NCBI GenBank assembly: GCA_019358895.1
Contig: JAHHIG010000001.1
Coordinates: forward strand, 62,001-126,000
Source: Tildeniella nuda ZEHNDER 1965/U140
GTDB taxonomy: Bacteria; Cyanobacteriota; Cyanobacteriia; Leptolyngbyales; Leptolyngbyaceae
Direction: 5' to 3'
Length of the DNA: 64,000 bases
The translations under genes were made by a program, and so were the position numbers. Below are positions 1 to 64,000 of the stretch, one piece after another. Within the stretch, counting starts at the first letter, position 1; every line of letters begins with the position of its first letter. Below the pieces are notes generated by a model. It did no database searches. It saw nothing but the letters and a program-made list of their open reading frames with translations, and was not told the DNA's origin.

Positions 1-1241
1 GCTAACCAGATGTTTTCGGGGTGTGTATCGTCGGTGCGATCGACCGCAATGCCGCCTGTGCTCAAGTTAGCCGTTGCTCTCAGGTAGAAAATCTCGCCCG
101 CTGGCAGAACAGTCTCAAGGGTATAGCCCTGTTTTTCAAGCAACTGCCAGGTGTTGCGATCGACCTCAAGCTTCGTCAATACATTCTCGTGCCCTTCACC
201 CCGACGTGGATCTTGGTTGGTTTGCTCAATGAGTTCATCGATCGTCAGTCTGCCATCACCAACTACATGCGCTGGCACTCGTTCTGCAACCGCGACCACT
301 TTACCGTTGATGACCAGTACACGATGATCCCGCCCTTGATAGAAGCGTTCGACAATGACTTCTTTGGAGACTTCCTTCGCGGCATCATAGCCAGCTTCCG
401 CCTGTTCCCAGGTGGTGATGTTAATCGTGATCCCGCGTCCATGGTTGCCATCTAGAGGCTTGATGACGATTGGGTAGCCGCCAACATCGGCGATCGCCCC
501 TTCCAGTTCATCCAGATAACCAATCACCGTACCGCGAGGCACAGGGACACCTGCTTCCCGCAGAATCTGTTTTGTGCCTTCTTTATCCGATGCCAGTTCA
601 ACCGCCAGGATGCCCGTGCGATTGCTCAGGGTTGCCTGAATGCGTTTCTGGTGTACCCCATAGCCAAACTGAATCATGGCACGAGCGCTGAGTTGAAACC
701 AGGGAATCCCCCGCGCCTCCGCCTCTTTAATCAGCGTTTCGGTACTGGGACCGAGCGAGGCATCTGCCCACAGCGCCTGTAAATCTTGCAAATCCTGATC
801 GAGTTCTTCCTGCGGATAGTGACCCGTTTCGATAATGCTCTGACAGAGGCGTACTGCCGCTCTAGCCGCGTAGCGCCCTGCTTGCTCATCCTGGTATTCA
901 AATACGACCTGGTACGTACCAAGATTTGCCGTTTCGCGAGTACGCCCGAAGCCGACGACCATCCCCGCCAGTTCCTGCAACTCTAAGGCAACATGCTCAA
1001 TAATGTGCCCCATCATCGTGCCTTCTTTGACGCGACTCAGAAACCCCCCTCGACAGCCCGGTGAGCAAAAATGCTCAATCAGGCTAGGCAATGCTTCTGT
1101 CAATCCCTCATAGAAACCAGGAATCACGTTGGAGGGCTTGTCTGCCAGATCCTCTAGATCCAGACGCATCACGATCAGCTTTGGTCGTCGGATGCTCCAG
1201 TAGTTGGGACCACGTAATGTCTGTACTTTGAGTATTTTCAT
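1..1241 (-). CDS. cphA: Cyanophycin synthetase, N-terminal part (cut by window edge)
   Basis: Reading leftwards from an ATG at 1241, the protein begins MKILKVQTLRGPNYWSIRRP, the hallmark start of cyanobacterial CphA. The frame stays open to the window edge (413 codons of a family usually near 870-900). CphA polymerises the storage polymer multi-L-arginyl-poly-L-aspartate from Asp and Arg, using ATP, in the cytoplasm. The visible part holds the N-terminal domain and the start of the ATP-grasp domain; the stretch reading GGYPIVIKPLDGNHGRG around 480-430 is the nucleotide-binding lysine/glycine segment. The Mur-ligase-like C-terminal half lies outside the window. Cyanophycinase follows upstream on the same strand, 307 bases away, the usual cphB-cphA order, so the two are probably co-regulated. 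Confidence 0.96.
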   Translation of the reverse strand, partial: MKILKVQTLRGPNYWSIRRPKLIVMRLDLEDLADKPSNVIPGFYEGLTEALPSLIEHFCSPGCRGGFLSRVKEGTMMGHIIEHVALELQELAGMVVGFGRTRETANLGTYQVVFEYQDEQAGRYAARAAVRLCQSIIETGHYPQEELDQDLQDLQALWADASLGPSTETLIKEAEARGIPWFQLSARAMIQFGYGVHQKRIQATLSNRTGILAVELASDKEGTKQILREAGVPVPRGTVIGYLDELEGAIADVGGYPIVIKPLDGNHGRGITINITTWEQAEAGYDAAKEVSKEVIVERFYQGRDHRVLVINGKVVAVAERVPAHVVGDGRLTIDELIEQTNQDPRRGEGHENVLTKLEVDRNTWQLLEKQGYTLETVLPAGEIFYLRATANLSTGGIAVDRTDDTHPENIWL

Positions 1242-1548
1242 AAGACTGATTAGGAGGAATTCTGGTGCGGCTAACTGAGTACCAGTGACAAATGTTGTCT
1301 ACAGCTGTGACCTAAAACGAAGAGAACAATGACACAGTTTCAAACTCTCAAAAGCCGATAGACTGTTCGTGACGAACATTCTTAGTCTGAAATAGAGACC
1401 GTTCTGGCTCAAGACTCCCATGTAACGGAGGATGCAAACTGTATCAAGGGAGGGTAGAAAAGAAAATTTCATCCTGCACCAAAGAAACACTTGACCCTGT
1501 CCATAAAGAGACATCGGTAGAGGTGCCCGTCCCTCGCCAACGTAGCCG
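1242..1548. other. cphB-cphA intergenic region
   Basis: This is the 307-base spacer between the cyanophycinase stop and the cyanophycin synthetase start. I see no strong terminator hairpin. A minus-strand frame at 1299-1598 overlaps the cphB end but has no recognisable protein character. A promoter for cphA may lie here, but I could not identify its boxes. Confidence 0.5.
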
Positions 1549-2373
1549 CTAGGCGATGCCGCAACCGGAGAATAAGGGCATCCGTTTATGCAAATCATAG
1601 CGATCGCTGTGGCTCAGAATGTGTAACCGGAGGTTCCCAATGCTTAGCGGCTCGGTTGCACCAGCCTTCGTTTGATTGGTGTAGCACAGTTCGGTCGGGT
1701 CTAAAATGGTTACGGTTCCTTTACCAATCACTTGCAGCGTACCATCTCCCTCAAATAGAGCACAGGTGTCTTCATCGATCCCAATGCCCATCCGATCAGG
1801 GTGAGCGGCGATCGCGCTCATCAGACGAGCCATCCGATTGCGATTGTGAAAGTGTTGATCCACGATGACTTCAGGAATAATGCCCAGCCCAGTCGTCATA
1901 TCGACTAGCGATCGATTGGGCGATTCGCCACTGCCTCCACCAGCAATCATATAGTGACCCATAATGGCTGCGCCTGCACTGGTTCCTGCCAGCGTCAGAT
2001 CGCCCCGCTGGGCACGTTGTCGCACCGTTTGCATCAGCGGCGTGTCAGCCAGCAGCCCACAGAGACGCAACTGATCGCCGCCTGTCATAAAAACGCCCGT
2101 GCAGTTTTCGACGTAGCTTTGCATCAGCGGATCTTCGCACTGTTCACGATCGCGGATATCCAGGATTTCAATGCCTTTTGCACCCATCTCCCCAAAGATC
2201 GTCAGATAGCGATCGCCAATAATGGCAGGCTCACGAGAGGCAGACGGAATAATGGCAATGCGAGCCTCAGTAGCGCCTGAACGACTGAAGAAGCTCTGTA
2301 GAATTTCTCGTCCATGAACTTTATCCTCCGCGCCCCCAATCACCATGATGGCAGTTTTCGTAGACTGGGGCAT
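1549..2373 (-). CDS. cphB: Cyanophycinase
   Basis: Serine exopeptidase of family S51 that cuts cyanophycin into beta-Asp-Arg dipeptides. The 274-residue form starting MPQSTKTAIMVIGGAEDK was chosen because it has the family's usual length (about 270) and N-terminus. It also places the nucleophile motif GTSAGA so that the serine is residue 132, the number known for the Synechocystis enzyme. The MTGGDQ segment near residue 96 belongs to the oxyanion/active-site region. The frame stays open upstream to 2607 with another ATG at 2484, adding up to 78 residues unlike the family, so a longer product is possible but less likely. It lies upstream of cphA on the same strand: a degradation and synthesis pair for one nitrogen store. 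Confidence 0.95.
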   Translation of the reverse strand: MPQSTKTAIMVIGGAEDKVHGREILQSFFSRSGATEARIAIIPSASREPAIIGDRYLTIFGEMGAKGIEILDIRDREQCEDPLMQSYVENCTGVFMTGGDQLRLCGLLADTPLMQTVRQRAQRGDLTLAGTSAGAAIMGHYMIAGGGSGESPNRSLVDMTTGLGIIPEVIVDQHFHNRNRMARLMSAIAAHPDRMGIGIDEDTCALFEGDGTLQVIGKGTVTILDPTELCYTNQTKAGATEPLSIGNLRLHILSHSDRYDLHKRMPLFSGCGIA

Positions 2374-2786
2374 GTTCTCTCCAAGGGACTGAAATTCGAT
2401 TTGCGCTGGTTCATCCCCAGGCAAAATGGGAAAAAAGCGCTCCCATAGTTTCATGACTGAGGTGTAGACGCTGCTTTTGTTCATGTTGCCGCCTGACCGC
2501 TCATTGTCCTCATCATAATGGTTAGCTTGACACAAGCGACTGAGAGGACTGGATGAAGAGGCTGAGAGCGATCGCTGGTGCAGGTACATTGACCGCTTAA
2601 GCTGCATACGCTCCCAGGCTTCATCATGCCAGATTGTTGAAAAGTAATTTAAACGACTAGGAAATTTTATGCAATCTTTTGATATGCCTGCTAGGGTTTA
2701 GACGGCTTCAGGCTCTAGATGATCCCGACCGGGTAGACTGCCGTGCTCTTTCGAGTTTACAGTTCATAGTCTAGAATCCAACTGCG
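2374..2786. other. Intergenic region, cphB upstream and trmD upstream
   Basis: This spacer lies between two divergent genes. The part at 2374-2607 stays open in the cphB frame. The remainder is AT-richer and probably holds promoters for both genes. I see no repeat or RNA gene. Confidence 0.4.
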
Positions 2787-3515
2787 ATGCGCTTCGATCT
2801 GGTCACTCTATTCCCTGATTTTTTTACTTCGCCCCTTCGTTCGGGTTTGCTCGGCAGGGCGCTGAACAAAGCGATCGCGACAGTGCACTTCACCAACCCA
2901 CGTGACTTTGCGCTTGATAAACATCACCGGGTAGACGATGAGCCATATGGCGGTGGTGTAGGGATGTTGATGAAGCCAGAACCCATTTTTGCTGCTGTAG
3001 AGTCGCTGCCAGTCTTACCCCGACGCGCGATCGTTTTGATGACACCGCAGGGCGAACCGATGCACCAGGCAATGTTTCAGCGACTGGCGATCGACTGCGA
3101 ACAGCTCATCATGATCTGTGGGCATTACGAAGGGGTCGATGAACGAGTGCTCAATCTCGTGACTCAAGAAGTCTCGCTAGGCGACTTTGTGTTGACGTGC
3201 GGCGAAATTCCAGCGCTGGCACTTTTGAACGGCGTGATCCGCCTGCTGCCAGGTACAGTGGGCAAGGCAGAGTCTCTGAAGGCTGAGAGTTTTGAAGATG
3301 GGCTGCTAGATTTTCCACAGTACACGCGCCCCTCTACGTTTCGGGAATGGGACGTACCAGCGGTTCTGCGATCAGGAAATCACCAGGCGATCGCGCAGTG
3401 GCGCAAGACACAGCAGATCCAACGCACGCGCGATCGTCGCCCTGACCTTTATAATCGTTGGCTTGAATCACAATCAGGTCAAGAATCATACGATTCGGAG
3501 CCGCATGAAGGCTGA
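2787..3515 (+). CDS. trmD: tRNA (guanine-37 N1)-methyltransferase
   Basis: SPOUT-family enzyme that methylates G37 next to the anticodon of tRNAs reading CNN codons, preventing +1 frameshifting. The 242-residue length is typical. The N-terminus MRFDLVTLFPDFF, the segment DDEPYGGGVGMLMKPEP (about 50-67), GHYEGVDERV (about 112-121) and the knot/SAM region GEIPALALLNGVIRLLPG (about 140-157) are all conserved TrmD features. Unlike many bacteria it is not within an rpsP-rimM-rplS operon here; its neighbours are cphB and a DUF1517 gene. Confidence 0.97.
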   Translation: MRFDLVTLFPDFFTSPLRSGLLGRALNKAIATVHFTNPRDFALDKHHRVDDEPYGGGVGMLMKPEPIFAAVESLPVLPRRAIVLMTPQGEPMHQAMFQRLAIDCEQLIMICGHYEGVDERVLNLVTQEVSLGDFVLTCGEIPALALLNGVIRLLPGTVGKAESLKAESFEDGLLDFPQYTRPSTFREWDVPAVLRSGNHQAIAQWRKTQQIQRTRDRRPDLYNRWLESQSGQESYDSEPHEG

Positions 3516-3581
3516 TTGCTTAGAATGAAGTGAGGGTAGCCTTAGGGTTAGAGATCGGGCTTACATTCACAGCTTCAATTT

Positions 3582-4682
3582 ATGAGATATTCCAAACTCC
3601 GACGCTACTGTGCGATCGCAGCCAGCACCCTACTTGCCAGCACAATCAGCCTTCACCTGCCTACGGAGACAACCCAGTTAAGCCTAACAGTCGCCTCTGA
3701 AGCGTCTGCCCGTAGCAGTGGTGGTCGCAGTGGTGGCGGCTCGTTCCGCTCGTCTCCATCACGTTCATCGCCTTCGCGCTCATCCCCTTCACAATCGTCT
3801 CCTTCCCGCTCCTCTGGCTCTAGCGGTTTTAACAACAGCCCCTCCTATCAGCGCGATCGCTATTACAACGGCGGGGGCGGTCCTGTCATTGTGCCAGTGC
3901 CTGTCGGACCTGGTATCTACAACGACCCTTACCGCAACAATGGCTACAGCAACGGCTACAACAACAGTCAAGCCTCGACGAATGCAAATGACAGCGGTTG
4001 GATTGTCGGACTCATCTTTCTAGGTGTTTCGGCGATCGTGGTTTTTGGGCTTGTCTTTCTCGTGTTCAGAGCCATGCGGAGCACAGGTGGAGCCTCTGCC
4101 AACCGCGAACTTGACAACGATATTGTGACCGTGAGCAAAATCCAGGTGGCATTGCTGGCAGAGGCGCGCACGATTCAGTCTGAACTGACTGACCTCACCC
4201 TGGAAGTTGATACTGATACGCCAGAAGGGTTGCTACAACTGGTGCAAGAAGCGGCGTTGGCGCTGCTAAGAATGCCAGAAAACTGGTCACACGTACTGAC
4301 AGACTCGCAAACGGTTAAAAGCCGCGAAGAGGCGGAGGCACTTTTTACCAAGCGTTCGATCGCTGAGCGCAGTAAGTTTAGCGTCGAGACACTGACAAAC
4401 GTTGGTGGCAGAGTCAACAAGCGCGATGGCTTTAAGCCTGACCCGGATGAGGGTCCCGCCTCATATATTGTCGTAACGCTGCTGGTTGGCACAGCCCACG
4501 ACAAGCAACTGTTTAACCAGGTACGTACTCAGCAAGACCTTAGCAATGCTCTAGAGCAATTAGCATCGCTCCCGTCAGACTATTTAATGGCGTTTGAGCT
4601 GCTCTGGAGTCCGCAAGACGCATCCGATAGTCTCACTTACGACGAGCTACTGACGGAATATACAGAGATGGTGCAGCTTTAA
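3582..4682 (+). CDS. DUF1517 membrane protein with Ser-rich repeat segment
   Basis: This is a 366-residue protein. An N-terminal hydrophobic segment (about 8-28) looks like a signal or anchor. A low-complexity stretch at about 44-85 has repeated SSPSR units, followed by a Gly/Asn/Tyr-rich linker. A clear transmembrane helix runs from about 140 to 162 (GWIVGLIFLGVSAIVVFG). The C-terminal 200 residues (from VSKIQVALLAEAR) are the DUF1517 domain, known in cyanobacteria and chloroplasts but without an assigned reaction. The next gene carries the same domain without the membrane part. Topology suggests a thylakoid or plasma-membrane protein, but the side on which the domain faces is not clear from sequence. 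Confidence 0.88.
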   Translation: MRYSKLRRYCAIAASTLLASTISLHLPTETTQLSLTVASEASARSSGGRSGGGSFRSSPSRSSPSRSSPSQSSPSRSSGSSGFNNSPSYQRDRYYNGGGGPVIVPVPVGPGIYNDPYRNNGYSNGYNNSQASTNANDSGWIVGLIFLGVSAIVVFGLVFLVFRAMRSTGGASANRELDNDIVTVSKIQVALLAEARTIQSELTDLTLEVDTDTPEGLLQLVQEAALALLRMPENWSHVLTDSQTVKSREEAEALFTKRSIAERSKFSVETLTNVGGRVNKRDGFKPDPDEGPASYIVVTLLVGTAHDKQLFNQVRTQQDLSNALEQLASLPSDYLMAFELLWSPQDASDSLTYDELLTEYTEMVQL

Positions 4683-4755
4683 GGGCATTCAGTGAGAGAA
4701 CCAGTCAACCGTTCAAGGCACAACGTTACAACTGAATCGTTAAAACTAGGGTGTT

Positions 4756-5394
4756 ATGGAACAAGATTTGCAGGCAGCATCAGCGATTCAAGCGGCTGAC
4801 AATACCGAACTGACCAACGACGAACTCACAAACGACATTGTGACGGTTAGCAGGCTGCAAGTCGCACTGCGATCGCGGGCAAAGCGTCTGCAAACCCAGT
4901 TCTCGGACATTGCTTTACGGGCAAACACTGCAACCCCAGAAGGGCTTTTTGAACTGCTGCAAGAGACCGCGAGTGTGCTGCTGGAGAACGCTGATTTCTG
5001 GACACACGTTTTAGCCGGATCACAAACAGTGGATAGCCGCGAAGAAGGAGAAGCGTTATTCAACCAATTCTCTTTGCAAGAGCGGGCTAAATTTAGCGCT
5101 GAAACGTTAGTCAACGTGAATGGAGTGGTGAGCCAGCAGCTACCAACACCACAACCTGGCAATCATCCGGCTTACATTGTCGTCACGCTGTTGCTCGGCA
5201 CTGCCAACGACTCACCGTTGTTCAACGAAATTTATTCAACGTCACTGCTGCGCGATGTGTTAGAAGACATTACATTGCTGCGATCGCGCTTTCTACTGGC
5301 GTTTGAGCTTCTCTGGACACCCCAAGATCCCGCTGATAGCCTGACCGAAGCCGATCTTGCAGCCAACTATGCAGACCTGGTGCCAATTGCCTAG
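4756..5394 (+). CDS. Soluble DUF1517 paralogue
   Basis: A 212-residue paralogue of the preceding gene, 73 bases downstream. Shared stretches include DIVTVSRLQVAL, the ATPEGLFELLQE block, the TVDSREEGEALF block, YIVVTLLLGTA and AFELLWTPQDPADSLT; they align with the upstream protein's C-terminal domain over nearly the whole length. It has no signal peptide or membrane helix, so it is probably cytoplasmic. The pair looks like a tandem duplication in which one copy kept only the domain. The function is unknown. A heptamer repeat begins at its stop codon. Confidence 0.85.
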   Translation: MEQDLQAASAIQAADNTELTNDELTNDIVTVSRLQVALRSRAKRLQTQFSDIALRANTATPEGLFELLQETASVLLENADFWTHVLAGSQTVDSREEGEALFNQFSLQERAKFSAETLVNVNGVVSQQLPTPQPGNHPAYIVVTLLLGTANDSPLFNEIYSTSLLRDVLEDITLLRSRFLLAFELLWTPQDPADSLTEADLAANYADLVPIA

Positions 5395-5423
5395 CGGTCG
5401 GCGGTCAGCGGTTAGCGGTTAGC
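5394..5423. repeat. Short heptamer tract (STRR-like)
   Basis: Four successive 7-base units (GCGGTCG, GCGGTCA, GCGGTTA, GCGGTTA) begin at the last base of the DUF1517 stop codon. The same heptamer family recurs at about a dozen places in this window, as in short tandemly repeated repetitive sequences known from cyanobacteria. Confidence 0.75.
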
Positions 5424-5539
5424 CTTCTTTGGGATCGCTGGTGTGGCATTCTAACTGAAATTTTGCCAGCAGACTGAGACTAAACGCTTTGCCTGCTATC
5501 ATCTCCGATGCAAGCCCTTTCAAAAATCAAGCTGGATTC

Positions 5540-5588
5540 CTATAGAAGCCATTTGAGATCTCAGGAAGATGTCAAATGGCTTCTATAG
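5540..5588. repeat. Perfect 17-bp inverted repeat just before a start codon
   Basis: Arms at 5540-5556 (CTATAGAAGCCATTTGA) and 5572-5588 are exact reverse complements, separated by 15 bases. The right arm ends 9 bases before the ATG at 5598. There is no T-run, so an intrinsic terminator is unlikely. It could be a leader hairpin that occludes the ribosome site, a protein-binding palindrome, or a small mobile-element remnant. Confidence 0.8.
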
Positions 5589-5597
5589 AGGTCTCTC

Positions 5598-6097
5598 ATG
5601 ATGAAACACCTTTTGATCAACGCTGCCCTTGGTCTAAGCCTAATGAGCCTCATACCCTTGCCAGCCATCGCTGCCCCAGCCTACCAGGTCATCAGTCATG
5701 AGGCGGCGATGCAGAGTGCCGTAGAGGTGCAGGTGGGACCAGGGCGATCGACTTTAGTCAAGCTCACGAGCGCATCACGTATGTTTTGTTAGCCGATCCC
5801 TCGCGTCTGGTTTATGGTGCGAATGCTTCGATTCCATCCAGGCAAGCAAACACACTCTTTTTGCGCCCCATTCGTCCCCTAACGTTCCCCGGTGCCACCA
5901 CCACTAACATCACCAATCTGAGTGTCCAAACCCTTGATCAGACAGGACAGCAGCGACTCTATAACTTTAATGTTCGCCATGTGACGCAACCCCAGTATGT
6001 GGGAGTAGTGATCAGCCCTGACCAGGTTCGGCAACAGCAAGTCAGCCTTCAACCGAAGCTCAGGCTGGATTCGCTTGATCCAGACACCTGTTTATAA
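5598..6097 (+). pseudogene. Frameshifted gene for an exported protein of unknown function
   Basis: Two frames together read as one protein. The first starts at 5598 with a signal peptide (hydrophobic core about 6-23, cleavage near AIA-AP) and stops at 5792. The second frame is open from before the stop and reads IDFSQAHERITYVLLADPSR onward to 6097. The sense switches near 5745-5760, at the sequence GGGCGATCG, so a one-base-type indel there has broken the gene. Restored, the product would be about 165 residues: a periplasmic or lumenal protein of a cyanobacterial family I recognise only as conserved and hypothetical. A sequencing error cannot be excluded. Confidence 0.7.
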
Positions 6098-6142
6098 GGC
6101 TACCTTTCAGCACTTCTTCTTTGCCTACTTCTGGAGAGAACG

Positions 6143-6316
6143 ATGAATCTTCCCATCAGCGATGCCATTTTGATTACAAAGCACGAAGCCGCAAGAATTT
6201 TGGGCATTCACCACACCACATTTCGCTATCTGAGAAACAATCCAAATGCGGCAATGATCGAAGGACTGCACTGGGTGGTAATGCCGTTTGCCGATGTGAG
6301 AAAACACAAGCTGTAG
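6143..6316 (+). CDS. Small excisionase/MerR-like helix-turn-helix protein
   Basis: A 57-residue frame with a good ribosome site (GGAGAGAA, 6132-6139) before ATG 6143. Residues 10-30 read LITKHEAARILGIHHTTFRY, the pattern of the short HTH found in phage excisionases and MerR-type DNA-binding proteins: an (I/L)T..EAA..LG(I/V)...T..R core. The rest (about 31-57) could be the wing that contacts DNA. It lies 45 bases after a broken gene and upstream of a convergent tRNA-Arg gene. The family is common as a stand-alone small protein in cyanobacteria, and its target here is unknown. No integrase is present nearby. Confidence 0.65.
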   Translation: MNLPISDAILITKHEAARILGIHHTTFRYLRNNPNAAMIEGLHWVVMPFADVRKHKL

Positions 6317-6540
6317 ATGCCCATGAGAAAGCTTGATCTGTACAGACCTCTTAGCAGCTTTATGTTTTGGCGCTTTGGAAGGCATGGAGTAATCACTTTA
6401 TCTCTACCCCAATTTCTGGTCGAAATTACCCCAAAAATGTCAAAAAAAGCCTGCAAGTGTTAGTCAAACTGAACCAAAATTCTAATCGTTCAGCGATCGG
6501 AAATGCCTGCAAGCCTTAGCTCATGTATACTTTCGTTCGA

Positions 6541-6614
6541 CGGGACTGGCGGGATTCGAACCCTCGACCTACCGCTTAGGAGGCGGTCGCTCTATCCAGC
6601 TGAGCTACAGCCCC
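6541..6614 (-). tRNA. tRNA-Arg (anticodon CCU)
   Basis: Read on the minus strand, the 74 bases fold into a cloverleaf. The acceptor stem GGGGCTG pairs with CAGTCCC (one G-U), with discriminator G. The D arm is GCTC/GAGC. The anticodon stem ACCGC/GCGGT encloses loop CTCCTAA with anticodon CCT at 6580-6578. The T loop is GTTCGAATC. CCA is not encoded. It decodes AGG codons. Confidence 0.96.
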
Positions 6615-6725
6615 AGTTGTTAGAAATTATAGCAGGCGCTGAAAAGGCGATTGACCGTTTGTAACGTCATGGCACTTCTGACATAGGGAATTTTTTCTGT
6701 CTTCCTTAGCAGCCCAAACCATTGT

Positions 6726-7223
6726 TTAAGGCTTTGCTTTGACGTGTTGATCAAACTCCTGCGGCAGTTGATGCATTTGAAAATATTGATGGAACTTGTT
6801 GGTGACCTGTAGCCAATAGGAGCGCCCATCTGATTGTCGGCGTTTGCGAACAAAACCCAGTTCGACCAGCTCTGGCACGTGCTGATATGCACCGGAGCCG
6901 CGCAACTCAACTAACTCTGTCTGCGAAATGGGACCTCTGAGCGCGATCGCGGCAAGTGTTCGCAAGGCACCCAAACCTAAATCAGCAGGGACTAATGTCT
7001 GTACCAGATGGTGAAACGTTTCGCGTAGCTGTAATGTATAGCCGTTGGGTGTTTCTGCCACTTCCAGCGCACTATCTCGATGGGCGTAGTCGGTTATGAG
7101 TTCGAGTAACCCTTCTGCCGCAGTCTCGCGATCGCAAGCTGCAAATTCAGCAATTTCGGCAACAGTGAGCGGCTGCGCTTTCAGGTACAAAATGGCTTCG
7201 ATTTTACTAGCAAGGCGAGGCAT
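6726..7223 (-). CDS. scpB: Segregation and condensation protein B
   Basis: A 165-residue ScpB, the kleisin-binding winged-helix partner of ScpA in the SMC chromosome-condensation complex. Diagnostic stretches are KIEAILYLKAQPLTVAEIAE (about 7-26), LRTLAAIALRGPISQTELVE (first helix of the second winged-helix domain, about 87-106) and GSGAYQHVPELVELGFVRK. The start at 7223 gives the canonical N-terminus. It is transcribed towards the tRNA-Arg gene and stands apart from other SMC genes. Confidence 0.93.
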   Translation of the reverse strand: MPRLASKIEAILYLKAQPLTVAEIAEFAACDRETAAEGLLELITDYAHRDSALEVAETPNGYTLQLRETFHHLVQTLVPADLGLGALRTLAAIALRGPISQTELVELRGSGAYQHVPELVELGFVRKRRQSDGRSYWLQVTNKFHQYFQMHQLPQEFDQHVKAKP

Positions 7224-7441
7224 GGGGAAGGCAAAAGTATAAAGGCTGAAGTATAAAGGCTAAAGGCTAAGTTACAGCAGACTTCAGGAGTCAATGACGT
7301 TAGAAGGAGTCAGAAGTGAAAATGGTCAGGACTATAGCGTTCGGTCTAAGAGGTGTACTTCATTTAGCTGCGAACTGCCGTAATTGACTAATCTGAAGGC
7401 AACCGTCCATTTTTTATCCTTCATACTTTAGCCTTTAGCCC
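7224..7441. repeat. Spacer with TAAAGGC-type heptamers
   Basis: Between scpB and the ABC ATPase, the stretch 7233-7270 carries AGTATAAAGGCTGA repeated as AGTATAAAGGCTAA and then AAGGCTAA. The far end (7420-7441) holds related units on the other strand. This is the same heptamer family as elsewhere in the window. I see nothing else here. Confidence 0.5.
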
Positions 7442-8293
7442 TCAATCTAAATTTCGTCCTGTCAATTCCACAAAAATATCTTCCAAATTAGACGGTCTTA
7501 CCATCATGCCAGTTTTATCTGGCTGCTGGTTGAGATAGGCGTTGGCATCATCAATCGTGGGAAAAAATTTGTAGTCCCAGCGATCGTCGGTTTGCTGCAT
7601 CACCAGACCCTCGCCGTGTTTTTGGCGAAAATCTTGCAGGGTGCCGAGTTCGATGAGCTTACCAGCGTCCATAATGCCAATGCGATCGCACAAGTACTCC
7701 ACTTCATCCATGTAGTGGGTGGTGAGCAGAATCGTCATACCCTGGTTGTTGAGGTCACGAATGATTTCCCAAAGGCGGCGACGGGTTTGAGGATCAAGAC
7801 CGACTGTGGGTTCGTCCAGAAACAAAATGTGGGGCTGGTGCAACAGCGCACGGGCAATTTGTAAACGGCGTTTCATGCCACCAGACAGGGTTTTGGCAAG
7901 ATCATCCCGCCGATCGCTCAGTCCCACATACTCCAGCCAGCGATCGATGTCTTGCTGCCGTTGAGGATTAGGAAGATGGTGCAACCGCCCGTGAAATTCC
8001 ATGTTCTCCCAGACCGACAAATCGCTGTCAACGCTGATTTGCTGAAGGACAACGCCAATCTGCTGCTTGACCTGCGATCGCTGGCGCACGACATCGTAAC
8101 CCGCTACCTGAATCCGCCCTTCTGAAGGCTTAGTCAGCGTTGTCAGCATCCTAATCGTGGTGGATTTGCCCGCGCCATTTGGTCCCAGCAAGCCAAACAT
8201 CTCACCTGGTTGAAGCTCAAAAGACAGATCGTTGACAACGGGCGCTTTGTCAAAAACTTTATAAACATTTTGGAGTGAAACAGCAGCAGTCAT
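7442..8293 (-). CDS. ABC-2 type transporter ATP-binding protein (DrrA-like)
   Basis: A 283-residue ATPase starting MTAAVSLQNVYKVFDKAP. It has Walker A GPNGAGKST (about 41-49), signature LSGGMKRRLQIARAL, Walker B ILFLDEPTVGLDP and an H-loop TTHYMDEVE. The C-terminal extension is typical of the daunorubicin-resistance (DrrA/CcmA) subgroup, which drives export through a separate permease. No permease lies beside it here, so its partner must be elsewhere. The frame is open upstream to 8500, but that part is translated heptamer repeat and overlaps the PAP2 gene, so ATG 8293 was chosen. The substrate cannot be read from the sequence. Confidence 0.93.
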   Translation of the reverse strand: MTAAVSLQNVYKVFDKAPVVNDLSFELQPGEMFGLLGPNGAGKSTTIRMLTTLTKPSEGRIQVAGYDVVRQRSQVKQQIGVVLQQISVDSDLSVWENMEFHGRLHHLPNPQRQQDIDRWLEYVGLSDRRDDLAKTLSGGMKRRLQIARALLHQPHILFLDEPTVGLDPQTRRRLWEIIRDLNNQGMTILLTTHYMDEVEYLCDRIGIMDAGKLIELGTLQDFRQKHGEGLVMQQTDDRWDYKFFPTIDDANAYLNQQPDKTGMMVRPSNLEDIFVELTGRNLD

Positions 8294-8423
8294 GAGGGTG
8301 AGGAGTGAGGGGTAAGGGGGTGAGGGAGTGCCATTTTCTAGGTGTTGGTTGTTGGTTGTTGGTAAGAAACCTTCCTTGTCTTCAGAGCCTTCTCTCTTCT
8401 GCCTTCTGCCTTCTGCCTTTCTC
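8294..8423. repeat. Heptamer tracts between ABC ATPase and PAP2 genes
   Basis: This short spacer holds three low-complexity runs: GTGAGGG-like units near 8290-8330, GTTGGTT units at 8344-8362, and CTTCTGC units (complement GCAGAAG) at 8393-8420. The last abuts the PAP2 stop codon. Confidence 0.65.
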
Positions 8424-9167
8424 CTACTTCCGGCTTGATGCTGAGGTGAGCGATCGCTGCTTAGTGGGAATCTCACGATAACGGCGTTTCCAGATCTCAA
8501 GGCTCAGGATGCAGGCAACGAGCCAAACAGTGCCAGCAGCATAGCCAGCGGCAATATCGGTGGGCCAGTGAACGCCGAAGTAAAGGCGACTAAACCCGAT
8601 CGCACATACAAGCAAGACTGTAACAGTGACGATCGCGCTACGCCAGCGTGGCACATGCGTTGCCAGTAAGTAACCGATGATGCCGAAAACGACTACAGAC
8701 ATCATGGCGTGACCGCTGGGGAAGCTATAGAAATTAACTTCAACCGTGCGCTGCCACAGCTCTGGACGTGAACGTGCAAACAGTGCTTTCAGCACAATGT
8801 TGAGACCGAGTGCACCGATCGCCGCAATCGCCAGGGTGACTGTTTCTGCTTGTCGTTTGCGCCAGAGCAAAAACGCTGCCAACAGCAAACTTGCTACTAG
8901 CAGCACTGAGGGATTGCCGAGATTGGTAATGACCAGCATGAGTCGATCGAGGGGTAGCGTGTGCCATTGTCGAATCGCTATTAGGATCCGAGTATCGATC
9001 GACTGCGTTTCTTGCTCTAAAACCTCCTCTGCAATCTCGTAAAAGCCCCACAGGGCAAATATGGCAATCAGCAGACCAATGAAACGAACCGTCGTCAGCA
9101 ACGGCAGGATTCGAGATCCAACACGCTCTCTCCAAACACGAAGAATTCTCCGACTTAGCTCATACAT
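8424..9167 (-). CDS. PAP2-family membrane phosphatase
   Basis: A 247-residue integral membrane protein with about six helices. All three PAP2 motifs are present: K-x6-RP as KALFARSRP (about 126-134), PSGH (about 148-151) and SR-x5-H-x3-D as SRLYFGVHWPTD (about 193-204). Members dephosphorylate phosphatidic acid, undecaprenyl pyrophosphate or similar lipid phosphates at the membrane face; which one applies here is not clear. The first 25 residues are basic and cytoplasmic. It is on the same strand as the ABC ATPase, but a repeat tract separates them. Confidence 0.92.
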   Translation of the reverse strand: MYELSRRILRVWRERVGSRILPLLTTVRFIGLLIAIFALWGFYEIAEEVLEQETQSIDTRILIAIRQWHTLPLDRLMLVITNLGNPSVLLVASLLLAAFLLWRKRQAETVTLAIAAIGALGLNIVLKALFARSRPELWQRTVEVNFYSFPSGHAMMSVVVFGIIGYLLATHVPRWRSAIVTVTVLLVCAIGFSRLYFGVHWPTDIAAGYAAGTVWLVACILSLEIWKRRYREIPTKQRSLTSASSRK

Positions 9168-9351
9168 TGGGATTCAAGGTGCAGTGATACCTTTCTTAAA
9201 CAGGTTGTAAACAGTCATACTGCCACCAGTCTATCGATCCGGAGTTTGAAATGTCTCAGATGTCAGCAAAAGATGGTATCTGCACACTCTAAACTAAAGG
9301 CTGTAGTCGTCGATCGCTGCCCCTAGATGATTGCTGACCTTGAAGGCACCC

Positions 9352-9585
9352 TCAGAGCAACTGCTCCCATGCCACTGCAATAACTTCGCTTAACCAGCGT
9401 CGCTGTTCAGAATCAAGCAAAGCGTCATCTGCTAGAACCTCGGCTGTTAGCTCTTCGATCGATTGACCATTAGACCGCGCCACATCAACGACCCCAACGA
9501 TCGCGGCTGCAATCAGTTCCTCATCGACAAACTTTTGTCGAAGGGCATCACCTTCTGGTGTAAACGCTGAAATAGGATAGTTCAT
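9352..9585 (-). CDS. Conserved small hypothetical protein
   Basis: A 77-residue acidic, probably helical protein (MNYPISAFTPEGDALRQKF start). It has no membrane segment, cysteine pair or known motif. Normal codon usage and an ATG start suggest it is real. I do not recognise a function. It is transcribed towards the PAP2 gene. Confidence 0.6.
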   Translation of the reverse strand: MNYPISAFTPEGDALRQKFVDEELIAAAIVGVVDVARSNGQSIEELTAEVLADDALLDSEQRRWLSEVIAVAWEQLL

Positions 9586-9742
9586 GGCAGATTCAATATT
9601 GTGACGAATGCAGGCAGCCCCAAGAGATTTATGAGAGACTTGTAAAGTTTATTAAGCTCATAATGTGACTTGAAGTTTAGCGCACTTTGGCAATGCTTAT
9701 CCTCGTCTTCTTGAGTAGTTCATTAAAGCTTGGCTCCCCTAA

Positions 9743-11923
9743 ATGAAGGAAGTTCTTTATCTGGAAGTCCCTACCCCCGACGTAGAGGCTGTCAAACTCT
9801 GGTTGCAGCAGGAGTTTAAACCCCGATCGGGTGTAAAAGTCGTTGGCAGCAGTGGCATTCACTTAACGTTCCCCCAAGCGACAGTTCCGGCAATCCATAG
9901 GGCGGAAACTCAGGCAGGGGAAGCCGTTGCGCTAGTAATTTTTGTCTGGTCGCTCCAACGCACAACGTATCTCAAGGTTTTTCGGTGGTCAGAGCAGCCA
10001 GTGCCTCAAGAAAAAAGCTTGCTAGAGCAGCTTACACAGGCTTTACGCGATCGCTTTCCCAATCAGTATCCTCAACCGCCCGCGATCGACCTCTCTCGCC
10101 AATCTATTTTCGATGCTCTTGCTGAGCAGTATCCGCTTACGGTCAAATATTTCCAAAGAATGCCCGATGGTGAGTACGATCTCACCCGCGTCTATTGGTG
10201 GGAGCAGCGCTGGCGTGAGGGTGTGCAGAATCCGCAACAGCCTCGACAAGTTGTGTTTAGGGGAAGAGGGCAGAGCAGTCAGCAGTCAGCGGTCAGCGGT
10301 CAGCGGTCAGACTCAACCGTACAGCCCCATCCCCCCATCTCCCTATCTCCTCATTCCCTCACCCCTCACCCCTCACCCTCCTACGACCTGATCTACATCG
10401 GCGGTGCGCTCGGTGTCATTCACGCAGCGGTAATGGCAAAATTGGGCTATCGGGTGCTGCTGTTAGAACGCTTGCCATTTGGCAAAATGAATCGGGAGTG
10501 GAATATCTCGCGTAGTGAGTTCCAGAGCCTGATCAACCTGGGGTTGTTTACTCCCAATGAGTTTGAAAGCGTCATCGCCAGAGAGTATGTAGACGGGTTT
10601 CACAAATTCTTTGATGCCAATAATCCACCAGAGTCAAAGGCACCTGTACTGCACACGCCGACGGTGTTGAATGTGGGGCTGGATGCTGAAAAGCTGCTGC
10701 GAACCTGTGGCGAGAAGTTGCGGAGCTATGGCGGTGAGATTTGGGATGAAACGGAATTTACCCGTGTTGAAGTCGATCGCTCACAGGTAACGGTTCACGC
10801 TAAGCACCTACCAACAGAAGCGCTGCGATCGGTGAGCGGACGGCTGCTAGTTGATGCGATGGGGACAGCTTCTCCGATCGCGTGGCAGCTTAACGGTGGG
10901 CGCGCCTTCGATAGCGTCTGTCCAACCGTTGGGGCAGTGATTGCTAGCGGCTTTGAACCAGGCGTATGGGATGCTCGCTATGGCGATGTGCTCAATAGTC
11001 ACGGCGACATCTCACGAGGGCGACAGCTCATCTGGGAACTGTTTCCAGCCGATGGCGAAGAACTCACCTTTTACCTGTTCCACTATCACCAGGTGCATCC
11101 TGACAATCCTGGTTCGCTGCTGGAGATGTACGAGGACTTTTTCACAATTTTGCCGGAGTATCGGCGCTGTGACATGGACAAGCTGGTCTGGAAGAAGCCA
11201 ACGTTTGGCTATATCCCAGGGCACTTTACGACGGGTAGGGGCGATCGACTGGTTGCATTCGATCGCCTCATTGCATTGGGTGATGCCGCATCCTTGCAGT
11301 CACCGCTAATCTTCACAGGCTTTGGTTCACTAGTGCGGAACCTACCCCGCCTGACCCATCTACTCGACACAGCGCTGAAGCATGATCTGCTGAGCGTCCA
11401 ACACTTAAATCAAATTCGTGCGTACCAGAGTAACGTGGCTGTTACCTGGCTGTTTTCTAAGGGCATGATGGTACCAACCGGGCGAAACCTGCCGCCCGAA
11501 AGGGTCAACGCGATGCTCAATACCTTCTTTGGCATTTTGGCAGACCAGCCACCCGCGATCGCCGAAGCCTTCATTAAAGACCGAGTTGATTGGCTAACCT
11601 TTAACCGCATGGCGCTGACTGCCGCCTGGAAAAACCCAAAGCTGTTGCTATGGATCTGGGATATGGCAGGAGCAGTCGCGTTTGGGCGCTGGCTGGGCAG
11701 CTACTTCGACTTTACCATCACTGCCTTTGTGAGCAGCCTCGTGAGGGGGTGGTTCCCCGCGTTCTTGCGTCAAAGCCAGCCGTGGCTAGAAACTAGCTTT
11801 CCAGGCTTCTGGCTATGGTTGTTGACGCAAAGCTACACATTAACTGACGGTGTTGGACGACCGCAGACACCGCAGCCTGAAACCATTGAAACGGTGGAAG
11901 AGCAAACCCATGCATCGGTCTAG
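9743..11923 (+). CDS. cruA: FAD-dependent lycopene cyclase, CruA/CruP family
   Basis: A 726-residue flavoprotein. After an N-terminal domain of about 175 residues, a dinucleotide fold begins at LIYIGGALGVIHA with the acidic strand end VLLLER. It is followed by NREWNISR, a signature of the CruA/CruP lycopene cyclases that form carotenoid rings at the thylakoid membrane. Further FAD contacts are LVDAMGTASPIA and LIALGDAASLQSPLIFTGFG. Length favours CruA over the shorter CruP, but the two cannot be separated with certainty. Odd feature: an in-frame block of heptamer repeats (about residues 175-213) separates the N-terminal and FAD domains. The ATG at 9743 lacks a strong ribosome site. Confidence 0.8.
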   Translation: MKEVLYLEVPTPDVEAVKLWLQQEFKPRSGVKVVGSSGIHLTFPQATVPAIHRAETQAGEAVALVIFVWSLQRTTYLKVFRWSEQPVPQEKSLLEQLTQALRDRFPNQYPQPPAIDLSRQSIFDALAEQYPLTVKYFQRMPDGEYDLTRVYWWEQRWREGVQNPQQPRQVVFRGRGQSSQQSAVSGQRSDSTVQPHPPISLSPHSLTPHPSPSYDLIYIGGALGVIHAAVMAKLGYRVLLLERLPFGKMNREWNISRSEFQSLINLGLFTPNEFESVIAREYVDGFHKFFDANNPPESKAPVLHTPTVLNVGLDAEKLLRTCGEKLRSYGGEIWDETEFTRVEVDRSQVTVHAKHLPTEALRSVSGRLLVDAMGTASPIAWQLNGGRAFDSVCPTVGAVIASGFEPGVWDARYGDVLNSHGDISRGRQLIWELFPADGEELTFYLFHYHQVHPDNPGSLLEMYEDFFTILPEYRRCDMDKLVWKKPTFGYIPGHFTTGRGDRLVAFDRLIALGDAASLQSPLIFTGFGSLVRNLPRLTHLLDTALKHDLLSVQHLNQIRAYQSNVAVTWLFSKGMMVPTGRNLPPERVNAMLNTFFGILADQPPAIAEAFIKDRVDWLTFNRMALTAAWKNPKLLLWIWDMAGAVAFGRWLGSYFDFTITAFVSSLVRGWFPAFLRQSQPWLETSFPGFWLWLLTQSYTLTDGVGRPQTPQPETIETVEEQTHASV
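10267..10381. repeat. Heptamer repeats inside the lycopene cyclase gene
   Basis: First, AGCAGTC/AGCGGTC units (about 10273-10310) match the GCTGACC family used between genes elsewhere. Then comes a C-rich run with repeated TCACCCC units (about 10355-10378). The whole block keeps the reading frame and encodes a Ser/Gln then Pro/His/Ser linker. Confidence 0.75.
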
Positions 11924-11990
11924 GGTTCGTTTGTCCCTCTACCTTCTACCCCTTACTGGAAAACCCCATTGAGCCGATCGCAGACGAATT

Positions 11991-13829
11991 CTAGCGTTTG
12001 GGAAATGTGGGTAGGTCTACAGCCGCTAATGAGGCTAGCTTTTTGGTGGCGCGAAGGGGATACACGATCGGAGAGGGTGCTACCGTCGCAAAGGGCGCTG
12101 ACATGGACTCAGCATGGCTGGAAACGCTCACTGTCTGCTGATTTACCGTCTGCTGACTCACTGTCTGCTGACTCACAGAACTGAGCGCCAGCAGCTTAGC
12201 TGGACTCTGAGTTGCTTTTTCAGATACCACTCTCTCAGGTAGTGCTTTTTCAGGTGCAACTGATTGCGGTCTGCTGGCTTTTTCCAAGCGATCGCGCCAC
12301 GTCCAGGCAGCGATCGGTTGAATGCTGGTGCCACTGACAGGGTCTAAATCCAGCGCGTCGTTTACACAGGTTGGCTCTACGACTGACGTAACCTTGCTAC
12401 TTTCGACCTTGTTTGGAGGATCGATCAATGCTGCCAGGTTATCCCAAAGTGGATCGGTCGTGCGATCGTCAGGCAACGCTAAAGTCGAGACGTTGTCGAT
12501 CGCGCTGGCGTTCGGCGGCACAGCATCTTCCTGTTGACTCACGGCTTCAGTCACTTGAGGAGATTCTGTTGCCCAGCCTGTAGACTCAGTCGAGACTAAC
12601 TTATCTGGACTGGACTCATCAGATGGTGTCGCGTCAGCAGGGACAGTTCCTGTGCCTAAAAAAGGACTTCGATCGAAAATTGGCTCTGCCTGAAGCGCAT
12701 CAGTTGTAGATGCCTGGTGCTCAGCGTTAGCGGGAAAGATGAGCTGCATCAACTGCGTGACAAACTCTGGATCGTCAGAGTCGAGCAGGGCTGATGGGTC
12801 AGCAGGAGTCGGAAGCGTGTCTTGAAGTCCGCTGCTTTCATTGCTCTCAACTGACAGCCCATTCAAGAGCTTAAACAGGGGTTTCGATCGCTCTGTCTGG
12901 TCTTGTTCTGGCTCGTGCGCTTGTCGAGGTAGCGACCAGGGCTTCACGGGTTGGTTTTTAGGCTTGAGTAAGGCAGTAAGAGCGTCTGGAGTTGCGGCAC
13001 TGTGATCGATCGCCATGTCAGGCATCACCTGTTGCCCGTAGGCAGTTGGCATTTCAAGACATTTTTCGAGCGCCGCTTTGAATTGCAGTGTCTGCTGCTG
13101 CTGGCGATGCAGGCGCAAGCGCAAATCCCGGCAGGCACCTTCTGCTTGTAGCACTTGCTGCACCTGTTCGTTATGGCGCTGCTGAGTCAACGCACAGTCC
13201 CGTTCTAATTGGGCGATTCGTTCCTGGCTGCTCTCCAACTGTTCGGTCAGCGTTTCGACCAAAATTTGCTGTCGTTGAGCGGCTTGGTGCGATCGCTCTA
13301 GCTCTTGCAAGAGCTGGCTCAAGCGTTCATTGATCGGCTCAAGGGTGGAAGACTTGATCACGCCTGCCGACGCTGCTGTAGTGACCGCTGCTGCCTCGGA
13401 TTGAGTTTGTGTGTGTGCTGACTCCAACTGCCATTCGATTTGCTGTTGCGCCAGATCTAGTTCCATCTGGGCAAGACGATCGCGCAAGGCAGCATTCTCA
13501 TCCTGTAACTGCTGCCGTAATGCTGCGTCGTCCGGTCTTTCAGCAGAGAACGCAAACGGAGTTGCCTGGTCGATTGCAGCGCTGCTGTAGTGAATAACCC
13601 CCTGAGAAATGAGCGTATCCTCTGCCAATCTGGGTTTTACAGGTTCTGCAAGTCTGTGCGGAATCGCATCAACACTCGTTGCTCCAGGGAAATCAATGGT
13701 TTGCCAACCTTCGCTGTTATTTGGACTCGGCACCGCAGCAGCGGCTGAATCAAGGGCAGCGCTTAACTCGACTGGCTCGGCGGGTGCGGGCGAACCAGAT
13801 TGGTCGTTGGGGCTATCAGCTTCACTCAT
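11991..13829 (-). CDS. Large coiled-coil protein of unknown function
   Basis: A 612-residue protein, acidic and disordered at the N-terminus (1-95). A strong coiled coil at about 100-260 is rich in Gln, Glu, Leu and Arg (LRQQLQDENAALRDRLAQME and similar). A long low-complexity Ser/Thr/Asp/Pro region follows. Near the C-terminus SQQTV is repeated three times, encoded by a 15-bp tandem repeat at 12133-12177. It has no signal peptide or membrane helix. I recognise no domain; a scaffold or cytoskeleton-like role is only a guess from the coiled coil. It is convergent with the lycopene cyclase gene (67 bases between stops). Confidence 0.75.
   Translation of the reverse strand: MSEADSPNDQSGSPAPAEPVELSAALDSAAAAVPSPNNSEGWQTIDFPGATSVDAIPHRLAEPVKPRLAEDTLISQGVIHYSSAAIDQATPFAFSAERPDDAALRQQLQDENAALRDRLAQMELDLAQQQIEWQLESAHTQTQSEAAAVTTAASAGVIKSSTLEPINERLSQLLQELERSHQAAQRQQILVETLTEQLESSQERIAQLERDCALTQQRHNEQVQQVLQAEGACRDLRLRLHRQQQQTLQFKAALEKCLEMPTAYGQQVMPDMAIDHSAATPDALTALLKPKNQPVKPWSLPRQAHEPEQDQTERSKPLFKLLNGLSVESNESSGLQDTLPTPADPSALLDSDDPEFVTQLMQLIFPANAEHQASTTDALQAEPIFDRSPFLGTGTVPADATPSDESSPDKLVSTESTGWATESPQVTEAVSQQEDAVPPNASAIDNVSTLALPDDRTTDPLWDNLAALIDPPNKVESSKVTSVVEPTCVNDALDLDPVSGTSIQPIAAWTWRDRLEKASRPQSVAPEKALPERVVSEKATQSPAKLLALSSVSQQTVSQQTVNQQTVSVSSHAESMSAPFATVAPSPIVYPLRATKKLASLAAVDLPTFPKR
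12133..12177. repeat. 15-bp tandem repeat, three copies
   Basis: Units starting GTCTGCTG at 12133, 12148 and 12163 repeat every 15 bases and encode SQQTV-type pentads near the C-terminus of the coiled-coil protein. Length variation at this site would stay in frame. Confidence 0.75.
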
Positions 13830-14243
13830 GGTTCTAATCCTGAAGGTGGCTCATCCTGAGGATGGAGATCTTTAGCACGTCACTGCTGCAACGCTTGTCA
13901 TTATATATTCAGCCTTCAAAGTTGCGCGACGGTTTTGTCGTCGTATTCCTTTAGGTAAGTCGTGAGGGGTTGGATCAGGTTCCAAAAAGAGGGTTTCAAA
14001 CACAAGCTTGATTGCCCGTGCTGGCTCTAATCAAGAGACAGGTTCGCCGTTAACCGACTGTTGCCCCTGGCTAACGCTGTTTCGTTGCGCTGAGTACTAT
14101 TGAGTATGAACTTTTTATGAAGGTGTGGTTTTGCTCGTCGTGTTGGCAGAGACTTTAGGTGTGCGTATCTTCCTTTAAGGGTAATTGAGGAGCGATCGGC
14201 AGTCCCTCTTTCGATCGCAAGCAGGCTGTTAAACTAAATACCC
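13830..14243. other. Divergent intergenic region before the exosortase locus
   Basis: 414 bases between the divergent coiled-coil and exosortase genes. I see no clear repeat, RNA or terminator. Promoters for both sides are expected here. Confidence 0.4.
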
Positions 14244-15119
14244 ATGATGGACTTACTCAATCGCCTCCAAAAGCCAGCCTTCTGGCTGCTTGGCACAACG
14301 GTTGCCATGATGGCGCTACATTTAACGCTGCTAAGTCGCACCAGCGATCCAGAGTTGGCGCAAGAGCTGTTTGCCACGTACACCTTGCTGTGGTTTGCGA
14401 TCGGTTTTTTGGTGTGGGAACGGCGACACGTTCTCATGCTAGACAGTGGCGCGATCGGCGGCACGATCGGCGGCGGTTTGCTGCTAGGGCTGCTGCTCCT
14501 CAGTTCAACCCTGCCCACATCAGGCTCTTTTCTCAGAGGTTTTCCGGTCGTGACAGTGCTGGGATTGGGGCTGCTTGCGTCTGGTCTGGGCGGGTTGCGT
14601 CAATATTGGAAGGAGCTACTCATCTTTGGGCTGCTAACGCTCAATCCACTTCTAAAGTTGGGCTTGGACTTGATCAATTTGCCCAGGCTCACGGCTCAGG
14701 TGGCTGCGTTTATGCTCTGGTATACCGGGTTTGATATCCGCCTTGAGGGTCTATCACTGCTGCTACCAACAGGACGTGTGGATGTCTACGGAGCCTGTTC
14801 TGGTGTCAGCAGCATGTTGCAAATGCTATACCTCTCTGTGCTGTTTGTCATGATGTTTTCGCTGCGTTCAGTGGGGCAGCAACTGTTTTCCGTGGTGCTG
14901 GCAGTCTTGATTGGGTTTCTGGTGAACGCCGCACGGGTAGCGCTGATGGCAGTGCTAGTCGCATTCTCACAAAAAAGTGCGTTTGATTACTGGCATACAG
15001 GTGACGGTTCGCTCATTTTTGCTGCGATCGCCGTGGGGCTTTTCGGCGGTTTTTGCTGGCTGGCGTTCTTACGTACTCCCCCGACGCTTCCAGATGCAGG
15101 TACCCAGTCCAATGGTTAA
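14244..15119 (+). CDS. crtA: Cyanoexosortase A
   Basis: A 291-residue protein with about eight membrane helices. The exosortase catalytic residues are all present: Cys185 in VYGACSGVSSM, Arg231 in LVNAARVALM and His251 in FDYWHTGDGSLIF. Exosortases are transpeptidases or proteases that recognise a C-terminal PEP-CTERM-type sorting tail on exported proteins and process it at the membrane, usually alongside exopolysaccharide production. The next two genes are the known companions of the cyanobacterial A subtype. No protein with a PEP-CTERM tail is visible in this window, so substrates lie elsewhere. The assignment to subtype A rests on these neighbours. Confidence 0.92.
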   Translation: MMDLLNRLQKPAFWLLGTTVAMMALHLTLLSRTSDPELAQELFATYTLLWFAIGFLVWERRHVLMLDSGAIGGTIGGGLLLGLLLLSSTLPTSGSFLRGFPVVTVLGLGLLASGLGGLRQYWKELLIFGLLTLNPLLKLGLDLINLPRLTAQVAAFMLWYTGFDIRLEGLSLLLPTGRVDVYGACSGVSSMLQMLYLSVLFVMMFSLRSVGQQLFSVVLAVLIGFLVNAARVALMAVLVAFSQKSAFDYWHTGDGSLIFAAIAVGLFGGFCWLAFLRTPPTLPDAGTQSNG

Positions 15120-15795
15120 CACGGTCTGGCAACCCGCCCGGATGACTTTGCTGGTGCTGAGTTTTGGTAGCGCCCTGTTCGTATTAGGCAGGGCGATCGT
15201 GGCTCCCAAAGCAGCCGAAACGCAGCCCTCCTACAGTCTGCCAGCGACAATCCCCTTACCTGATTGGCAAGCCACCTCTAGTGCCGTGCTGCAGCCGCTT
15301 CCAGAAGCGATCGCGGGGCAGGAGTATCAATATCGTCGGAGTGATCAGTCGCTCAAGGTCGAACTGCGCTATATGGCAGGAGACGGCGACGTGAACCGCT
15401 TTCTGTTTGTCCATACTCCCATTCGGCAGGACAACAACCGTCTTGTCTTAAAATATCAGCCCAAGCTTGGGTTTTATGGTGTGCTGCCGCATCAAGGACG
15501 TGCCTATCTGAGTGCTTGCATCAGTCCACGAGGCGAAAGCACTGTGACGGCACAGCAGTTCGTGCAAAATCTTCGCGCCCATGACCTCACACCGACCCGC
15601 GTTCTACCGTGGCTGGCTGGAAAACAGCCGCTGCTCGATCGCCGCTGTTTATGGACTCTCATGTCTGTGCCGCTTGACACTAAGGCTGACACAGCAACGC
15701 TAGACAACACTTACAAAACACTAGAAACTGCCTGGTTCTCCTGGTACCGTTGGTGGCAGCCCAACTTTCCACCCGCTGAGCGCGGCGCGGTGTAG
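15112..15795 (+). CDS. Cyanoexosortase A system-associated protein
   Basis: A 227-residue protein whose ATG at 15112 overlaps the exosortase stop, which shows translational coupling; an in-frame ATG at 15094 is an alternative. One N-terminal membrane helix (about 10-31) is followed by an extracytoplasmic domain with four cysteines. Proteins of this kind sit directly after cyanoexosortase A and resemble the EpsI-type domain fused to other exosortases. The role is presumed to be support of sorting or of the linked polysaccharide export; no catalytic motif is visible. Confidence 0.82.
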   Translation: MVNTVWQPARMTLLVLSFGSALFVLGRAIVAPKAAETQPSYSLPATIPLPDWQATSSAVLQPLPEAIAGQEYQYRRSDQSLKVELRYMAGDGDVNRFLFVHTPIRQDNNRLVLKYQPKLGFYGVLPHQGRAYLSACISPRGESTVTAQQFVQNLRAHDLTPTRVLPWLAGKQPLLDRRCLWTLMSVPLDTKADTATLDNTYKTLETAWFSWYRWWQPNFPPAERGAV

Positions 15796-15916
15796 TCTAA
15801 CCATAGCGCCTGCATGTAGGGTGGAAGAAAGCAACCAGTTCGGGTTCTTGGCGGAACGAACCCTTTTGTGGGTGTAGTGTCAACTTGCCTATCTTGTCAG
15901 AGGAGACCCCAGCGTT

Positions 15917-16594
15917 ATGGCTGAATCAACGACTGAAAATCGATCGATCCACAGATTCCGTTGGATTGGCTATGGTTTGCTCGGCTACGCCTTCATGGAT
16001 CTAGTCCAGGTGTTGTACCCGCCGAAGTTTTTAAATCCTGCTTGGGAGGTTCAGGCGATCGGCAGCCTAATTGAGCGGGTAGTTGTGCCTCTACTGGGTA
16101 TGGCACTCGTCTTTTTCGGTGAGTTTTACGATCGCAATCGACTCGAAAAAGTTCTGCTCAAGGTGCTGTCCTGGGTTTGTTTGGCGTTGGCGATCGTCTG
16201 TTTGCTGGTAATTCCCTTGGGTGTGTTCGGTACGGCTCGTTTGGATTTTCAGAACGATCAGCAAGTAAATCGACAGGCAGAACAGCAGCTTTCCCAGTTC
16301 AACAAAATCGAAAGCCAGCTCAACCAAAGCAACCCTAGTGCGATCCAGGCGCTGGCAGCAAAAGCAGGCATTCCGATCGACCCAACTAAAGAACCACAGG
16401 CGTTAAAGACCGAAATTCTTGCGCGGTTGACCACTGTTCGCGCAAAAGTCCAGACTCAGATTGAAGAGAATCGCGCTGCACAAAAGCAAACTCTTTTCAA
16501 AAACTCAATCAAATGGAATCTGGGTGCCTTGCTTGCCAGCACCCTCTTTTTTATTCTTTGGAAAAGCAGCGACTGGGCACGGAAACCGTCGTAG
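15917..16594 (+). CDS. HpsJ-like protein, exosortase A-associated
   Basis: A 225-residue membrane protein with a good ribosome site (AGAGGAGA before ATG 15917). It has helices near 16-36, 50-70 and 82-105, a Gln/Asn-rich coiled coil at about 110-190, and a final helix near 200-217. It matches the HpsJ-like family encoded beside cyanoexosortase A; HpsJ itself belongs to the hormogonium polysaccharide cluster needed for gliding motility. The gene lies 121 bases behind the associated protein on the same strand, so a three-gene unit is likely. The exact role is unknown. Confidence 0.78.
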   Translation: MAESTTENRSIHRFRWIGYGLLGYAFMDLVQVLYPPKFLNPAWEVQAIGSLIERVVVPLLGMALVFFGEFYDRNRLEKVLLKVLSWVCLALAIVCLLVIPLGVFGTARLDFQNDQQVNRQAEQQLSQFNKIESQLNQSNPSAIQALAAKAGIPIDPTKEPQALKTEILARLTTVRAKVQTQIEENRAAQKQTLFKNSIKWNLGALLASTLFFILWKSSDWARKPS

Positions 16595-16661
16595 AGTTTG
16601 CCCGTTGATTGCGATCGCCAGCACTCAACTAGCTGTGCGAAAGCAGACTGCTCCTAAAGAA

Positions 16662-16690
16662 AAAGGGACGCGTTAACGTCCCCTTTAAAG
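16662..16690 (-). terminator. Intrinsic terminator of prk
   Basis: On the minus strand the stem AAGGGGACG pairs with CGTCCCTTT around an inner TTAACG-type loop, followed by TTTTT. It lies about 40 bases after the prk stop. Its plus-strand sense could also end the HpsJ-like transcript. Confidence 0.75.
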
Positions 16691-16727
16691 GCTTGAGCAC
16701 TCATTCAAGGCGCTTGAGCGCCAACGG

Positions 16728-17732
16728 CTAGACTCTAGCCGCAATCTTGGCTTCCGTCGCCGTTAGGCGTTCATAGGTTGCCCGCATTTTTAAACCTGTC
16801 AAGACCTGGAATAAGCCCGTACCGTTGGTCGAACCAGGATATTCACGGTGATGCAGCAGTAGTTCTGTCAGTTCGCCGCTGTACTTAACCGATGTCTTGC
16901 TAAGGTGCTGCTCAATGTAGATGACTTCTTCGAGCTTGTCGAACTGTCCATCAACTTCTAGTACCGAAACGCTATGACCGTAATAAACATCCGGTCCATA
17001 GTGCATTTTGATGCCGGGATAGGAGCAGGTGAGCTTGCGACCACAAGGAACCCAGTCGATCGTAGAGCCTTCGTCGAACAAATAGGCAGGCTCAAACCCT
17101 GCCACACCATCGCGTTGAATCATTTGGACACGTAGCACCTTCCGCTCTTTATCGTCTTTGATCAGTTCGGTCGGCAAGACCTGAATCACCACATCCGCAA
17201 ATTCTTTTTGCGGGTCAATGTACGCCTTGAAGTCAGGGCGACGAGAATTAATGGCTGCTAACACGTCCTCATAGGTATGTCCGCGTTCGGACATATCGCG
17301 CTGAATCTTCCACGCAATTTTTACTTCGTCACTAATGTCGAGGTAAACGCTGAAGTCGAGCAGACTACGGACACGTTCATCATACAGAGGGTGCAAGCCT
17401 TCAATCACCACGATGTGGTTAGGCGAAACCCCTTCAGGCGGGTCGATCAGACCCGTTTCATGGTTGTAAATCGGCTTGTTGATCACTGCACCATGTTTGA
17501 GCGCTTTGATCTGCTCATACATGAGATCAAAGTTATTTGCCCGTGGGTCGAGGGCAGTGATCCCTGTCTCTTTGCGCTGCTTCCGATCCAGACTGTGGTA
17601 GTCGTCCAGGCAGATGACCGTTACGAAATCTTCCCCAAACAAATCGGTTAGTCGGCGCAGAAAGGTGGACTTACCGCACCCGGAATCTCCGGCAACGCCG
17701 ATCAGAACCACGCGGTCTGGCTTACTGGTCAT
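16728..17732 (-). CDS. prk: Phosphoribulokinase
   Basis: A 334-residue Calvin-cycle enzyme that phosphorylates ribulose 5-phosphate to the RuBisCO substrate, using ATP. The P-loop GVAGDSGCGKST (12-23) carries Cys19, and CLDDYHSLDR carries Cys41. These are the residues that form the dark-inactivating disulphide under thioredoxin and CP12 control. A second pair occurs in the WVPCGRKLTC segment. VIEGLHPLYDERVR (about 130-143) is the family segment with the catalytic-site region. The cyanobacterial length and start are normal. It is divergent from petH, with 631 bases between. Confidence 0.97.
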   Translation of the reverse strand: MTSKPDRVVLIGVAGDSGCGKSTFLRRLTDLFGEDFVTVICLDDYHSLDRKQRKETGITALDPRANNFDLMYEQIKALKHGAVINKPIYNHETGLIDPPEGVSPNHIVVIEGLHPLYDERVRSLLDFSVYLDISDEVKIAWKIQRDMSERGHTYEDVLAAINSRRPDFKAYIDPQKEFADVVIQVLPTELIKDDKERKVLRVQMIQRDGVAGFEPAYLFDEGSTIDWVPCGRKLTCSYPGIKMHYGPDVYYGHSVSVLEVDGQFDKLEEVIYIEQHLSKTSVKYSGELTELLLHHREYPGSTNGTGLFQVLTGLKMRATYERLTATEAKIAARV

Positions 17733-19605
<1,873 letters not shown>

Positions 19606-19640
19606 CGATCGACGACGGCAATCATTCGCCATGCCGACAA

Positions 19641-19673
19641 AGCAGATGGATCTGTAGATCCGTCTGCTTTTTT
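19641..19673 (+). terminator. Intrinsic terminator of petH
   Basis: The stem AGCAGATGGATC (19641-19652) pairs with GATCCGTCTGCT (19657-19668) with one T-G wobble and a TGTA loop, followed by six T residues. It lies 36 bases after the petH stop. Confidence 0.9.
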
Positions 19674-20094
19674 ATTTTGCTTGAGTAAAATTGCTCAAAG
19701 CAGCAGCCCGTTTTGTTGATTGCGTATGCTCACCCTCAGCAAGGCTGGGTCTGTCAGCGATCAGGAGAACCCTTTCTTGCGCTTAGATGCGATCGTGAAC
19801 ATTGGTTCAAAAGTCTGAAAACCCTGTCCTGAAAGGCTTTAAGAACAGCAAGTCAGATCTACAGCTTAGCTCGTAGTGAGCCATAACAGGATTCATAGCA
19901 TCAAAATCTACGCCAAGTGCATTACCTTTTACGGTGAAATTGGGCTGGCGGCAGCAGGCGATTCTTACGTTACATCCGGTAATATTTGTGCGGTTTGTGC
20001 CCTGTCATTCTATGGGGTACCGAGCCAGTGAATCTTACAGTGAGTAGGGATACTATGAATAAAACGTCATTAACAATGATTGAATCTTGATTTA
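19674..20094. other. Intergenic region between petH and HU
   Basis: This region lies between the petH terminator and the HU promoter candidate. Frames in it are short and without protein character. I see nothing further. Confidence 0.4.
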
Positions 20095-20125
20095 TTGCTC
20101 CATCTGCAAATAGCTGAACTATAAT
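20095..20125 (+). promoter_or_regulatory. Candidate promoter of the HU gene
   Basis: A perfect -10 box TATAAT at 20120-20125 lies 41 bases before the HU start, with a weak TTGCTC at 20095-20100 (19-base spacing) as a possible -35. The boxes suggest a sigma-70-type promoter. Confidence 0.45.
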
Positions 20126-20166
20126 CACGGCACACATTTGAATCAACAATACTAAGGTCTCACGCC

Positions 20167-20505
20167 ATGAACAAGAGTGAATTAGTGGACGCGATCGCAG
20201 CAAAGGCATCAATTACCAAGAAAGATGCGGATGCAGTACTGAGTGCGGCAGTCGATGCAATTATCGAAGCGGTCTCCGCTGGCGAGAAAGTGACCCTGGT
20301 CGGATTTGGCACGTTTGAAGCCCGCCAGCGTCAAGAGCGCGAAGGACGCAACCCCAGCACAGGCAAGCCGATTAAGATTCCTGCAACCACTGTACCCGCC
20401 TTCTCGGCTGGCAAGTTGTTTAAGGAAAAGGTCGCTCCAGCCAAAGAGGAGAAAGCAGAAAAAGAGGAGAAAGCGACTAAGACAAAAGCGAAAGCGAAGA
20501 AGTAA
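20167..20505 (+). CDS. hup: HU-family DNA-binding protein with Lys-rich tail
   Basis: A 112-residue nucleoid protein. Residues 1-92 are a complete HU fold: MNKSELVDAIAAKASITKKD at the start, GFGTFEARQRQEREGRNPST including the beta-arm (RNPSTGKPIKIPA) and FSAGKLFKEKV. The last 20 or so residues are an added Lys/Glu/Ala tail (KEEKAEKEEKATKTKAKAKK), as in several cyanobacterial HUs. It bends DNA and condenses the chromosome as a dimer. It is a single gene with its own promoter candidate. Confidence 0.95.
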   Translation: MNKSELVDAIAAKASITKKDADAVLSAAVDAIIEAVSAGEKVTLVGFGTFEARQRQEREGRNPSTGKPIKIPATTVPAFSAGKLFKEKVAPAKEEKAEKEEKATKTKAKAKK

Positions 20506-21373
20506 CCACTTGATCGCCTACTTAGCGCGACTGTCTGCTCACAGATTGCCCCGTACCGCTGGTAAGAAGGCGTTGTGTGCTTGCTGTTCCATTGCTTAGG
20601 CGCTCAAACTTTTTTGCAACCATGGTGTTTTGAGTCCGGGCAGGTTGATCGATCGCCACAGTGTCAAGCCAGAGGCGAACGTAGTCTGCCCTTCTAAACT
20701 TGCTAAAGCTCTACAGGTAGGCTGAATCTGTAAGCTCCTTGCTTGCGCACAGGGATCGATTCATGGCGTAGCGGAGAGGGATTCAGTTGAGTGCTTCGGT
20801 GTCCTCTCGATCCGAAGTGTAGGGCAACCTGATGAGCGAACAATCTTCTCTAATCATCGCTAGCACACAAGAAGCGATACCTCTTGCCATTTACTTTGGA
20901 ACTATTTCTCGCCCGGTGCGGTCAGTGGGGATGAGTGCGGACGATGCTTGGGTGACGTTGTGTTCCGAAAACTTGTTCTCGATCGCACTGTTCGGTGCCA
21001 GCAACTTATCGATGCCAGCAACTTAGCTCAATGTTTCTACCAGGGCGCTCTGCATGGGAAGGGTCTGTCTCGTCGCAGTGTAGCGATCGCCCACTGAAGG
21101 CACGCGTTAGCACTGAACAGGTAGGCGCTACACTTTCAACGTTGAGTCAGTCACGATCGCATAGAGGTCAAAGCGGACTCAACATTTAGGCAAAGTTCGT
21201 TTGGACATTCATCAGTAGCCCGCCACTGCGTTAGTTTTACAAATTGCGCTGGATGCATCAGAATGGGTAGGCAAACAAGCGCCATCGAGTTTAGTCGTCT
21301 CTCCGTTCACCTGGATTAAAGTCTGAATCCAGTTCCCTGTAAACTTTTTGCCGTTTTAGTGCCAGGAGCAGTC
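20506..21373. other. Long intergenic region after HU
   Basis: 868 bases without a convincing gene. A plus-strand frame at 20832-21026 (64 codons) shows no known motif and ends in a short repeated GCCAGCAACTTA segment (20997-21022), so I do not call it. The region has several HIP1-like GCGATCGC sites and looks like decayed sequence. It must include the promoter of the Tic22-like gene. Confidence 0.4.
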
Positions 21374-22171
21374 ATGAAATCATTGGTTCGCTGGAGTGCA
21401 ACCGCTGGGCTAGTTGGAAGCGCTCTTATGGGGTCGTTTTTAGCAGGTACCTTGCAGGCGCTTGCCATTCCCCAAGAGCAAATTATCCAGAAGCTTCGCC
21501 CCGTCCCTGTCTTTACGATCGCTAACGCGCAGGGTGCCCCTCTAGTTGCGTCTCCTCCCACTGGGCAGAAAGGAGCAGCGGTCGCAGGGGTATTCATTAA
21601 TCAGAAAGATGCTCAGACCTTTCTGGACAACCTTAAGACTAAAAACCCGGATTTGGCAAAGAACGTCAAGGTGGTACCCGTCTCGTTAGCTGAGGTCTAC
21701 CAACTCAATCAAACCAACAAAGGTAAGCCTGAACAGCTCGACTTTGCTTACGTGCCGTCCAAACAGCAAGTTGATACGGCTGTTTCGCTGTTAAAGCAAC
21801 AAGGTGGACAACAGCCGCAGCAATTTAACGGCACACCGCTCTTTGTTGCCCGTGGTGGCAAGGACAAAGGGTATTTGACGATTCAGCAAGATGGCAAATC
21901 AATTATTCCTATGTTCTTTAACAAGGAAGAATTGCAGAGCCTGCTCGATCGCTTTAAGCAACAGCAGCCCGCTATGGCATCAAGCATTGAAGTGCAGGTG
22001 CTTAACCTGGAAGGGTTGATGGAGGTCTTACGGACAAAGGATGATCCCCAACTGAACCAGATTGTGCTGGTGCCGCCGCAGCAATCGATCGAATTTATCA
22101 AATCGATCGCGCCGCCGCAAGGCGCACCCGGAACCAACAAACCCGCAGCGGCTCCTGCTCCCAAAAAGTAG
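21374..22171 (+). CDS. Tic22-like periplasmic chaperone
   Basis: A 265-residue protein starting MKSLVRWSATAG, after the ribosome site AGGAGC (21363-21368). Residues 1-32 form a signal peptide with the likely cleavage after ALA. The body has the Tic22 pattern: repeated beta-strand motifs VPVFTIANAQGAPLV, VAGVFINQKDAQTFLDNL and IPMFFNKEELQSLLDRF. A Pro/Ala tail ends it. Cyanobacterial Tic22 is a periplasmic or lumenal factor for outer-membrane biogenesis, related to the chloroplast import component. It stops 17 bases before prmC and may be co-transcribed. Confidence 0.88.
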   Translation: MKSLVRWSATAGLVGSALMGSFLAGTLQALAIPQEQIIQKLRPVPVFTIANAQGAPLVASPPTGQKGAAVAGVFINQKDAQTFLDNLKTKNPDLAKNVKVVPVSLAEVYQLNQTNKGKPEQLDFAYVPSKQQVDTAVSLLKQQGGQQPQQFNGTPLFVARGGKDKGYLTIQQDGKSIIPMFFNKEELQSLLDRFKQQQPAMASSIEVQVLNLEGLMEVLRTKDDPQLNQIVLVPPQQSIEFIKSIAPPQGAPGTNKPAAAPAPKK

Positions 22172-22188
22172 GTCGTGCGGAGGGATGA

Positions 22189-23151
22189 GTGATCACTAGA
22201 GAAGACTCAGACCCGCTCTCGCCTCAGTCGTTGAGGCGAGAGTTTTGTGTATCTGGGCAAAGACTCTGGCAATGGCGAGAAGCTGCCCGTCAACAGGCGA
22301 TCGCTGCCGATATTCCCCTTGAGGAAGTAGACTGGCTGCTGCAAGACTTGGCTGGGCTAGACCGACCATCGCTGCGGCTAGAGACTTTTAAAGATAAGGC
22401 AGAAATTCTGCTCCGCTTGCCCCTCTCTGAACTTACAACACTCTGGGAACACCGTATCCGCGATCGTGTTCCAGTGCAGTATCTCACTGGCGTTGCCCCC
22501 TGGAGACAGTTTTTACTTAACGTTTCACCCGCAGTACTCATTCCCCGACCTGAGACGGAATGCTTGATCGACTTGGCGATCGCGGCAGTACCCCCCACAC
22601 CCCACACCCCACGCCCCACACCCCACCTCTCCCACCAACACTGGGCAGATCTAGGCACGGGCAGCGGCGCGATCGCGATCGGTCTAGCAACAGCCTTTCC
22701 GGCAGCAACCATTCACGCAGTCGATTGCAGTGCAGCAGCGTTGGCGATCGCGCAGTCCAACGCCCAAACGCTTCACCTGACAGAGCATATTCAATTTTAT
22801 GAAGGTTCCTGGCTACAGCCATTGGTTCACCTCAGAGGCAGGTTAAGCGGCATGGTTGCCAATCCACCCTATATTCCCAGCGAGATGGTGCCAGCACTAC
22901 AGCCAGAAGTTGCCCGACACGAACCTCATCTGGCGCTAGACGGGGGCGCTGACGGACTCGATTGTCTTCGACACTTGGTCGCAGTGGCACCAGAGTATTT
23001 GCAGTCTGGTGGCATTTGGCTAGTAGAAACGATGGCAGGACAGGCGATCGCAGTCGCCGCTTTGCTGCAACAGCAGGGAAACTACGATCAGATTCAGATC
23101 CACCCTGATTTAACAGGCATTGATCGGTTTGTTCTAGCCTATCGCTGTTGA
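22189..23151 (+). CDS. prmC: Release factor glutamine N5-methyltransferase
   Basis: A 320-residue SAM-dependent enzyme that methylates the GGQ glutamine of RF1/RF2. The GTG start at 22189 has GGAGGGA just upstream. An N-terminal helical domain precedes the Rossmann domain: RFG-type start VLIPRPETE, ADLGTGSGAIAIGLA (SAM loop) and the catalytic NPPYIP (about 224-229). Odd feature: between the REP/TE strand and the SAM loop the protein contains a Pro/Thr/His run (about 136-148) encoded by ACACCCC heptamers at 22597-22631, which lengthens a loop without breaking the frame. Confidence 0.94.
   Translation: MITREDSDPLSPQSLRREFCVSGQRLWQWREAARQQAIAADIPLEEVDWLLQDLAGLDRPSLRLETFKDKAEILLRLPLSELTTLWEHRIRDRVPVQYLTGVAPWRQFLLNVSPAVLIPRPETECLIDLAIAAVPPTPHTPRPTPHLSHQHWADLGTGSGAIAIGLATAFPAATIHAVDCSAAALAIAQSNAQTLHLTEHIQFYEGSWLQPLVHLRGRLSGMVANPPYIPSEMVPALQPEVARHEPHLALDGGADGLDCLRHLVAVAPEYLQSGGIWLVETMAGQAIAVAALLQQQGNYDQIQIHPDLTGIDRFVLAYRC
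22597..22631. repeat. Heptamer repeats within prmC
   Basis: Tandem ACACCCC units (one with ACGCCCC) run for about five copies. They are in frame and encode PTPHTPRPTPH-like residues in the methyltransferase. Confidence 0.75.
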
Positions 23152-23180
23152 GCAGCCGTCACTGAAGAGTCTAAAAGGCT

Positions 23181-25631
23181 TTAGACATTGCTCTGTTGCA
23201 ACCCGTTAACGCGATCGATCGCCTCTTTTTGCAGCGCTTCTTTACCCTGGGCTTTATAGAGATCTGCTGCCTTCTGTAAATTGCTGATTGCCCCAGAACG
23301 ATTACCCAACGCCTGTTGTGCCAGCCCAAGATTGTAGTAAGCATCGGCATAGTCTGGCTTCCGACGAATCGCCCGGTTGTAGTCTCCGATCGCGGCTCTA
23401 GTATTGTTAAGCGCAAGTTGGGCATTCCCTCGGTTATTGTAGGCACCCGCTAGAATCGGCGCGGGCGGTTTGAGCGCGATCGCCTGGGCATAATCCCGCA
23501 TCGCACTGTCATAGTCACCTTTTTTAGACCGTGCATTTGCCAAATTGATGTGCGCTTCTGCCGAACTGCCATTTAGCGCAACGGCTTGATTGCCTGTCTC
23601 CAGTGCTTTGTCATAGTTCTGGCGATCGTAATAGGCATAGCTAAGATTGCTGTAGAGTACGGCAGACTTAGGATCGAGTTTCAACGCTTGCTCATAGTCT
23701 CTGATCGCGGCACCTGTGTCACCCAGTCGGTGATGGGCAACCCCGCGATTGATATACGCCGACACATCATTAGGGTTTTTCTCAATGGCTTGGTCATAGT
23801 CAGCGATCGCGGCTTTGTTGTCGCCTGCCTGCGCTTTTCTTCGCCCCTCACTGTTGAGACGCTGGGCAGCAGCAGGATCAGCAGGTGTTTGTCCAAATTT
23901 GAGCCACCCCGGACGACTGGACGATGGCAGAATCGCGGCTACCAGCCCAATAATTGCCGCCAGGAGGATCGCCGGAATGATCAGAGCTTGATAGTTAGAA
24001 GCAGAGCGTCGAACTCTATCCATAAGATTTGGCTTCGCGTCAGGCAGAATAGGAAGCGGTTCTTCTCGTACAGGTACGGGGTTCAGCGGTGTTTCTGCTA
24101 GCGACGCTGGTTCTAAAGGGGATGTCACTGGTTCGTTCATGTTGAACAACCGTTGCAGCACTGCCTCTTTAGCCCGTGAGTCGTCGTGAGAAGCCCGTGA
24201 GTCGTCGTGAGAAGCCCGTGAGTCGTCGTGAGAAGGCGGTACAGCCGTTGGGAGCGGTGCAGCAGATGGTGGTGGCGATGAGCTGAACGCTTTTGGTGCG
24301 GGCGAAACTGGACTGGACTGGCTGGTAGCGCCAGCATCTGGGGTGTTTGCGGTTTCTGACTCTGGTTTTTCACTCAAGTCAGCTACAAATTGCTCTGTTT
24401 GGGTGGTGATTTGCGCTTCGATGGTTCTAGTGTCATCATCCCCTAAGTGCAGTGTCTGCTGCAAGCGTTGGAGCATCGTGCGATCGCCCTCTCCCAACGG
24501 AGACTGACGCTGCATTGCCCATAGTAAAACCTGCTGGTACAGCGCCTTTTGACGTTGATGCTCGACTAGAGATGGTGCGATCGTCATCACGGCAACATCA
24601 CGATCATTCAGGTACAAGGCGTGCTGCAACTGTTTCAAGGTCTGACGCACTTGCGGGTGGTCAGTAGCGTGCGATCGCGCGTGTTCTGCCACCTGTTCCT
24701 GATACAGCGTCACACGTTGACGATACTCCCGTGTGGGACGTAACACTTGTGCCTCTAGCGCCTCAGCCTCCTGCGGCGACACGCCTAAACGCTGGCGCAT
24801 CTCCTCCAAGAGTGGTAACCCTTCCAGCACAGGAGCACCTGACACATCGATCGCGATCGATGCCGTCTCCAGAACTTTGCGATAATGCAGTCGTGGGTCG
24901 TTGTTTGGCACCTCTAACAGAGGCATCTGAGCCGTTTCGGCACTGCCGTGCAGTTGGGGCTGTAGCGTGGGGGCTGCCACTTGCAGCTTTTGAGCAGCAT
25001 AGTGATGCAAATCAGCCGCCGTCACGATACCGTCATCATCAGCATCGGCAGCACTACTCTCAATACCTTCTGCCAGATAACGTGGATACGTCCAAACATC
25101 AAGTGCTTCAGGTGTTAGCGCTGGTCGGCTAACGTTTGAAGCCGCTAAGATGACGCGCCCCGCACCACCGAAAGGAGCCGTCAGATCAGACATTGGCTCT
25201 GCTACAGCAGACTGATCCAGCAGTGGCGGGCTGTAACGATTCAAAATGAAAACTTGCTGTTTGGCAGGGCTACTGTTCATTGATTCCAGCACAGCGCTGG
25301 CAGGTATCGTTTGCGCTTTAACGATCGCACCCTGATCATCCAGTTTAGTGCTGGGTGTCGCAAAATACAGTTTGCCATCCGCATCGGGCAAGAGGTAGCC
25401 ACAAAACAGAAACACCAGTTGATCATCACTGCGCCGCTGCTTAAAGAACAGCTCAATGGTTTCCTGCATCTCTTGCAATGGGCGATCGCATAAGCACTGT
25501 ACAGACTCAAACTGAAAGCGCGGCTGCTTCAGCAATCGCTTGATCAGTTCCACGTCTTTTTGCGCGTCGGGCAAGGGGTCTAAACCCGTTGGATACCGAC
25601 TCACTCCAATTAGCAGCGCTACCCTGGACAT
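23181..25631 (-). CDS. Degenerate caspase-like protein with membrane helix and TPRs
   Basis: An 816-residue protein starting MSRVALLIGVSRYP, the opening strand of caspase-like (C14) domains; the frame is open nine codons further. The catalytic His position reads FCGYLL (Tyr79 in place of the His of GHG). The Cys position reads FILNRYSPP (Tyr133/Ser134 in place of DCCHSG), so canonical protease activity should be absent. An EF-hand-like loop DADDDGIVTAAD follows near 205. Next come a helical region, a linker with three SHDDSRA heptads, one membrane helix (about 560-580) and about six TPRs to the end. This resembles orthocaspases with a Tyr/Ser-type altered dyad known in cyanobacteria. The TPRs probably bind partners. 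Confidence 0.85.
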   Translation of the reverse strand: MSRVALLIGVSRYPTGLDPLPDAQKDVELIKRLLKQPRFQFESVQCLCDRPLQEMQETIELFFKQRRSDDQLVFLFCGYLLPDADGKLYFATPSTKLDDQGAIVKAQTIPASAVLESMNSSPAKQQVFILNRYSPPLLDQSAVAEPMSDLTAPFGGAGRVILAASNVSRPALTPEALDVWTYPRYLAEGIESSAADADDDGIVTAADLHHYAAQKLQVAAPTLQPQLHGSAETAQMPLLEVPNNDPRLHYRKVLETASIAIDVSGAPVLEGLPLLEEMRQRLGVSPQEAEALEAQVLRPTREYRQRVTLYQEQVAEHARSHATDHPQVRQTLKQLQHALYLNDRDVAVMTIAPSLVEHQRQKALYQQVLLWAMQRQSPLGEGDRTMLQRLQQTLHLGDDDTRTIEAQITTQTEQFVADLSEKPESETANTPDAGATSQSSPVSPAPKAFSSSPPPSAAPLPTAVPPSHDDSRASHDDSRASHDDSRAKEAVLQRLFNMNEPVTSPLEPASLAETPLNPVPVREEPLPILPDAKPNLMDRVRRSASNYQALIIPAILLAAIIGLVAAILPSSSRPGWLKFGQTPADPAAAQRLNSEGRRKAQAGDNKAAIADYDQAIEKNPNDVSAYINRGVAHHRLGDTGAAIRDYEQALKLDPKSAVLYSNLSYAYYDRQNYDKALETGNQAVALNGSSAEAHINLANARSKKGDYDSAMRDYAQAIALKPPAPILAGAYNNRGNAQLALNNTRAAIGDYNRAIRRKPDYADAYYNLGLAQQALGNRSGAISNLQKAADLYKAQGKEALQKEAIDRVNGLQQSNV
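24171..24233. repeat. 21-bp triplicate in the caspase-like gene
   Basis: Three identical 21-base units (starting AGCCCGTGAGTCGTCGTGAG, at 24171, 24192 and 24213) encode SHDDSRA three times in the linker. Identity of the copies suggests recent expansion. Confidence 0.9.
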
Positions 25632-26118
25632 CTCATTACTTCTGGTTTCCCTCAGCACACATTAAGCGGCACACATGAAATTGCCAGACCAGTTAGGGTT
25701 AATCTCCTAACCTGATCCGATCGACTCCAAACGCCAGTTTGCACTCGCGCTCTCAAGTCGCATCCAGGCGCTGCAAGAGTCAGTTGCCACCTGTCAAATG
25801 AACCTATGTAAGGATACTGAATCCTTTTCCAAATGAACTATTAATTACGGATTCCCTCAGCAAAGCGGTGTAAAGCATTAAAGCGTCATCCAGCAGCGAG
25901 TGTCATCCTGCCTTTTCGGTGTTGTGACGGATTTAGACGCTCAACTTCAAGCGTTACACTCAAAGAAACGCCTGGTTCCCTGTAAAGGCAACTGTGCTGG
26001 GGCGGTAGAGCTGCCATAGCTTACTACTTGCAAAAGCACAGGCGCTTATTTCACAAGCCGTTTAGCCATCTGCCTTTTACGCTCTGCTGTCTGACACTCA
26101 ATACATGCGATCGCCAAC
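25632..26118. other. Divergent intergenic region
   Basis: 487 bases between the caspase-like and the C39-like genes, which are transcribed away from each other. It is moderately AT-rich, with no RNA gene or repeat that I can support. Promoters for both are expected here. Confidence 0.4.
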
Positions 26119-27171
26119 ATGCTGCTAGAGATCATCGCTACATTACTGCTGGGTGGTCTGCTCTTTCGCTGGGGTATGCGTATTGGCAAGCTGTTTCTAC
26201 GTAAAGGCGCGACAGCAAACGATTTATTCAAAGGTAGAACCTCCCTTTCGCTGCTGTTTTTAGGGCTTTACGTTGGGCTGATTGTGCTGGCACTGAATGT
26301 GCCTCAAATGCAGTTCCTACCAGTCGAGTGGCGTGTCTATGGTATGCGGATCACCTGGACGATTATGCGTGCCGTCCTGCTAGGGTTTTGTGGGCTGGCA
26401 TACATCGTCAGTTGGCAGACGGCACGCGTACAGGTGATTGCTGTAGCGCTGATTGGCATCATGGGAATCACTGGATTCAGCGCTTCCGAAGCCTATTTTC
26501 TAGCTCCGATTTACACTACGCTTTACAACAACTTGCAGCCCAATGGGGTGTATAAGCAAACCTCCATGAGTAGCTGCGCGCCTGCGGCTTTGGCAACCGT
26601 GCTGCGACGATGGCAGCTTGACGCTACGGAGTCGGGTGTTGCGCGGCTTGCAGGCACCAGTCGTCTAGGCACCTCAATGCCGCAGTTAATTGTCGCTGCC
26701 CATGAGCTAGGGATGGATGGGTTGGAACTAGCGCCTACCTGGGAGCAAATGCAACGGATTAACCGTCCTGGCGTGCTGGGTGTTTGGTTGCTGGATGGCG
26801 GGCGAAAACTGCCTCATGCAGTCGCTCTGCTAGAAATGAGCAATGAACTGGTTGCGATCGGTGATCCAGCGCGTGGCAAAATTTACACCCTCAACCAAAC
26901 CCAGTTTGCTGAAATTTGGCGAAAGCAGTACGTACCGATCTTCCGAGCCAGCGATCGCACCCTTACGTCAGAACAGGCAGCCGACTATCTACAGCGCCTC
27001 GGCTATCTCAGCCCACCCTCAAAGGATCTCGGCAAGGCAATCCGCCGCTTTCAAACGGCTGTTGGCATTCCTATTACAGGCGAACTCAATATTGAAACAG
27101 TACTCTCGCTAACAGGTTCCTTTTTGGAAGGTGTGCCGACGCTGACACCAAGTCAGCTCCCTCCACAGTAG
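26119..27171 (+). CDS. Membrane-anchored C39-like cysteine peptidase with peptidoglycan-binding domain
   Basis: A 350-residue protein. Residues 1-135 contain four hydrophobic helices. The domain that follows has the C39 layout: Gln147 and Cys153 in KQTSMSSCAPAALATVL, His233 in LPHAVALL and Asp249 in IGDPARGK, so the papain-like triad looks intact. C-terminal residues about 280-335 (LTSEQAADYLQRLGYL...AIRRFQTAVGIPITGELN) are a PGB_1 peptidoglycan-binding repeat. C39 domains normally cut double-glycine leaders in peptide exporters; here there is no ABC module, so it is a stand-alone, membrane-bound and cell-wall-facing enzyme. Its substrate is unknown. Confidence 0.85.
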   Translation: MLLEIIATLLLGGLLFRWGMRIGKLFLRKGATANDLFKGRTSLSLLFLGLYVGLIVLALNVPQMQFLPVEWRVYGMRITWTIMRAVLLGFCGLAYIVSWQTARVQVIAVALIGIMGITGFSASEAYFLAPIYTTLYNNLQPNGVYKQTSMSSCAPAALATVLRRWQLDATESGVARLAGTSRLGTSMPQLIVAAHELGMDGLELAPTWEQMQRINRPGVLGVWLLDGGRKLPHAVALLEMSNELVAIGDPARGKIYTLNQTQFAEIWRKQYVPIFRASDRTLTSEQAADYLQRLGYLSPPSKDLGKAIRRFQTAVGIPITGELNIETVLSLTGSFLEGVPTLTPSQLPPQ

Positions 27172-27228
27172 GGTGAGCAGCCCTTACAGCGGTTCTCATT
27201 TGGAGTGCAGTACAAGTTTTAGGTTTTA

Positions 27229-27265
27229 AGGCAGAAGGCAGAAGGCAAGAGGTAGGCAGGAGGAA
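27229..27265. repeat. AGAAGGC heptamer tract
   Basis: Three GCAGAAG units followed by degenerate GCAAGAGGTAGGCAGGAG lie in the spacer after the C39-like gene. They belong to the same family as the tract at 28481. Confidence 0.65.
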
Positions 27266-27448
27266 AGCTGTAACTCTTTTTGCTTCTGCTTCAAACGCTG
27301 CACACTTTAGAACAGACAGAGCGATCGCTTGAGCAGATTCTGAGAAAATCCTTCTTGAGCAGGAGCATATGAGCAATGGTTAAAGCTATACCTAAGGACT
27401 GCGAAGCATTTTTAAAACTCTTATCACTTCATACAACTCTTTTTTGTG

Positions 27449-27856
27449 ATGGCATTAATGACGAAACCACTTTTTCAAGGAAGACAACAGGTCAAGACTG
27501 GATATATTCTGGTTGTTGACGACATGGCAGATAACTGCTTTTTACTCAAAGCAATCTTAGAAGGAGAAGGCTACAGCGTTGAAGTTGCCAGCAACGGCAT
27601 GGCTGCGTTAGCAAAAGCAGAGGCATTGCCGCCTAAGCTCATGCTGCTGGATGTGATGATGCCTGACATGAATGGTTATGAAGTCACTCAGCGCGTGCGA
27701 CAGAGCACCAAACTGGCAGATTTGCCCGTGGTACTGATCACAGCACACGGTAAAGAAAGTGCAACGATCGGAAAAGCGGCTGGCGCAAACGACTGCATCT
27801 CCAAACCCTTCGATTTTGACGAGTTGATTCGGCAAGTTCAGATTTACACCCTTTAG
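27449..27856 (+). CDS. Single-domain response regulator
   Basis: A 135-residue protein consisting of one CheY-like receiver domain. The acidic pocket is in ILVVDDMADN, the phosphoacceptor Asp in LMLLDVMMPDMNGYE, the Thr in VVLITAHG and the Lys in CISKPFDFDEL. It has no output domain, so it acts through protein contacts or as a phosphate relay. Three start codons lie close together (GTG 27446, ATG 27449, ATG 27458); none has a strong ribosome site. No kinase is adjacent; the nearest is the receiver-kinase at 49.1 kb. Confidence 0.92.
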   Translation: MALMTKPLFQGRQQVKTGYILVVDDMADNCFLLKAILEGEGYSVEVASNGMAALAKAEALPPKLMLLDVMMPDMNGYEVTQRVRQSTKLADLPVVLITAHGKESATIGKAAGANDCISKPFDFDELIRQVQIYTL

Positions 27857-28010
27857 TCATGCGGCGCTATCAACATCGTTTCCTAAGTAAGAAACTTTAG
27901 ATCACACACTTTTCAGAGAAAAATCACGTTGAGGCTGCGCTGTCAGTCACGCGACTCCTCTTAAAGCTGTTCCATATTGTAGCTATGTTTACAAAAGGAA
28001 CGCCCCCTAT

Positions 28011-28178
28011 ATGCAACTTCTACCTCGTACACAAGAAACACAATCTGCTGAATTTGCCTCCAATGTTGAATCAACTGCTTCCAGATGTGCACGTAAACCG
28101 AAATTGACAATGGTTTGGATGACTGAGTCAATCGGCGATCGTACCCGTCTCGTTGCCCGCTGGACGACACAAGACTAA
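28011..28178 (+). CDS. Conserved small protein (55 residues)
   Basis: An ATG-started frame ending in the run RKPKLTMVWMTESIGDRTRL and then VARWTTQD. The C-terminal half, with MVW and VARW, resembles a small conserved hypothetical family that I recall from cyanobacteria. A strong terminator 25 bases downstream, and a spacer free of other genes, support its being a real short transcript. No function is known. The opposite-strand frame here is a shadow. Confidence 0.6.
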   Translation: MQLLPRTQETQSAEFASNVESTASRCARKPKLTMVWMTESIGDRTRLVARWTTQD

Positions 28179-28201
28179 GGGCACATTCAACTTAACGCAA
28201 A

Positions 28202-28241
28202 CAAAAATCCCCTCGCAGTAACGGCTGAGGGAATTTTTGTT
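28202..28241 (+). terminator. Intrinsic terminator, possibly bidirectional
   Basis: CAAAAATCCCCTC pairs with GAGGGAATTTTTG (one G-T) across a 12-base loop (GCAGTAACGGCT). T-rich sequence follows, and A-rich sequence precedes it, so it may work in both directions. Confidence 0.85.
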
Positions 28242-28317
28242 TGCTATTTTTTCGACAATTTGGCTGATTTTTTCGCTGCTGCCAGAAGAAGGGAGTAGAC
28301 GTTAACTGGTAAGCAAA

Positions 28318-28449
28318 ATGGTCAGACTCATTGGCACAGGGCTACTTCTGGTTGGCATAGTGGTTGTGCTAATCAACCCGATGCTCGTTCAAATCTGGGT
28401 AGCCGCGATCGCGTTAGGGCTACTGTCACACTGGGTTACTCAAAATTGA
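28318..28449 (+). CDS. Possible small membrane protein (43 residues)
   Basis: ATG 28318 to TGA 28447-28449. Almost the whole product is hydrophobic: helix one about residues 4-19 (LIGTGLLLVGIVVVLI) and helix two about 24-37, with short polar ends. Small two-helix proteins of this kind are common in cyanobacteria but hard to prove. There is no clear ribosome site. It lies between a terminator and the heptamer tract before pdhB. Confidence 0.4.
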   Translation: MVRLIGTGLLLVGIVVVLINPMLVQIWVAAIALGLLSHWVTQN

Positions 28450-28480
28450 CATTGAGCGGTGGAGGATGGATAAAGGAGAT

Positions 28481-28620
<140 letters not shown>

Positions 28621-28660
28621 TCCTGTAAAATGACAGACATTGCCGCAACTAGAGGAACCA

Positions 28661-29644
28661 ATGGCAGAAACACTTTTCTTTAATGCCCTGCGCGAAGCGA
28701 TCGACGAAGAAATGGAGCGCGACCCAACCGTAATGGTCATGGGGGAAGACGTAGGGCATTACGGCGGTTCCTATAAGGTGACGAAGGATCTGTACAAGAA
28801 GTATGGTGATTTGCGGTTGTTGGATACGCCGATCGCCGAGAATAGCTTTACTGGCATGGCTGTAGGAGCCGCGATGACCGGTCTGCGACCCATCATCGAA
28901 GGGATGAACATGGGCTTTTTGCTGCTGGCATTTAACCAGATTGCCAACAATGCTGGAATGCTGCGCTATACGTCTGGCGGCAATTTCAAGATTCCGATGG
29001 TGATTCGAGGCCCTGGTGGTGTGGGTCGGCAACTTGGCGCAGAACATTCGCAGCGGTTAGAGACGTACTTCCAGGCAGTGCCGGGGCTAAAAATCATTGC
29101 GTGTTCCACTCCCTACAATGCGAAAGGGCTGCTGAAGTCGGCGATTCGTGACAACAACCCCGTGCTGTTTTTTGAACACGTCCTGCTCTACAATCTGAAG
29201 GAAGATTTACCAGAGGGCGAGTATCTGTTGCCTCTAAATAAGGCAGAAGTGGTGCGATCGGGCGAAGATGTCACGATCATCACCTACTCCCGGATGCGGC
29301 ATCACGTGATGCAGGCAGTGAAGACCCTAGAAAAAGATGGCTACGATCCAGAAGTGATCGATCTGCTGTCGCTGAAGCCACTGGACTTTGACACGATCGG
29401 CGCATCCATTCGCAAAACCCATCGTGTGATCATTGTGGAAGAGGCAATGCGGACGGGCGGCATTGCGGCAGAAGTGATTGCGTCGATTAACGATCGCCTG
29501 TTTGACGAGTTGGATGCACCCGTTTTGCGGCTCTCATCTCAAGACATTCCCACCCCTTACAATGGCGGTTTGGAAAATCTGACGATCGTCCAGCCCCAAC
29601 AAATTGTCGAAGCCGTCCAGAAAATGGTGGCGCTCAAAGTTTAA
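28661..29644 (+). CDS. pdhB: Pyruvate dehydrogenase E1 beta subunit
   Basis: A 327-residue E1-beta starting [14 protein letters not shown] after the ribosome site AGAGGA (28651-28656); a TTG seven codons upstream is not needed. It pairs with E1-alpha to decarboxylate pyruvate, passing the acetyl group to E2 on the way to acetyl-CoA. Typical stretches are [52 protein letters not shown] (about 127-143) and the C-terminal domain with [13 protein letters not shown] and [10 protein letters not shown]. The alpha and E2 genes are not in the window. The heptamer tract lies in its leader or promoter region. Confidence 0.96.
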
Positions 29645-29655
29645 GCTGGACGCTG

Positions 29656-29880
29656 ATGAAAGCAGATCACGACCAACTCATTCATTTCGCTTTGTGCCTT
29701 AACAATGAGGGCTACAAAGCTTCACTAGAAGTCGGAAAACTGTATCGCATGATTGCTGATGAGCAAGCTACAGCACATGGGTTGGTACGGATTGTGGATG
29801 GAAGCGGTGAAGATTATGCTTTTTCGACGAATCGTTCCATCCAATCCCATTACCGCAAAATGTGGAAGCAGTTCTGCTAA
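29656..29880 (+). CDS. Conserved hypothetical protein (74 residues)
   Basis: It starts 11 bases after the pdhB stop. The sequence is soluble, with an N-terminal helix (MKADHDQLIHFALCLNNEGYK...) and a beta-rich middle ending ATAHGLVRIVDGSGEDYAF. It resembles short cyanobacterial proteins seen beside toxin-antitoxin genes, but I cannot assign a family with certainty. It is on the same strand as the DUF4258/YgiT-like pair 32 bases further on and could be co-transcribed with it. Confidence 0.65.
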   Translation: MKADHDQLIHFALCLNNEGYKASLEVGKLYRMIADEQATAHGLVRIVDGSGEDYAFSTNRSIQSHYRKMWKQFC

Positions 29881-29911
29881 AAGCATCTTAAGCCTGTAAG
29901 AGAATAGTCCC

Positions 29912-30244
29912 ATGACTTCTCTCATTGAAGACATCCGCCAGAAAATTGCTGATGAGCGATATGAGTTTTCCAAACATGCTGTTGATCAGTCAATCTTGAG
30001 ACAAATCCAGGTTCAAGAAGTCAGAGAAACGATCGCCAAGGGTCAGGTTATTGAGCATTATCCAAACGATAAGTATGGTCCGAGTTGTCTTATTAGTGGC
30101 GTGACTCAAACCCAACGGAGACTTCACATTCAATGTAGTTATCCGCCTCGTCCCTTGCTGAAAATTATCACTTTATACGAACCTGACCCGCAGCGATGGA
30201 ATGCTGACTTCACACAAAGGAGGAACCGCAATGATGAGTTATGA
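29912..30244 (+). CDS. DUF4258 protein, putative toxin
   Basis: A 110-residue protein. The N-terminal IRQKIADERYEFSKHAVDQS (His in the SKHA motif) and the core VQEVRETIAKGQVIEHYPND, SCLISG and LHIQCS...LKIITLYEPDP match DUF4258, a small RelE-like fold often encoded with an antitoxin. Such proteins are predicted mRNA interferases, but the activity is not established for this family. The stop overlaps the next gene's start by 14 bases, the common arrangement of a two-gene module. Confidence 0.85.
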   Translation: MTSLIEDIRQKIADERYEFSKHAVDQSILRQIQVQEVRETIAKGQVIEHYPNDKYGPSCLISGVTQTQRRLHIQCSYPPRPLLKIITLYEPDPQRWNADFTQRRNRNDEL

Positions 30245-30455
30245 GCAAGAAACGTTGGTTGAAAAACAAGTGACTTACACGCTCCAACTGAATGGGCAAG
30301 TCTTTGTCATTGAGAATGTACCTGCTCGCATCAATGAAGAAACTGGAGAACAGTTTTTTTCTCCATCAACGGTAGAGCATTTGCAGCAAATTATCCTGAC
30401 TCGACAAGAGCCAGATCGCTTTGCAGAAGTCCCTGTATATAACTATGGGACTTAA
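30231..30455 (+). CDS. YgiT/MqsA-like antitoxin lacking its zinc cysteines
   Basis: A 74-residue protein from ATG 30231 (or 30234), with a perfect AAAGGAGGAA ribosome site at 30216-30225. The order of elements follows the YgiT-type zinc-finger proteins: a strand TYTLQLNGQVFVIENVPA, then the place where CxxC should be (INEETGEQFF), then STVEHLQQIIL. All cysteines of the usual CxxC pairs are missing, so the finger cannot hold zinc. It overlaps the DUF4258 gene, which supports a toxin-antitoxin reading. It has no separate HTH DNA-binding domain. Confidence 0.78.
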   Translation: MMSYEQETLVEKQVTYTLQLNGQVFVIENVPARINEETGEQFFSPSTVEHLQQIILTRQEPDRFAEVPVYNYGT

Positions 30456-30495
30456 TCACGATCACTGTAGTGACGCGACTTGTCGAATTCAACTA

Positions 30496-30520
30496 TAAAA
30501 AAGCCTCTCCGAAGAGAGGC
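30496..30520 (-). terminator. Intrinsic terminator of the seven-repeat membrane protein gene
   Basis: On the minus strand GCCTCTC-TTCG-GAGAGGC, a seven-pair stem with a stable UUCG loop, is followed by TTTTTT. It lies about 30 bases after the stop of the gene at 30549 and may also stop the toxin-antitoxin transcript arriving from the other side. Confidence 0.93.
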
Positions 30521-30548
30521 GATGGTGTGAGCCTTTTAAGGAATGGGA

Positions 30549-33500
30549 TTAGACACCTTTGACGGCGATCGCGCCTGCTAAGGCAGCAGCACCAGCCGAC
30601 ACAAGTGCAGTGCCAAACAACCACCAGGCAGCACTGGCAGCCGCTTTTTGGGTTTCCTTTACCTGCTTCTGCGCCTGATATTTGACCTCTTCCAGTCGTC
30701 GTTGTGCTTCGCCTTGCAGACGCTCTGCACGACGCAATACACTGCTGCGGGCATCTTCGACCTGATCGATGATGTGATTTGCTTGCTCTTCGGAAATATC
30801 ATCACGAGAACTCATCACGGCGACCAGCGTTTCGCGGTTGAAACTGCCAAGCCGATCGCGCATTGCGTCAAAGCCAGCCTGGGGATCGTAGAACATGGTG
30901 CGAACGTCGCGCTTGATGCCGTCGTAGTTGAGTTCGGGGCGATCGAGCGCGTTCAGGTAATCCCGAATGCGCGCCAGAATGCCATCGATCACCGACTGAA
31001 TGCGGTTCTGGATCTTTTGAATCTGAGCCGATACCTGATCGCGTACAGCCAACACCTGATCGACAATCCGTTCCGCTTCTGCTGTAGATATATCCTGGCG
31101 TTGAGAGAGCAGCGCCACGATGGTTGACCGATCGACCTGGCTGAGGCGATCGCCCAAGCTGCTGGCTCCTGAGCGGGGATCATTCAGCAGCAGTTGCAGA
31201 TCGCGCTTAATGCCGTCAGGGTTGAGTTCATCCTTGTTGGTTTGGAGCAAGTAGCTTTCCACGTTGGTCTGGAAATCTTGCACACGCTGTTTGGTGCGCG
31301 ATGCCAGACGACGCGGTGAGCGGACAATACGACGAATCGCTTCCTGCACCTGATCGATAGACTGGTTGACTTGCTCTTCGGTGAGATCATCTCGTTGGCT
31401 AAGCAGTTTGACCAGCGTTTCACGATCGACCTGCGAGAGGCGTTGCCGTAGCGCGATCGTGCCCTGTTTTGGATCATCCAGCAGTGTCTTCAAGTCGCTC
31501 TGAATGCCATCAGGATCAAGCTCCGATAGGTTAGTGCGTCGCAGATAGTCGGCGATCGCGGTACTCACCTGGTCATACTGATCCTTCGCTTTATCCGCCA
31601 CGATTTGCGGTGCATGGAGGACGCTATACCGCACGTCTTCAAGCTGAGTGATGATGCGATCGGCTTCCTCGGGTGTCATATCCTGCCGCTGAGCGAGAAG
31701 CTGCACGAGCGTATCACGATCGACCTGGCTGAGGCGCTCACGCAGGGCATACCGTCCCGCCTGCGGATCATCTAACAGCAGTCTAAAGTCGCGCTTAATG
31801 CCGTCGGGGTTGAGTTCTGACTTGTTGGTATTTCGCAGATAGTTTTCGACGCGATCGCGCACTGCCAATGCCTCTGCCTTCACGCGCTCTTGAGATTCAT
31901 GCGCTGTACTTAGAACATTGTCACGAGTGCTTTCAAGTTGGCTGACGATGCGATCGGCTTCTTCGGGTGTGGTGTCCGGTCGCTGCGCGAGTATGGCGAT
32001 CAGCGTATTGCGGTCAAATTGGCTGAGTCGAGACTGCAAGGCATCAAAACCAGCCTCGCGATCGTCCAGCAGCAGACGAAAATCTCGCTGAATACCGTCA
32101 GGGTTGAGTTCATCTTTGCCAGTCGATCGCAGATAATTTTCTACTCGACCGCGAACATCTTTGGACTGCTCATCAGTTGCCGCTGCCTGTACAGTGCCAA
32201 GCACCGAAACGCGAATCGTTTCGAGCTGATCCGCGATTTCCGACACTCTTGCAGGTGTGAGGTCACTGCGTTGCGACAGCACCTCCACAAAATAGGCGCG
32301 ATTCAGTTGTTCCAGTTGGCGTTGCACCGTCACTGGGTCGGCTTCAGGATCGTAGATGGCATCCCTGAACTCGGTTTGCAGCGTTTCGCGGTTGAAGTGC
32401 CAGTAGTAGGTGTTCAACAGGTAGTTTTCAGCATCTGCCTTGACCGTGTTGAAGGGTGCTCCTGGTACCTTTTGAGCAATCTGCTTCGTTGTATCGCTGA
32501 CTTTATCTTTGGCTGTCTGAAGCTGACCAAGAATTTTTTCGACGCTCAGATCAGACAAATCACCGCGTTGCAGCACTGTGCCCATGAGAGTCGTAAAGCC
32601 AAGCTGGAGCGCTTGACTGACTGGACTAACGTCTGCCTTGGGCGATTGTGCCAGTTGTCCTGATGATGCCAGACTTCTTTGCTGACGAACCTCTTCAGTC
32701 AGACGATCGATCTTGGCGTTTAGTTCGCTAGAGTTTAGCGCCTCAGGCTGAGCAGACTTGAGGTACTCCACCAACTCTGAGGTTGGGTCTTTCTTCTGAA
32801 ACTGGTTGACGACCGTTTGCCAAACCGATTCAAGCTGACCCACGACACGCTCAACATCTCGGCGGGAAAGATCGGTGCGGCTGCTCACCAAATTCATGAA
32901 GGTGGCGCGATCGATACTCCGCAGGCGATCGGCGATCTCTACTGGCGAACCACTACCCGCAATCTCTTTTAACTCTGGATCGTTGACCAATTTCTCAAAT
33001 TCGCCCCGGATCTTGGACATATCCAACCCTGCTGGGCGCAAAGCATCCAGATAATCCTCAATGGAATCCCGTACGCTGGCTGGGTCAAGCCCTGTACCCA
33101 GTTCTCGCCGGACGGCTGCTGCCGCTGCTTCTGCGGTTGAAACAACCTGACTGTTTACAGCTTTAGCTCCGAGAGCCGCGGTTGCCGTCCCGAAAATTGC
33201 TTGAAATCCTGACACGGCAGTATTCACGACCGAGCCAGCCAGAGAGCCAACAGTTAACGAACTAAATAAGACTAACAAAACGAAGTAAGCGCCCCAAATA
33301 ACAACGCCGACGATCGCGCCTAAGGCAGAACTGGTAATTAAACTCAGCTTCACCGCTAAGAGGCACGCCAGAAACAGCGCTACGCTAACTGTAAGCAGCG
33401 TCCATAGACCGACAGCAAAGCCAATTTTCTTGACTGTGCCGCCCAGACTGCCCGACTCATGGCTGTCAGAATCAGAATCATCGCTCGACGATCGCCCAAG

Positions 33501-33713
33501 GTACGAAATACCCGCTGCTACCGAGAGATTGGTAAGCAGTAATTGAAAAGCAAATGCCAGAACTAAACCTGCAATTAAGGCGATAAAAAATTGAGGTCCT
33601 GAGAAAACTAAAGCTGCCCTTTCCGGTGTACTGACTGCCCCATCCAAAGGCACCTGCGCCATCCATATCGGAAGGCGATCGAGATCCAACGCCATCCTAA
33701 AGTCATCAATCAT
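30549..33713 (-). CDS. Giant membrane protein with seven about 95-residue helical repeats
   Basis: 1054 residues. The N-terminal third has three hydrophobic helices (about 43-62, 97-122, 131-158), and one more lies at the end (about 1030-1050). Between them run seven repeats of about 78 conserved residues plus linker. The best copies follow YL..T...ELNPDGI.RD, then LLLDDP..G...L..RLSQ.DR.TL, then LL.QR.D.T.EEA.RI..Q.E..R..VL. Copies 3-6 are most alike; the first two and the last are diverged. It lacks a signal peptide cleavage site and known catalytic motifs. The repeats are probably helical and cytoplasmic or periplasmic depending on topology. It is related to uncharacterised cyanobacterial membrane proteins; I do not recognise a function. 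Confidence 0.82.
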   Translation of the reverse strand: MIDDFRMALDLDRLPIWMAQVPLDGAVSTPERAALVFSGPQFFIALIAGLVLAFAFQLLLTNLSVAAGISYLGRSSSDDSDSDSHESGSLGGTVKKIGFAVGLWTLLTVSVALFLACLLAVKLSLITSSALGAIVGVVIWGAYFVLLVLFSSLTVGSLAGSVVNTAVSGFQAIFGTATAALGAKAVNSQVVSTAEAAAAAVRRELGTGLDPASVRDSIEDYLDALRPAGLDMSKIRGEFEKLVNDPELKEIAGSGSPVEIADRLRSIDRATFMNLVSSRTDLSRRDVERVVGQLESVWQTVVNQFQKKDPTSELVEYLKSAQPEALNSSELNAKIDRLTEEVRQQRSLASSGQLAQSPKADVSPVSQALQLGFTTLMGTVLQRGDLSDLSVEKILGQLQTAKDKVSDTTKQIAQKVPGAPFNTVKADAENYLLNTYYWHFNRETLQTEFRDAIYDPEADPVTVQRQLEQLNRAYFVEVLSQRSDLTPARVSEIADQLETIRVSVLGTVQAAATDEQSKDVRGRVENYLRSTGKDELNPDGIQRDFRLLLDDREAGFDALQSRLSQFDRNTLIAILAQRPDTTPEEADRIVSQLESTRDNVLSTAHESQERVKAEALAVRDRVENYLRNTNKSELNPDGIKRDFRLLLDDPQAGRYALRERLSQVDRDTLVQLLAQRQDMTPEEADRIITQLEDVRYSVLHAPQIVADKAKDQYDQVSTAIADYLRRTNLSELDPDGIQSDLKTLLDDPKQGTIALRQRLSQVDRETLVKLLSQRDDLTEEQVNQSIDQVQEAIRRIVRSPRRLASRTKQRVQDFQTNVESYLLQTNKDELNPDGIKRDLQLLLNDPRSGASSLGDRLSQVDRSTIVALLSQRQDISTAEAERIVDQVLAVRDQVSAQIQKIQNRIQSVIDGILARIRDYLNALDRPELNYDGIKRDVRTMFYDPQAGFDAMRDRLGSFNRETLVAVMSSRDDISEEQANHIIDQVEDARSSVLRRAERLQGEAQRRLEEVKYQAQKQVKETQKAAASAAWWLFGTALVSAGAAALAGAIAVKGV

Positions 33714-34208
33714 ACGAATTTTCCTCGTGAACGCTCAACTGAAGCCGCCCTTAATCTGTAGAGAGCTGACACACCGTTTGAATCATGTCTCCCGTTGTAG
33801 ATAGAATCGCCGAGTGCGAGGCTCTGCTTCATCTCTCCTGAGGGTGAGGCGATCGTTCCCAAAGGGATGAAATGAGCCTGAGCGCAGAAAGCAGAGACTT
33901 GGGCATTGAAAATCAAAGCACACCGGATATTTTCTTCCTTGCGATTTTGAGAAAGCGTTTCTCTCGTTCGGGAATGTCACCCAGTGTGCTGTATTTGTAT
34001 TACAATACTACTTTTGTAGTATGAGCAAGTGCTTTGTGCGAAGAGGTTTGGGAAGCACAATCGTTTGTTGCCTGGATTGAAGCGCCTGGACTGAAGCGAA
34101 CGTCCATTAGCGGAAATCAGCAAAATCTAACGTTAACAGGTGGTGGTTAGCGTTGGGTTAACTGAATTGCTCGACACAAACCTCGCATCGACCGTTTTAG
34201 GAGGAATC
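33714..34208. other. Divergent intergenic region with palindrome
   Basis: 495 bases upstream of the repeat membrane protein and the ABC exporter. An 18-base perfect palindrome ATACTAC-TTTT-GTAGTAT at 34005-34022, preceded by the related GTATTACAATAC, could be an operator or a promoter element for the exporter. No gene is visible. An in-frame GTG at 34140 could extend the exporter but is less likely than ATG 34209. Confidence 0.5.
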
Positions 34209-36023
34209 ATGGCGAAATTTCAAGACCTTATTCGCTACTACGATCGGTACTGGCGAATCTCCGTCTTCAGCGTTGCAATGATGAGTGCCTTTGAAGTGAT
34301 TGATTTATTTGGTCCCTACGCGATCGGGCAAATTCTCAACGTGCTGTCCAAGCAACCCGTCGATCAGCCTGTGCAGAACCTGATTACAGGCGTTGCCAAT
34401 GTGACAGGACAACCCCAAGGACAAACGCTTTCGTTGGCTGTGCTGTTGGCGTTGGTCTGCCTTGTCTCGGTGGGGCGGGCACCCATTCAACCCTGGCTGG
34501 GTCCCTGGTTTAACTGGGATACTGCCTTTCGTGCGCGTCGAGATCATGCCCAGAAAGCGTTGGAAAAGGTGCTCACCTTGCCGCTGGAGTTTTACGACGA
34601 AAATAATCCTGGGCGGATTGCAGCACGGGTTGCCAAAGGTATCTCTAACCACACCTGGACGTATCCCGAAATTACCGGGCAGTTTTTGCCCAAACTGTTT
34701 CGGATTGTGGGCATTTTCACCGTGATCTGGTTGATCGATTGGCGCATTGCGATCGTGCTGCTGATCTCGTTTATCGGCATTCTCAGCTTCAGTTTGTCTG
34801 GTTTAACCAAATTAACCAAGCAGGAGGAAAAGCTCGATCGCTACATTGAAGACACCGAAAGCCGCAACTCGGAAATCATCACCAACATTAAAACCGTGAA
34901 AGCCTTTGCCACCGAAGCGCAAGAGCTGACCCGACAACGCCAACGGTTCGATCGCGAGTTCAAGGTGGTGGATTATCGTATCCACAAAGGCTACGTCATG
35001 CTGGGCATGTATGAGCGGACGATCGTGCAAAGCTGCGTCTTTCTGGTGCTGGTGTTTACGCTCATGGCAGCAGTGCGGGGCGAAATCTCGCTGGGGCATT
35101 TTGTCACCACGCTAACGGTTTCTAGCATGGCGTATGCCGAAGTGGAGCCGATTAGCCAACTGGCGGAAGTTTTTGCGCGTCGCTATGCATCAATGATTCG
35201 CTTTCACGAATTTATGCAGCTTCCGGCTGGCAGAGATGCGGGTAGTCTGGTGCGAGACAAGGATGCCGAGCCGTATCAGTTCACAGGCAAAGTGGAATTT
35301 TCGCACCTAACCTTCGGGTATGACCCCGATCGTCCGGTGCTAAAAGACATCAACCTGCTGATCGAACCCTATCAAACAGTGGCGTTGGTGGGGCGTTCCG
35401 GCTCTGGCAAGTCCACACTGGTCAAGCTCCTGTTTCGCTACTTCGAGCCAAACAGCGGCAGCATTCTCATGGATGGTCACGACCTGCGCCGCCTGGATGT
35501 GACAGGCTACCGGAAACGGCTGGCGATCGTCCACCAGGAGGTAGACATCTTCAACGGTACGTTGATGGACAATCTACTCTACGGCAACCCCAGCGCCACT
35601 CCAGAGCAAGTCCGAGAGGCGTGTCGCATTGCCCAGGCAGACGACTTTATTCGGCACATGCCTCTGGGCTACGCCACAGTCGTTGGTGAACGCGGTGTAC
35701 GACTCTCTGGTGGTCAGCGTCAACGAGTCGGCATTGCCCGCGCCCTGATTATGGAACCGGATGTGCTGATTTTTGACGAAGCGACCTCCAGTTTGGATTA
35801 CGAGTCGGAGCGATCGATTCAACTGGCGATGCGCGCTATTCTCGGCACCCGCACGCTGATCATCATCGCCCACCGTCTCAGCACCGTCCGCGAGGCAGAC
35901 AAAATTGTCGTTCTCGAAAACGGTCACATCGTCGAAGTCGGCAACCACGACGAACTCCTGAACCGCGAAGGTATCTATCGTCGCCTTCACTCCTTGCAAG
36001 AAACAGGAGAATTGCTTGCTTAG
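34209..36023 (+). CDS. ABC exporter, fused permease-ATPase
   Basis: A 604-residue half-transporter from ATG 34209 with GGAGGA just upstream. Residues 1-320 hold the six-helix membrane domain (type IV exporter fold, with FYDENNPGRIAARV as the coupling segment). The ATPase follows: Walker A VGRSGSGKSTLV, Q-loop IVHQEVDIFNGT, signature LSGGQRQRVGIARAL, Walker B VLIFDEATSSLD and H-loop IIAHRLSTV. It works as a homodimer or with another half. Lipid, peptide or drug export are possible; the substrate is unknown. Confidence 0.95.
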   Translation: MAKFQDLIRYYDRYWRISVFSVAMMSAFEVIDLFGPYAIGQILNVLSKQPVDQPVQNLITGVANVTGQPQGQTLSLAVLLALVCLVSVGRAPIQPWLGPWFNWDTAFRARRDHAQKALEKVLTLPLEFYDENNPGRIAARVAKGISNHTWTYPEITGQFLPKLFRIVGIFTVIWLIDWRIAIVLLISFIGILSFSLSGLTKLTKQEEKLDRYIEDTESRNSEIITNIKTVKAFATEAQELTRQRQRFDREFKVVDYRIHKGYVMLGMYERTIVQSCVFLVLVFTLMAAVRGEISLGHFVTTLTVSSMAYAEVEPISQLAEVFARRYASMIRFHEFMQLPAGRDAGSLVRDKDAEPYQFTGKVEFSHLTFGYDPDRPVLKDINLLIEPYQTVALVGRSGSGKSTLVKLLFRYFEPNSGSILMDGHDLRRLDVTGYRKRLAIVHQEVDIFNGTLMDNLLYGNPSATPEQVREACRIAQADDFIRHMPLGYATVVGERGVRLSGGQRQRVGIARALIMEPDVLIFDEATSSLDYESERSIQLAMRAILGTRTLIIIAHRLSTVREADKIVVLENGHIVEVGNHDELLNREGIYRRLHSLQETGELLA

Positions 36024-36446
36024 CGCACGAATCGAAGGCAATAGCGGGTGAAACGCGCATACACTTGGCGATGTTCGATAGAGCCAATTTATATTGGACA
36101 TCGCCTACTGGTAGTCTTTTGTAGTAAAGGATGTAGAAAAGGTAGGGAGCAACCCAGGACTCTAGAGACAAAATTGAGAATGAGCGAAAAGAGGCTTCAA
36201 GCAGCAAAAGCACTCGTCAAGCGGCTCAACCCAAGCAAGTAGTCAAGAAGATTAATGGAGAATACCAAAAATGCGTTTCAAAGGACGGCTGATTCGATTA
36301 AGGATAGCTTGACTCCCGACGAAGATGCGGTTTAATAGCGGTTTGTTTAGCGGTTTAGTATCTAAAAGCATTCAAAAGGCAGAGGTTTTTACAAGTAATT
36401 TTGGTGCAACATCTTAAGTATTGACTCTAACGAAAGATTAAGTGAA
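36024..36446. other. Intergenic region before the acyl-dehydrogenase cluster
   Basis: 423 bases. A 64-codon frame at 36048-36242 and a 26-codon frame at about 36255-36335 show no recognisable protein and are not called. No terminator is seen. The GTG start of the next gene lies at its end. Confidence 0.4.
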
Positions 36447-37673
36447 GTGCTGCCAACTCTTGTTGACTCCTTGCCAAGTTTGATTGGTAAACAAAGCGGC
36501 TTGCCCCTGGATGAACTGCTAGTTCGAGCGACTAAAGTTGCTGATTTTTGTGCGACTAATGCGGCTGCGATCGATCACAACGGTGCCTTTCCAGTCGAAG
36601 AATTTGAGCTGATTGCGAAAGCAGGTCTATTGGCAGCACCCTTGCAGCCAGACTTAGGCGGGTTGGGCGTAGGGCTTGACGCAAGCCTCACCTGTGAATT
36701 GCTTATGCTCCTTAAACAGATGGGACGCGGTAATTTAGCAGTGGGTCGCCTTTACGAAGGGCATGTAAACGCACTGCAACTCATTCAAACGTTTGGCACA
36801 CAAGCGCAGATGGAAGCGTATGCCAGTGATGCCCGCGATCGCCATAAAATCTTTGGCGTTTGGAATGCAGAAGCAGAAGATGGAGTCAAAGTGCATCCTC
36901 TGGAAGGTGGTCGGTATCGTTTAGACGGTTCAAAGACGTTCTGTTCCGGTTCTGGCTTTGTCGATCGCCCATTTGTCAATGGACCGTTGGGAGATAAACC
37001 CTGGCAAATGTGTATCGTACCAATGGAAGCGGTGGCGACGGTGAGTGATCCTACCTGGTGGCAACCGTCAGGGATGCGAGCCACTGCCAGTTTTAAGGTG
37101 GATTTTAGCGGTGTCGAGTTGGATGCGAGTGCACTGATTGGACAACCGGGTGATTACTTTCGGCAGCCCTGGTTAACGACTGGCGTGATTCGCTTTGCAG
37201 CCGTGCAGTTAGGAGGCGCAGAGGCGCTCTTTGATGCGACCCGACAATACTTACGCGACTTAAATCGCACCAGTGATCCTTACCAGCAAGAACGGCTCGG
37301 TCGGATGGCGATCGCGCTTGAAAGCGGCAATCTCTGGCTACACGGCGCAGCGGAGCTTGTGCAATCGTATGCTCCCATTTTTGGTGGTCATCCCGATCAG
37401 TCGTATCAGCAGGCAGAGAAGCTCGTTGCTTATGCCAACATGGTGCGAACAGCGATCGAACAGATCTGTATGGATGTGATGCAACTGTGTGAGCGATCAG
37501 TTGGCACTCGTGGCTTACTGCCGCCGCATCCAATGGAGCGCATTATTCGAGATTTGACCCTCTATTTGCGTCAACCTGTGTTTGATGCGGCTCTGGCTAA
37601 CGTTGGACAGTATGCGTTATCCGAAGCAAGCGCCACCCATTCACTATGGTCTTATGAACGCTCCGATCGCTAG
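36447..37673 (+). CDS. Acyl-CoA dehydrogenase-like flavoprotein
   Basis: A 408-residue member of the acyl-CoA dehydrogenase fold, with an N-terminal helical domain (to about 120; GGLGVGLDASL), a beta domain (RLDGSKTFCSGSGF) and a C-terminal helical domain. The usual catalytic Glu near YEG at the C-terminus is not evident, and a GRLYEGHVNA motif occurs earlier. The subgroup may therefore oxidise or hydroxylate a non-CoA substrate. It starts at GTG 36447 with no better ATG. It overlaps the deacetylase gene by 20 bases, and the deacetylase overlaps the methyltransferase, so the three are one translationally coupled operon. Confidence 0.85.
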   Translation: MLPTLVDSLPSLIGKQSGLPLDELLVRATKVADFCATNAAAIDHNGAFPVEEFELIAKAGLLAAPLQPDLGGLGVGLDASLTCELLMLLKQMGRGNLAVGRLYEGHVNALQLIQTFGTQAQMEAYASDARDRHKIFGVWNAEAEDGVKVHPLEGGRYRLDGSKTFCSGSGFVDRPFVNGPLGDKPWQMCIVPMEAVATVSDPTWWQPSGMRATASFKVDFSGVELDASALIGQPGDYFRQPWLTTGVIRFAAVQLGGAEALFDATRQYLRDLNRTSDPYQQERLGRMAIALESGNLWLHGAAELVQSYAPIFGGHPDQSYQQAEKLVAYANMVRTAIEQICMDVMQLCERSVGTRGLLPPHPMERIIRDLTLYLRQPVFDAALANVGQYALSEASATHSLWSYERSDR

Positions 37674-38406
37674 CCAACCGCCCCTTTTCAATCCTGCTAC
37701 ATTGCCGTTGCGATCGGTACATACCATCACGGGATCTGCGTTGGTCGTTGCGCCCCATCCTGATGATGAAACGTTGGGCTGTGGTGGCGCGATCGCGCTA
37801 CTTAGAGCCTTGGACTATCCAGTCTATATCTTGGTGATTAGTGATGGAACGTTGTCCCATCCTCGATCGCTCAAATATCCCGCTCCACGATTGCAGGCAT
37901 TGCGGCAGGCGGAAACGTTAGAAGCACTGTCTATTCTGGGAGTGGAAAAGACGGATGTGATGTTTTTGGGTTTGCAAGATGGCTCGATTCCCACGTCTGA
38001 ATCCCCCGGAATCCAGGAAGCAGTGGCGTGTTGTCGCACGTATTTAGAAGCACTGCTGCCTGAAACCATCTTTTTACCGTGGCGAACTGATCCACATCCC
38101 GACCATCGAGCAACATGGAAACTGATGCATACAGCATTAGTCTACTTAAATTACTCACCCCGAATCATTGAATATCCCATTTGGGATTGGGATCCAGAGC
38201 AAGGCACGTTCACCAGCCTTGAACAGGTTGTAGCGTGGCGATTGGATATTCAGGCTGTGCTAGAGACAAAGCTGAGGGCGATCGCGGCGTATCGTTCTCA
38301 AACAACTAACTTGATTGATGATGACCCAGAAGGGTTTCAGTTAACACCAGAGATGCTAGTGAACTTCACGCGTCCCTGGGAAATGTATTTGGAGGACGTT
38401 CAATGA
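37654..38406 (+). CDS. PIG-L family (LmbE-like) N-deacetylase
   Basis: A 250-residue zinc enzyme starting MNAPIASQPPLF at 37654, inside the end of the dehydrogenase gene. Zinc and catalytic motif APHPDDETLGCGG lies near residues 33-45, and the third ligand is in RTDPHPDHRATW (about 147-158). The family removes acetyl groups from N-acetylglucosamine in GlcNAc-PI, bacillithiol/mycothiol precursors and various glycans. With a glycosyltransferase and a NodS-like methyltransferase beside it, an amino-sugar glycan or glycolipid is the likeliest substrate. An open frame to 37582 upstream is a shadow of the dehydrogenase end. Confidence 0.93.
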   Translation: MNAPIASQPPLFNPATLPLRSVHTITGSALVVAPHPDDETLGCGGAIALLRALDYPVYILVISDGTLSHPRSLKYPAPRLQALRQAETLEALSILGVEKTDVMFLGLQDGSIPTSESPGIQEAVACCRTYLEALLPETIFLPWRTDPHPDHRATWKLMHTALVYLNYSPRIIEYPIWDWDPEQGTFTSLEQVVAWRLDIQAVLETKLRAIAAYRSQTTNLIDDDPEGFQLTPEMLVNFTRPWEMYLEDVQ

Positions 38407-39008
38407 ATTCACCCCAACAATCTTTGACACCTGACTACTTTGATTCGCTGTACAACGCCGATGCCGATCCCTGGAAGTTTGAAACCAGCGATTACGAGGC
38501 AAAGAAATACGCCGCTACGTTGGCAGCTTTACCCAACGCGCGTTATCGATCGGCGTTGGAAATAGGGGGGTCAATTGGTGTGTTGACATCAATGCTGGCA
38601 GAGCGATGTGAGTCGTTGCTATCAATCGATGTGTCAGAAATGGCTCAGCAAAAGGCGATCGATCGTTGTCAAGCTCTATCACACGTCCGCTTTCAATTGA
38701 TGTGCGTTCCAGAATCCTATCCTGATGAACAGTTCGATCTCACGGTGCTATCAGAAGTTGGCTACTACTGGTGCCGGGAAGACCTCCAAAAAGCACAGCA
38801 GTTGATGCTACAGCATCTTGAACCAGGCGGACATTTGCTCTTAGTCCATTGGACTCCATACGAGGACTACTATCACAATCCCTTGAGTGGTGATGACGTG
38901 CACGACTCATTCCTATCGTTACCCTCACCGCAAATCAAACATTTAAGGGGCGATCGGGCAGAGAAATACCGCCTCGATTTGTTTGAGCGGGTTGACGAAA
39001 CCTTATAA
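38403..39008 (+). CDS. NodS-like SAM-dependent methyltransferase
   Basis: A 201-residue class I methyltransferase. The ATG at 38403 overlaps the deacetylase TGA (ATGA). The N-terminus YFDSLYNADADPWKFETSDYE is the NodS/NodS-like signature, followed by SAM loop ALEIGGSIGVLTSML and post-I DVSEMA. NodS N-methylates the glucosamine exposed by deacetylation in rhizobial Nod factors. Pairing with a PIG-L deacetylase directly upstream suggests the same logic here, by inference. It is the last gene of the trio; beyond it the base composition changes abruptly. Confidence 0.88.
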   Translation: MNSPQQSLTPDYFDSLYNADADPWKFETSDYEAKKYAATLAALPNARYRSALEIGGSIGVLTSMLAERCESLLSIDVSEMAQQKAIDRCQALSHVRFQLMCVPESYPDEQFDLTVLSEVGYYWCREDLQKAQQLMLQHLEPGGHLLLVHWTPYEDYYHNPLSGDDVHDSFLSLPSPQIKHLRGDRAEKYRLDLFERVDETL

Positions 39009-39151
39009 ATTAAAAAAATGAGAAGTGGTGAGTTAAAAGCACTAAGATTTGGTAAACTGAGTGGTTTGTTGTCTGACCAGCAGATGTACCACAACAAAGT
39101 CTGTGCACTCTATTGTGTTTGCGACTCTGTTTCTTGTATTAGGAGTTGAAA

Positions 39152-40171
39152 ATGCCAGAAAGCAAAGAACGCGCCCCTCGCAATAGAACGATTACTCTGA
39201 ATAGCGAAGAACAAGTTAAGTACAAAAACAGGCTACTGCGATTGAATATGCCTATTGAGTTGCAAGATGTTATCAATCGCACAATTCATCAAGACCTGCT
39301 TCAGGTTTTAGATTACTTGCCAAAACAGTCAGTTGATTTACTTTTTATTGATCCACCTTATAACTTAAATAAAACCTTCAACTCTAATAACTTCAAGAAA
39401 AAGAATTTGGATACGTATGCTGATTGGCTAGACGCTTATCTTGATAAACTTGAGGCTGTTTTGAAGCCTACCTCTTCAATTTATATATGCTCTGATTGGC
39501 AATCCTCACCTGCGGTTTATGCGGCAATAAAAAATCGTTTTCAAGTTCGTAATCGCATTACATGGGAAAGGGATAAAGGGCGTGGAGCTAGTAAAAACTG
39601 GAAGAATTCATCAGAGGATATCTGGTTCTGCACAGTTTCTGATACCTACACATTCAACGTAGATGCTGTGAAACTAAAGCGCAAAGTGATTGCCCCTTAC
39701 ACTGTGGATGGTACTCCTAAAGACTGGGACATAACAGATAAGGGAAACTATCGCCTTACGCATCCATCTAATTTATGGACAGATCTGACCATTCCCTTCT
39801 GGTCAATGCCAGAAAATACAGATCATCCAACTCAAAAACCGGAGAAGCTGGTTGCAAAGGTTATCCTTGCAAGTTCTAATTTTGGAGATGTTATTTTTGA
39901 CCCTTTTCTTGGATCAGGAACGACATCTGTGGTCGCAAAGAAGTTAGGCAGAAAATACTTTGGTGTAGAGCTTGATGAAATGTACGCCTGTTTAGCTGAA
40001 AAGCGTCTTGAAATTGCTGAAGCTGAGCTCTCAATCCAGGGCTACGCTGAGGGAGTGTTTTGGGAAAGAAATACTCTGAATGAACAGGTGCGCTCTATTG
40101 ACAAGAAGCGCAACTCTCAACATGACAAAACACTTCATCAGCAAGACTTGTTTCTCCTAGCAGAAATGTAG
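39152..40171 (+). CDS. DNA adenine methyltransferase of a type II R-M system (beta class)
   Basis: A 339-residue enzyme from ATG 39152 with AGGAG at 39141-39145; an in-frame TTG six bases earlier is less likely. Motif IV DPPYNL is at 67-72, a target-recognition region at about 130-220, and motif X/I DPFLGSGTT at 250-258, then KYFGVELDEMY. DPPY before FxGxG is the beta order, and DPPYNL favours N6-adenine. It protects host sites from the nuclease that starts 5 bases after its stop. Codon use is AT-rich (hand count 27% GC at 39361-39420, 40% at 39601-39660). It lacks HIP1 octamers, unlike the flanks, pointing to horizontal gain. The target sequence cannot be read. Confidence 0.93.
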   Translation: MPESKERAPRNRTITLNSEEQVKYKNRLLRLNMPIELQDVINRTIHQDLLQVLDYLPKQSVDLLFIDPPYNLNKTFNSNNFKKKNLDTYADWLDAYLDKLEAVLKPTSSIYICSDWQSSPAVYAAIKNRFQVRNRITWERDKGRGASKNWKNSSEDIWFCTVSDTYTFNVDAVKLKRKVIAPYTVDGTPKDWDITDKGNYRLTHPSNLWTDLTIPFWSMPENTDHPTQKPEKLVAKVILASSNFGDVIFDPFLGSGTTSVVAKKLGRKYFGVELDEMYACLAEKRLEIAEAELSIQGYAEGVFWERNTLNEQVRSIDKKRNSQHDKTLHQQDLFLLAEM

Positions 40172-40176
40172 ATCTC

Positions 40177-40842
40177 ATGGAAAAGAGTCAGATCTTCTAC
40201 AGCGAAAAGTTCAGCGAAGTCAACGAAGCCATCAAAGAATTTCTCAACTCTCAAGAAGATTATTTGTCTCTCTCAACCGCAAATAGCCCAAGAGCAGTTG
40301 GTGACGCTATTCAGGACGTTCTAGGCAGCAATTTGCAACAAGTGCTTGGGGAGGAGAATTGCAAGAACTACTCAGCTGATTTTGCTCGAAGAGCAATGGC
40401 TGATTTAGCTTTCGAGGACGATAACGGTTTTTACTATGTTATTGACATAAAGACTCACCGAATAAGCACAAAGTTCAATATGCCAAACTTGACATCTGTA
40501 GAACGGCTATCTCGTTTCTATGAGAATGACAAGAACGTCTTTGCAGTTCTGATGGTTGCTTACGATGTTGAAGGCACCCGCTTAGAGGTGGAAAGGGTTA
40601 CGTTTGTACCGATCGAGTTTCTAGGTTGGGATTGCTTGACGATAGGTGCGTTAGGTTGGGGACAGATTCAAATTGCCAACTCAAACTCAATAACTGTTAA
40701 CCCTGGTTATTCACGTAAGCAATGGATGCTAGAACTGTGCGATACCTTGTCAAACTTCTACCCAAGAGAGGTTGCTAAGATTGAGAAACGGCTGAGTCAT
40801 TTTGATAAAGTTAAACAGTTTTGGCTCAATCACACTGACTAA
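40177..40842 (+). CDS. Putative type II restriction endonuclease (EcoRV-like DIK motif)
   Basis: A 221-residue protein immediately behind the adenine methyltransferase. A PD-(D/E)XK-type core is visible: Asp76 in RRAMADLAFED, then VIDIKTHR with Asp90 and Lys92. The Asp-Ile-Lys followed by Thr is as in EcoRV, whose catalytic residues are D74, D90 and K92. Overall sequence likeness to EcoRV is otherwise low, so the fold call is inference. The same AT-rich codon use and tight spacing show a two-gene R-M operon. Homologues are usually seen only with cognate methyltransferases. Confidence 0.82.
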   Translation: MEKSQIFYSEKFSEVNEAIKEFLNSQEDYLSLSTANSPRAVGDAIQDVLGSNLQQVLGEENCKNYSADFARRAMADLAFEDDNGFYYVIDIKTHRISTKFNMPNLTSVERLSRFYENDKNVFAVLMVAYDVEGTRLEVERVTFVPIEFLGWDCLTIGALGWGQIQIANSNSITVNPGYSRKQWMLELCDTLSNFYPREVAKIEKRLSHFDKVKQFWLNHTD

Positions 40843-41032
40843 ATTTATCGGTTGTAGTGTCAGTAATCAGCAATGCGAAGGAGAGGACAATATGATCGCC
40901 AGTTTCGTAGATCAAGTTGCCTCCTAGGAAACTCAACACCCTTTTCTACTGACGGTCAAAGTCGCTTGCATTATTACAACGATCGCACCGCTCGAAGCTT
41001 AGCGTCATTCGGTTGGCATGACTTATCCTATG

Positions 41033-41221
41033 GTTACTAACGCTCAAGCTGTCGTTACTAACGGTGAAGCTATGGTTACTAACGCTCAAGCCGTGGTTAC
41101 TAACGGTGAGGCTATGGTTACTAACACTCAAGTTGTCGTTACTTCCGCTCAAGCTGTGGTTAGTAATTGTGAAGCTGTGGTTACTTCCGTTGAAGCTGTG
41201 GTTACTAACGGTAAAGCTTTT
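41033..41221. repeat. Nine-copy 21-bp tandem repeat spanning the glycosyltransferase stop
   Basis: Nine units of 21 bases, each starting GTTACT or GTTAGT (41033, 41054, 41075, 41096, 41117, 41138, 41159, 41180, 41201), with alternating NGCTCAAGC and NGGTGAAGC middles. The minus-strand glycosyltransferase stops inside the block at 41149 and reads VTTAS-type heptads. The repeat is also open in the plus frame 41018-41284 and in another minus frame (SNHSLTV-like). Units differ by point changes, and there is no spacer, so it is not a CRISPR array. Confidence 0.95.
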
Positions 41222-42507
41222 GTAAAGGCAGAAGGTCTATTTACTCTAGAACGTAGGGGTTCTAGCAGCAGACGCAGATCGTAAATTGCTTGCTCGATTT
41301 TGACGAATGACCACCGCTGTTGCCATATTTCTTCCTGTGTCTGCCGTTGTTCAATCTGCTCAAACAGTGCACCCAACGACGCGTGTTGCGTTAGGGCAGC
41401 GATGAGCCAACCACGATCGACCCCTAACTGACTCGCGGGCAAGGCAATCTCCTGGGGAGTAGGCTGGCGACCATTTAGAAAGCGTTGCCAGAGTAGCCTT
41501 AATGTATAGCGCGCTTGCAACCGAGCGACGATCGCGCCTGCTGGCTCAACCAAAAACGGTTGGTGCTGCACTCCCATCGCTGACCATTGCTGAAGCTGAT
41601 TGGCTAAACCATTCTGCGCGCGTCCAACTTGCCGCGCTGATGTGGTTACTCGTACGAGTGGACTGTGACGAAAGCGGGCATTCACTCGAACTAACGCCCG
41701 ATAGAGTGCCACATCCTCTGAAGTCCTCACGGGTGGCAAACCACCTGCCTGTGCATACATCTCTGCGGTCACTGCCAAACTGGCACCGTAATGTTGAAAG
41801 TGACGGGGTAACCCATCAAATGGATCAGGGTCTAGATGTGTTTCTAGTTCAGCAACCAGAAAACGATAGCCTACTTCTCGTAAATGGCAGGCTCTCGCGT
41901 AAGGATCAAGGGCGGCGCGATCGCAGCGATCGGTCACAATCCGTCCGCCGACCGCATCAGCGCCACAGGTCATCTCATATAGAATTGCAGCAATCCAATC
42001 AGGAGCTACTTGTGTGTCGCCATCCGTGGAGGCAATAACTCCTCGGTTACGTCCCAATCGCATCAAGCGGCGATGTGCCTCATCCATCAATCGCTGCCGC
42101 ACCCAGCCAATGTAAGCTTGAGACGCAGGTAACGTTCGTTCAACAATGTGCAGTACTAAATCCGGATGCTGTATGGCAAACCGATGTGCGATCAATACAG
42201 AATCATCGCTGCAATTATTGGCAAACAGAATCACTTCGTAACGGTCTGCGCTCAACGGGTGTCCATTTAAATCAACCTGGTGTGCAAGAGCTGCAAGCGT
42301 CTGCTCCAGTATCTCTGCCTCATTTCGCACAGGTAGAATGACACAGACTTCACATTGAGGAAGTGGAGGCGTTTGAACTAACGGATGAAATTTAGTTTCA
42401 GGAAGTAAGGAAAGGAAGGAAGTTGATGGAGCGGTGATTGTTCTCAGGCAATCATCTTTCACGTAGCCCACTGCTATATCTCCAAGGCAATCAAGCGGTT
42501 GCAGCAA
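41149..42507 (-). CDS. Family 2 glycosyltransferase
   Basis: Up to 452 residues from TTG 42507; GTG codons at 42471 and 42462 are other possible starts, and no ATG precedes the domain. The GT-A core begins VCVILPVRNEAEILEQTL. It has a nucleotide-sugar DxD-type STDGDTQVAPDW (about 166-177) and acceptor-side GGLPPVRTSEDVALYRAL. No membrane helix is evident, so it is probably cytoplasmic. The last residues are translated tandem repeat (VTTASTE VTTASQL LTTA). It faces the deacetylase/methyltransferase trio across the R-M genes and is a likely partner in glycan or glycolipid assembly, by inference. Confidence 0.85.
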   Translation of the reverse strand: MLQPLDCLGDIAVGYVKDDCLRTITAPSTSFLSLLPETKFHPLVQTPPLPQCEVCVILPVRNEAEILEQTLAALAHQVDLNGHPLSADRYEVILFANNCSDDSVLIAHRFAIQHPDLVLHIVERTLPASQAYIGWVRQRLMDEAHRRLMRLGRNRGVIASTDGDTQVAPDWIAAILYEMTCGADAVGGRIVTDRCDRAALDPYARACHLREVGYRFLVAELETHLDPDPFDGLPRHFQHYGASLAVTAEMYAQAGGLPPVRTSEDVALYRALVRVNARFRHSPLVRVTTSARQVGRAQNGLANQLQQWSAMGVQHQPFLVEPAGAIVARLQARYTLRLLWQRFLNGRQPTPQEIALPASQLGVDRGWLIAALTQHASLGALFEQIEQRQTQEEIWQQRWSFVKIEQAIYDLRLLLEPLRSRVNRPSAFTKALPLVTTASTEVTTASQLLTTA

Positions 42508-42696
42508 GCTGAGTTATGGAAACCTCTTCATGCTTTGTACTTGTATTGTGAAGCGTTGTTCTAACGACAAAATCCGTCCCTTGATGGAGATCGTTCTCTA
42601 ACCTTGTAACCTCAAGCAGCAATGACTCAAAAGGTGGAGGGCTTCGTGTAACAGGGGTGTGATGATTAGGTTTGAAGCCATTACGCGTTTACGGTT

Positions 42697-43923
42697 GTGT
42701 CAACAGAAACGTCTTGGCGATCGCCTCGCCGCAGCCTCAAAGCACTGGATCGTCTTAATTTCACGTTGGGTGATGTACGAGATGTTTTTGAACCGTATCT
42801 GGCAATCTTTCTAGCAACCGAGCGTCAGTTGAATCCTGCCCAAGTCGGTATTGCCATCGCTATCGCTAACCTTGCGGGTATTATCACCCAAACGCCCCTT
42901 GGCGCTCTGGTTGATGCTTCCAAACACAAGCGCCAGTTAATTGCGATCGCATCGTTTGTCATTGCAATTAGCTATTTGACCATTACATCCGTTCAGGCGT
43001 TTCCGATCGTGCTGGTCGCACAAGCAGGTATTGGTATAGCTGCCGTGACGATCATCCCAGCAGTCTCAGCTATTTCATTAGGGCTGGTTGGACAAGACCG
43101 CTTGAATCAACGCATTGGTCGAAACGAAGCGTTCAATCGAGTGGGAAACGCGATTACAGCCGTGATTGCTGGCGTTTTGGCACAATTTATCGGGCTGACC
43201 TGGATTTTTTATCTATTGGTGCTGTTGTGTCTTGCCACCATGATTCTGATCTTTCGAGTTCAGAGTCGCGACATAGACAACGCCGTTGCTCGCTCTGATG
43301 ATGCAGGTGACACAGACCAGGAGCAGAGCCAGCCGCGGACAACGATTAAAGATTTGCTGCACGATCGTCCGCTCTTAATTTTCAGTTTGTCGGTTTTCCT
43401 GTTCTACGCTGCCAACGCTGCTTTATTGCCTTTAGTAGGGCAGCAGCTTACAGGTGGTCATTCCAATATGCCTTCTGCGTTTCTCTCTGCCTGCATTGCC
43501 ATCTCGCAATTCACAACCATCCCTGTAGCGGCATGGGCTGGTAAAGCCGCCGATCGTTGGGGTAGAAAGCCCCTCTTACTGCTCGCCTTTGCTGCGACAA
43601 CGCTCCGGGCTTTCCTATATGGGCTGAACGCAAATCCCTGGTTCACTGTGGGCGTTCAAACTCTTGATGGGATTGCATCGGGCGTTTTTGCTGTCTTGCT
43701 TGTGGTGGTAGTGGCTGATCTTACAAAAGGAACCGGACGGTTCAATCTGGCACAGGGAGCAATTTACACCACGATCGGGGTTGGTGCCGCACTCAGCAAC
43801 CTTGCGATCGGCTTTTTAGTCAAAGTTGCAGGCTTCCCAGTTGGTTTCTTCACTCTCTCAGCCGTGGCGGCAATGGGGATGGTTTGGCTGGGGTTAGCCA
43901 TGCCAGAAACAAAAGAGACGTAA
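42697..43923 (+). CDS. MFS transporter
   Basis: A 408-residue permease of the major facilitator superfamily with about twelve helices. The loop after helix two reads GALVDASKHKRQ (an MFS A-like motif), and the second half has WAGKAADRWGRKPLL. A cytoplasmic loop at about 195-225 is acidic (DDAGDTDQEQSQ). The GTG start at 42697 gives a short polar N-terminus with RSPRRSLKALDRLNF. It is divergent from the glycosyltransferase (189 bases between), so it could export or import a related compound, but this is guesswork. Confidence 0.9.
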   Translation: MSTETSWRSPRRSLKALDRLNFTLGDVRDVFEPYLAIFLATERQLNPAQVGIAIAIANLAGIITQTPLGALVDASKHKRQLIAIASFVIAISYLTITSVQAFPIVLVAQAGIGIAAVTIIPAVSAISLGLVGQDRLNQRIGRNEAFNRVGNAITAVIAGVLAQFIGLTWIFYLLVLLCLATMILIFRVQSRDIDNAVARSDDAGDTDQEQSQPRTTIKDLLHDRPLLIFSLSVFLFYAANAALLPLVGQQLTGGHSNMPSAFLSACIAISQFTTIPVAAWAGKAADRWGRKPLLLLAFAATTLRAFLYGLNANPWFTVGVQTLDGIASGVFAVLLVVVVADLTKGTGRFNLAQGAIYTTIGVGAALSNLAIGFLVKVAGFPVGFFTLSAVAAMGMVWLGLAMPETKET

Positions 43924-44630
43924 CGCAGTTAAGTCATGACTGTTGACTGATCAAACGTCCAACTCAACGATTTGTGTCTGTATTGCTGTGCCGTTAAGGT
44001 ACAGGCGAGCTACGCGATCGGAAGCTTGAATCTTCGCGGTTCTGCGCTACCTGCATTGAGAAAGAGGACACCGTTATGCTCCCCTTAGGAACAAAAATTC
44101 AATCACACCGAATTTTGTAGGATGTGTAAAGTCTACTCTTCGAGAAGCAAGCTACGGCATGGCTTCGCTAAAGGTGCTAGCCGTGACGCATCAACGCCCC
44201 GGAAGCGATGCGTTACGCTACGCTGACGGCATCCTACGCAGAATTACAGGTCATTTAATCTACGATCCTTGGAACCAGTGAGGGCATTCACCGCTTCGGG
44301 GCTGCTGCTTTAGGATTGAGATCGATGGTCATGGCAATCGCTCATACTTGATCAATCGATTTCATAGGCGCTTCATAGGACAGGAAGTGGCGATCGCGTA
44401 TGCACAGTAAGGCAAACGAAGAAAACTCCCGCAAAATGGTAGCGTCATCCGACACAAGGGAACCTCTCACAAGCAGAAAGGCAGCGGTTCTAAGTCTTTT
44501 CTGACTTCAGACTTTGTTACTGCTCAGACTTTGTTACTGCAAGGAAAGATAAGATAAGCAATAGTCAAACACTCAGGTGCGAATCGCGCCATAGTCTCTG
44601 CTCCGTTATACCGATCAGTTACGCCAAAAA
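43924..44630. other. Long repeat-rich intergenic region
   Basis: 707 bases without a gene. It holds the MITE-like element at 44111-44245 and a tandem pair of CAGACTTTGTTACTGC (about 44508-44540). The rest shows HIP1 sites but no protein or RNA gene that I can support. Confidence 0.5.
44111..44245. repeat. MITE-like palindromic element
   Basis: The ends AATTTTGTAGGATG (44111-44124) and CATCCTACGCAGAATT (about 44230-44245) are imperfect inverted copies. Inside, ACGCATC (44186-44192) and GATGCGT (44207-44213) make a nested hairpin. GTAGGATG...GCGTTACG wording is typical of small dispersed repeats in filamentous cyanobacteria. It encodes nothing. Confidence 0.6.
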
Positions 44631-46514
44631 ATGCAAGCACTGATAGCCGATGTTTTAGTGGTGGGTGGTGGGACAGGTGGTACCGCAGCAGCGATTCAAG
44701 CAGCACGACGAGGAGCCAAGACGATCTTAGTCAGCGAGTTCTCGTGGCTGGGTGGAATGCTGACGAGTGCTGGGGTATCGGCACCTGACGGCAATGAGTT
44801 AACCGCACTTCAAACAGGGATTTGGGGCGAATTTCTACGTGAACTACAGCAACGACAACCAGAAGGCTTAGATCATGGTTGGGTGAGCTTCTTCACCTAT
44901 GATCCTCGTCTTGGCGCTCAAATTTTTGCCGATTGGGTAGCAGCATTACCGAACCTAAAGTGGATCGCTGGGCAAACGCCGGAAAGTGTCTTTGTTCAAG
45001 AGCACCGCATTACTGGAGTACAGTTTCAAGATTTCACGATTCGCGCAACGGTGACGCTTGATGGCACAGAGTTGGGAGATTTGCTCAATCTAGGTGAAGT
45101 GCTGTATCGCTGGGGCTGGGAGTTACAAGCGGAGTTTGGCGAACCCAGTGCGCCTGTCGCTCCAAGCAAGCTCACGCAGCAATATCCTGTGCAGGCTCCA
45201 ACCTGGGTCGTGGTGATGCAGGACTACGGTGAAGGTGCAACAGCTAACGAAATCCTTGCGCCACCAAACGATGATCCCGATCGCTTTGCAAGTGCGTGGG
45301 ATCACTACGGGGGCGATCGCTTTCTCAACTATGGACGCTTACCTGGAAACCGCTTCATGATCAATTGGCCCATCCACGGCAATGATTATGGTGAAGGTTT
45401 AGAGCGTTTATTGTCAGCCGAACAGCGTTCAGCCTTTCTCACTGAAGCACTATGGCATACCCAAAGCTTTGCCCGCTTCATTCAACAACAGTTAGGTCGT
45501 CGCTATGGGTTGGCGATGGACGTTTTTCCTCTCAAAGAGAGGGGAGAGGAGAGAGGGGAGAGGAGAGAGGCAAGTTTCGGTGGTGGTGCTTATGCGCTGC
45601 ATCCGTACTATCGGGAAAGCCGACGGCTGCAAGGGCTAACAACCGTGCGTGAGCAGGATATCCTCCCCCTAAGCAACGGATGTGTGGCACCCCTACCGAT
45701 CGTCGTCTCTGGGCAGGGCTGTATGCAGGCAGAAACGGTCTGTGATGCGATCGCGATCGGCAACTATGTCAACGATCACCACTATCCCAGTGGAGACATT
45801 GTCTTGAAGCCAAAGTCGATGCGCTGGGGTGGACGTTGGACGGGCACTCCGTTCACCATTCCCTACCGAGCACTGGTGCCAAACAGCACTGATGGACTGC
45901 TGGTTTGCGAGAAAAATATCTCCGTTTCCCACATGGCGAATGGTGCGACTCGCTTGCAGCCACTGGTACTGGGGATCGGTCAGGCGGCAGGCATGGCTGC
46001 GGCGCTTTGTGTGGAGCAGGGGTGTGAGCCACGGGCATTGAATGTGCGATCGCTCCAGGAAGCATTGCTGACCGATTCGATCGCGCCAACGGCTGTTATC
46101 CCTCTGCTCAATCTGCTTCCTACCGATGCTGACTGGTTGTACTGGCAGCACTATTACCTAAATCAACCAGAAGCTTATCCTGCTAGCGGCAATTGCCCTA
46201 CTCAGCGCCAAGCGCGATCGACCAGCCAAGCTCCTGCCCAGGCTGCTGATTTAGCCTCAGCAGAGACTGTACTCAGAGCACAATCTCTATCCGGCGTTTT
46301 TCGACAAGCAGGCGAGCAAGCTTACACGATGCAAGTAGAGAAGCCATCTGTACTCGAAAAGGCAATGATAAGCCTGGTTACTCTCGACCCAGTGATCAAT
46401 GAAGCTCTTGCTACAGCGTCAGTAGAGCAACCGATCAGTGTGTCAGGCAGGCTGAACACGGCTGGAAATTGGTTTCTAGTAGAAGCAATCGAGTTTTCCG
46501 CAAGTACGCTGTAG
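44631..46514 (+). CDS. FAD-dependent oxidoreductase (FAD_oxidored family)
   Basis: A 627-residue flavoprotein. The N-terminal dinucleotide fold VLVVGGGTGGTAAAIQAARRG is followed by LVSEFSWLGGMLTSAG and, near the end, VSHMANGATRLQPLVLGIGQAAGMAA, which closes the FAD site. The family (as in polysaccharide-linked and xanthan-type clusters) includes enzymes of uncertain substrate. The region at about 300-320 contains an Arg/Glu-rich insertion KERGEERGERREA, encoded by an AGAGGGGAGAGG-like repeat at 45536-45572. It stands alone on this strand, with no obvious operon. Confidence 0.85.
   Translation: MQALIADVLVVGGGTGGTAAAIQAARRGAKTILVSEFSWLGGMLTSAGVSAPDGNELTALQTGIWGEFLRELQQRQPEGLDHGWVSFFTYDPRLGAQIFADWVAALPNLKWIAGQTPESVFVQEHRITGVQFQDFTIRATVTLDGTELGDLLNLGEVLYRWGWELQAEFGEPSAPVAPSKLTQQYPVQAPTWVVVMQDYGEGATANEILAPPNDDPDRFASAWDHYGGDRFLNYGRLPGNRFMINWPIHGNDYGEGLERLLSAEQRSAFLTEALWHTQSFARFIQQQLGRRYGLAMDVFPLKERGEERGERREASFGGGAYALHPYYRESRRLQGLTTVREQDILPLSNGCVAPLPIVVSGQGCMQAETVCDAIAIGNYVNDHHYPSGDIVLKPKSMRWGGRWTGTPFTIPYRALVPNSTDGLLVCEKNISVSHMANGATRLQPLVLGIGQAAGMAAALCVEQGCEPRALNVRSLQEALLTDSIAPTAVIPLLNLLPTDADWLYWQHYYLNQPEAYPASGNCPTQRQARSTSQAPAQAADLASAETVLRAQSLSGVFRQAGEQAYTMQVEKPSVLEKAMISLVTLDPVINEALATASVEQPISVSGRLNTAGNWFLVEAIEFSASTL
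45536..45572. repeat. Purine-rich repeat inside the FAD oxidoreductase gene
   Basis: Repeated GAGAGGGGAGAGGAGAG units. They are in frame and encode the Arg/Glu-rich insertion. Confidence 0.65.
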
Positions 46515-46561
46515 TTGCCTGCGGTATCGTCTGCGATCGTGCCAATTTGGAGCCAGAGAGG

Positions 46562-46852
46562 TTACTGGAGCTGACCACGCAGCGATCGTGCGGCTCCCTG
46601 GCTAGGCTTCTCCCCCAAGTCATCAGCAACCGTTAGCCTGCTGGGCTTGAAGCGCTTCAGTGTTACCTTAATGCCTTGAGCGCCTTCTTGTTCTAAATCT
46701 TCAACGTAGCCACTCTTGGCAGCGGTAGCGGCTTTAGCGCTCAGAAACGGACCAAAGTAATAGGTGCAAGTCGGCGTGTCTGTAATGACTTCGACCCACC
46801 ACGCAAACCCAAACAGATTGAGCAGATTTAACAAAAGATCTTGCATTAACAT
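46562..46852 (-). CDS. DUF1816 protein
   Basis: A 96-residue protein; the core FAWWVEVITDTPTCTYYFGPFLS...A..GYVEDLEQEGAQGI matches DUF1816, a cyanobacterial family with no known function but often linked to light-harvesting regulation. Start ATG 46852 (or 46846). It is soluble and basic towards the C-terminus. It is convergent with the FAD oxidoreductase gene. Confidence 0.85.
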   Translation of the reverse strand: MLMQDLLLNLLNLFGFAWWVEVITDTPTCTYYFGPFLSAKAATAAKSGYVEDLEQEGAQGIKVTLKRFKPSRLTVADDLGEKPSQGAARSLRGQLQ

Positions 46853-46946
46853 CTTTACAGATTTACCAATGGGTTAGCAAAATGGGTCACAACCTCACGT
46901 GAGGTTGTAAGGGCTGACTCTTTACACTTTGTATACTACTTGCGGC

Positions 46947-48233
46947 TCACTTTTTCAACCGCACAGCCTTTTCCACTGTATCCAGGTGCAATGTGTTCGA
47001 CCAGCGCTGACGAAAGATTTCATAAAGCGCCATACCTGCGGCAACAGACGCATTCAAACTGGGAGTATTGCCGCTTAGAGGAATCGAAACTAGACTATCG
47101 CAGGCACGCTGAGTTAACATGCTTAGTCCATCGCCTTCTGCACCAACGACCAGCACCACAGGACCAGAGAACTGCACGGTTGGTAGCGCTTGACTGCCGC
47201 TGCTGGCAGTGCCATAGATCCAGAAGCCAGCAGTTTTAAGCTCTTCTAAGGCGCGACCAAGATTGACAACACGTGCGACTGAAAAGGTTTCTAGCGCTCC
47301 CGCCGCCACTTTGACCACCGTGGAGGTGACTCCCACCGCTCGCCGTTGGGGGATCACCAAACCCTGTGCTCCTAACGCTTCTGCCGTCCGAACGATGGCA
47401 CCGAGATTATGGGGATCGGTGATGCTATCGGCAACGATGATTACTGGCTGGTCAGAAGCCGCTTTCGCCTGCGCGATCAAGTCTTGCAGATCCATATACG
47501 CATGGGGTGCAACCTGGGCGACAACGCCTTGATGGTTTGCCCGAAAGGTGAGTTGATCTAACCGCTGTGGTTCTACTTCATCAATGACCGTGCCGTTTGC
47601 TTTTGCCTGAGACAAAAGGTCATGAAAGCGATGATCGTAACGGAGTTTGGCTGTAATCCAGATGCGGTTGAGCGATCGCTGACCTTCTAGTGCTGCCAAA
47701 ACCGGATGGCGACCATAGATCAGATCGGCTTCTTCAAGAGACGCTGGCGCTGCGATCGCAGGATCGTGTCCTGGTTCAAACTGCTGCCTTGCTTCAACAG
47801 GTGGTAGCGATCGCTGCTGGCGTGGTGCAGTCGATCGTTGCTCATACCGTGATGAATGCCCCGCACGTCGATTTGGCGCAACGGTTCCCGCGTCCCGCGA
47901 CGGACGTGGGCTATCAGCTTTATAGTCGGAATTTAGCTCTCGTGAGGGCTTTGGCATCCCGGCTGGGCGATCGCTGCTGGGTCTCCGCACTCGTGGTCTG
48001 GCAGAGTTGCGGTCAGAGTTCCCATCGGTAGCCTTAAAATCAGTGCTGGCTTTACGCGCTGGACGTGGTTTACCAGCTTGAAAATCGGTACTCCCTTCCC
48101 GTGACAGCCGCGGCTTACCAGCTTTAATCGGCTGGGATCGCCCTTTTGATCCCACTGGTTTGATACGGGGTTTGGCAGAGCGGGTCGAAAGTGTGCGCTC
48201 TTGGGGATCGTCGTGATGTTTTTTGGCAGCCAT
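46947..48233 (-). CDS. rlmB: 23S rRNA (guanosine-2251 2'-O)-methyltransferase with long basic N-terminus
   Basis: A 428-residue SpoU-family enzyme. The catalytic core starts at about 170 ([16 protein letters not shown]). It has the SPOUT knot motifs [20 protein letters not shown] (motif 1), [10 protein letters not shown] (motif 2) and [17 protein letters not shown] (motif 3). The first 165 residues are highly basic and contain loose repeats of KPR-type heptads (STDFKA, KAGKPR, PSRE), absent from most bacterial RlmB; they probably bind rRNA or ribosome. It is followed on the same strand by mini-RNase III, 79 bases upstream, a pair that often occurs together. Confidence 0.94.
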
Positions 48234-48312
48234 GATGTTACGGAAGAAGTAAGCGAATAAGGCGTTTGAACGGTCTGAGTGACTGGTTTAGATTTGGCTT
48301 AATTCACTGGTG

Positions 48313-48714
48313 TTACAGCTCAGTCGGTGTATCAAGCTCTAGCTGTGCTAACAGTTGTGCCAGACGTGTTGGGTTGGTGAGGTAAAGATAACCAATCAAG
48401 GTTTCTAAACTGGTCGCTTGCTGATAAACGCTGGGATCAACTCGTTTGGGTCGTCCAGTTGCCGCGTTACGTCCGCGTTTCACAAGCTCCAGTTCGGATT
48501 CTGTCAAGGAAGGCATGAGCGATCGCAAATGCTCAGCCTGGCGTTCTGCCCTTACCTGAGCCACGACCTGAACGTGATAGGACTGAAGCCGCTTAGGTGG
48601 TAACAGATAAAGGCGACGAACGTAGAGTTCGTAAACAGCATCTCCTAAATACGCCAGGGCAGCAGGCGGCAACTGTTGAAGGGATGTCTCAACCAATGGA
48701 GGGAAAGACAGCAT
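48313..48714 (-). CDS. mrnC: Mini-ribonuclease III
   Basis: A 133-residue RNase III-type catalytic domain without the dsRNA-binding domain. ALAYLGDAVYELYVRRLYLL (signature helix) and GRNAATGRPKRVDPSVYQQATSLETLIGYLYL contain the acidic residues of the metal site. It matures 23S rRNA ends. ATG 48714 gives the usual length; the frame stays open to 48885 with a 57-residue extension not typical of the family. It lies upstream of rlmB on the same strand. Confidence 0.9.
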   Translation of the reverse strand: MLSFPPLVETSLQQLPPAALAYLGDAVYELYVRRLYLLPPKRLQSYHVQVVAQVRAERQAEHLRSLMPSLTESELELVKRGRNAATGRPKRVDPSVYQQATSLETLIGYLYLTNPTRLAQLLAQLELDTPTEL

Positions 48715-49139
48715 GAAGGCAACTTCGTCAAGCGATGCGGTCTCGACACAGGGCTGTGAGCGATCGCCGTGCCGAGCTGTATCCGTAAGCGCTACCTCCC
48801 ATCTCATTTCTGCATTCACCAACCTAGCGATCGGATTCAGGACACGCTCATGAATCTGCCGAGTCAACCAAATCAGCCTACTCATCTTAGCTGGATTTCT
48901 AGTTGGTTGGCGGACTCTCGCAACAAGTCCTCACGCCTGTTTTATTTATCTATACTAGAAAATCTCTCCTAAGAATGACAGATGCAACGGTATCACCGTC
49001 TAAGATTGCGTCTGTGAACCGATGAAAAATGATACAGACAAGACCAGCTACCCGTAGAGAATCGTTCCCGTTGAACAGCGCTCAACTGTAGCTACAGTCT
49101 GCTTTAGATAGTCCGACCCTTTCGCCCAGATCTGTCAAC

Positions 49140-50261
49140 ATGAACCAGCCGCCCCTGGCTCGCCTTGCTAGAGTCGATCGCATCTTGGTTGTCGATGATC
49201 ATCCCGATAATTCGTTCTTAATTCAAACGCTTTTGCAGCAAGAGGGTTACCACATTGATATAGCCAACAGCGGTAGTGAGGCACTGAGCTACATTGAAGC
49301 GACTCCACCCGATTTGCTGCTGCTGGATGTGATGATGCCAGGTATGGATGGGTATGAAGTGACGCGCCGCATTCGGCAGAACACTGATCTGCCGTTTCTG
49401 CCGATTTTACTGATTACGGCGCATGACCAGCCCAGCGTTGTACGTGGGTTAGGGTTAGGTGCCGATGAGTTTATTCGTAAACCAGTTGAGTTTGATGAGC
49501 TGGTTGCACGGGTGCAATCGCTGCTGCGCTTGAAGCACAGTGTTGATGAGCGCGACCTGATTGCCCGCCAGCGCGAAGATTTTGTCTCTCGTTTAACGCA
49601 CGACTTGAGGACACCGCTGGTTGCCGCCGATCGCATGCTCACGCTCTTTCAGGAGGGTGCTTTAGGCGAACCGCCGCCTGCTATGAGCGAAGCTATCGAT
49701 ACCATGATCCGCAGCAATCAGAATCTGCTGACGATGGTAAACATGCTGCTAGAAGTCTATCGCTACGAAGCAGGGCGGAAAACACTCAACTTCACGCCTG
49801 TCAACCTGCTGGAACTGGTCGAAGCGGTCATTGCTGAACTGTCGCCGATCGCGATCGAAAAAAAGCTGGCGCTAACGCTTGATCAAGCCGCGCTACAGAA
49901 CAACCAATTATCAGATACTGTCATGGGCGATCGCATTGAGCTGCGGCGCGTCGTGACCAATCTATTGGGCAACGCGATCAAATTTACCGATGCAGGCTCG
50001 GTCATAGTGCGCCTGATTACCTCTAACCAGAAGCCCGCGACAATCGCTTTGGAAGTCGAAGATACGGGTCCAGGTATTCCGATCGCAGACCAACCCAAAC
50101 TGTTTGAAAGTTTTATGACGGGAAATCACAGACGCTCTGGCAGCGGCTTAGGATTGCATCTCTCACGTCAGATTGTTGAAGCCCACCAGGGGCAAATTTA
50201 CGTCCAATCAGACGTTGGCAAAGGCAGCTTGTTCACAGTGCGCTTGCCTGTCCAAGCGTGA
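49140..50261 (+). CDS. Receiver-histidine kinase hybrid sensor
   Basis: 373 residues. An N-terminal CheY-like receiver (RILVVDDHPDN, phosphoacceptor in LLLLDVMMPGMDGYEV, Lys in FIRKPVEF) is linked to a transmitter. HisKA has RLTHDLRTPL, the N-box reads LLGNAIKFTD, G1 DTGPGIP and G2 GSGLGLHLSRQ. The order receiver then kinase, without a sensor domain or membrane helix, resembles cyanobacterial phytochrome-partner or circadian-input kinases such as CikA-like or adaptive-regulation proteins. The signal and output are unknown. The receiver resembles the lone receiver protein at 27.4 kb. Confidence 0.93.
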   Translation: MNQPPLARLARVDRILVVDDHPDNSFLIQTLLQQEGYHIDIANSGSEALSYIEATPPDLLLLDVMMPGMDGYEVTRRIRQNTDLPFLPILLITAHDQPSVVRGLGLGADEFIRKPVEFDELVARVQSLLRLKHSVDERDLIARQREDFVSRLTHDLRTPLVAADRMLTLFQEGALGEPPPAMSEAIDTMIRSNQNLLTMVNMLLEVYRYEAGRKTLNFTPVNLLELVEAVIAELSPIAIEKKLALTLDQAALQNNQLSDTVMGDRIELRRVVTNLLGNAIKFTDAGSVIVRLITSNQKPATIALEVEDTGPGIPIADQPKLFESFMTGNHRRSGSGLGLHLSRQIVEAHQGQIYVQSDVGKGSLFTVRLPVQA

Positions 50262-50341
50262 TTAGCCAAGCTGCTAATCCAGTGATTTTACGGGCAACGA
50301 ACGCTAAACTGGCACACAGTCTGCTGAGCCTTTGACGACTG

Positions 50342-50938
50342 TCATCCGTTGCTATAGCGTTCTTCTGCCCAGGGTTCACCGCGTTGATGATAGCCATTCC
50401 GTTCCCAGAAGCCCAACGCTTCATGGTCGAGAAACTCTAAACCATTGAGCCATTTAGCGCTTTTCCAGGCATACAGATGAGGCACCACCAGCCGCAGCGG
50501 TCCACCGTGTTCAGTGGGAAGCGGTTCGCCAGATAGTGTATGCGCGAAAAAGTTATCCTCGCGCAGAAAGTCATCGATCACAATATTAGTTGTATACCCG
50601 CCGTAGCAATGCTCCATCAAATGCACTGCTTTAGGGTCAAGCTCTACATGGCGCATAAAGTCAGACACCTTGATGCCTGTCCACTGCACATCCAGCTTTG
50701 ACCAGGTTGTCACACAGTGGAAGTCTGCAGTGAAGTGGCTTTGAGGCATCGCCATCATATCGTCCCAGCTAAAGGTGACCTCCTTTGCCAGTCCCCATAC
50801 ACGAAGATGCCAGTCGCTAGTGTTAACGACAGGTGTTTCACCGTAGGTCAAGACCGGAAAACCTTTAGCGAGATGCTGACCGGGGGGCACGCGGTCTTGT
50901 AGCTCTGGATCGGGCTTCTGAAAAAACTTTCCCAGCAT
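50342..50938 (-). CDS. Sulfite oxidase-like molybdopterin oxidoreductase
   Basis: A 198-residue member of the sulfite oxidase fold (Oxidored_molyb). The molybdenum-ligating cysteine is in FTADFHCVTTWSKLDVQWTG; other cofactor contacts are in MEHCYGGYTTNI and in LPTEHGGPLRLVVPHLYAWKSAKW. It lacks the Tat leader and the dimerisation domain of full sulfite oxidases, so it is cytoplasmic and of the short bacterial type. The natural substrate is not known. Confidence 0.92.
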   Translation of the reverse strand: MLGKFFQKPDPELQDRVPPGQHLAKGFPVLTYGETPVVNTSDWHLRVWGLAKEVTFSWDDMMAMPQSHFTADFHCVTTWSKLDVQWTGIKVSDFMRHVELDPKAVHLMEHCYGGYTTNIVIDDFLREDNFFAHTLSGEPLPTEHGGPLRLVVPHLYAWKSAKWLNGLEFLDHEALGFWERNGYHQRGEPWAEERYSNG

Positions 50939-50968
50939 GGCAATTGGGTTAGTAGCGTTTGGACTGCG

Positions 50969-51148
50969 TTACGACTCTTCTTCGTCTTCGGCATCGGCTT
51001 GTGGGTAGATGAAGCCTTCAGCCCGCCCGGTCAAGATCGATTTGCCGATCGACAGTGCCCGTTGTGCCTGCAAGTTTGCTTTACGCTTCCAGGTTGCTTT
51101 GCGCTGATCGCGCTTACCGTTGGAGGTTTTCTTCTTAGGAACAGCCAT
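50969..51148 (-). CDS. rpmF: 50S ribosomal protein L32
   Basis: A 59-residue ribosomal protein. [20 protein letters not shown] is the invariant L32 N-terminus, and the acidic tail (...ADAEDEEES) is the cyanobacterial C-terminus. It is a non-zinc (cysteine-free) L32. It lies about 30 bases upstream of the sulfite oxidase-like gene. Confidence 0.97.
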
Positions 51149-51283
51149 AGCAGTGGGAGTTTGATTTGACAGCTTTTCTATTCTAGGGCATTGAGCCTTG
51201 ATCCAGATCTTCTCGCTGAAGATTGGTAGCGTAATCTCAGTAGCTTAGGATCGCCTTCCTGTTTCTACGGGGTTACCCGATCG

Positions 51284-54200
51284 TCAAGCCACTGCGCTTG
51301 ATCCGTCTGCTTCGTCGGCGATCGCCAATAGCTGAAGTATCCGTCGCAGTGGAATGTGAGCTTGCTCTGAACGGTTGGTCAACTCGCGCCCCAGGTCATA
51401 GATGGCTTGCTCCACCAGGTAGTAATCTAACAGCACCTGTAATTCCTGGTGGGTTTGTGGCAGAAAGCTGCTCTGCTTGGCAGTCGTCAGGTACTCCTTG
51501 AGGAAGGTCATGCTGACCCAACGGTGCCAGAAGGTTGCCCATTGCTGTAGCTGTTGTCGCTGCTCAGGTTGGCTCATGCCGCTTTCGATTTCACGATCGA
51601 GTGCCACGTTAGTAGCATAGTAAAAGGATTGAAGCATTCCTGCCACATCTCGCAGGGGCGATCGCTTCATGCGGCGTTCGCTGAGACTCCGAGCCGGATC
51701 GCCTTCAAAGTCAATGACATAGAAGTCTTTGCCCGTATAAAGTACTTGACCCAAGTGGTAATCGCCGTGATAACGCGTGCGTAGAGCAGTAATTTTGTGG
51801 TTCAAAACCAACTGGAACCGCTGCAAACAGGCATCATGCTGTTGGAGCACCAGGTTCGCTAGGCGTTGTGTGTCGGGTGAGAGGGTACTCAACCGATTCT
51901 TCAAAGACTGGAAGACATGACCGGATAAATTGCGGCTGTACTGATAAATCGATCGCTGATACAGCGAGGTAAATGGTTCTGGCGTAAAGGCAGGCTTGCC
52001 CGGAGCAGAAGCCAGTGCAAGGTGCAGTTCTGCGGTGCGCTGTCCCAGCAGTTGAATGTTTGCGAGGTAGGTGTTGATCGCCTTGCAAGCAGGGATTTGC
52101 GTGGACGAAGGAGTCACAGGACAGGATGGTAACGGAAAAAACACGTCCGTTGCTTCGGGACTGGTGGTTAGTGACTCTGTTGCGATCGCAGTCAGCAATT
52201 CCAGCAGCGAACCAGATGGCATGGGCGCGTCGGCAATATCTGCTGGATGCATCACCACCAGTTCAAAGTAGTCGCGCAGGTTGTCGAGCGTGTAATCCCA
52301 GGCGCTGCGTGTATCTGGAATGAACTCTTGCAGAATACCCACCGTCATCGGTTCGGCATTGGGACGGTGGTATTCCAGGGTGCCTGCGATCGACGGAATG
52401 AAGGCAAAGCGCTGTTGTTCATCCAGAAACTGTCGTACTTCCAGATCGGGCTGAATGCCTTCCTCCACTTTTTGGAAAAGTTTGAGAATGAAGCGATTTT
52501 GTGCTACTACCCCACTGCCGCTCACATCGCTGTAGACGATCGACAGATTGTTGTGATCGCCTCTGAGCAATGCCGAATCGAAGTAAAGATTGCCGCCGCT
52601 ACGTTCAGCAAAGAGCTTTGTTGACGTGGCAACCAGTTCACCAGCCGTGTTTTTGTAGCGATGCTTTTGAGCAATACCATCCAGCAGGGTGCTCAAGAAT
52701 TGCTTGTCGGCGATCGCGTCAAACAGCACTGCGACCTCATCGCTGCTCTGCGATCGCAGTCGCGCCATCACCACTTGGGGCGTTTCGGTGAGTAGCTGTA
52801 GCGCCTGTTCACCTGTGGCACACGCCAGAAAGAAGAGATAGGTCTGGGGACTGCCCTGGATATAGTCCACCTGCAAGGCAAGCATTTGCGCGTAGCTATC
52901 TTTATAGGGAATGGCGATCGCGTCTGCAATGCGAGCCGTTTGCACTGTGCGCGTTCTGCCACCAAACCACCGATGGCTGGCTAGATACTCTGGCAGCAGC
53001 GACTCTAGCGCTGTGGTGAAACTGCGCGTTGGTGCTGACTGCAATTGAGAGAATGCCGTCTCCCAGGTACTGCTCATCACCAGTGTTGGCAACTCTACTT
53101 GTGGCTTCGAGGCTTGCAGAGAACTGGGTTGCAGCTTAAGCGTGAACCAATAAATAGCGTAGGGTCCAATGCTAAGGAAGTAGGGAGCATCGCCGATCGC
53201 TGGGAACTCAGTGCGTCCAAAGATTTCAACGGGTACCCGATCGTTAAATGCGGCTAGATCCAGCGCCACCGTTTGCACAAAGCGCGACAGGTTCGCCACC
53301 ACCAAGATTTGTTCATCTTCATATGTGCGCGTAAAAGCAAGCACTTTACGGTTTTCGGGATGCAGGATTTGAAAATCACCACTGCCCAACGCTTGAAAGC
53401 GATTCCGCATGGCAATCAACCGCTTTGTCGCATTGAGAAGCGAATTGGGATTCGTTCGCTGTGCCTCAACGTTGACGGTCGCATAGTGATATTCTGGCTC
53501 GACGATGAGGGGCAGATACAGCCGTTGGGGGCTGGCGTTGCTAAACCCTGCGTTACGATCGAAGTTCCACTGCATCGGTGTGCGAACCCCATTGCGATCG
53601 CCGACGTAAACGTTGTCGCCCATACCAATCTCATCCCCGTAGTAGAGTACAGGTGTGCCAGGTAGCGACAAGAGCAGCCCATTGAGGAGTTCGATCTGAC
53701 GGCGATCGTTCCCCAGCAAAGGAGCCAGCCGTCGTCGAATGCCCAAATTCACCCGCATCTCTGGGTCTTGGGCATAGACCCGATACATAAAATCCCGATC
53801 TTCATCCGTCACCATTTCCAGCGTCAGCTCGTCGTGGTTCCGCAAAAACAAGCCCCACTGGCAGTTGTCCGGAATGGCTGGCGTTTGCTGCAAAATATCC
53901 GCAATGGGAAAGCTATCTTCCATCCGCAGTGCCATAAACAGTCGCGGCATGAGCGGGAAGTGAAAGTTCATGTGGCACTCATCGCCATCGCCGTAATAAG
54001 CAGCAGCATCTTCGGGCCACTGATTCGCTTCTGCCAACAGCATTCGGTTGGGAAACTTTTCGTCAATGTGCTGGCGCAGTTGCTTCAAAAATGCATGGGT
54101 TTCGGGCAAATTCTCGCAGTTTGTACCATCCCGCTCATACAAGTACGGTACTGCATCCATCCGCAGCCCATCCACGCCCATCGCCAGCCAAAAATCCATC

Positions 54201-54793
54201 ACATCAAACACTGCCTGACGCACAGCAGGATTGTCATAGTTCAAGTCGGGCTGATGTGAGTAAAAGCGATGCCAGAAGTACGCCTTTGCTACAGGATCCC
54301 ACGCCCAGTTAGACGACTCAAAATCTTGGAAGATGATCCGTGCTTCTTGGTATTTTTCGGGCGTGTCGCTCCAGACATAAAAATCTCGCTCCGTACTGCC
54401 TTTAGGCGCTTTGCGTGCCCGTTGGAACCAGGGATGCTGATCAGAGGTGTGGTTGACGATGAGTTCGATAATGACCCGAATGCCCCGCTGATGAGCAGCT
54501 TCCAGGAGTTCCTTAAAGTCGTCTAATGTACCGTAGATGGGGTTGACATTGACGTAGTCAGCAATGTCGTACCCATCGTCCCGCAGCGGAGAGGGAAAAA
54601 ATGGTAGGAGCCATATAGCCGTCACGCCCAAGTCTTGAAGATAATCCAGCTTGCCAGTCAGCCCACGAAAGTCGCCGATACCGTCATTGCTGCTGTCAGC
54701 GAAGGCACGCACAGGCACTTCGTAGATAATGGCGTTCTTAAACCAAAGGGGATCATTCTTCAAGGAATCGTTCTTCAAGGTCTGACCATCCAC
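51284..54793 (-). CDS. treS: Trehalose synthase-maltokinase fusion (TreS-Mak)
   Basis: 1169 residues. The N-terminal about 560 form a GH13 trehalose synthase that interconverts maltose and trehalose: YDIADYVNVNP, nucleophile in DGLRMDAVPYLYER, acid/base in LLAEANQWPED, and LRNHDELTLEM. The C-terminal about 600 is a maltokinase (Pep2/Mak) that phosphorylates maltose: N-terminal cap, and the kinase site HGDYHLGQVLYTGKDFYVID with FEGDPARSLSERR. The fusion channels trehalose to maltose 1-phosphate, the donor for GlgE. The start repeats NDSLKNDPL, encoded by a short AAGGAATCGTTCTTCAAGG direct repeat. It is divergent from malQ. Confidence 0.95.
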   Translation of the reverse strand: MDGQTLKNDSLKNDPLWFKNAIIYEVPVRAFADSSNDGIGDFRGLTGKLDYLQDLGVTAIWLLPFFPSPLRDDGYDIADYVNVNPIYGTLDDFKELLEAAHQRGIRVIIELIVNHTSDQHPWFQRARKAPKGSTERDFYVWSDTPEKYQEARIIFQDFESSNWAWDPVAKAYFWHRFYSHQPDLNYDNPAVRQAVFDVMDFWLAMGVDGLRMDAVPYLYERDGTNCENLPETHAFLKQLRQHIDEKFPNRMLLAEANQWPEDAAAYYGDGDECHMNFHFPLMPRLFMALRMEDSFPIADILQQTPAIPDNCQWGLFLRNHDELTLEMVTDEDRDFMYRVYAQDPEMRVNLGIRRRLAPLLGNDRRQIELLNGLLLSLPGTPVLYYGDEIGMGDNVYVGDRNGVRTPMQWNFDRNAGFSNASPQRLYLPLIVEPEYHYATVNVEAQRTNPNSLLNATKRLIAMRNRFQALGSGDFQILHPENRKVLAFTRTYEDEQILVVANLSRFVQTVALDLAAFNDRVPVEIFGRTEFPAIGDAPYFLSIGPYAIYWFTLKLQPSSLQASKPQVELPTLVMSSTWETAFSQLQSAPTRSFTTALESLLPEYLASHRWFGGRTRTVQTARIADAIAIPYKDSYAQMLALQVDYIQGSPQTYLFFLACATGEQALQLLTETPQVVMARLRSQSSDEVAVLFDAIADKQFLSTLLDGIAQKHRYKNTAGELVATSTKLFAERSGGNLYFDSALLRGDHNNLSIVYSDVSGSGVVAQNRFILKLFQKVEEGIQPDLEVRQFLDEQQRFAFIPSIAGTLEYHRPNAEPMTVGILQEFIPDTRSAWDYTLDNLRDYFELVVMHPADIADAPMPSGSLLELLTAIATESLTTSPEATDVFFPLPSCPVTPSSTQIPACKAINTYLANIQLLGQRTAELHLALASAPGKPAFTPEPFTSLYQRSIYQYSRNLSGHVFQSLKNRLSTLSPDTQRLANLVLQQHDACLQRFQLVLNHKITALRTRYHGDYHLGQVLYTGKDFYVIDFEGDPARSLSERRMKRSPLRDVAGMLQSFYYATNVALDREIESGMSQPEQRQQLQQWATFWHRWVSMTFLKEYLTTAKQSSFLPQTHQELQVLLDYYLVEQAIYDLGRELTNRSEQAHIPLRRILQLLAIADEADGSSAVA

Positions 54794-55140
54794 GCGTGAG
54801 TTCCGTAAACAAGTTAGCGGAAATAGTTCGCTTCGTCATCGTACAAAGGTAGGAGCGATCGCGTCACGGTTCACCACTATCGTCGTACCAGCATCAAAAC
54901 ACGCTTTCTCGGCACAGGAACTTTACATGATCCAATCCCAAACTATCCAGTCCTCAAGAGGGATGCATTCGCTACGCCTTTGCTTTTATGAATGACGTTG
55001 CTGAGTAATGGTGTAAAGAAGCGGCACAAATCCCCAACTTCTTTGTATAGTCCTGATTAGTCGGCTCAATCTAGTTAGAAGTCAGGAATCTAGCCTTTCC
55101 TGAAACAATCCATTTGATTTTTATAAGAGCGATCGCTGAT
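54794..55140. other. treS-malQ divergent intergenic region
   Basis: 347 bases. It probably holds promoters for both sugar-metabolism genes; a TATAGT near 55047 is a possible -10 of malQ. No RNA gene or repeat is seen. Confidence 0.4.
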
Positions 55141-56649
55141 ATGAGTTTTCAACGCGCTAGTGGTGTCTTGCTGCATCCAACCTCTCTACCCAGTCAGTTT
55201 GGTATTGGCGATCTCGGTCAATCTGCTTACAGGTTTGTTGATTTTTTGGCTAAGAGTGGTCAAACGCTCTGGCAAGTTTTGCCGTTAGGTCCGACAGGCT
55301 ATGAGCATTCTCCTTACATCATGAATTTCAGCACCTTTGCTGGTAACCCTCTGCTAATTGATCTGGAGCAATTAGTGAGCGATAAATTGCTTGATGCAAA
55401 TGAATTAACACCGCTATTAGATGTTGATCTAGAGCGAGTTGATTTCGATAAGGTGATTGCTCACAAAACGCGGTTTTTGAAACTGGCACACGATCGCTTC
55501 CAGAAAGCGCGATCGCCCGAACAGGGCAACCAATTCGTGCAGTTTTGTCAGGAACAAGCCAATTGGTTGGATGATTTTGTGCTGTTTATGGCATTGCTAG
55601 AAGCAAACGACGGCAAAAGTTGGCATCAGTGGGAACCTGCGATCGCGCGACGAGAACCAGATGCGCTTAAAACACAAATAGAAGCATTACAAGAAAAGAT
55701 TCAATTCCATCAATTCTTACAGTTCAAATTCTTTGACCAATGGCAGGAACTACGTCAATATGCGAATGCCAAAAACATCAAAATCGTTGGCGATATTTCC
55801 ATCTACGTCTGTCACAACAGCTCAGACGTTTGGGCAGATCCAGAGCTATTCAAGCTTGATCCAAACACCTTTGAGCCTGCGTTTATTGCCGGGGTGCCGC
55901 CCGATTATTTCAGCGCGACCGGACAACTCTGGGGCAATCCGGTTTACAACTGGGAGCAAGCGCAAAAAACGAATTTTGCCTGGTGGATTAAGCGCTTTCA
56001 GGTGACATTGCAGTATGTCGATATTGTTCGCGTTGACCACTTTCGCGGCTTTGAGGCATATTGGCAAGTGCCTGCCGATGAAGAAACTGCTATTAACGGC
56101 GAGTGGATTAAAGCGCCGGGTGAACAATTCTTTGAAGCGCTGAGTCAGGCACTGGGAACCTTACCCATTCTGGCAGAAGATCTCGGCATTATTACACCCG
56201 AAGTGGAGGCATTGCGCGATCGCTTTGACTTCCCTGGAATGCGAATTCTCATGTTTGCGTTTGGCGATGATTCAAACAATGCTTACTTGCCTCACAACTA
56301 CGTCAAAAATACGGTGGTTTACCCTGGTACACACGACAACGACACTACGATCGGCTGGTGGCAGCAAGCCAATGCAACCGAGAAACAGTTTCTCGCACGC
56401 TATTTAGGCTACGACTCACCTGAAGCAATTAGTGACATTAGTTGGCTGCTGATTCGCACTGCCTTAGCCTCTGTTGCCGATCTCGCAGTGATTCCATTAC
56501 AGGATTTGTTGGATCTAGATGGTCGATCGCGCATGAATGACCCAAGCCACAACGATGGCAACTGGCGCTGGCGTTATCGCAGTTCGGATTTATTGACGCA
56601 GGAGTTGAGCGATCGGCTTCTTGCTCTCACGCAACTTTATAGTCGCTAA
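55141..56649 (+). CDS. malQ: 4-alpha-glucanotransferase
   Basis: A 502-residue GH77 enzyme starting MSFQRASGVLLHPTSLPSQF; an upstream in-frame ATG at 55114 is less likely. It transfers maltodextrin segments between glucans. The nucleophile is in VDIVRVDHFRGFEAYW, the acid/base in LAEDLGIITPEV and the transition-state Asp in YPGTHDNDTTIGWW. Length and start match plant-type/bacterial MalQ. It probably works with the divergent TreS-Mak gene in glycogen and maltose metabolism. Confidence 0.96.
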   Translation: MSFQRASGVLLHPTSLPSQFGIGDLGQSAYRFVDFLAKSGQTLWQVLPLGPTGYEHSPYIMNFSTFAGNPLLIDLEQLVSDKLLDANELTPLLDVDLERVDFDKVIAHKTRFLKLAHDRFQKARSPEQGNQFVQFCQEQANWLDDFVLFMALLEANDGKSWHQWEPAIARREPDALKTQIEALQEKIQFHQFLQFKFFDQWQELRQYANAKNIKIVGDISIYVCHNSSDVWADPELFKLDPNTFEPAFIAGVPPDYFSATGQLWGNPVYNWEQAQKTNFAWWIKRFQVTLQYVDIVRVDHFRGFEAYWQVPADEETAINGEWIKAPGEQFFEALSQALGTLPILAEDLGIITPEVEALRDRFDFPGMRILMFAFGDDSNNAYLPHNYVKNTVVYPGTHDNDTTIGWWQQANATEKQFLARYLGYDSPEAISDISWLLIRTALASVADLAVIPLQDLLDLDGRSRMNDPSHNDGNWRWRYRSSDLLTQELSDRLLALTQLYSR

Positions 56650-57251
56650 CGGCTAAGTTGAGCGGCGGTTAGTATCTTTTGCCTCCCCACCAAGATCTTT
56701 CACCTGCTTTCGGCTTGCTGCTTTTGTAAATCAGCAAAACCGTCTACACTGATTTCCTCAACCGCTTGCCCCACTTGCGGCAGCGCAAAGGTCAGGGTCA
56801 GTTTCTTCATAAAGCAGGGCTGCGATAGCGCGTGCGTGGGCTTGAATTTGGGCTTTTTTGTCAACGTCCATAAGGCTCTGTTAGGGGCAGTGAACTGCTC
56901 ACAGTTAGCCTTAGCGCAGCAAGTTAAATCTAAGTATTTATGCTCGTCGCAAAAGTGGGATGCACCAAAGCTAGTGGCTGACCGCTGCTCGCTCAATGCT
57001 TAAATTCCCGCTCACAAATGATTTGGGACTGCTATAGTTCTATTTCAATTTGGTAGATAGAATCTTGTCCAACGTTGAATTTTTTAGAGACGATTCTGAT
57101 TGCAAACAGCAGCGATCGCTCTCTCAGTAAAAATGCCGAAGTCTCCGTATAAACCACATTGGCGCAAAGTTCTTATGAATCTATAAGCATCATGTTCGTT
57201 CAATATTTAATACCGGGAACGCTAATAATGCGAGCGTCGAAGGTATAAGTA
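56650..57251. other. Intergenic region with doubtful short frames
   Basis: 602 bases after malQ. A minus-strand frame of 98 codons (56700-56996) has a cysteine-rich first part and an unrecognised end, and is not supported as a gene. A CTAAC...GTTAG imperfect stem near 56648-56672 could be a weak terminator. Confidence 0.4.
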
Positions 57252-59726
57252 ATGGCAGATTCTAGTATTTTTGATAACAGCACAGCGACACAGCGATTAA
57301 TTACTGCTGCGTCCGGTACTCAAACGTTTTCCAACACGTCGGGTGATACCAGCTACTCACTTGACTCAACCGATACACAGGACTTTTTCCGTCTGCGCCT
57401 TAGCCAGCGTAGTAGTGCTGTCCTCACACTGACCTCTCAAAATGCAAATGCTGATATTGCTATTCTTGACGCTGGCGGCGTTTTGCAACAGTCTACCAAT
57501 GGCGGTACCCTAGCGGATGCGATCGCCACAGGACCACTCAACGCTGGCGACTATTACATCCGAGTTTCGTTGGCTGATACCAGCACTAGCACCAGCTATA
57601 CGCTTAAAGTTAACCCAACTAAAGCTGCTCGTGCAGATCTCCTCTGGCGAAACTCCAACAGCGGACAAAATGCAGTCTGGCTAATGGATGGAACCACCTT
57701 GGTCAGCAGCTTTTACACTATTCCCGTCGGCGACCCTAACTGGAAAATTCAAACGACGGGTGACTTTAACGGCGATGGGACTTCCGATTACGTTTGGCGT
57801 AACTACAGCACTGGTCAAGATGTCATCTGGCTGATCAACACGGATAATACCTACCGCACCTCAGCGTATTTTAACGGAGTCGGCGACCTCAACTGGAAAA
57901 TTGCAGGCGCTGGTGATTTTGATAGTGACGGGAAAACTGACCTTATCTGGCGCAACTATGCCACAGGCGAGAATGTTTGCTGGTTAATGGATGGCACAAC
58001 CTTCAGAACATCGGTTTCATTGTCGAGCGTACCTAATATCAATTCACGGATCAATAGTGTCGGAGACTTTAATGGCGACGGCAAGCCTGACTTGGTCTGG
58101 CGAAACTATCAAACTGGGCAGAATACCATTTGGCTGATGAATGGACTCTCTCTCACTTCAGCCGTCTCGCTTCAAGCCGTTGGTGACGTTAACTGGAACA
58201 TCGTCGGCGTTGGAGACTCTAATGGCGATGGTAAGCAAGATATCGCTTGGCGCAACTATTCAACGGGGCAAAGTGTTTTCTGGTTAATGAATGGCACCGC
58301 CTTTTCGACAAGCGTATCGCTTCCTTTCATTGGTGACACAAGTTGGCAGATTAGCGGAGTCATCACGGGGCAGCCACCGAGTATATTGGCTGGCAGTAGC
58401 ATGGGATCTGCCTTTAACATTGGCACTCTGAACAATACAGGCAGCTACAGCGACAGCGTTGGCGGAGTGACAACTCCAAATGGTTACTATAAGTTCAACT
58501 TATCGACTGCTAGTGTACTGAATTTATCCCTTACGGGTTTAAACGTAGGCACGAATGCAGATCTACAGGTGATTAGAGACACAGATGGTAACGGTGTCAT
58601 TAGCAGTGATTCGGAAATTATTGCTAAATCGTTGAATTTAGACAATGCAGATGAACTTATTTCTAATCTTTCATTAGCGGCTGGCACTTACTTTATCCGA
58701 GTCCTCTCTTCCTCGGCTCAAGGCTCAACGTACTCTTTGGGCGTTAGTTCAGCCACTGCTCAACAGATTGATTTGGCACCAAATCCGTCAAGCACGTTTA
58801 CCGTGACGCGCACGAATGGAAGCGCCCTACCAGCGACTGTGAGCCTTAATACTGGTAGCAGTAACTACGTCTCTGCAGTTAGAGTCAACTACTCGATCCG
58901 CAATACCAGTGCGGGCAATGTCACTCCATCGTCGTTCAAAGTCTCGTTTTACCTGTCGCGGGATAATGTGATTACAGCCAGCGATCTGCTTCTGGGCACG
59001 ATCGACCCCAATACTGGCAACAGTGACAGAGATGTGTTTGTGCCTAACCTGGCACCGGGTGCCAATTGGACGAGTCAGCAAACACTTAATCTGATTGCAC
59101 AAGCCGATTCATGGTGGGGCGGTGACCAGGCTTACTACATTGGCATGATCATCGATGCGGGCAATCAGGTTGCTGAGTCGAATGAATCGAACAATACAGC
59201 GAGTGCGGCGATCGCCATCCGAGACACACTGCAACCAGATTTGTTGGGTGGTGGGCTGACCATTGCCCAAGCAACAGCATCACCAAACCAGGTAATCAGC
59301 TTTACTGGAATGATCAAGAACATTGGTAACCGAGTGGCTGGTTCGTCACGTGCGCTGGTGCGGTTCTACTTCTCTAACGATGACATTCTTGATGGTAGTG
59401 ACACTGTGATCGCTGTTGCCAACATTGCGCCTGTCGCAGCGCAGGGCAGCGTGTCGTTTAATACCGCAACTGGACCACCGACTGGAGGCACGCTACCCCC
59501 TGCTTTCTTCACCACGCCCAGTACCAGTATTCTGACTCCAGATTCCAGTTGGGAAGGGTGGCGAGGGAATAATCGGTACTACCTCTGCATGTACGTTGAC
59601 TTCTTTGATGCGGCTGTAGAAGGCTACTCCAAAGAAAATAATCTAAATTACGGGAGAGTAAATGGTCAATACACAGACTATGACTTTATTGACATTACGA
59701 ATGCTCCTAACAATACGCCTGTGTAG
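57252..59726 (+). CDS. Extracellular protein with PPC, five FG-GAP/VCBS-like repeats and CARDB domains
   Basis: 824 residues, low in cysteine, with no signal peptide. Domains: a pre-peptidase C-terminal (PPC) domain (about 20-125); five about 48-residue repeats (130-370), each with DLxWRNYxTGQNxxWLM and a calcium-type GDFNGDGK(T/P)D loop; a second PPC domain (about 375-505); two CARDB domains (about 510-815), the first ending VAESNESNNTA. This architecture is that of surface-attached or secreted adhesin-like proteins. The lack of a leader suggests type I secretion through a C-terminal signal, as with many cyanobacterial exoproteins. Its partner transporter is not in the window. Two terminator hairpins follow. 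Confidence 0.88.
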   Translation: MADSSIFDNSTATQRLITAASGTQTFSNTSGDTSYSLDSTDTQDFFRLRLSQRSSAVLTLTSQNANADIAILDAGGVLQQSTNGGTLADAIATGPLNAGDYYIRVSLADTSTSTSYTLKVNPTKAARADLLWRNSNSGQNAVWLMDGTTLVSSFYTIPVGDPNWKIQTTGDFNGDGTSDYVWRNYSTGQDVIWLINTDNTYRTSAYFNGVGDLNWKIAGAGDFDSDGKTDLIWRNYATGENVCWLMDGTTFRTSVSLSSVPNINSRINSVGDFNGDGKPDLVWRNYQTGQNTIWLMNGLSLTSAVSLQAVGDVNWNIVGVGDSNGDGKQDIAWRNYSTGQSVFWLMNGTAFSTSVSLPFIGDTSWQISGVITGQPPSILAGSSMGSAFNIGTLNNTGSYSDSVGGVTTPNGYYKFNLSTASVLNLSLTGLNVGTNADLQVIRDTDGNGVISSDSEIIAKSLNLDNADELISNLSLAAGTYFIRVLSSSAQGSTYSLGVSSATAQQIDLAPNPSSTFTVTRTNGSALPATVSLNTGSSNYVSAVRVNYSIRNTSAGNVTPSSFKVSFYLSRDNVITASDLLLGTIDPNTGNSDRDVFVPNLAPGANWTSQQTLNLIAQADSWWGGDQAYYIGMIIDAGNQVAESNESNNTASAAIAIRDTLQPDLLGGGLTIAQATASPNQVISFTGMIKNIGNRVAGSSRALVRFYFSNDDILDGSDTVIAVANIAPVAAQGSVSFNTATGPPTGGTLPPAFFTTPSTSILTPDSSWEGWRGNNRYYLCMYVDFFDAAVEGYSKENNLNYGRVNGQYTDYDFIDITNAPNNTPV

Positions 59727-59754
59727 AGGTTAGAGCAATTTTGTAAAGGCTACA

Positions 59755-59795
59755 CCAAGAGATGACCTTTAACTTTTTCAAAGGTTATCTCTTGG
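59755..59795 (+). terminator. First hairpin after the exoprotein gene
   Basis: The 16-bp stem CCAAGAGATGACCTTT (59755-59770) pairs with AAAGGTTATCTCTTGG (59780-59795), one G-T wobble, around a 9-base loop. No T-run follows immediately. Confidence 0.7.
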
Positions 59796-59826
59796 TCTGT
59801 GATGCGAAGACGTTTAATTGTGAGTG

Positions 59827-59859
59827 AGGGGTGTGTGAGCAACGCCCCACACCCCTTTT
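59827..59859 (+). terminator. Second hairpin with T-run
   Basis: AGGGGTGTG (59827-59835) pairs with CACACCCCT (59848-59856) around a 12-base loop, followed by TTT. With the preceding hairpin it forms a double terminator in the 429-base gap before the SLH gene. The remainder of that gap shows no gene. Confidence 0.8.
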
Positions 59860-60155
59860 GATCTCAATGTCCTAAGCTCTGTAACACAGTTATATCTATC
59901 GTTTGTCACACTTTCTAAGGTCGATTGAGCGAGGTAGTTAAAAAGTCCTAGGAACAAAGCCATAGTATTGCGGTCAAGTTCACTAAGTGCTTAATAGCTC
60001 TATCATCGAAACCAAGTTATCGGGTTGCACGCAAGCCACGGTTGCATCACCAATTCTTATTGAGCCTGTAGGCAGTACTCAAAAAGAAACGATTTTTTGC
60101 TATCGCTCATACGTGTCATTCATCAGTATCGCTTCAGCGTTTACGGAGTTTTTTT

Positions 60156-61445
60156 ATGTCTCATGTTCGTCATTGGTCTTCGGCAAGTGCATTCATGCTG
60201 GCATTGGGTGTAAGCTCAAGCGCCATTGCGCCGTTCGTCGTTTCAGCTCCGGCTACAGCGGCTAACTTTTCCGATACCCGCTCTCACTGGGCACGCCCCT
60301 TCATCGAAACGCTGGCTGAAAGGCAGATTATTGCAGGTTTCCCCGATGGCACCTTCAAGCCCGATGCTCCAGTGACCCGCGCTCAGTTTGCGGCGATCGT
60401 CAAAAATGCGTTCAGCAACAGTTCAGTGCGTGTCTCGCGCGGCTTCGGTGATGTTCCTGGCTCGTACTGGGCAGCAACGGCGATCGGCAAAGCGTATGAA
60501 ACAGGCTTCATGAGTGGCTATCCCGATGGTGCCTTCAAACCAGAACAGCAAATTCCGAAAGTGCAGGTCTTGGTCGCCCTTTCCAGCGGCTTGAACTTCA
60601 CGCCCGCACGCGCTGCCGATACAACTCTGGCAACGTTTAGAGATGGCGGCGAAATCCCTGCCTATGCGAAAAGTGGCGTAGCAGCAGCGGCAGAGCGGAA
60701 TGTAGTGGTCAATTACCCCAATGTCAGCTTTCTCAACCCCAACGAAACCGCAACTCGTGCGGATGTTGCTGCCTATATCTATCAGACTTTGGTGAATCAG
60801 GGCAAACTGGCTCCGATCGCCACTAGCGAAGGCGCAAACAACTACATTGCCCGACTCAACGGCAGCACACCAACTACAGGTAGTAACCCAACGCCAACCA
60901 CGAATCAAACGGCGCTAAATCCGCGTTATCTGGTGCCTCAAGGTACGTCAGTCAACATCCGCTACCTCGGTTCACAGAAAATTGTAGTGACTCCTGGTGA
61001 AACCATCAATAATCTGACGCTACGGGTGGTTGATGATCTCAAAAATAATCAGGGTCAAGTCGTCATTCCCAGAGACAGCGACATTGCGGGTCAACTGATT
61101 CCGGTCAGCAGCAATGGTCAAATTTTGGGTACGCAGTTTATTGCCCAACGGGTGACGATCGGCAGCCAGTCCTATCCCTTTAGTGCGCGATCGCAAGTGG
61201 TCAGTGGGCAGCCCGTGACCCAAAACACCAACCCTGGCACACTTAAAGATGCGGCGACCTCTGCGGCAACCAGCGCCGTCCTAGCAACCATTCTGGGACA
61301 AAAAATTGATCTGGGTACCATTCTAGCTGGTGCCACTGGTGGACAAACTGCCACCCAAACACAAACGCCCCAAAACTTAATTGTGATTGACCCCTCAGCC
61401 GATCTTCGCTTAACCGTCAGTAACGATTTCTACGCCAATCCATAA
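60156..61445 (+). CDS. SLH-domain cell-envelope protein
   Basis: 429 residues. Signal peptide about 1-36 (basic start, hydrophobic core, cleavage near TAA-AN). S-layer-homology domains follow: FSDTRSHWARPFIETL...GFPDGTFKPDAPVTRAQFAAI (38-82), FGDVPGSYWAATAIGKAYETGFMSGYPDGAFKP (about 94-126) and a third, weaker one near 165-215 ending NPNETATRADVAAYIYQ. The rest (about 240-429) is a Thr/Gln/Asn-rich, beta-type domain unlike porins. SLH domains tie proteins to the peptidoglycan-linked polymer. A terminator follows. Confidence 0.92.
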   Translation: MSHVRHWSSASAFMLALGVSSSAIAPFVVSAPATAANFSDTRSHWARPFIETLAERQIIAGFPDGTFKPDAPVTRAQFAAIVKNAFSNSSVRVSRGFGDVPGSYWAATAIGKAYETGFMSGYPDGAFKPEQQIPKVQVLVALSSGLNFTPARAADTTLATFRDGGEIPAYAKSGVAAAAERNVVVNYPNVSFLNPNETATRADVAAYIYQTLVNQGKLAPIATSEGANNYIARLNGSTPTTGSNPTPTTNQTALNPRYLVPQGTSVNIRYLGSQKIVVTPGETINNLTLRVVDDLKNNQGQVVIPRDSDIAGQLIPVSSNGQILGTQFIAQRVTIGSQSYPFSARSQVVSGQPVTQNTNPGTLKDAATSAATSAVLATILGQKIDLGTILAGATGGQTATQTQTPQNLIVIDPSADLRLTVSNDFYANP

Positions 61446-61495
61446 TTGGCATAGATGATGTCATCGAGTCTCTTATCGATCGCATTGAATTTAAG

Positions 61496-61527
61496 AAGCC
61501 CAGCATCGATCGTGGTGTTGGGCTTTT
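61496..61527 (+). terminator. Intrinsic terminator of the SLH gene
   Basis: AAGCCCA-G-CA pairs with TG-T-TGGGCTT around a GATCG-containing loop, followed by TT. It lies 51 bases after the stop. Confidence 0.8.
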
Positions 61528-61574
61528 GATGGTCTATTCACCCATCAGGTGAGCGATCGCGCTTAGGTTTTCTC

Positions 61575-62465
61575 CTACGTTCGCCTAACGTTCATGCAGC
61601 ACCAGTCCTGGCGCTTCCAGAGGGCTGCGACCACCCAGCCGTTTTCTTCGAGCGTATCGGCGACGGGTTTTGCCTGATCGAGCAGAATGCCGCTAAAGAT
61701 GCCCCAGGTGTGCGGATGGGCGATCGCGGTCATCTGTGGGATCAGGTCAATAATGACCTCAGCAAGAATATTGCAGACAATGCCATCTACAGGCGCAGCG
61801 ATTAACTCAGCCACGCGATCGACGCTGCCTTGTTCCACAATGAGATGGTGTGCATCAATGCCGTTAAGGTCGCGGCTCTCGCGTGCTGCCTTCACAGCCA
61901 GCGGATCGGTATCAACCGCGTAGCCTTGCTTTGCACCCAAAAGAATAGCACCGATCGAGAGAATGCCCGAACCGCAACCAATATCGGCAATGATTAGATC
62001 AGCAACATCACTGCCCAGGCGCATTTCGAGTGATTCCAGGCAGAGTTGCGTTGTCGCATGATCGCCCGTGCCAAAAGCAACGCCGGGTTCAAGCTGAAGA
62101 ATGATGCGATCGGTCTGCTCTGGTTTCGGCAACCAGGCAGGATTGATGAGGAAGCGATCGCCAATTTCCTGCGGTTGCCAATGCTCTTTCCAGGTGCTTG
62201 ACCAATCTTCTTCGTCAATCAAATCCCACTGCACGGCTGGAATGGGTAGACCAATGCAAAGAGCATCCTGCCGTAATGCCAGCGCCAAGGCTGCCAGATC
62301 AAGCACATGCGCCTGTTCCTGCGGTAAATAAGCACTGATGAGAGACGAGTAACCTTTCACTTCACTGGACATACCACGGCAACCGAACATCTCCAGTCGC
62401 CAAAAGATGGTTTCTTCCAGCGCGGAGTCACACAGAATCTGAATTTCCCACCAGCTATTTGCCAT
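61575..62465 (-). CDS. prmA: Ribosomal protein L11 methyltransferase
   Basis: 296 residues. Substrate-recognition domain (about 1-65) and class I methyltransferase domain: [17 protein letters not shown] (about 132-148), SAM loop [14 protein letters not shown], acidic [10 protein letters not shown] and the catalytic [14 protein letters not shown]. It trimethylates L11 at several lysine/N-terminal sites. It lies upstream of serA on the same strand order (serA reads into it), the arrangement common in cyanobacteria. Confidence 0.95.
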
Positions 62466-62574
62466 AAGAGCGGTCAGCGATTAGCAATCAGCCATCAGCT
62501 TGTGTTGTTGTGTATTTCTCGTCGCTCATGCCGTAAACACAGGCGACTAACGGCTGAGCGCTGACAGCTAATAG
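62466..62574. repeat. Heptamer remnants between prmA and serA
   Basis: Both ends of this 109-base gap carry GCGGTCA/GCTGACA-like units (about 62469-62500 and 62540-62573), the latter abutting the serA stop codon. They belong to the same repeat family as at 28481. Confidence 0.65.
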
Positions 62575-64000
62575 CTATAACGTTACCGTATAGGCATCCC
62601 GAATACCCGACACCTTCAAAATCTCATCTAGAATCCCGTCAGGCAGGGGATCGTCAATGCTAAGTACCATCACGGCATCGCCACGCACAATTTTGCGTCC
62701 CACCTGCATACTGGCAATATTGACGTTGAAGTTGCCTAAGAGTGAACCAATATTACCGATAATTCCTGGCATATCGCGGTGCAGTGTGAAGAGCATGTAG
62801 CGGTTGGGCGGCACGTTGACTGGGAACTCATCCACGTTAGTAATGCGGATTTCCGAGTCACCGAGTAGCGCTCCGGTAACGGAATGTTCGCCTAGTGAGC
62901 CTTTGGCAGAAAGATGCAGCGATCCCGAATAGTCCTTGATGGATGCATCACGAGTTTCAATAACACGAATGCCACGCTCTTTTGCCTCCAGGCTGGCATT
63001 AACGTAGTTGACCCGCTCTTGCAGTGCATGAGACAGCAAGCCCTTAAGCGCGGCTACGACGATCGGCTGGCTTTGATTGGTCGCCAGTTCACCTTGAAGG
63101 CGCACCGTGAGCGATTCGACTCGTCCGCCTGCCAGTTGCGCGACCAGATTGCCTAGTGTCTCCGCCAGTTGCAAATAGGGGCGCAGTTGTTCTAGCAAAT
63201 CGGGGCGCAGTCCGGGAATGTTGACTGCCGATCGCGCAGGTAACCCCAACAGCACATCCCGAATTTGCTCGGCTACATCGATCGCCACATTTGCTTGTGC
63301 TTCTTCAGTTGAAGCGCCTAGATGAGGAGTCATCACCATTTCCTTGCCGAGCGATCGCAAAGGCGATTCGCCCAGTGGCTCTTGCTCGTAAACATCCAGC
63401 GCGGCTCCAGCAATTTTGCCGCCTTTTAGAGCCTCTGCCAGGGCAGTTTCATCGATAATGCCACCCCGAGCGCAGTTGATGATGCGTGCAGTCGGCTTCA
63501 TCCGTGCGATCGCTGCTGCATTAATCAAATGAGTGGTTTCCGCTGTTTTAGGAATATGCAGAGTGATGTAATCTGCCTGCTGTAGCAACACATCCATCTC
63601 GACGATGCGGCAACCTAACTGCTCTGCGCGTTCATGAGAAATGAAGGGATCGTATGCCAATAGCTTCATGCCCATCGCACGAGCAACCGTCGCAACATGG
63701 GCACCAATCTTACCCAGTCCAACGATCCCCAGCGTTTTCTTATACACTTCAACGCCCGTGAACTGCTTACGATCCCACTTGTTTGCTTTGACTGACTGAT
63801 TTGCTTCAGGGATGTAGCGTGACATTGCCATCATCATCGCTAACGTATGTTCGGCAGCCGCGATCGTGTTACCTTCAGGTGAATTAACCACCACAATGCC
63901 TTTGCGGGTTGCTGCCAGCACATCCACGTTGTCAACGCCAACGCCTGCTCGACCAATGATTTTCAGTTGCTTTCCCGCTTCAATGACCGCCTGAGTCACG
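62575..64000 (-). CDS. serA: D-3-phosphoglycerate dehydrogenase, C-terminal part (cut by window edge)
   Basis: 474 residues in the window of about 526. It oxidises 3-phosphoglycerate, the first step of serine synthesis. Visible: the NAD-binding domain with GIVGLGKIGAHVA (about 90-102 of the visible part), catalytic residues in RIINCARGGIIDE and the Glu/His pair region HLGASTEEA, then the allosteric substrate-binding domain and a C-terminal ACT domain (MLFTLHRDMPGIIGNIGSLL...). The first about 50 residues lie beyond the window. It reads towards prmA. Confidence 0.97.
   Translation of the reverse strand, partial: VTQAVIEAGKQLKIIGRAGVGVDNVDVLAATRKGIVVVNSPEGNTIAAAEHTLAMMMAMSRYIPEANQSVKANKWDRKQFTGVEVYKKTLGIVGLGKIGAHVATVARAMGMKLLAYDPFISHERAEQLGCRIVEMDVLLQQADYITLHIPKTAETTHLINAAAIARMKPTARIINCARGGIIDETALAEALKGGKIAGAALDVYEQEPLGESPLRSLGKEMVMTPHLGASTEEAQANVAIDVAEQIRDVLLGLPARSAVNIPGLRPDLLEQLRPYLQLAETLGNLVAQLAGGRVESLTVRLQGELATNQSQPIVVAALKGLLSHALQERVNYVNASLEAKERGIRVIETRDASIKDYSGSLHLSAKGSLGEHSVTGALLGDSEIRITNVDEFPVNVPPNRYMLFTLHRDMPGIIGNIGSLLGNFNVNIASMQVGRKIVRGDAVMVLSIDDPLPDGILDEILKVSGIRDAYTVTL

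Follow-up and report, generated by a model that had tools for sequence, protein, structure and literature searches.

A pseudo-orthocaspase lineage with a membrane helix and TPR repeats in a cyanobacterial family

The minus-strand gene at 23181-25631 of the window, a 64,000-nucleotide stretch of Tildeniella nuda ZEHNDER 1965/U140 DNA, encodes a single-pass membrane pseudo-orthocaspase that is probably a non-proteolytic, membrane-tethered adaptor. Sequence comparison places it in a monophyletic lineage of pseudo-orthocaspases, distinct in its combination of p20 domain, membrane helix and TPRs.

The minus-strand frame runs through 816 amino acids with zero internal stops and the plus-strand frame is stop-rich; the coordinates in the first-pass annotation were right. 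The parts of the protein follow in the order caspase domain, EF-hand-like loop, helical region, linker, membrane helix and six TPRs, with the loop falling inside the caspase-fold domain as delimited here:

23181-25631, minus strand: pseudo-orthocaspase coding sequence, 816 amino acids plus stop, ATG start at 25631
GTG 27 bases upstream of the ATG at 25631, minus strand: alternative start candidate
24903-25631, minus strand: caspase-fold domain, residues 1-243 (Pfam C14, AlphaFold, MALT1 match)
25395-25397, minus strand: Tyr79 (TAC) at the catalytic His position of GHG (alignments)
25233-25241, minus strand: Asn131-Arg132-Tyr133 in place of D-C-C, the last being the catalytic Cys (alignments)
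25011-25046, minus strand: EF-hand-like loop DADDDGIVTAAD, residues 196-207
24357-24902, minus strand: helical region, residues 244-425, partly common to orthocaspases with the His-Cys (HC) dyad
23997-24356, minus strand: Pro/Ser-rich low-complexity linker, residues 426-545, the least conserved of all parts
24171-24235, minus strand: 21-bp perfect tandem repeat, 3.1 copies, in the linker coding region
23928-23984, minus strand: the one transmembrane helix, at residues 550-568 (mean hydropathy 3.0)
23256-23846, minus strand: six TPR repeats, residues about 596-792 (Pfam)

The 21-bp repeat gives three copies of SHDDSRA in the window protein, where relatives have one DDSR copy. The first-pass annotation had called the EF-hand-like loop, membrane helix and six TPRs intact. 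All three are present, and the loop letters match the DxDxDG pattern of a putative calcium-binding loop; "intact" does not hold for the loop across the lineage, since Ala replaces the acid at position 12, the last one, in three close relatives (L045, L046 and L047). For the helical region, Foldseek returned no significant match over residues 244-430 and Pfam no family above cut-off; ENT, with an E-value of 0.00018 and a score below the cut-off, was taken as a chance match. Rfam had no matches over 17000-34000, PADLOC had none, and promoter and terminator scans gave matches on a par with those in shuffled sequence.

Membership of the orthocaspases, which have a p20 domain of caspase/hemoglobinase fold and lack a p10 family domain, is supported by both profile and structure. 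Pfam Peptidase_C14 matches residues 3-130 with an E-value of 2.3e-9 (37.7 bits against a cut-off of 21.4), and a sequence-profile search against solved structures gave marginal matches only. An AlphaFold model of residues 1-344, built from 18 homologues, has a mean pLDDT of 87.4 and a complete caspase fold; over residues 1-241 it matches MALT1 (Z 18.9, the highest of the fold matches, 2.7 A over 200 residues), and it also matches metacaspases and caspases. Alignments set the protein against as many as 91 HC orthocaspases of its own genome, its family and other cyanobacteria. The FSG-H-G of the HC forms aligns with FCG-Y-L, so that the catalytic His is replaced by Tyr79, and D-C-C-F-S-G aligns with N-R-Y-S-P-P, with Tyr133 at the catalytic Cys; both replacements had been read from the sequence in the first-pass annotation and were borne out. 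The S1-pocket Asp that precedes the catalytic Cys is Asn131 and the downstream S-G-A is gone. Of the two conserved S1-pocket Asp residues, which are typical of pseudo-orthocaspases without strictly defining them, the window protein has the first (Asp26) and not the second, the reverse of its split-gene relatives (first Asn, second Asp).

We found no alternative His/Cys pair, which would have spoken for a protease, anywhere in the caspase domain: Cys occurs there at three positions (Cys46, Cys48 and Cys77), and all of the domain's His residues lie C-terminal to the EF loop. The intact His-Cys dyad of active orthocaspases is thus absent, and the Tyr79-Tyr133 (Y-Y) pair makes the protein a pseudo-orthocaspase as defined by substitution of at least one dyad residue (PMC6426788). 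With the dyad and an S1 Asp replaced and a caspase fold in the AlphaFold model, the alignments and the predicted structure together indicate that the fold is retained and the catalytic chemistry lost; protease activity is very unlikely on this evidence, as had been proposed at first reading.

A search across the class covered 388 genomes, 42 from the window's family and about 346 others. Eighteen genomes gave matches of 434-527 bits and every other match was at or below 335 bits. All 18 carriers belong to the family (about 43% of its genomes) and none is among the other genomes searched; on this distribution the gene is dispensable or lineage-specific, a point that counts against the adaptor reading. 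In a maximum-likelihood tree computed without the dyad columns the 18 members lie on one side of a single branch with support 100/100. The deep branches of the tree are weak, and either the fused or the split form of the gene may have come first. Residues specific to the lineage include Tyr79 and Trp180, the latter a Trp in 17 of 18 members where HC forms carry Ser; a scan for conserved stretches took in nine members.

Within the lineage the dyad has been lost to different degrees. Six split-gene species have Y-C and one has Y-Y; three fused-gene species have Y-S, Y-H and Y-Q, and two distant fused-gene species Y-I; the six species compared in the window's genus have Y-Y (four) or H-Y (two). 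The catalytic His position is Tyr in 16 of 18 members, and living relatives stand at successive stages, from Y-C through Y-S/H/Q/I to Y-Y. In sister species without the Cys, Tyr and His are exchanged by one T/C change (TAT or TAC versus CAT), as expected if catalytic constraint is absent. HC relatives show their strongest conservation in the His and Cys loops (0.89 versus 0.59 for the remainder), and both loops are still conserved in the Y-C group. Among members of the window's genus, conservation of the Cys loop is down to 0.37 versus 0.64, within the lowest 7% of eight-residue segments. The lineage thus shows a measured shift of constraint off the active site.

Selection was gauged by dN/dS from simple pairwise counting, and dS is high for some of the pairs. 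Estimates for the window's genus are 0.13-0.23 for the caspase domain, 0.12-0.18 for the helical region, 0.23-0.42 for the linker and 0.07-0.12 for the part from the membrane helix through the TPRs; the caspase domain is therefore near the neighbouring prmC (0.10-0.13) and below the linker. Pairs of Y-C relatives give 0.03-0.05 for the caspase domain. These coding sequences indicate a protein under purifying selection despite loss of caspase-type protease capacity, and the first-pass suggestion of a selected protein is supported by retention in 18 species together with the values for the caspase domain and the membrane-TPR part.

Seven genomes of four genera carry the gene as two overlapping genes (L051-L057, in G016, G034, G019, G027, G018, G023 and G032), one for a caspase part of about 325-335 amino acids and one for a helical-TM-TPR part of about 517-574. 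The overlap is 4 bases (ATGA), 11 or 14, with an AGGGG-like purine-rich stretch ahead of the second ATG, and the pair is likely, from this arrangement, to be translationally coupled. We discarded programmed frameshifting as an explanation of the split, since the second gene lies at +1 or +2 by species and starts at a codon of its own behind the purine-rich stretch; its presence in this many genomes (seven) and genera (four) makes a sequencing error unlikely. The split pair of G016 adjoins prmC and Tic22-like genes, as does the fused gene in the window's genus, G010 and G030, and this shared neighbourhood supports orthology of the two forms. That the genes for the two halves are fused in some species and overlap tightly in others suggests that these halves act together and are tied to one function, and the natural two-protein split indicates which half to use as partner bait. 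In two genomes (L053, L054) the gene directly upstream of the split pair is DJ-1/PfpI-like. In the window, the product of the divergent neighbour at 26119-27171 combines a C39-peptidase-like part with an N-terminus of membrane type and weakly matches a bacteriocin ABC transporter peptidase region; this neighbour adjoins the pseudo-orthocaspase gene across the genus.

The window's own genome has eleven C14 matches, at least seven of them caspase homologues with an intact HC dyad, so that the first-pass question of whether an active orthocaspase is encoded elsewhere is answered, by sequence, in the affirmative. One HC paralogue (G000:C11:127159-128202) is 36% identical to the window protein over the p20 domain. 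The genome also holds a second pseudo-caspase of Y-C type (L007, G000:C28:109501-110196), with FSGYG and the Cys kept in DACRTE; two TAT-family relatives of 788 and 826 amino acids (L005 and L006, on G000:C2) with the HC dyad in GHG and DSCHSG; and, about 130 kb from the window gene, a short HC frame of 171 amino acids that ends soon past DCCFSGAF (L010, G000:C9:217652-218050), possibly a truncated paralogue.

In the adaptor reading the pseudo-p20 domain would be cytoplasmic, with the retained caspase fold serving as a protein-binding surface, and the flexible linker and one membrane helix would tether it to the six TPRs. The TPRs would lie across the membrane, on the side of the periplasm or the thylakoid lumen, where a second partner would bind them. 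The protein might connect or arrange proteins on the two sides of the membrane, or relay binding at the TPRs to the p20 domain. The topology is suggested by charge bias: in all 18 members the flank N-terminal to the membrane helix carries no less positive charge than the C-terminal flank, and in 16 it carries more, a bias that is modest in the window's genus (3-4 versus 2). The binding role is proposed from the general behaviour of TPRs, and any signalling is conjectural. A less likely reading is a transmembrane signalling module specific to this lineage: TPRs outside the cytoplasm would be the sensor and the dead caspase domain its cytoplasmic output, with the whole made from a single polypeptide or from two that are coupled in translation, and with successive steps of active-site loss kept in living species.

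The main rival would make the protein a decoy or heterodimer partner that binds an active orthocaspase paralogue at the membrane and tunes it. HC caspase homologues coexist with it in its own genome, the 36% identical one among them, and in six of six further genomes checked, and PMC6426788 offers precedents in inactive cFLIP-L for caspase-8 and the pseudo-metacaspase TbMC4 in the TbMC3 cascade. We nevertheless think this role unlikely. Three carriers (G021, G022 and G031) have distant caspase homologues only, with no close HC relative in the search; key positions of the substrate groove have been lost, which makes substrate mimicry improbable in the window's genus; and PMC6426788 makes the case that the pseudo-forms of cyanobacteria work separately from the active ones.

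Decay of a once active orthocaspase, retained by chance, would fit the stepwise erosion of the dyad and Cys loop and the absence of the gene from more than half of the family genomes, but is improbable for a frame that is open in 18 species, as one gene or two, with purifying selection on the caspase, helical and TPR parts, a conserved architecture, and a prmC and Tic22-like neighbourhood conserved across genera. Least credible is a hydrolase with a relocated nucleophile such as Ser134 or Cys77, two residues before the lost His. Of the six members compared within the genus, five have Cys77 (FCGY, FCGH, YCGH), yet one congener has Ser in its place (FSGY), the window protein has no His near Cys77, the Cys loop varies freely and one S1 Asp is Asn; we give this possibility very little weight.

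Pseudo-orthocaspases are common in cyanobacteria. They make up 8.6% of bacterial orthocaspases in PMC6426788, which gives the cyanobacterial forms as mostly YS and YN, rarely YA, FS or YY; the window protein, with Y-Y, a membrane helix and TPRs, differs in dyad and domains from the YN clade (Tyr-Asn, no further domains). NCBIfam NF047832 (caspase, EACC1-associated type) scores 83.5 bits against a cut-off of 140. The YS/YG TAT type, which includes SyOC (sll0148, a YG form), resembles the window protein in a p20 domain with Tyr for His, a lost Cys and presumed inactivity, but the window protein has no N-terminal twin-Arg extension, starting at the first strand with MSRVALL, and has a membrane helix and six TPRs. 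One TAT-type member matches it weakly, at 31 bits across 82 residues. None of this type was found in the window's own genome; an FSGYG/LDTxYT protein occurs in four of six family members checked, three of which show a TAT-like N-terminus, and in several genomes checked the TAT type (FSGYG, LDTSYT/LDTGYT) coexists with the lineage as a separate gene. The first-pass statement that such forms have no assigned function is partly outdated, in that SyOC knockout makes Synechocystis more tolerant of H2O2 (PMC7889975), though SyOC is of a different type.

Other known forms share some of its features. HC orthocaspases such as G000:C11:127159-128202 have the EF-hand-like loop and the start of the helical region in common with the window protein, but keep the HC dyad and SGA motif and fall outside its lineage in the tree. 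Alphaproteobacterial FS pseudo-orthocaspases likewise have a pseudo-p20 followed by TPRs, but with a Phe-Ser dyad and in another phylum (PMC6426788). Among 473 cyanobacterial orthocaspases, PMC8283722 counts 37 pseudo-forms with a membrane helix and few TPRs (two TPR entries among the pseudo-forms), a likeness in the helix behind the peptidase domain and the rare TPR. In the literature as available to us we found no description of a lineage that combines a p20 domain with a membrane helix and six TPRs, or of its split form; single members may figure in the surveys' supplementary lists, where overlap is possible. Pseudo-orthocaspases are already described as a kind, and the membrane-plus-repeat lineage is a further variant of them.
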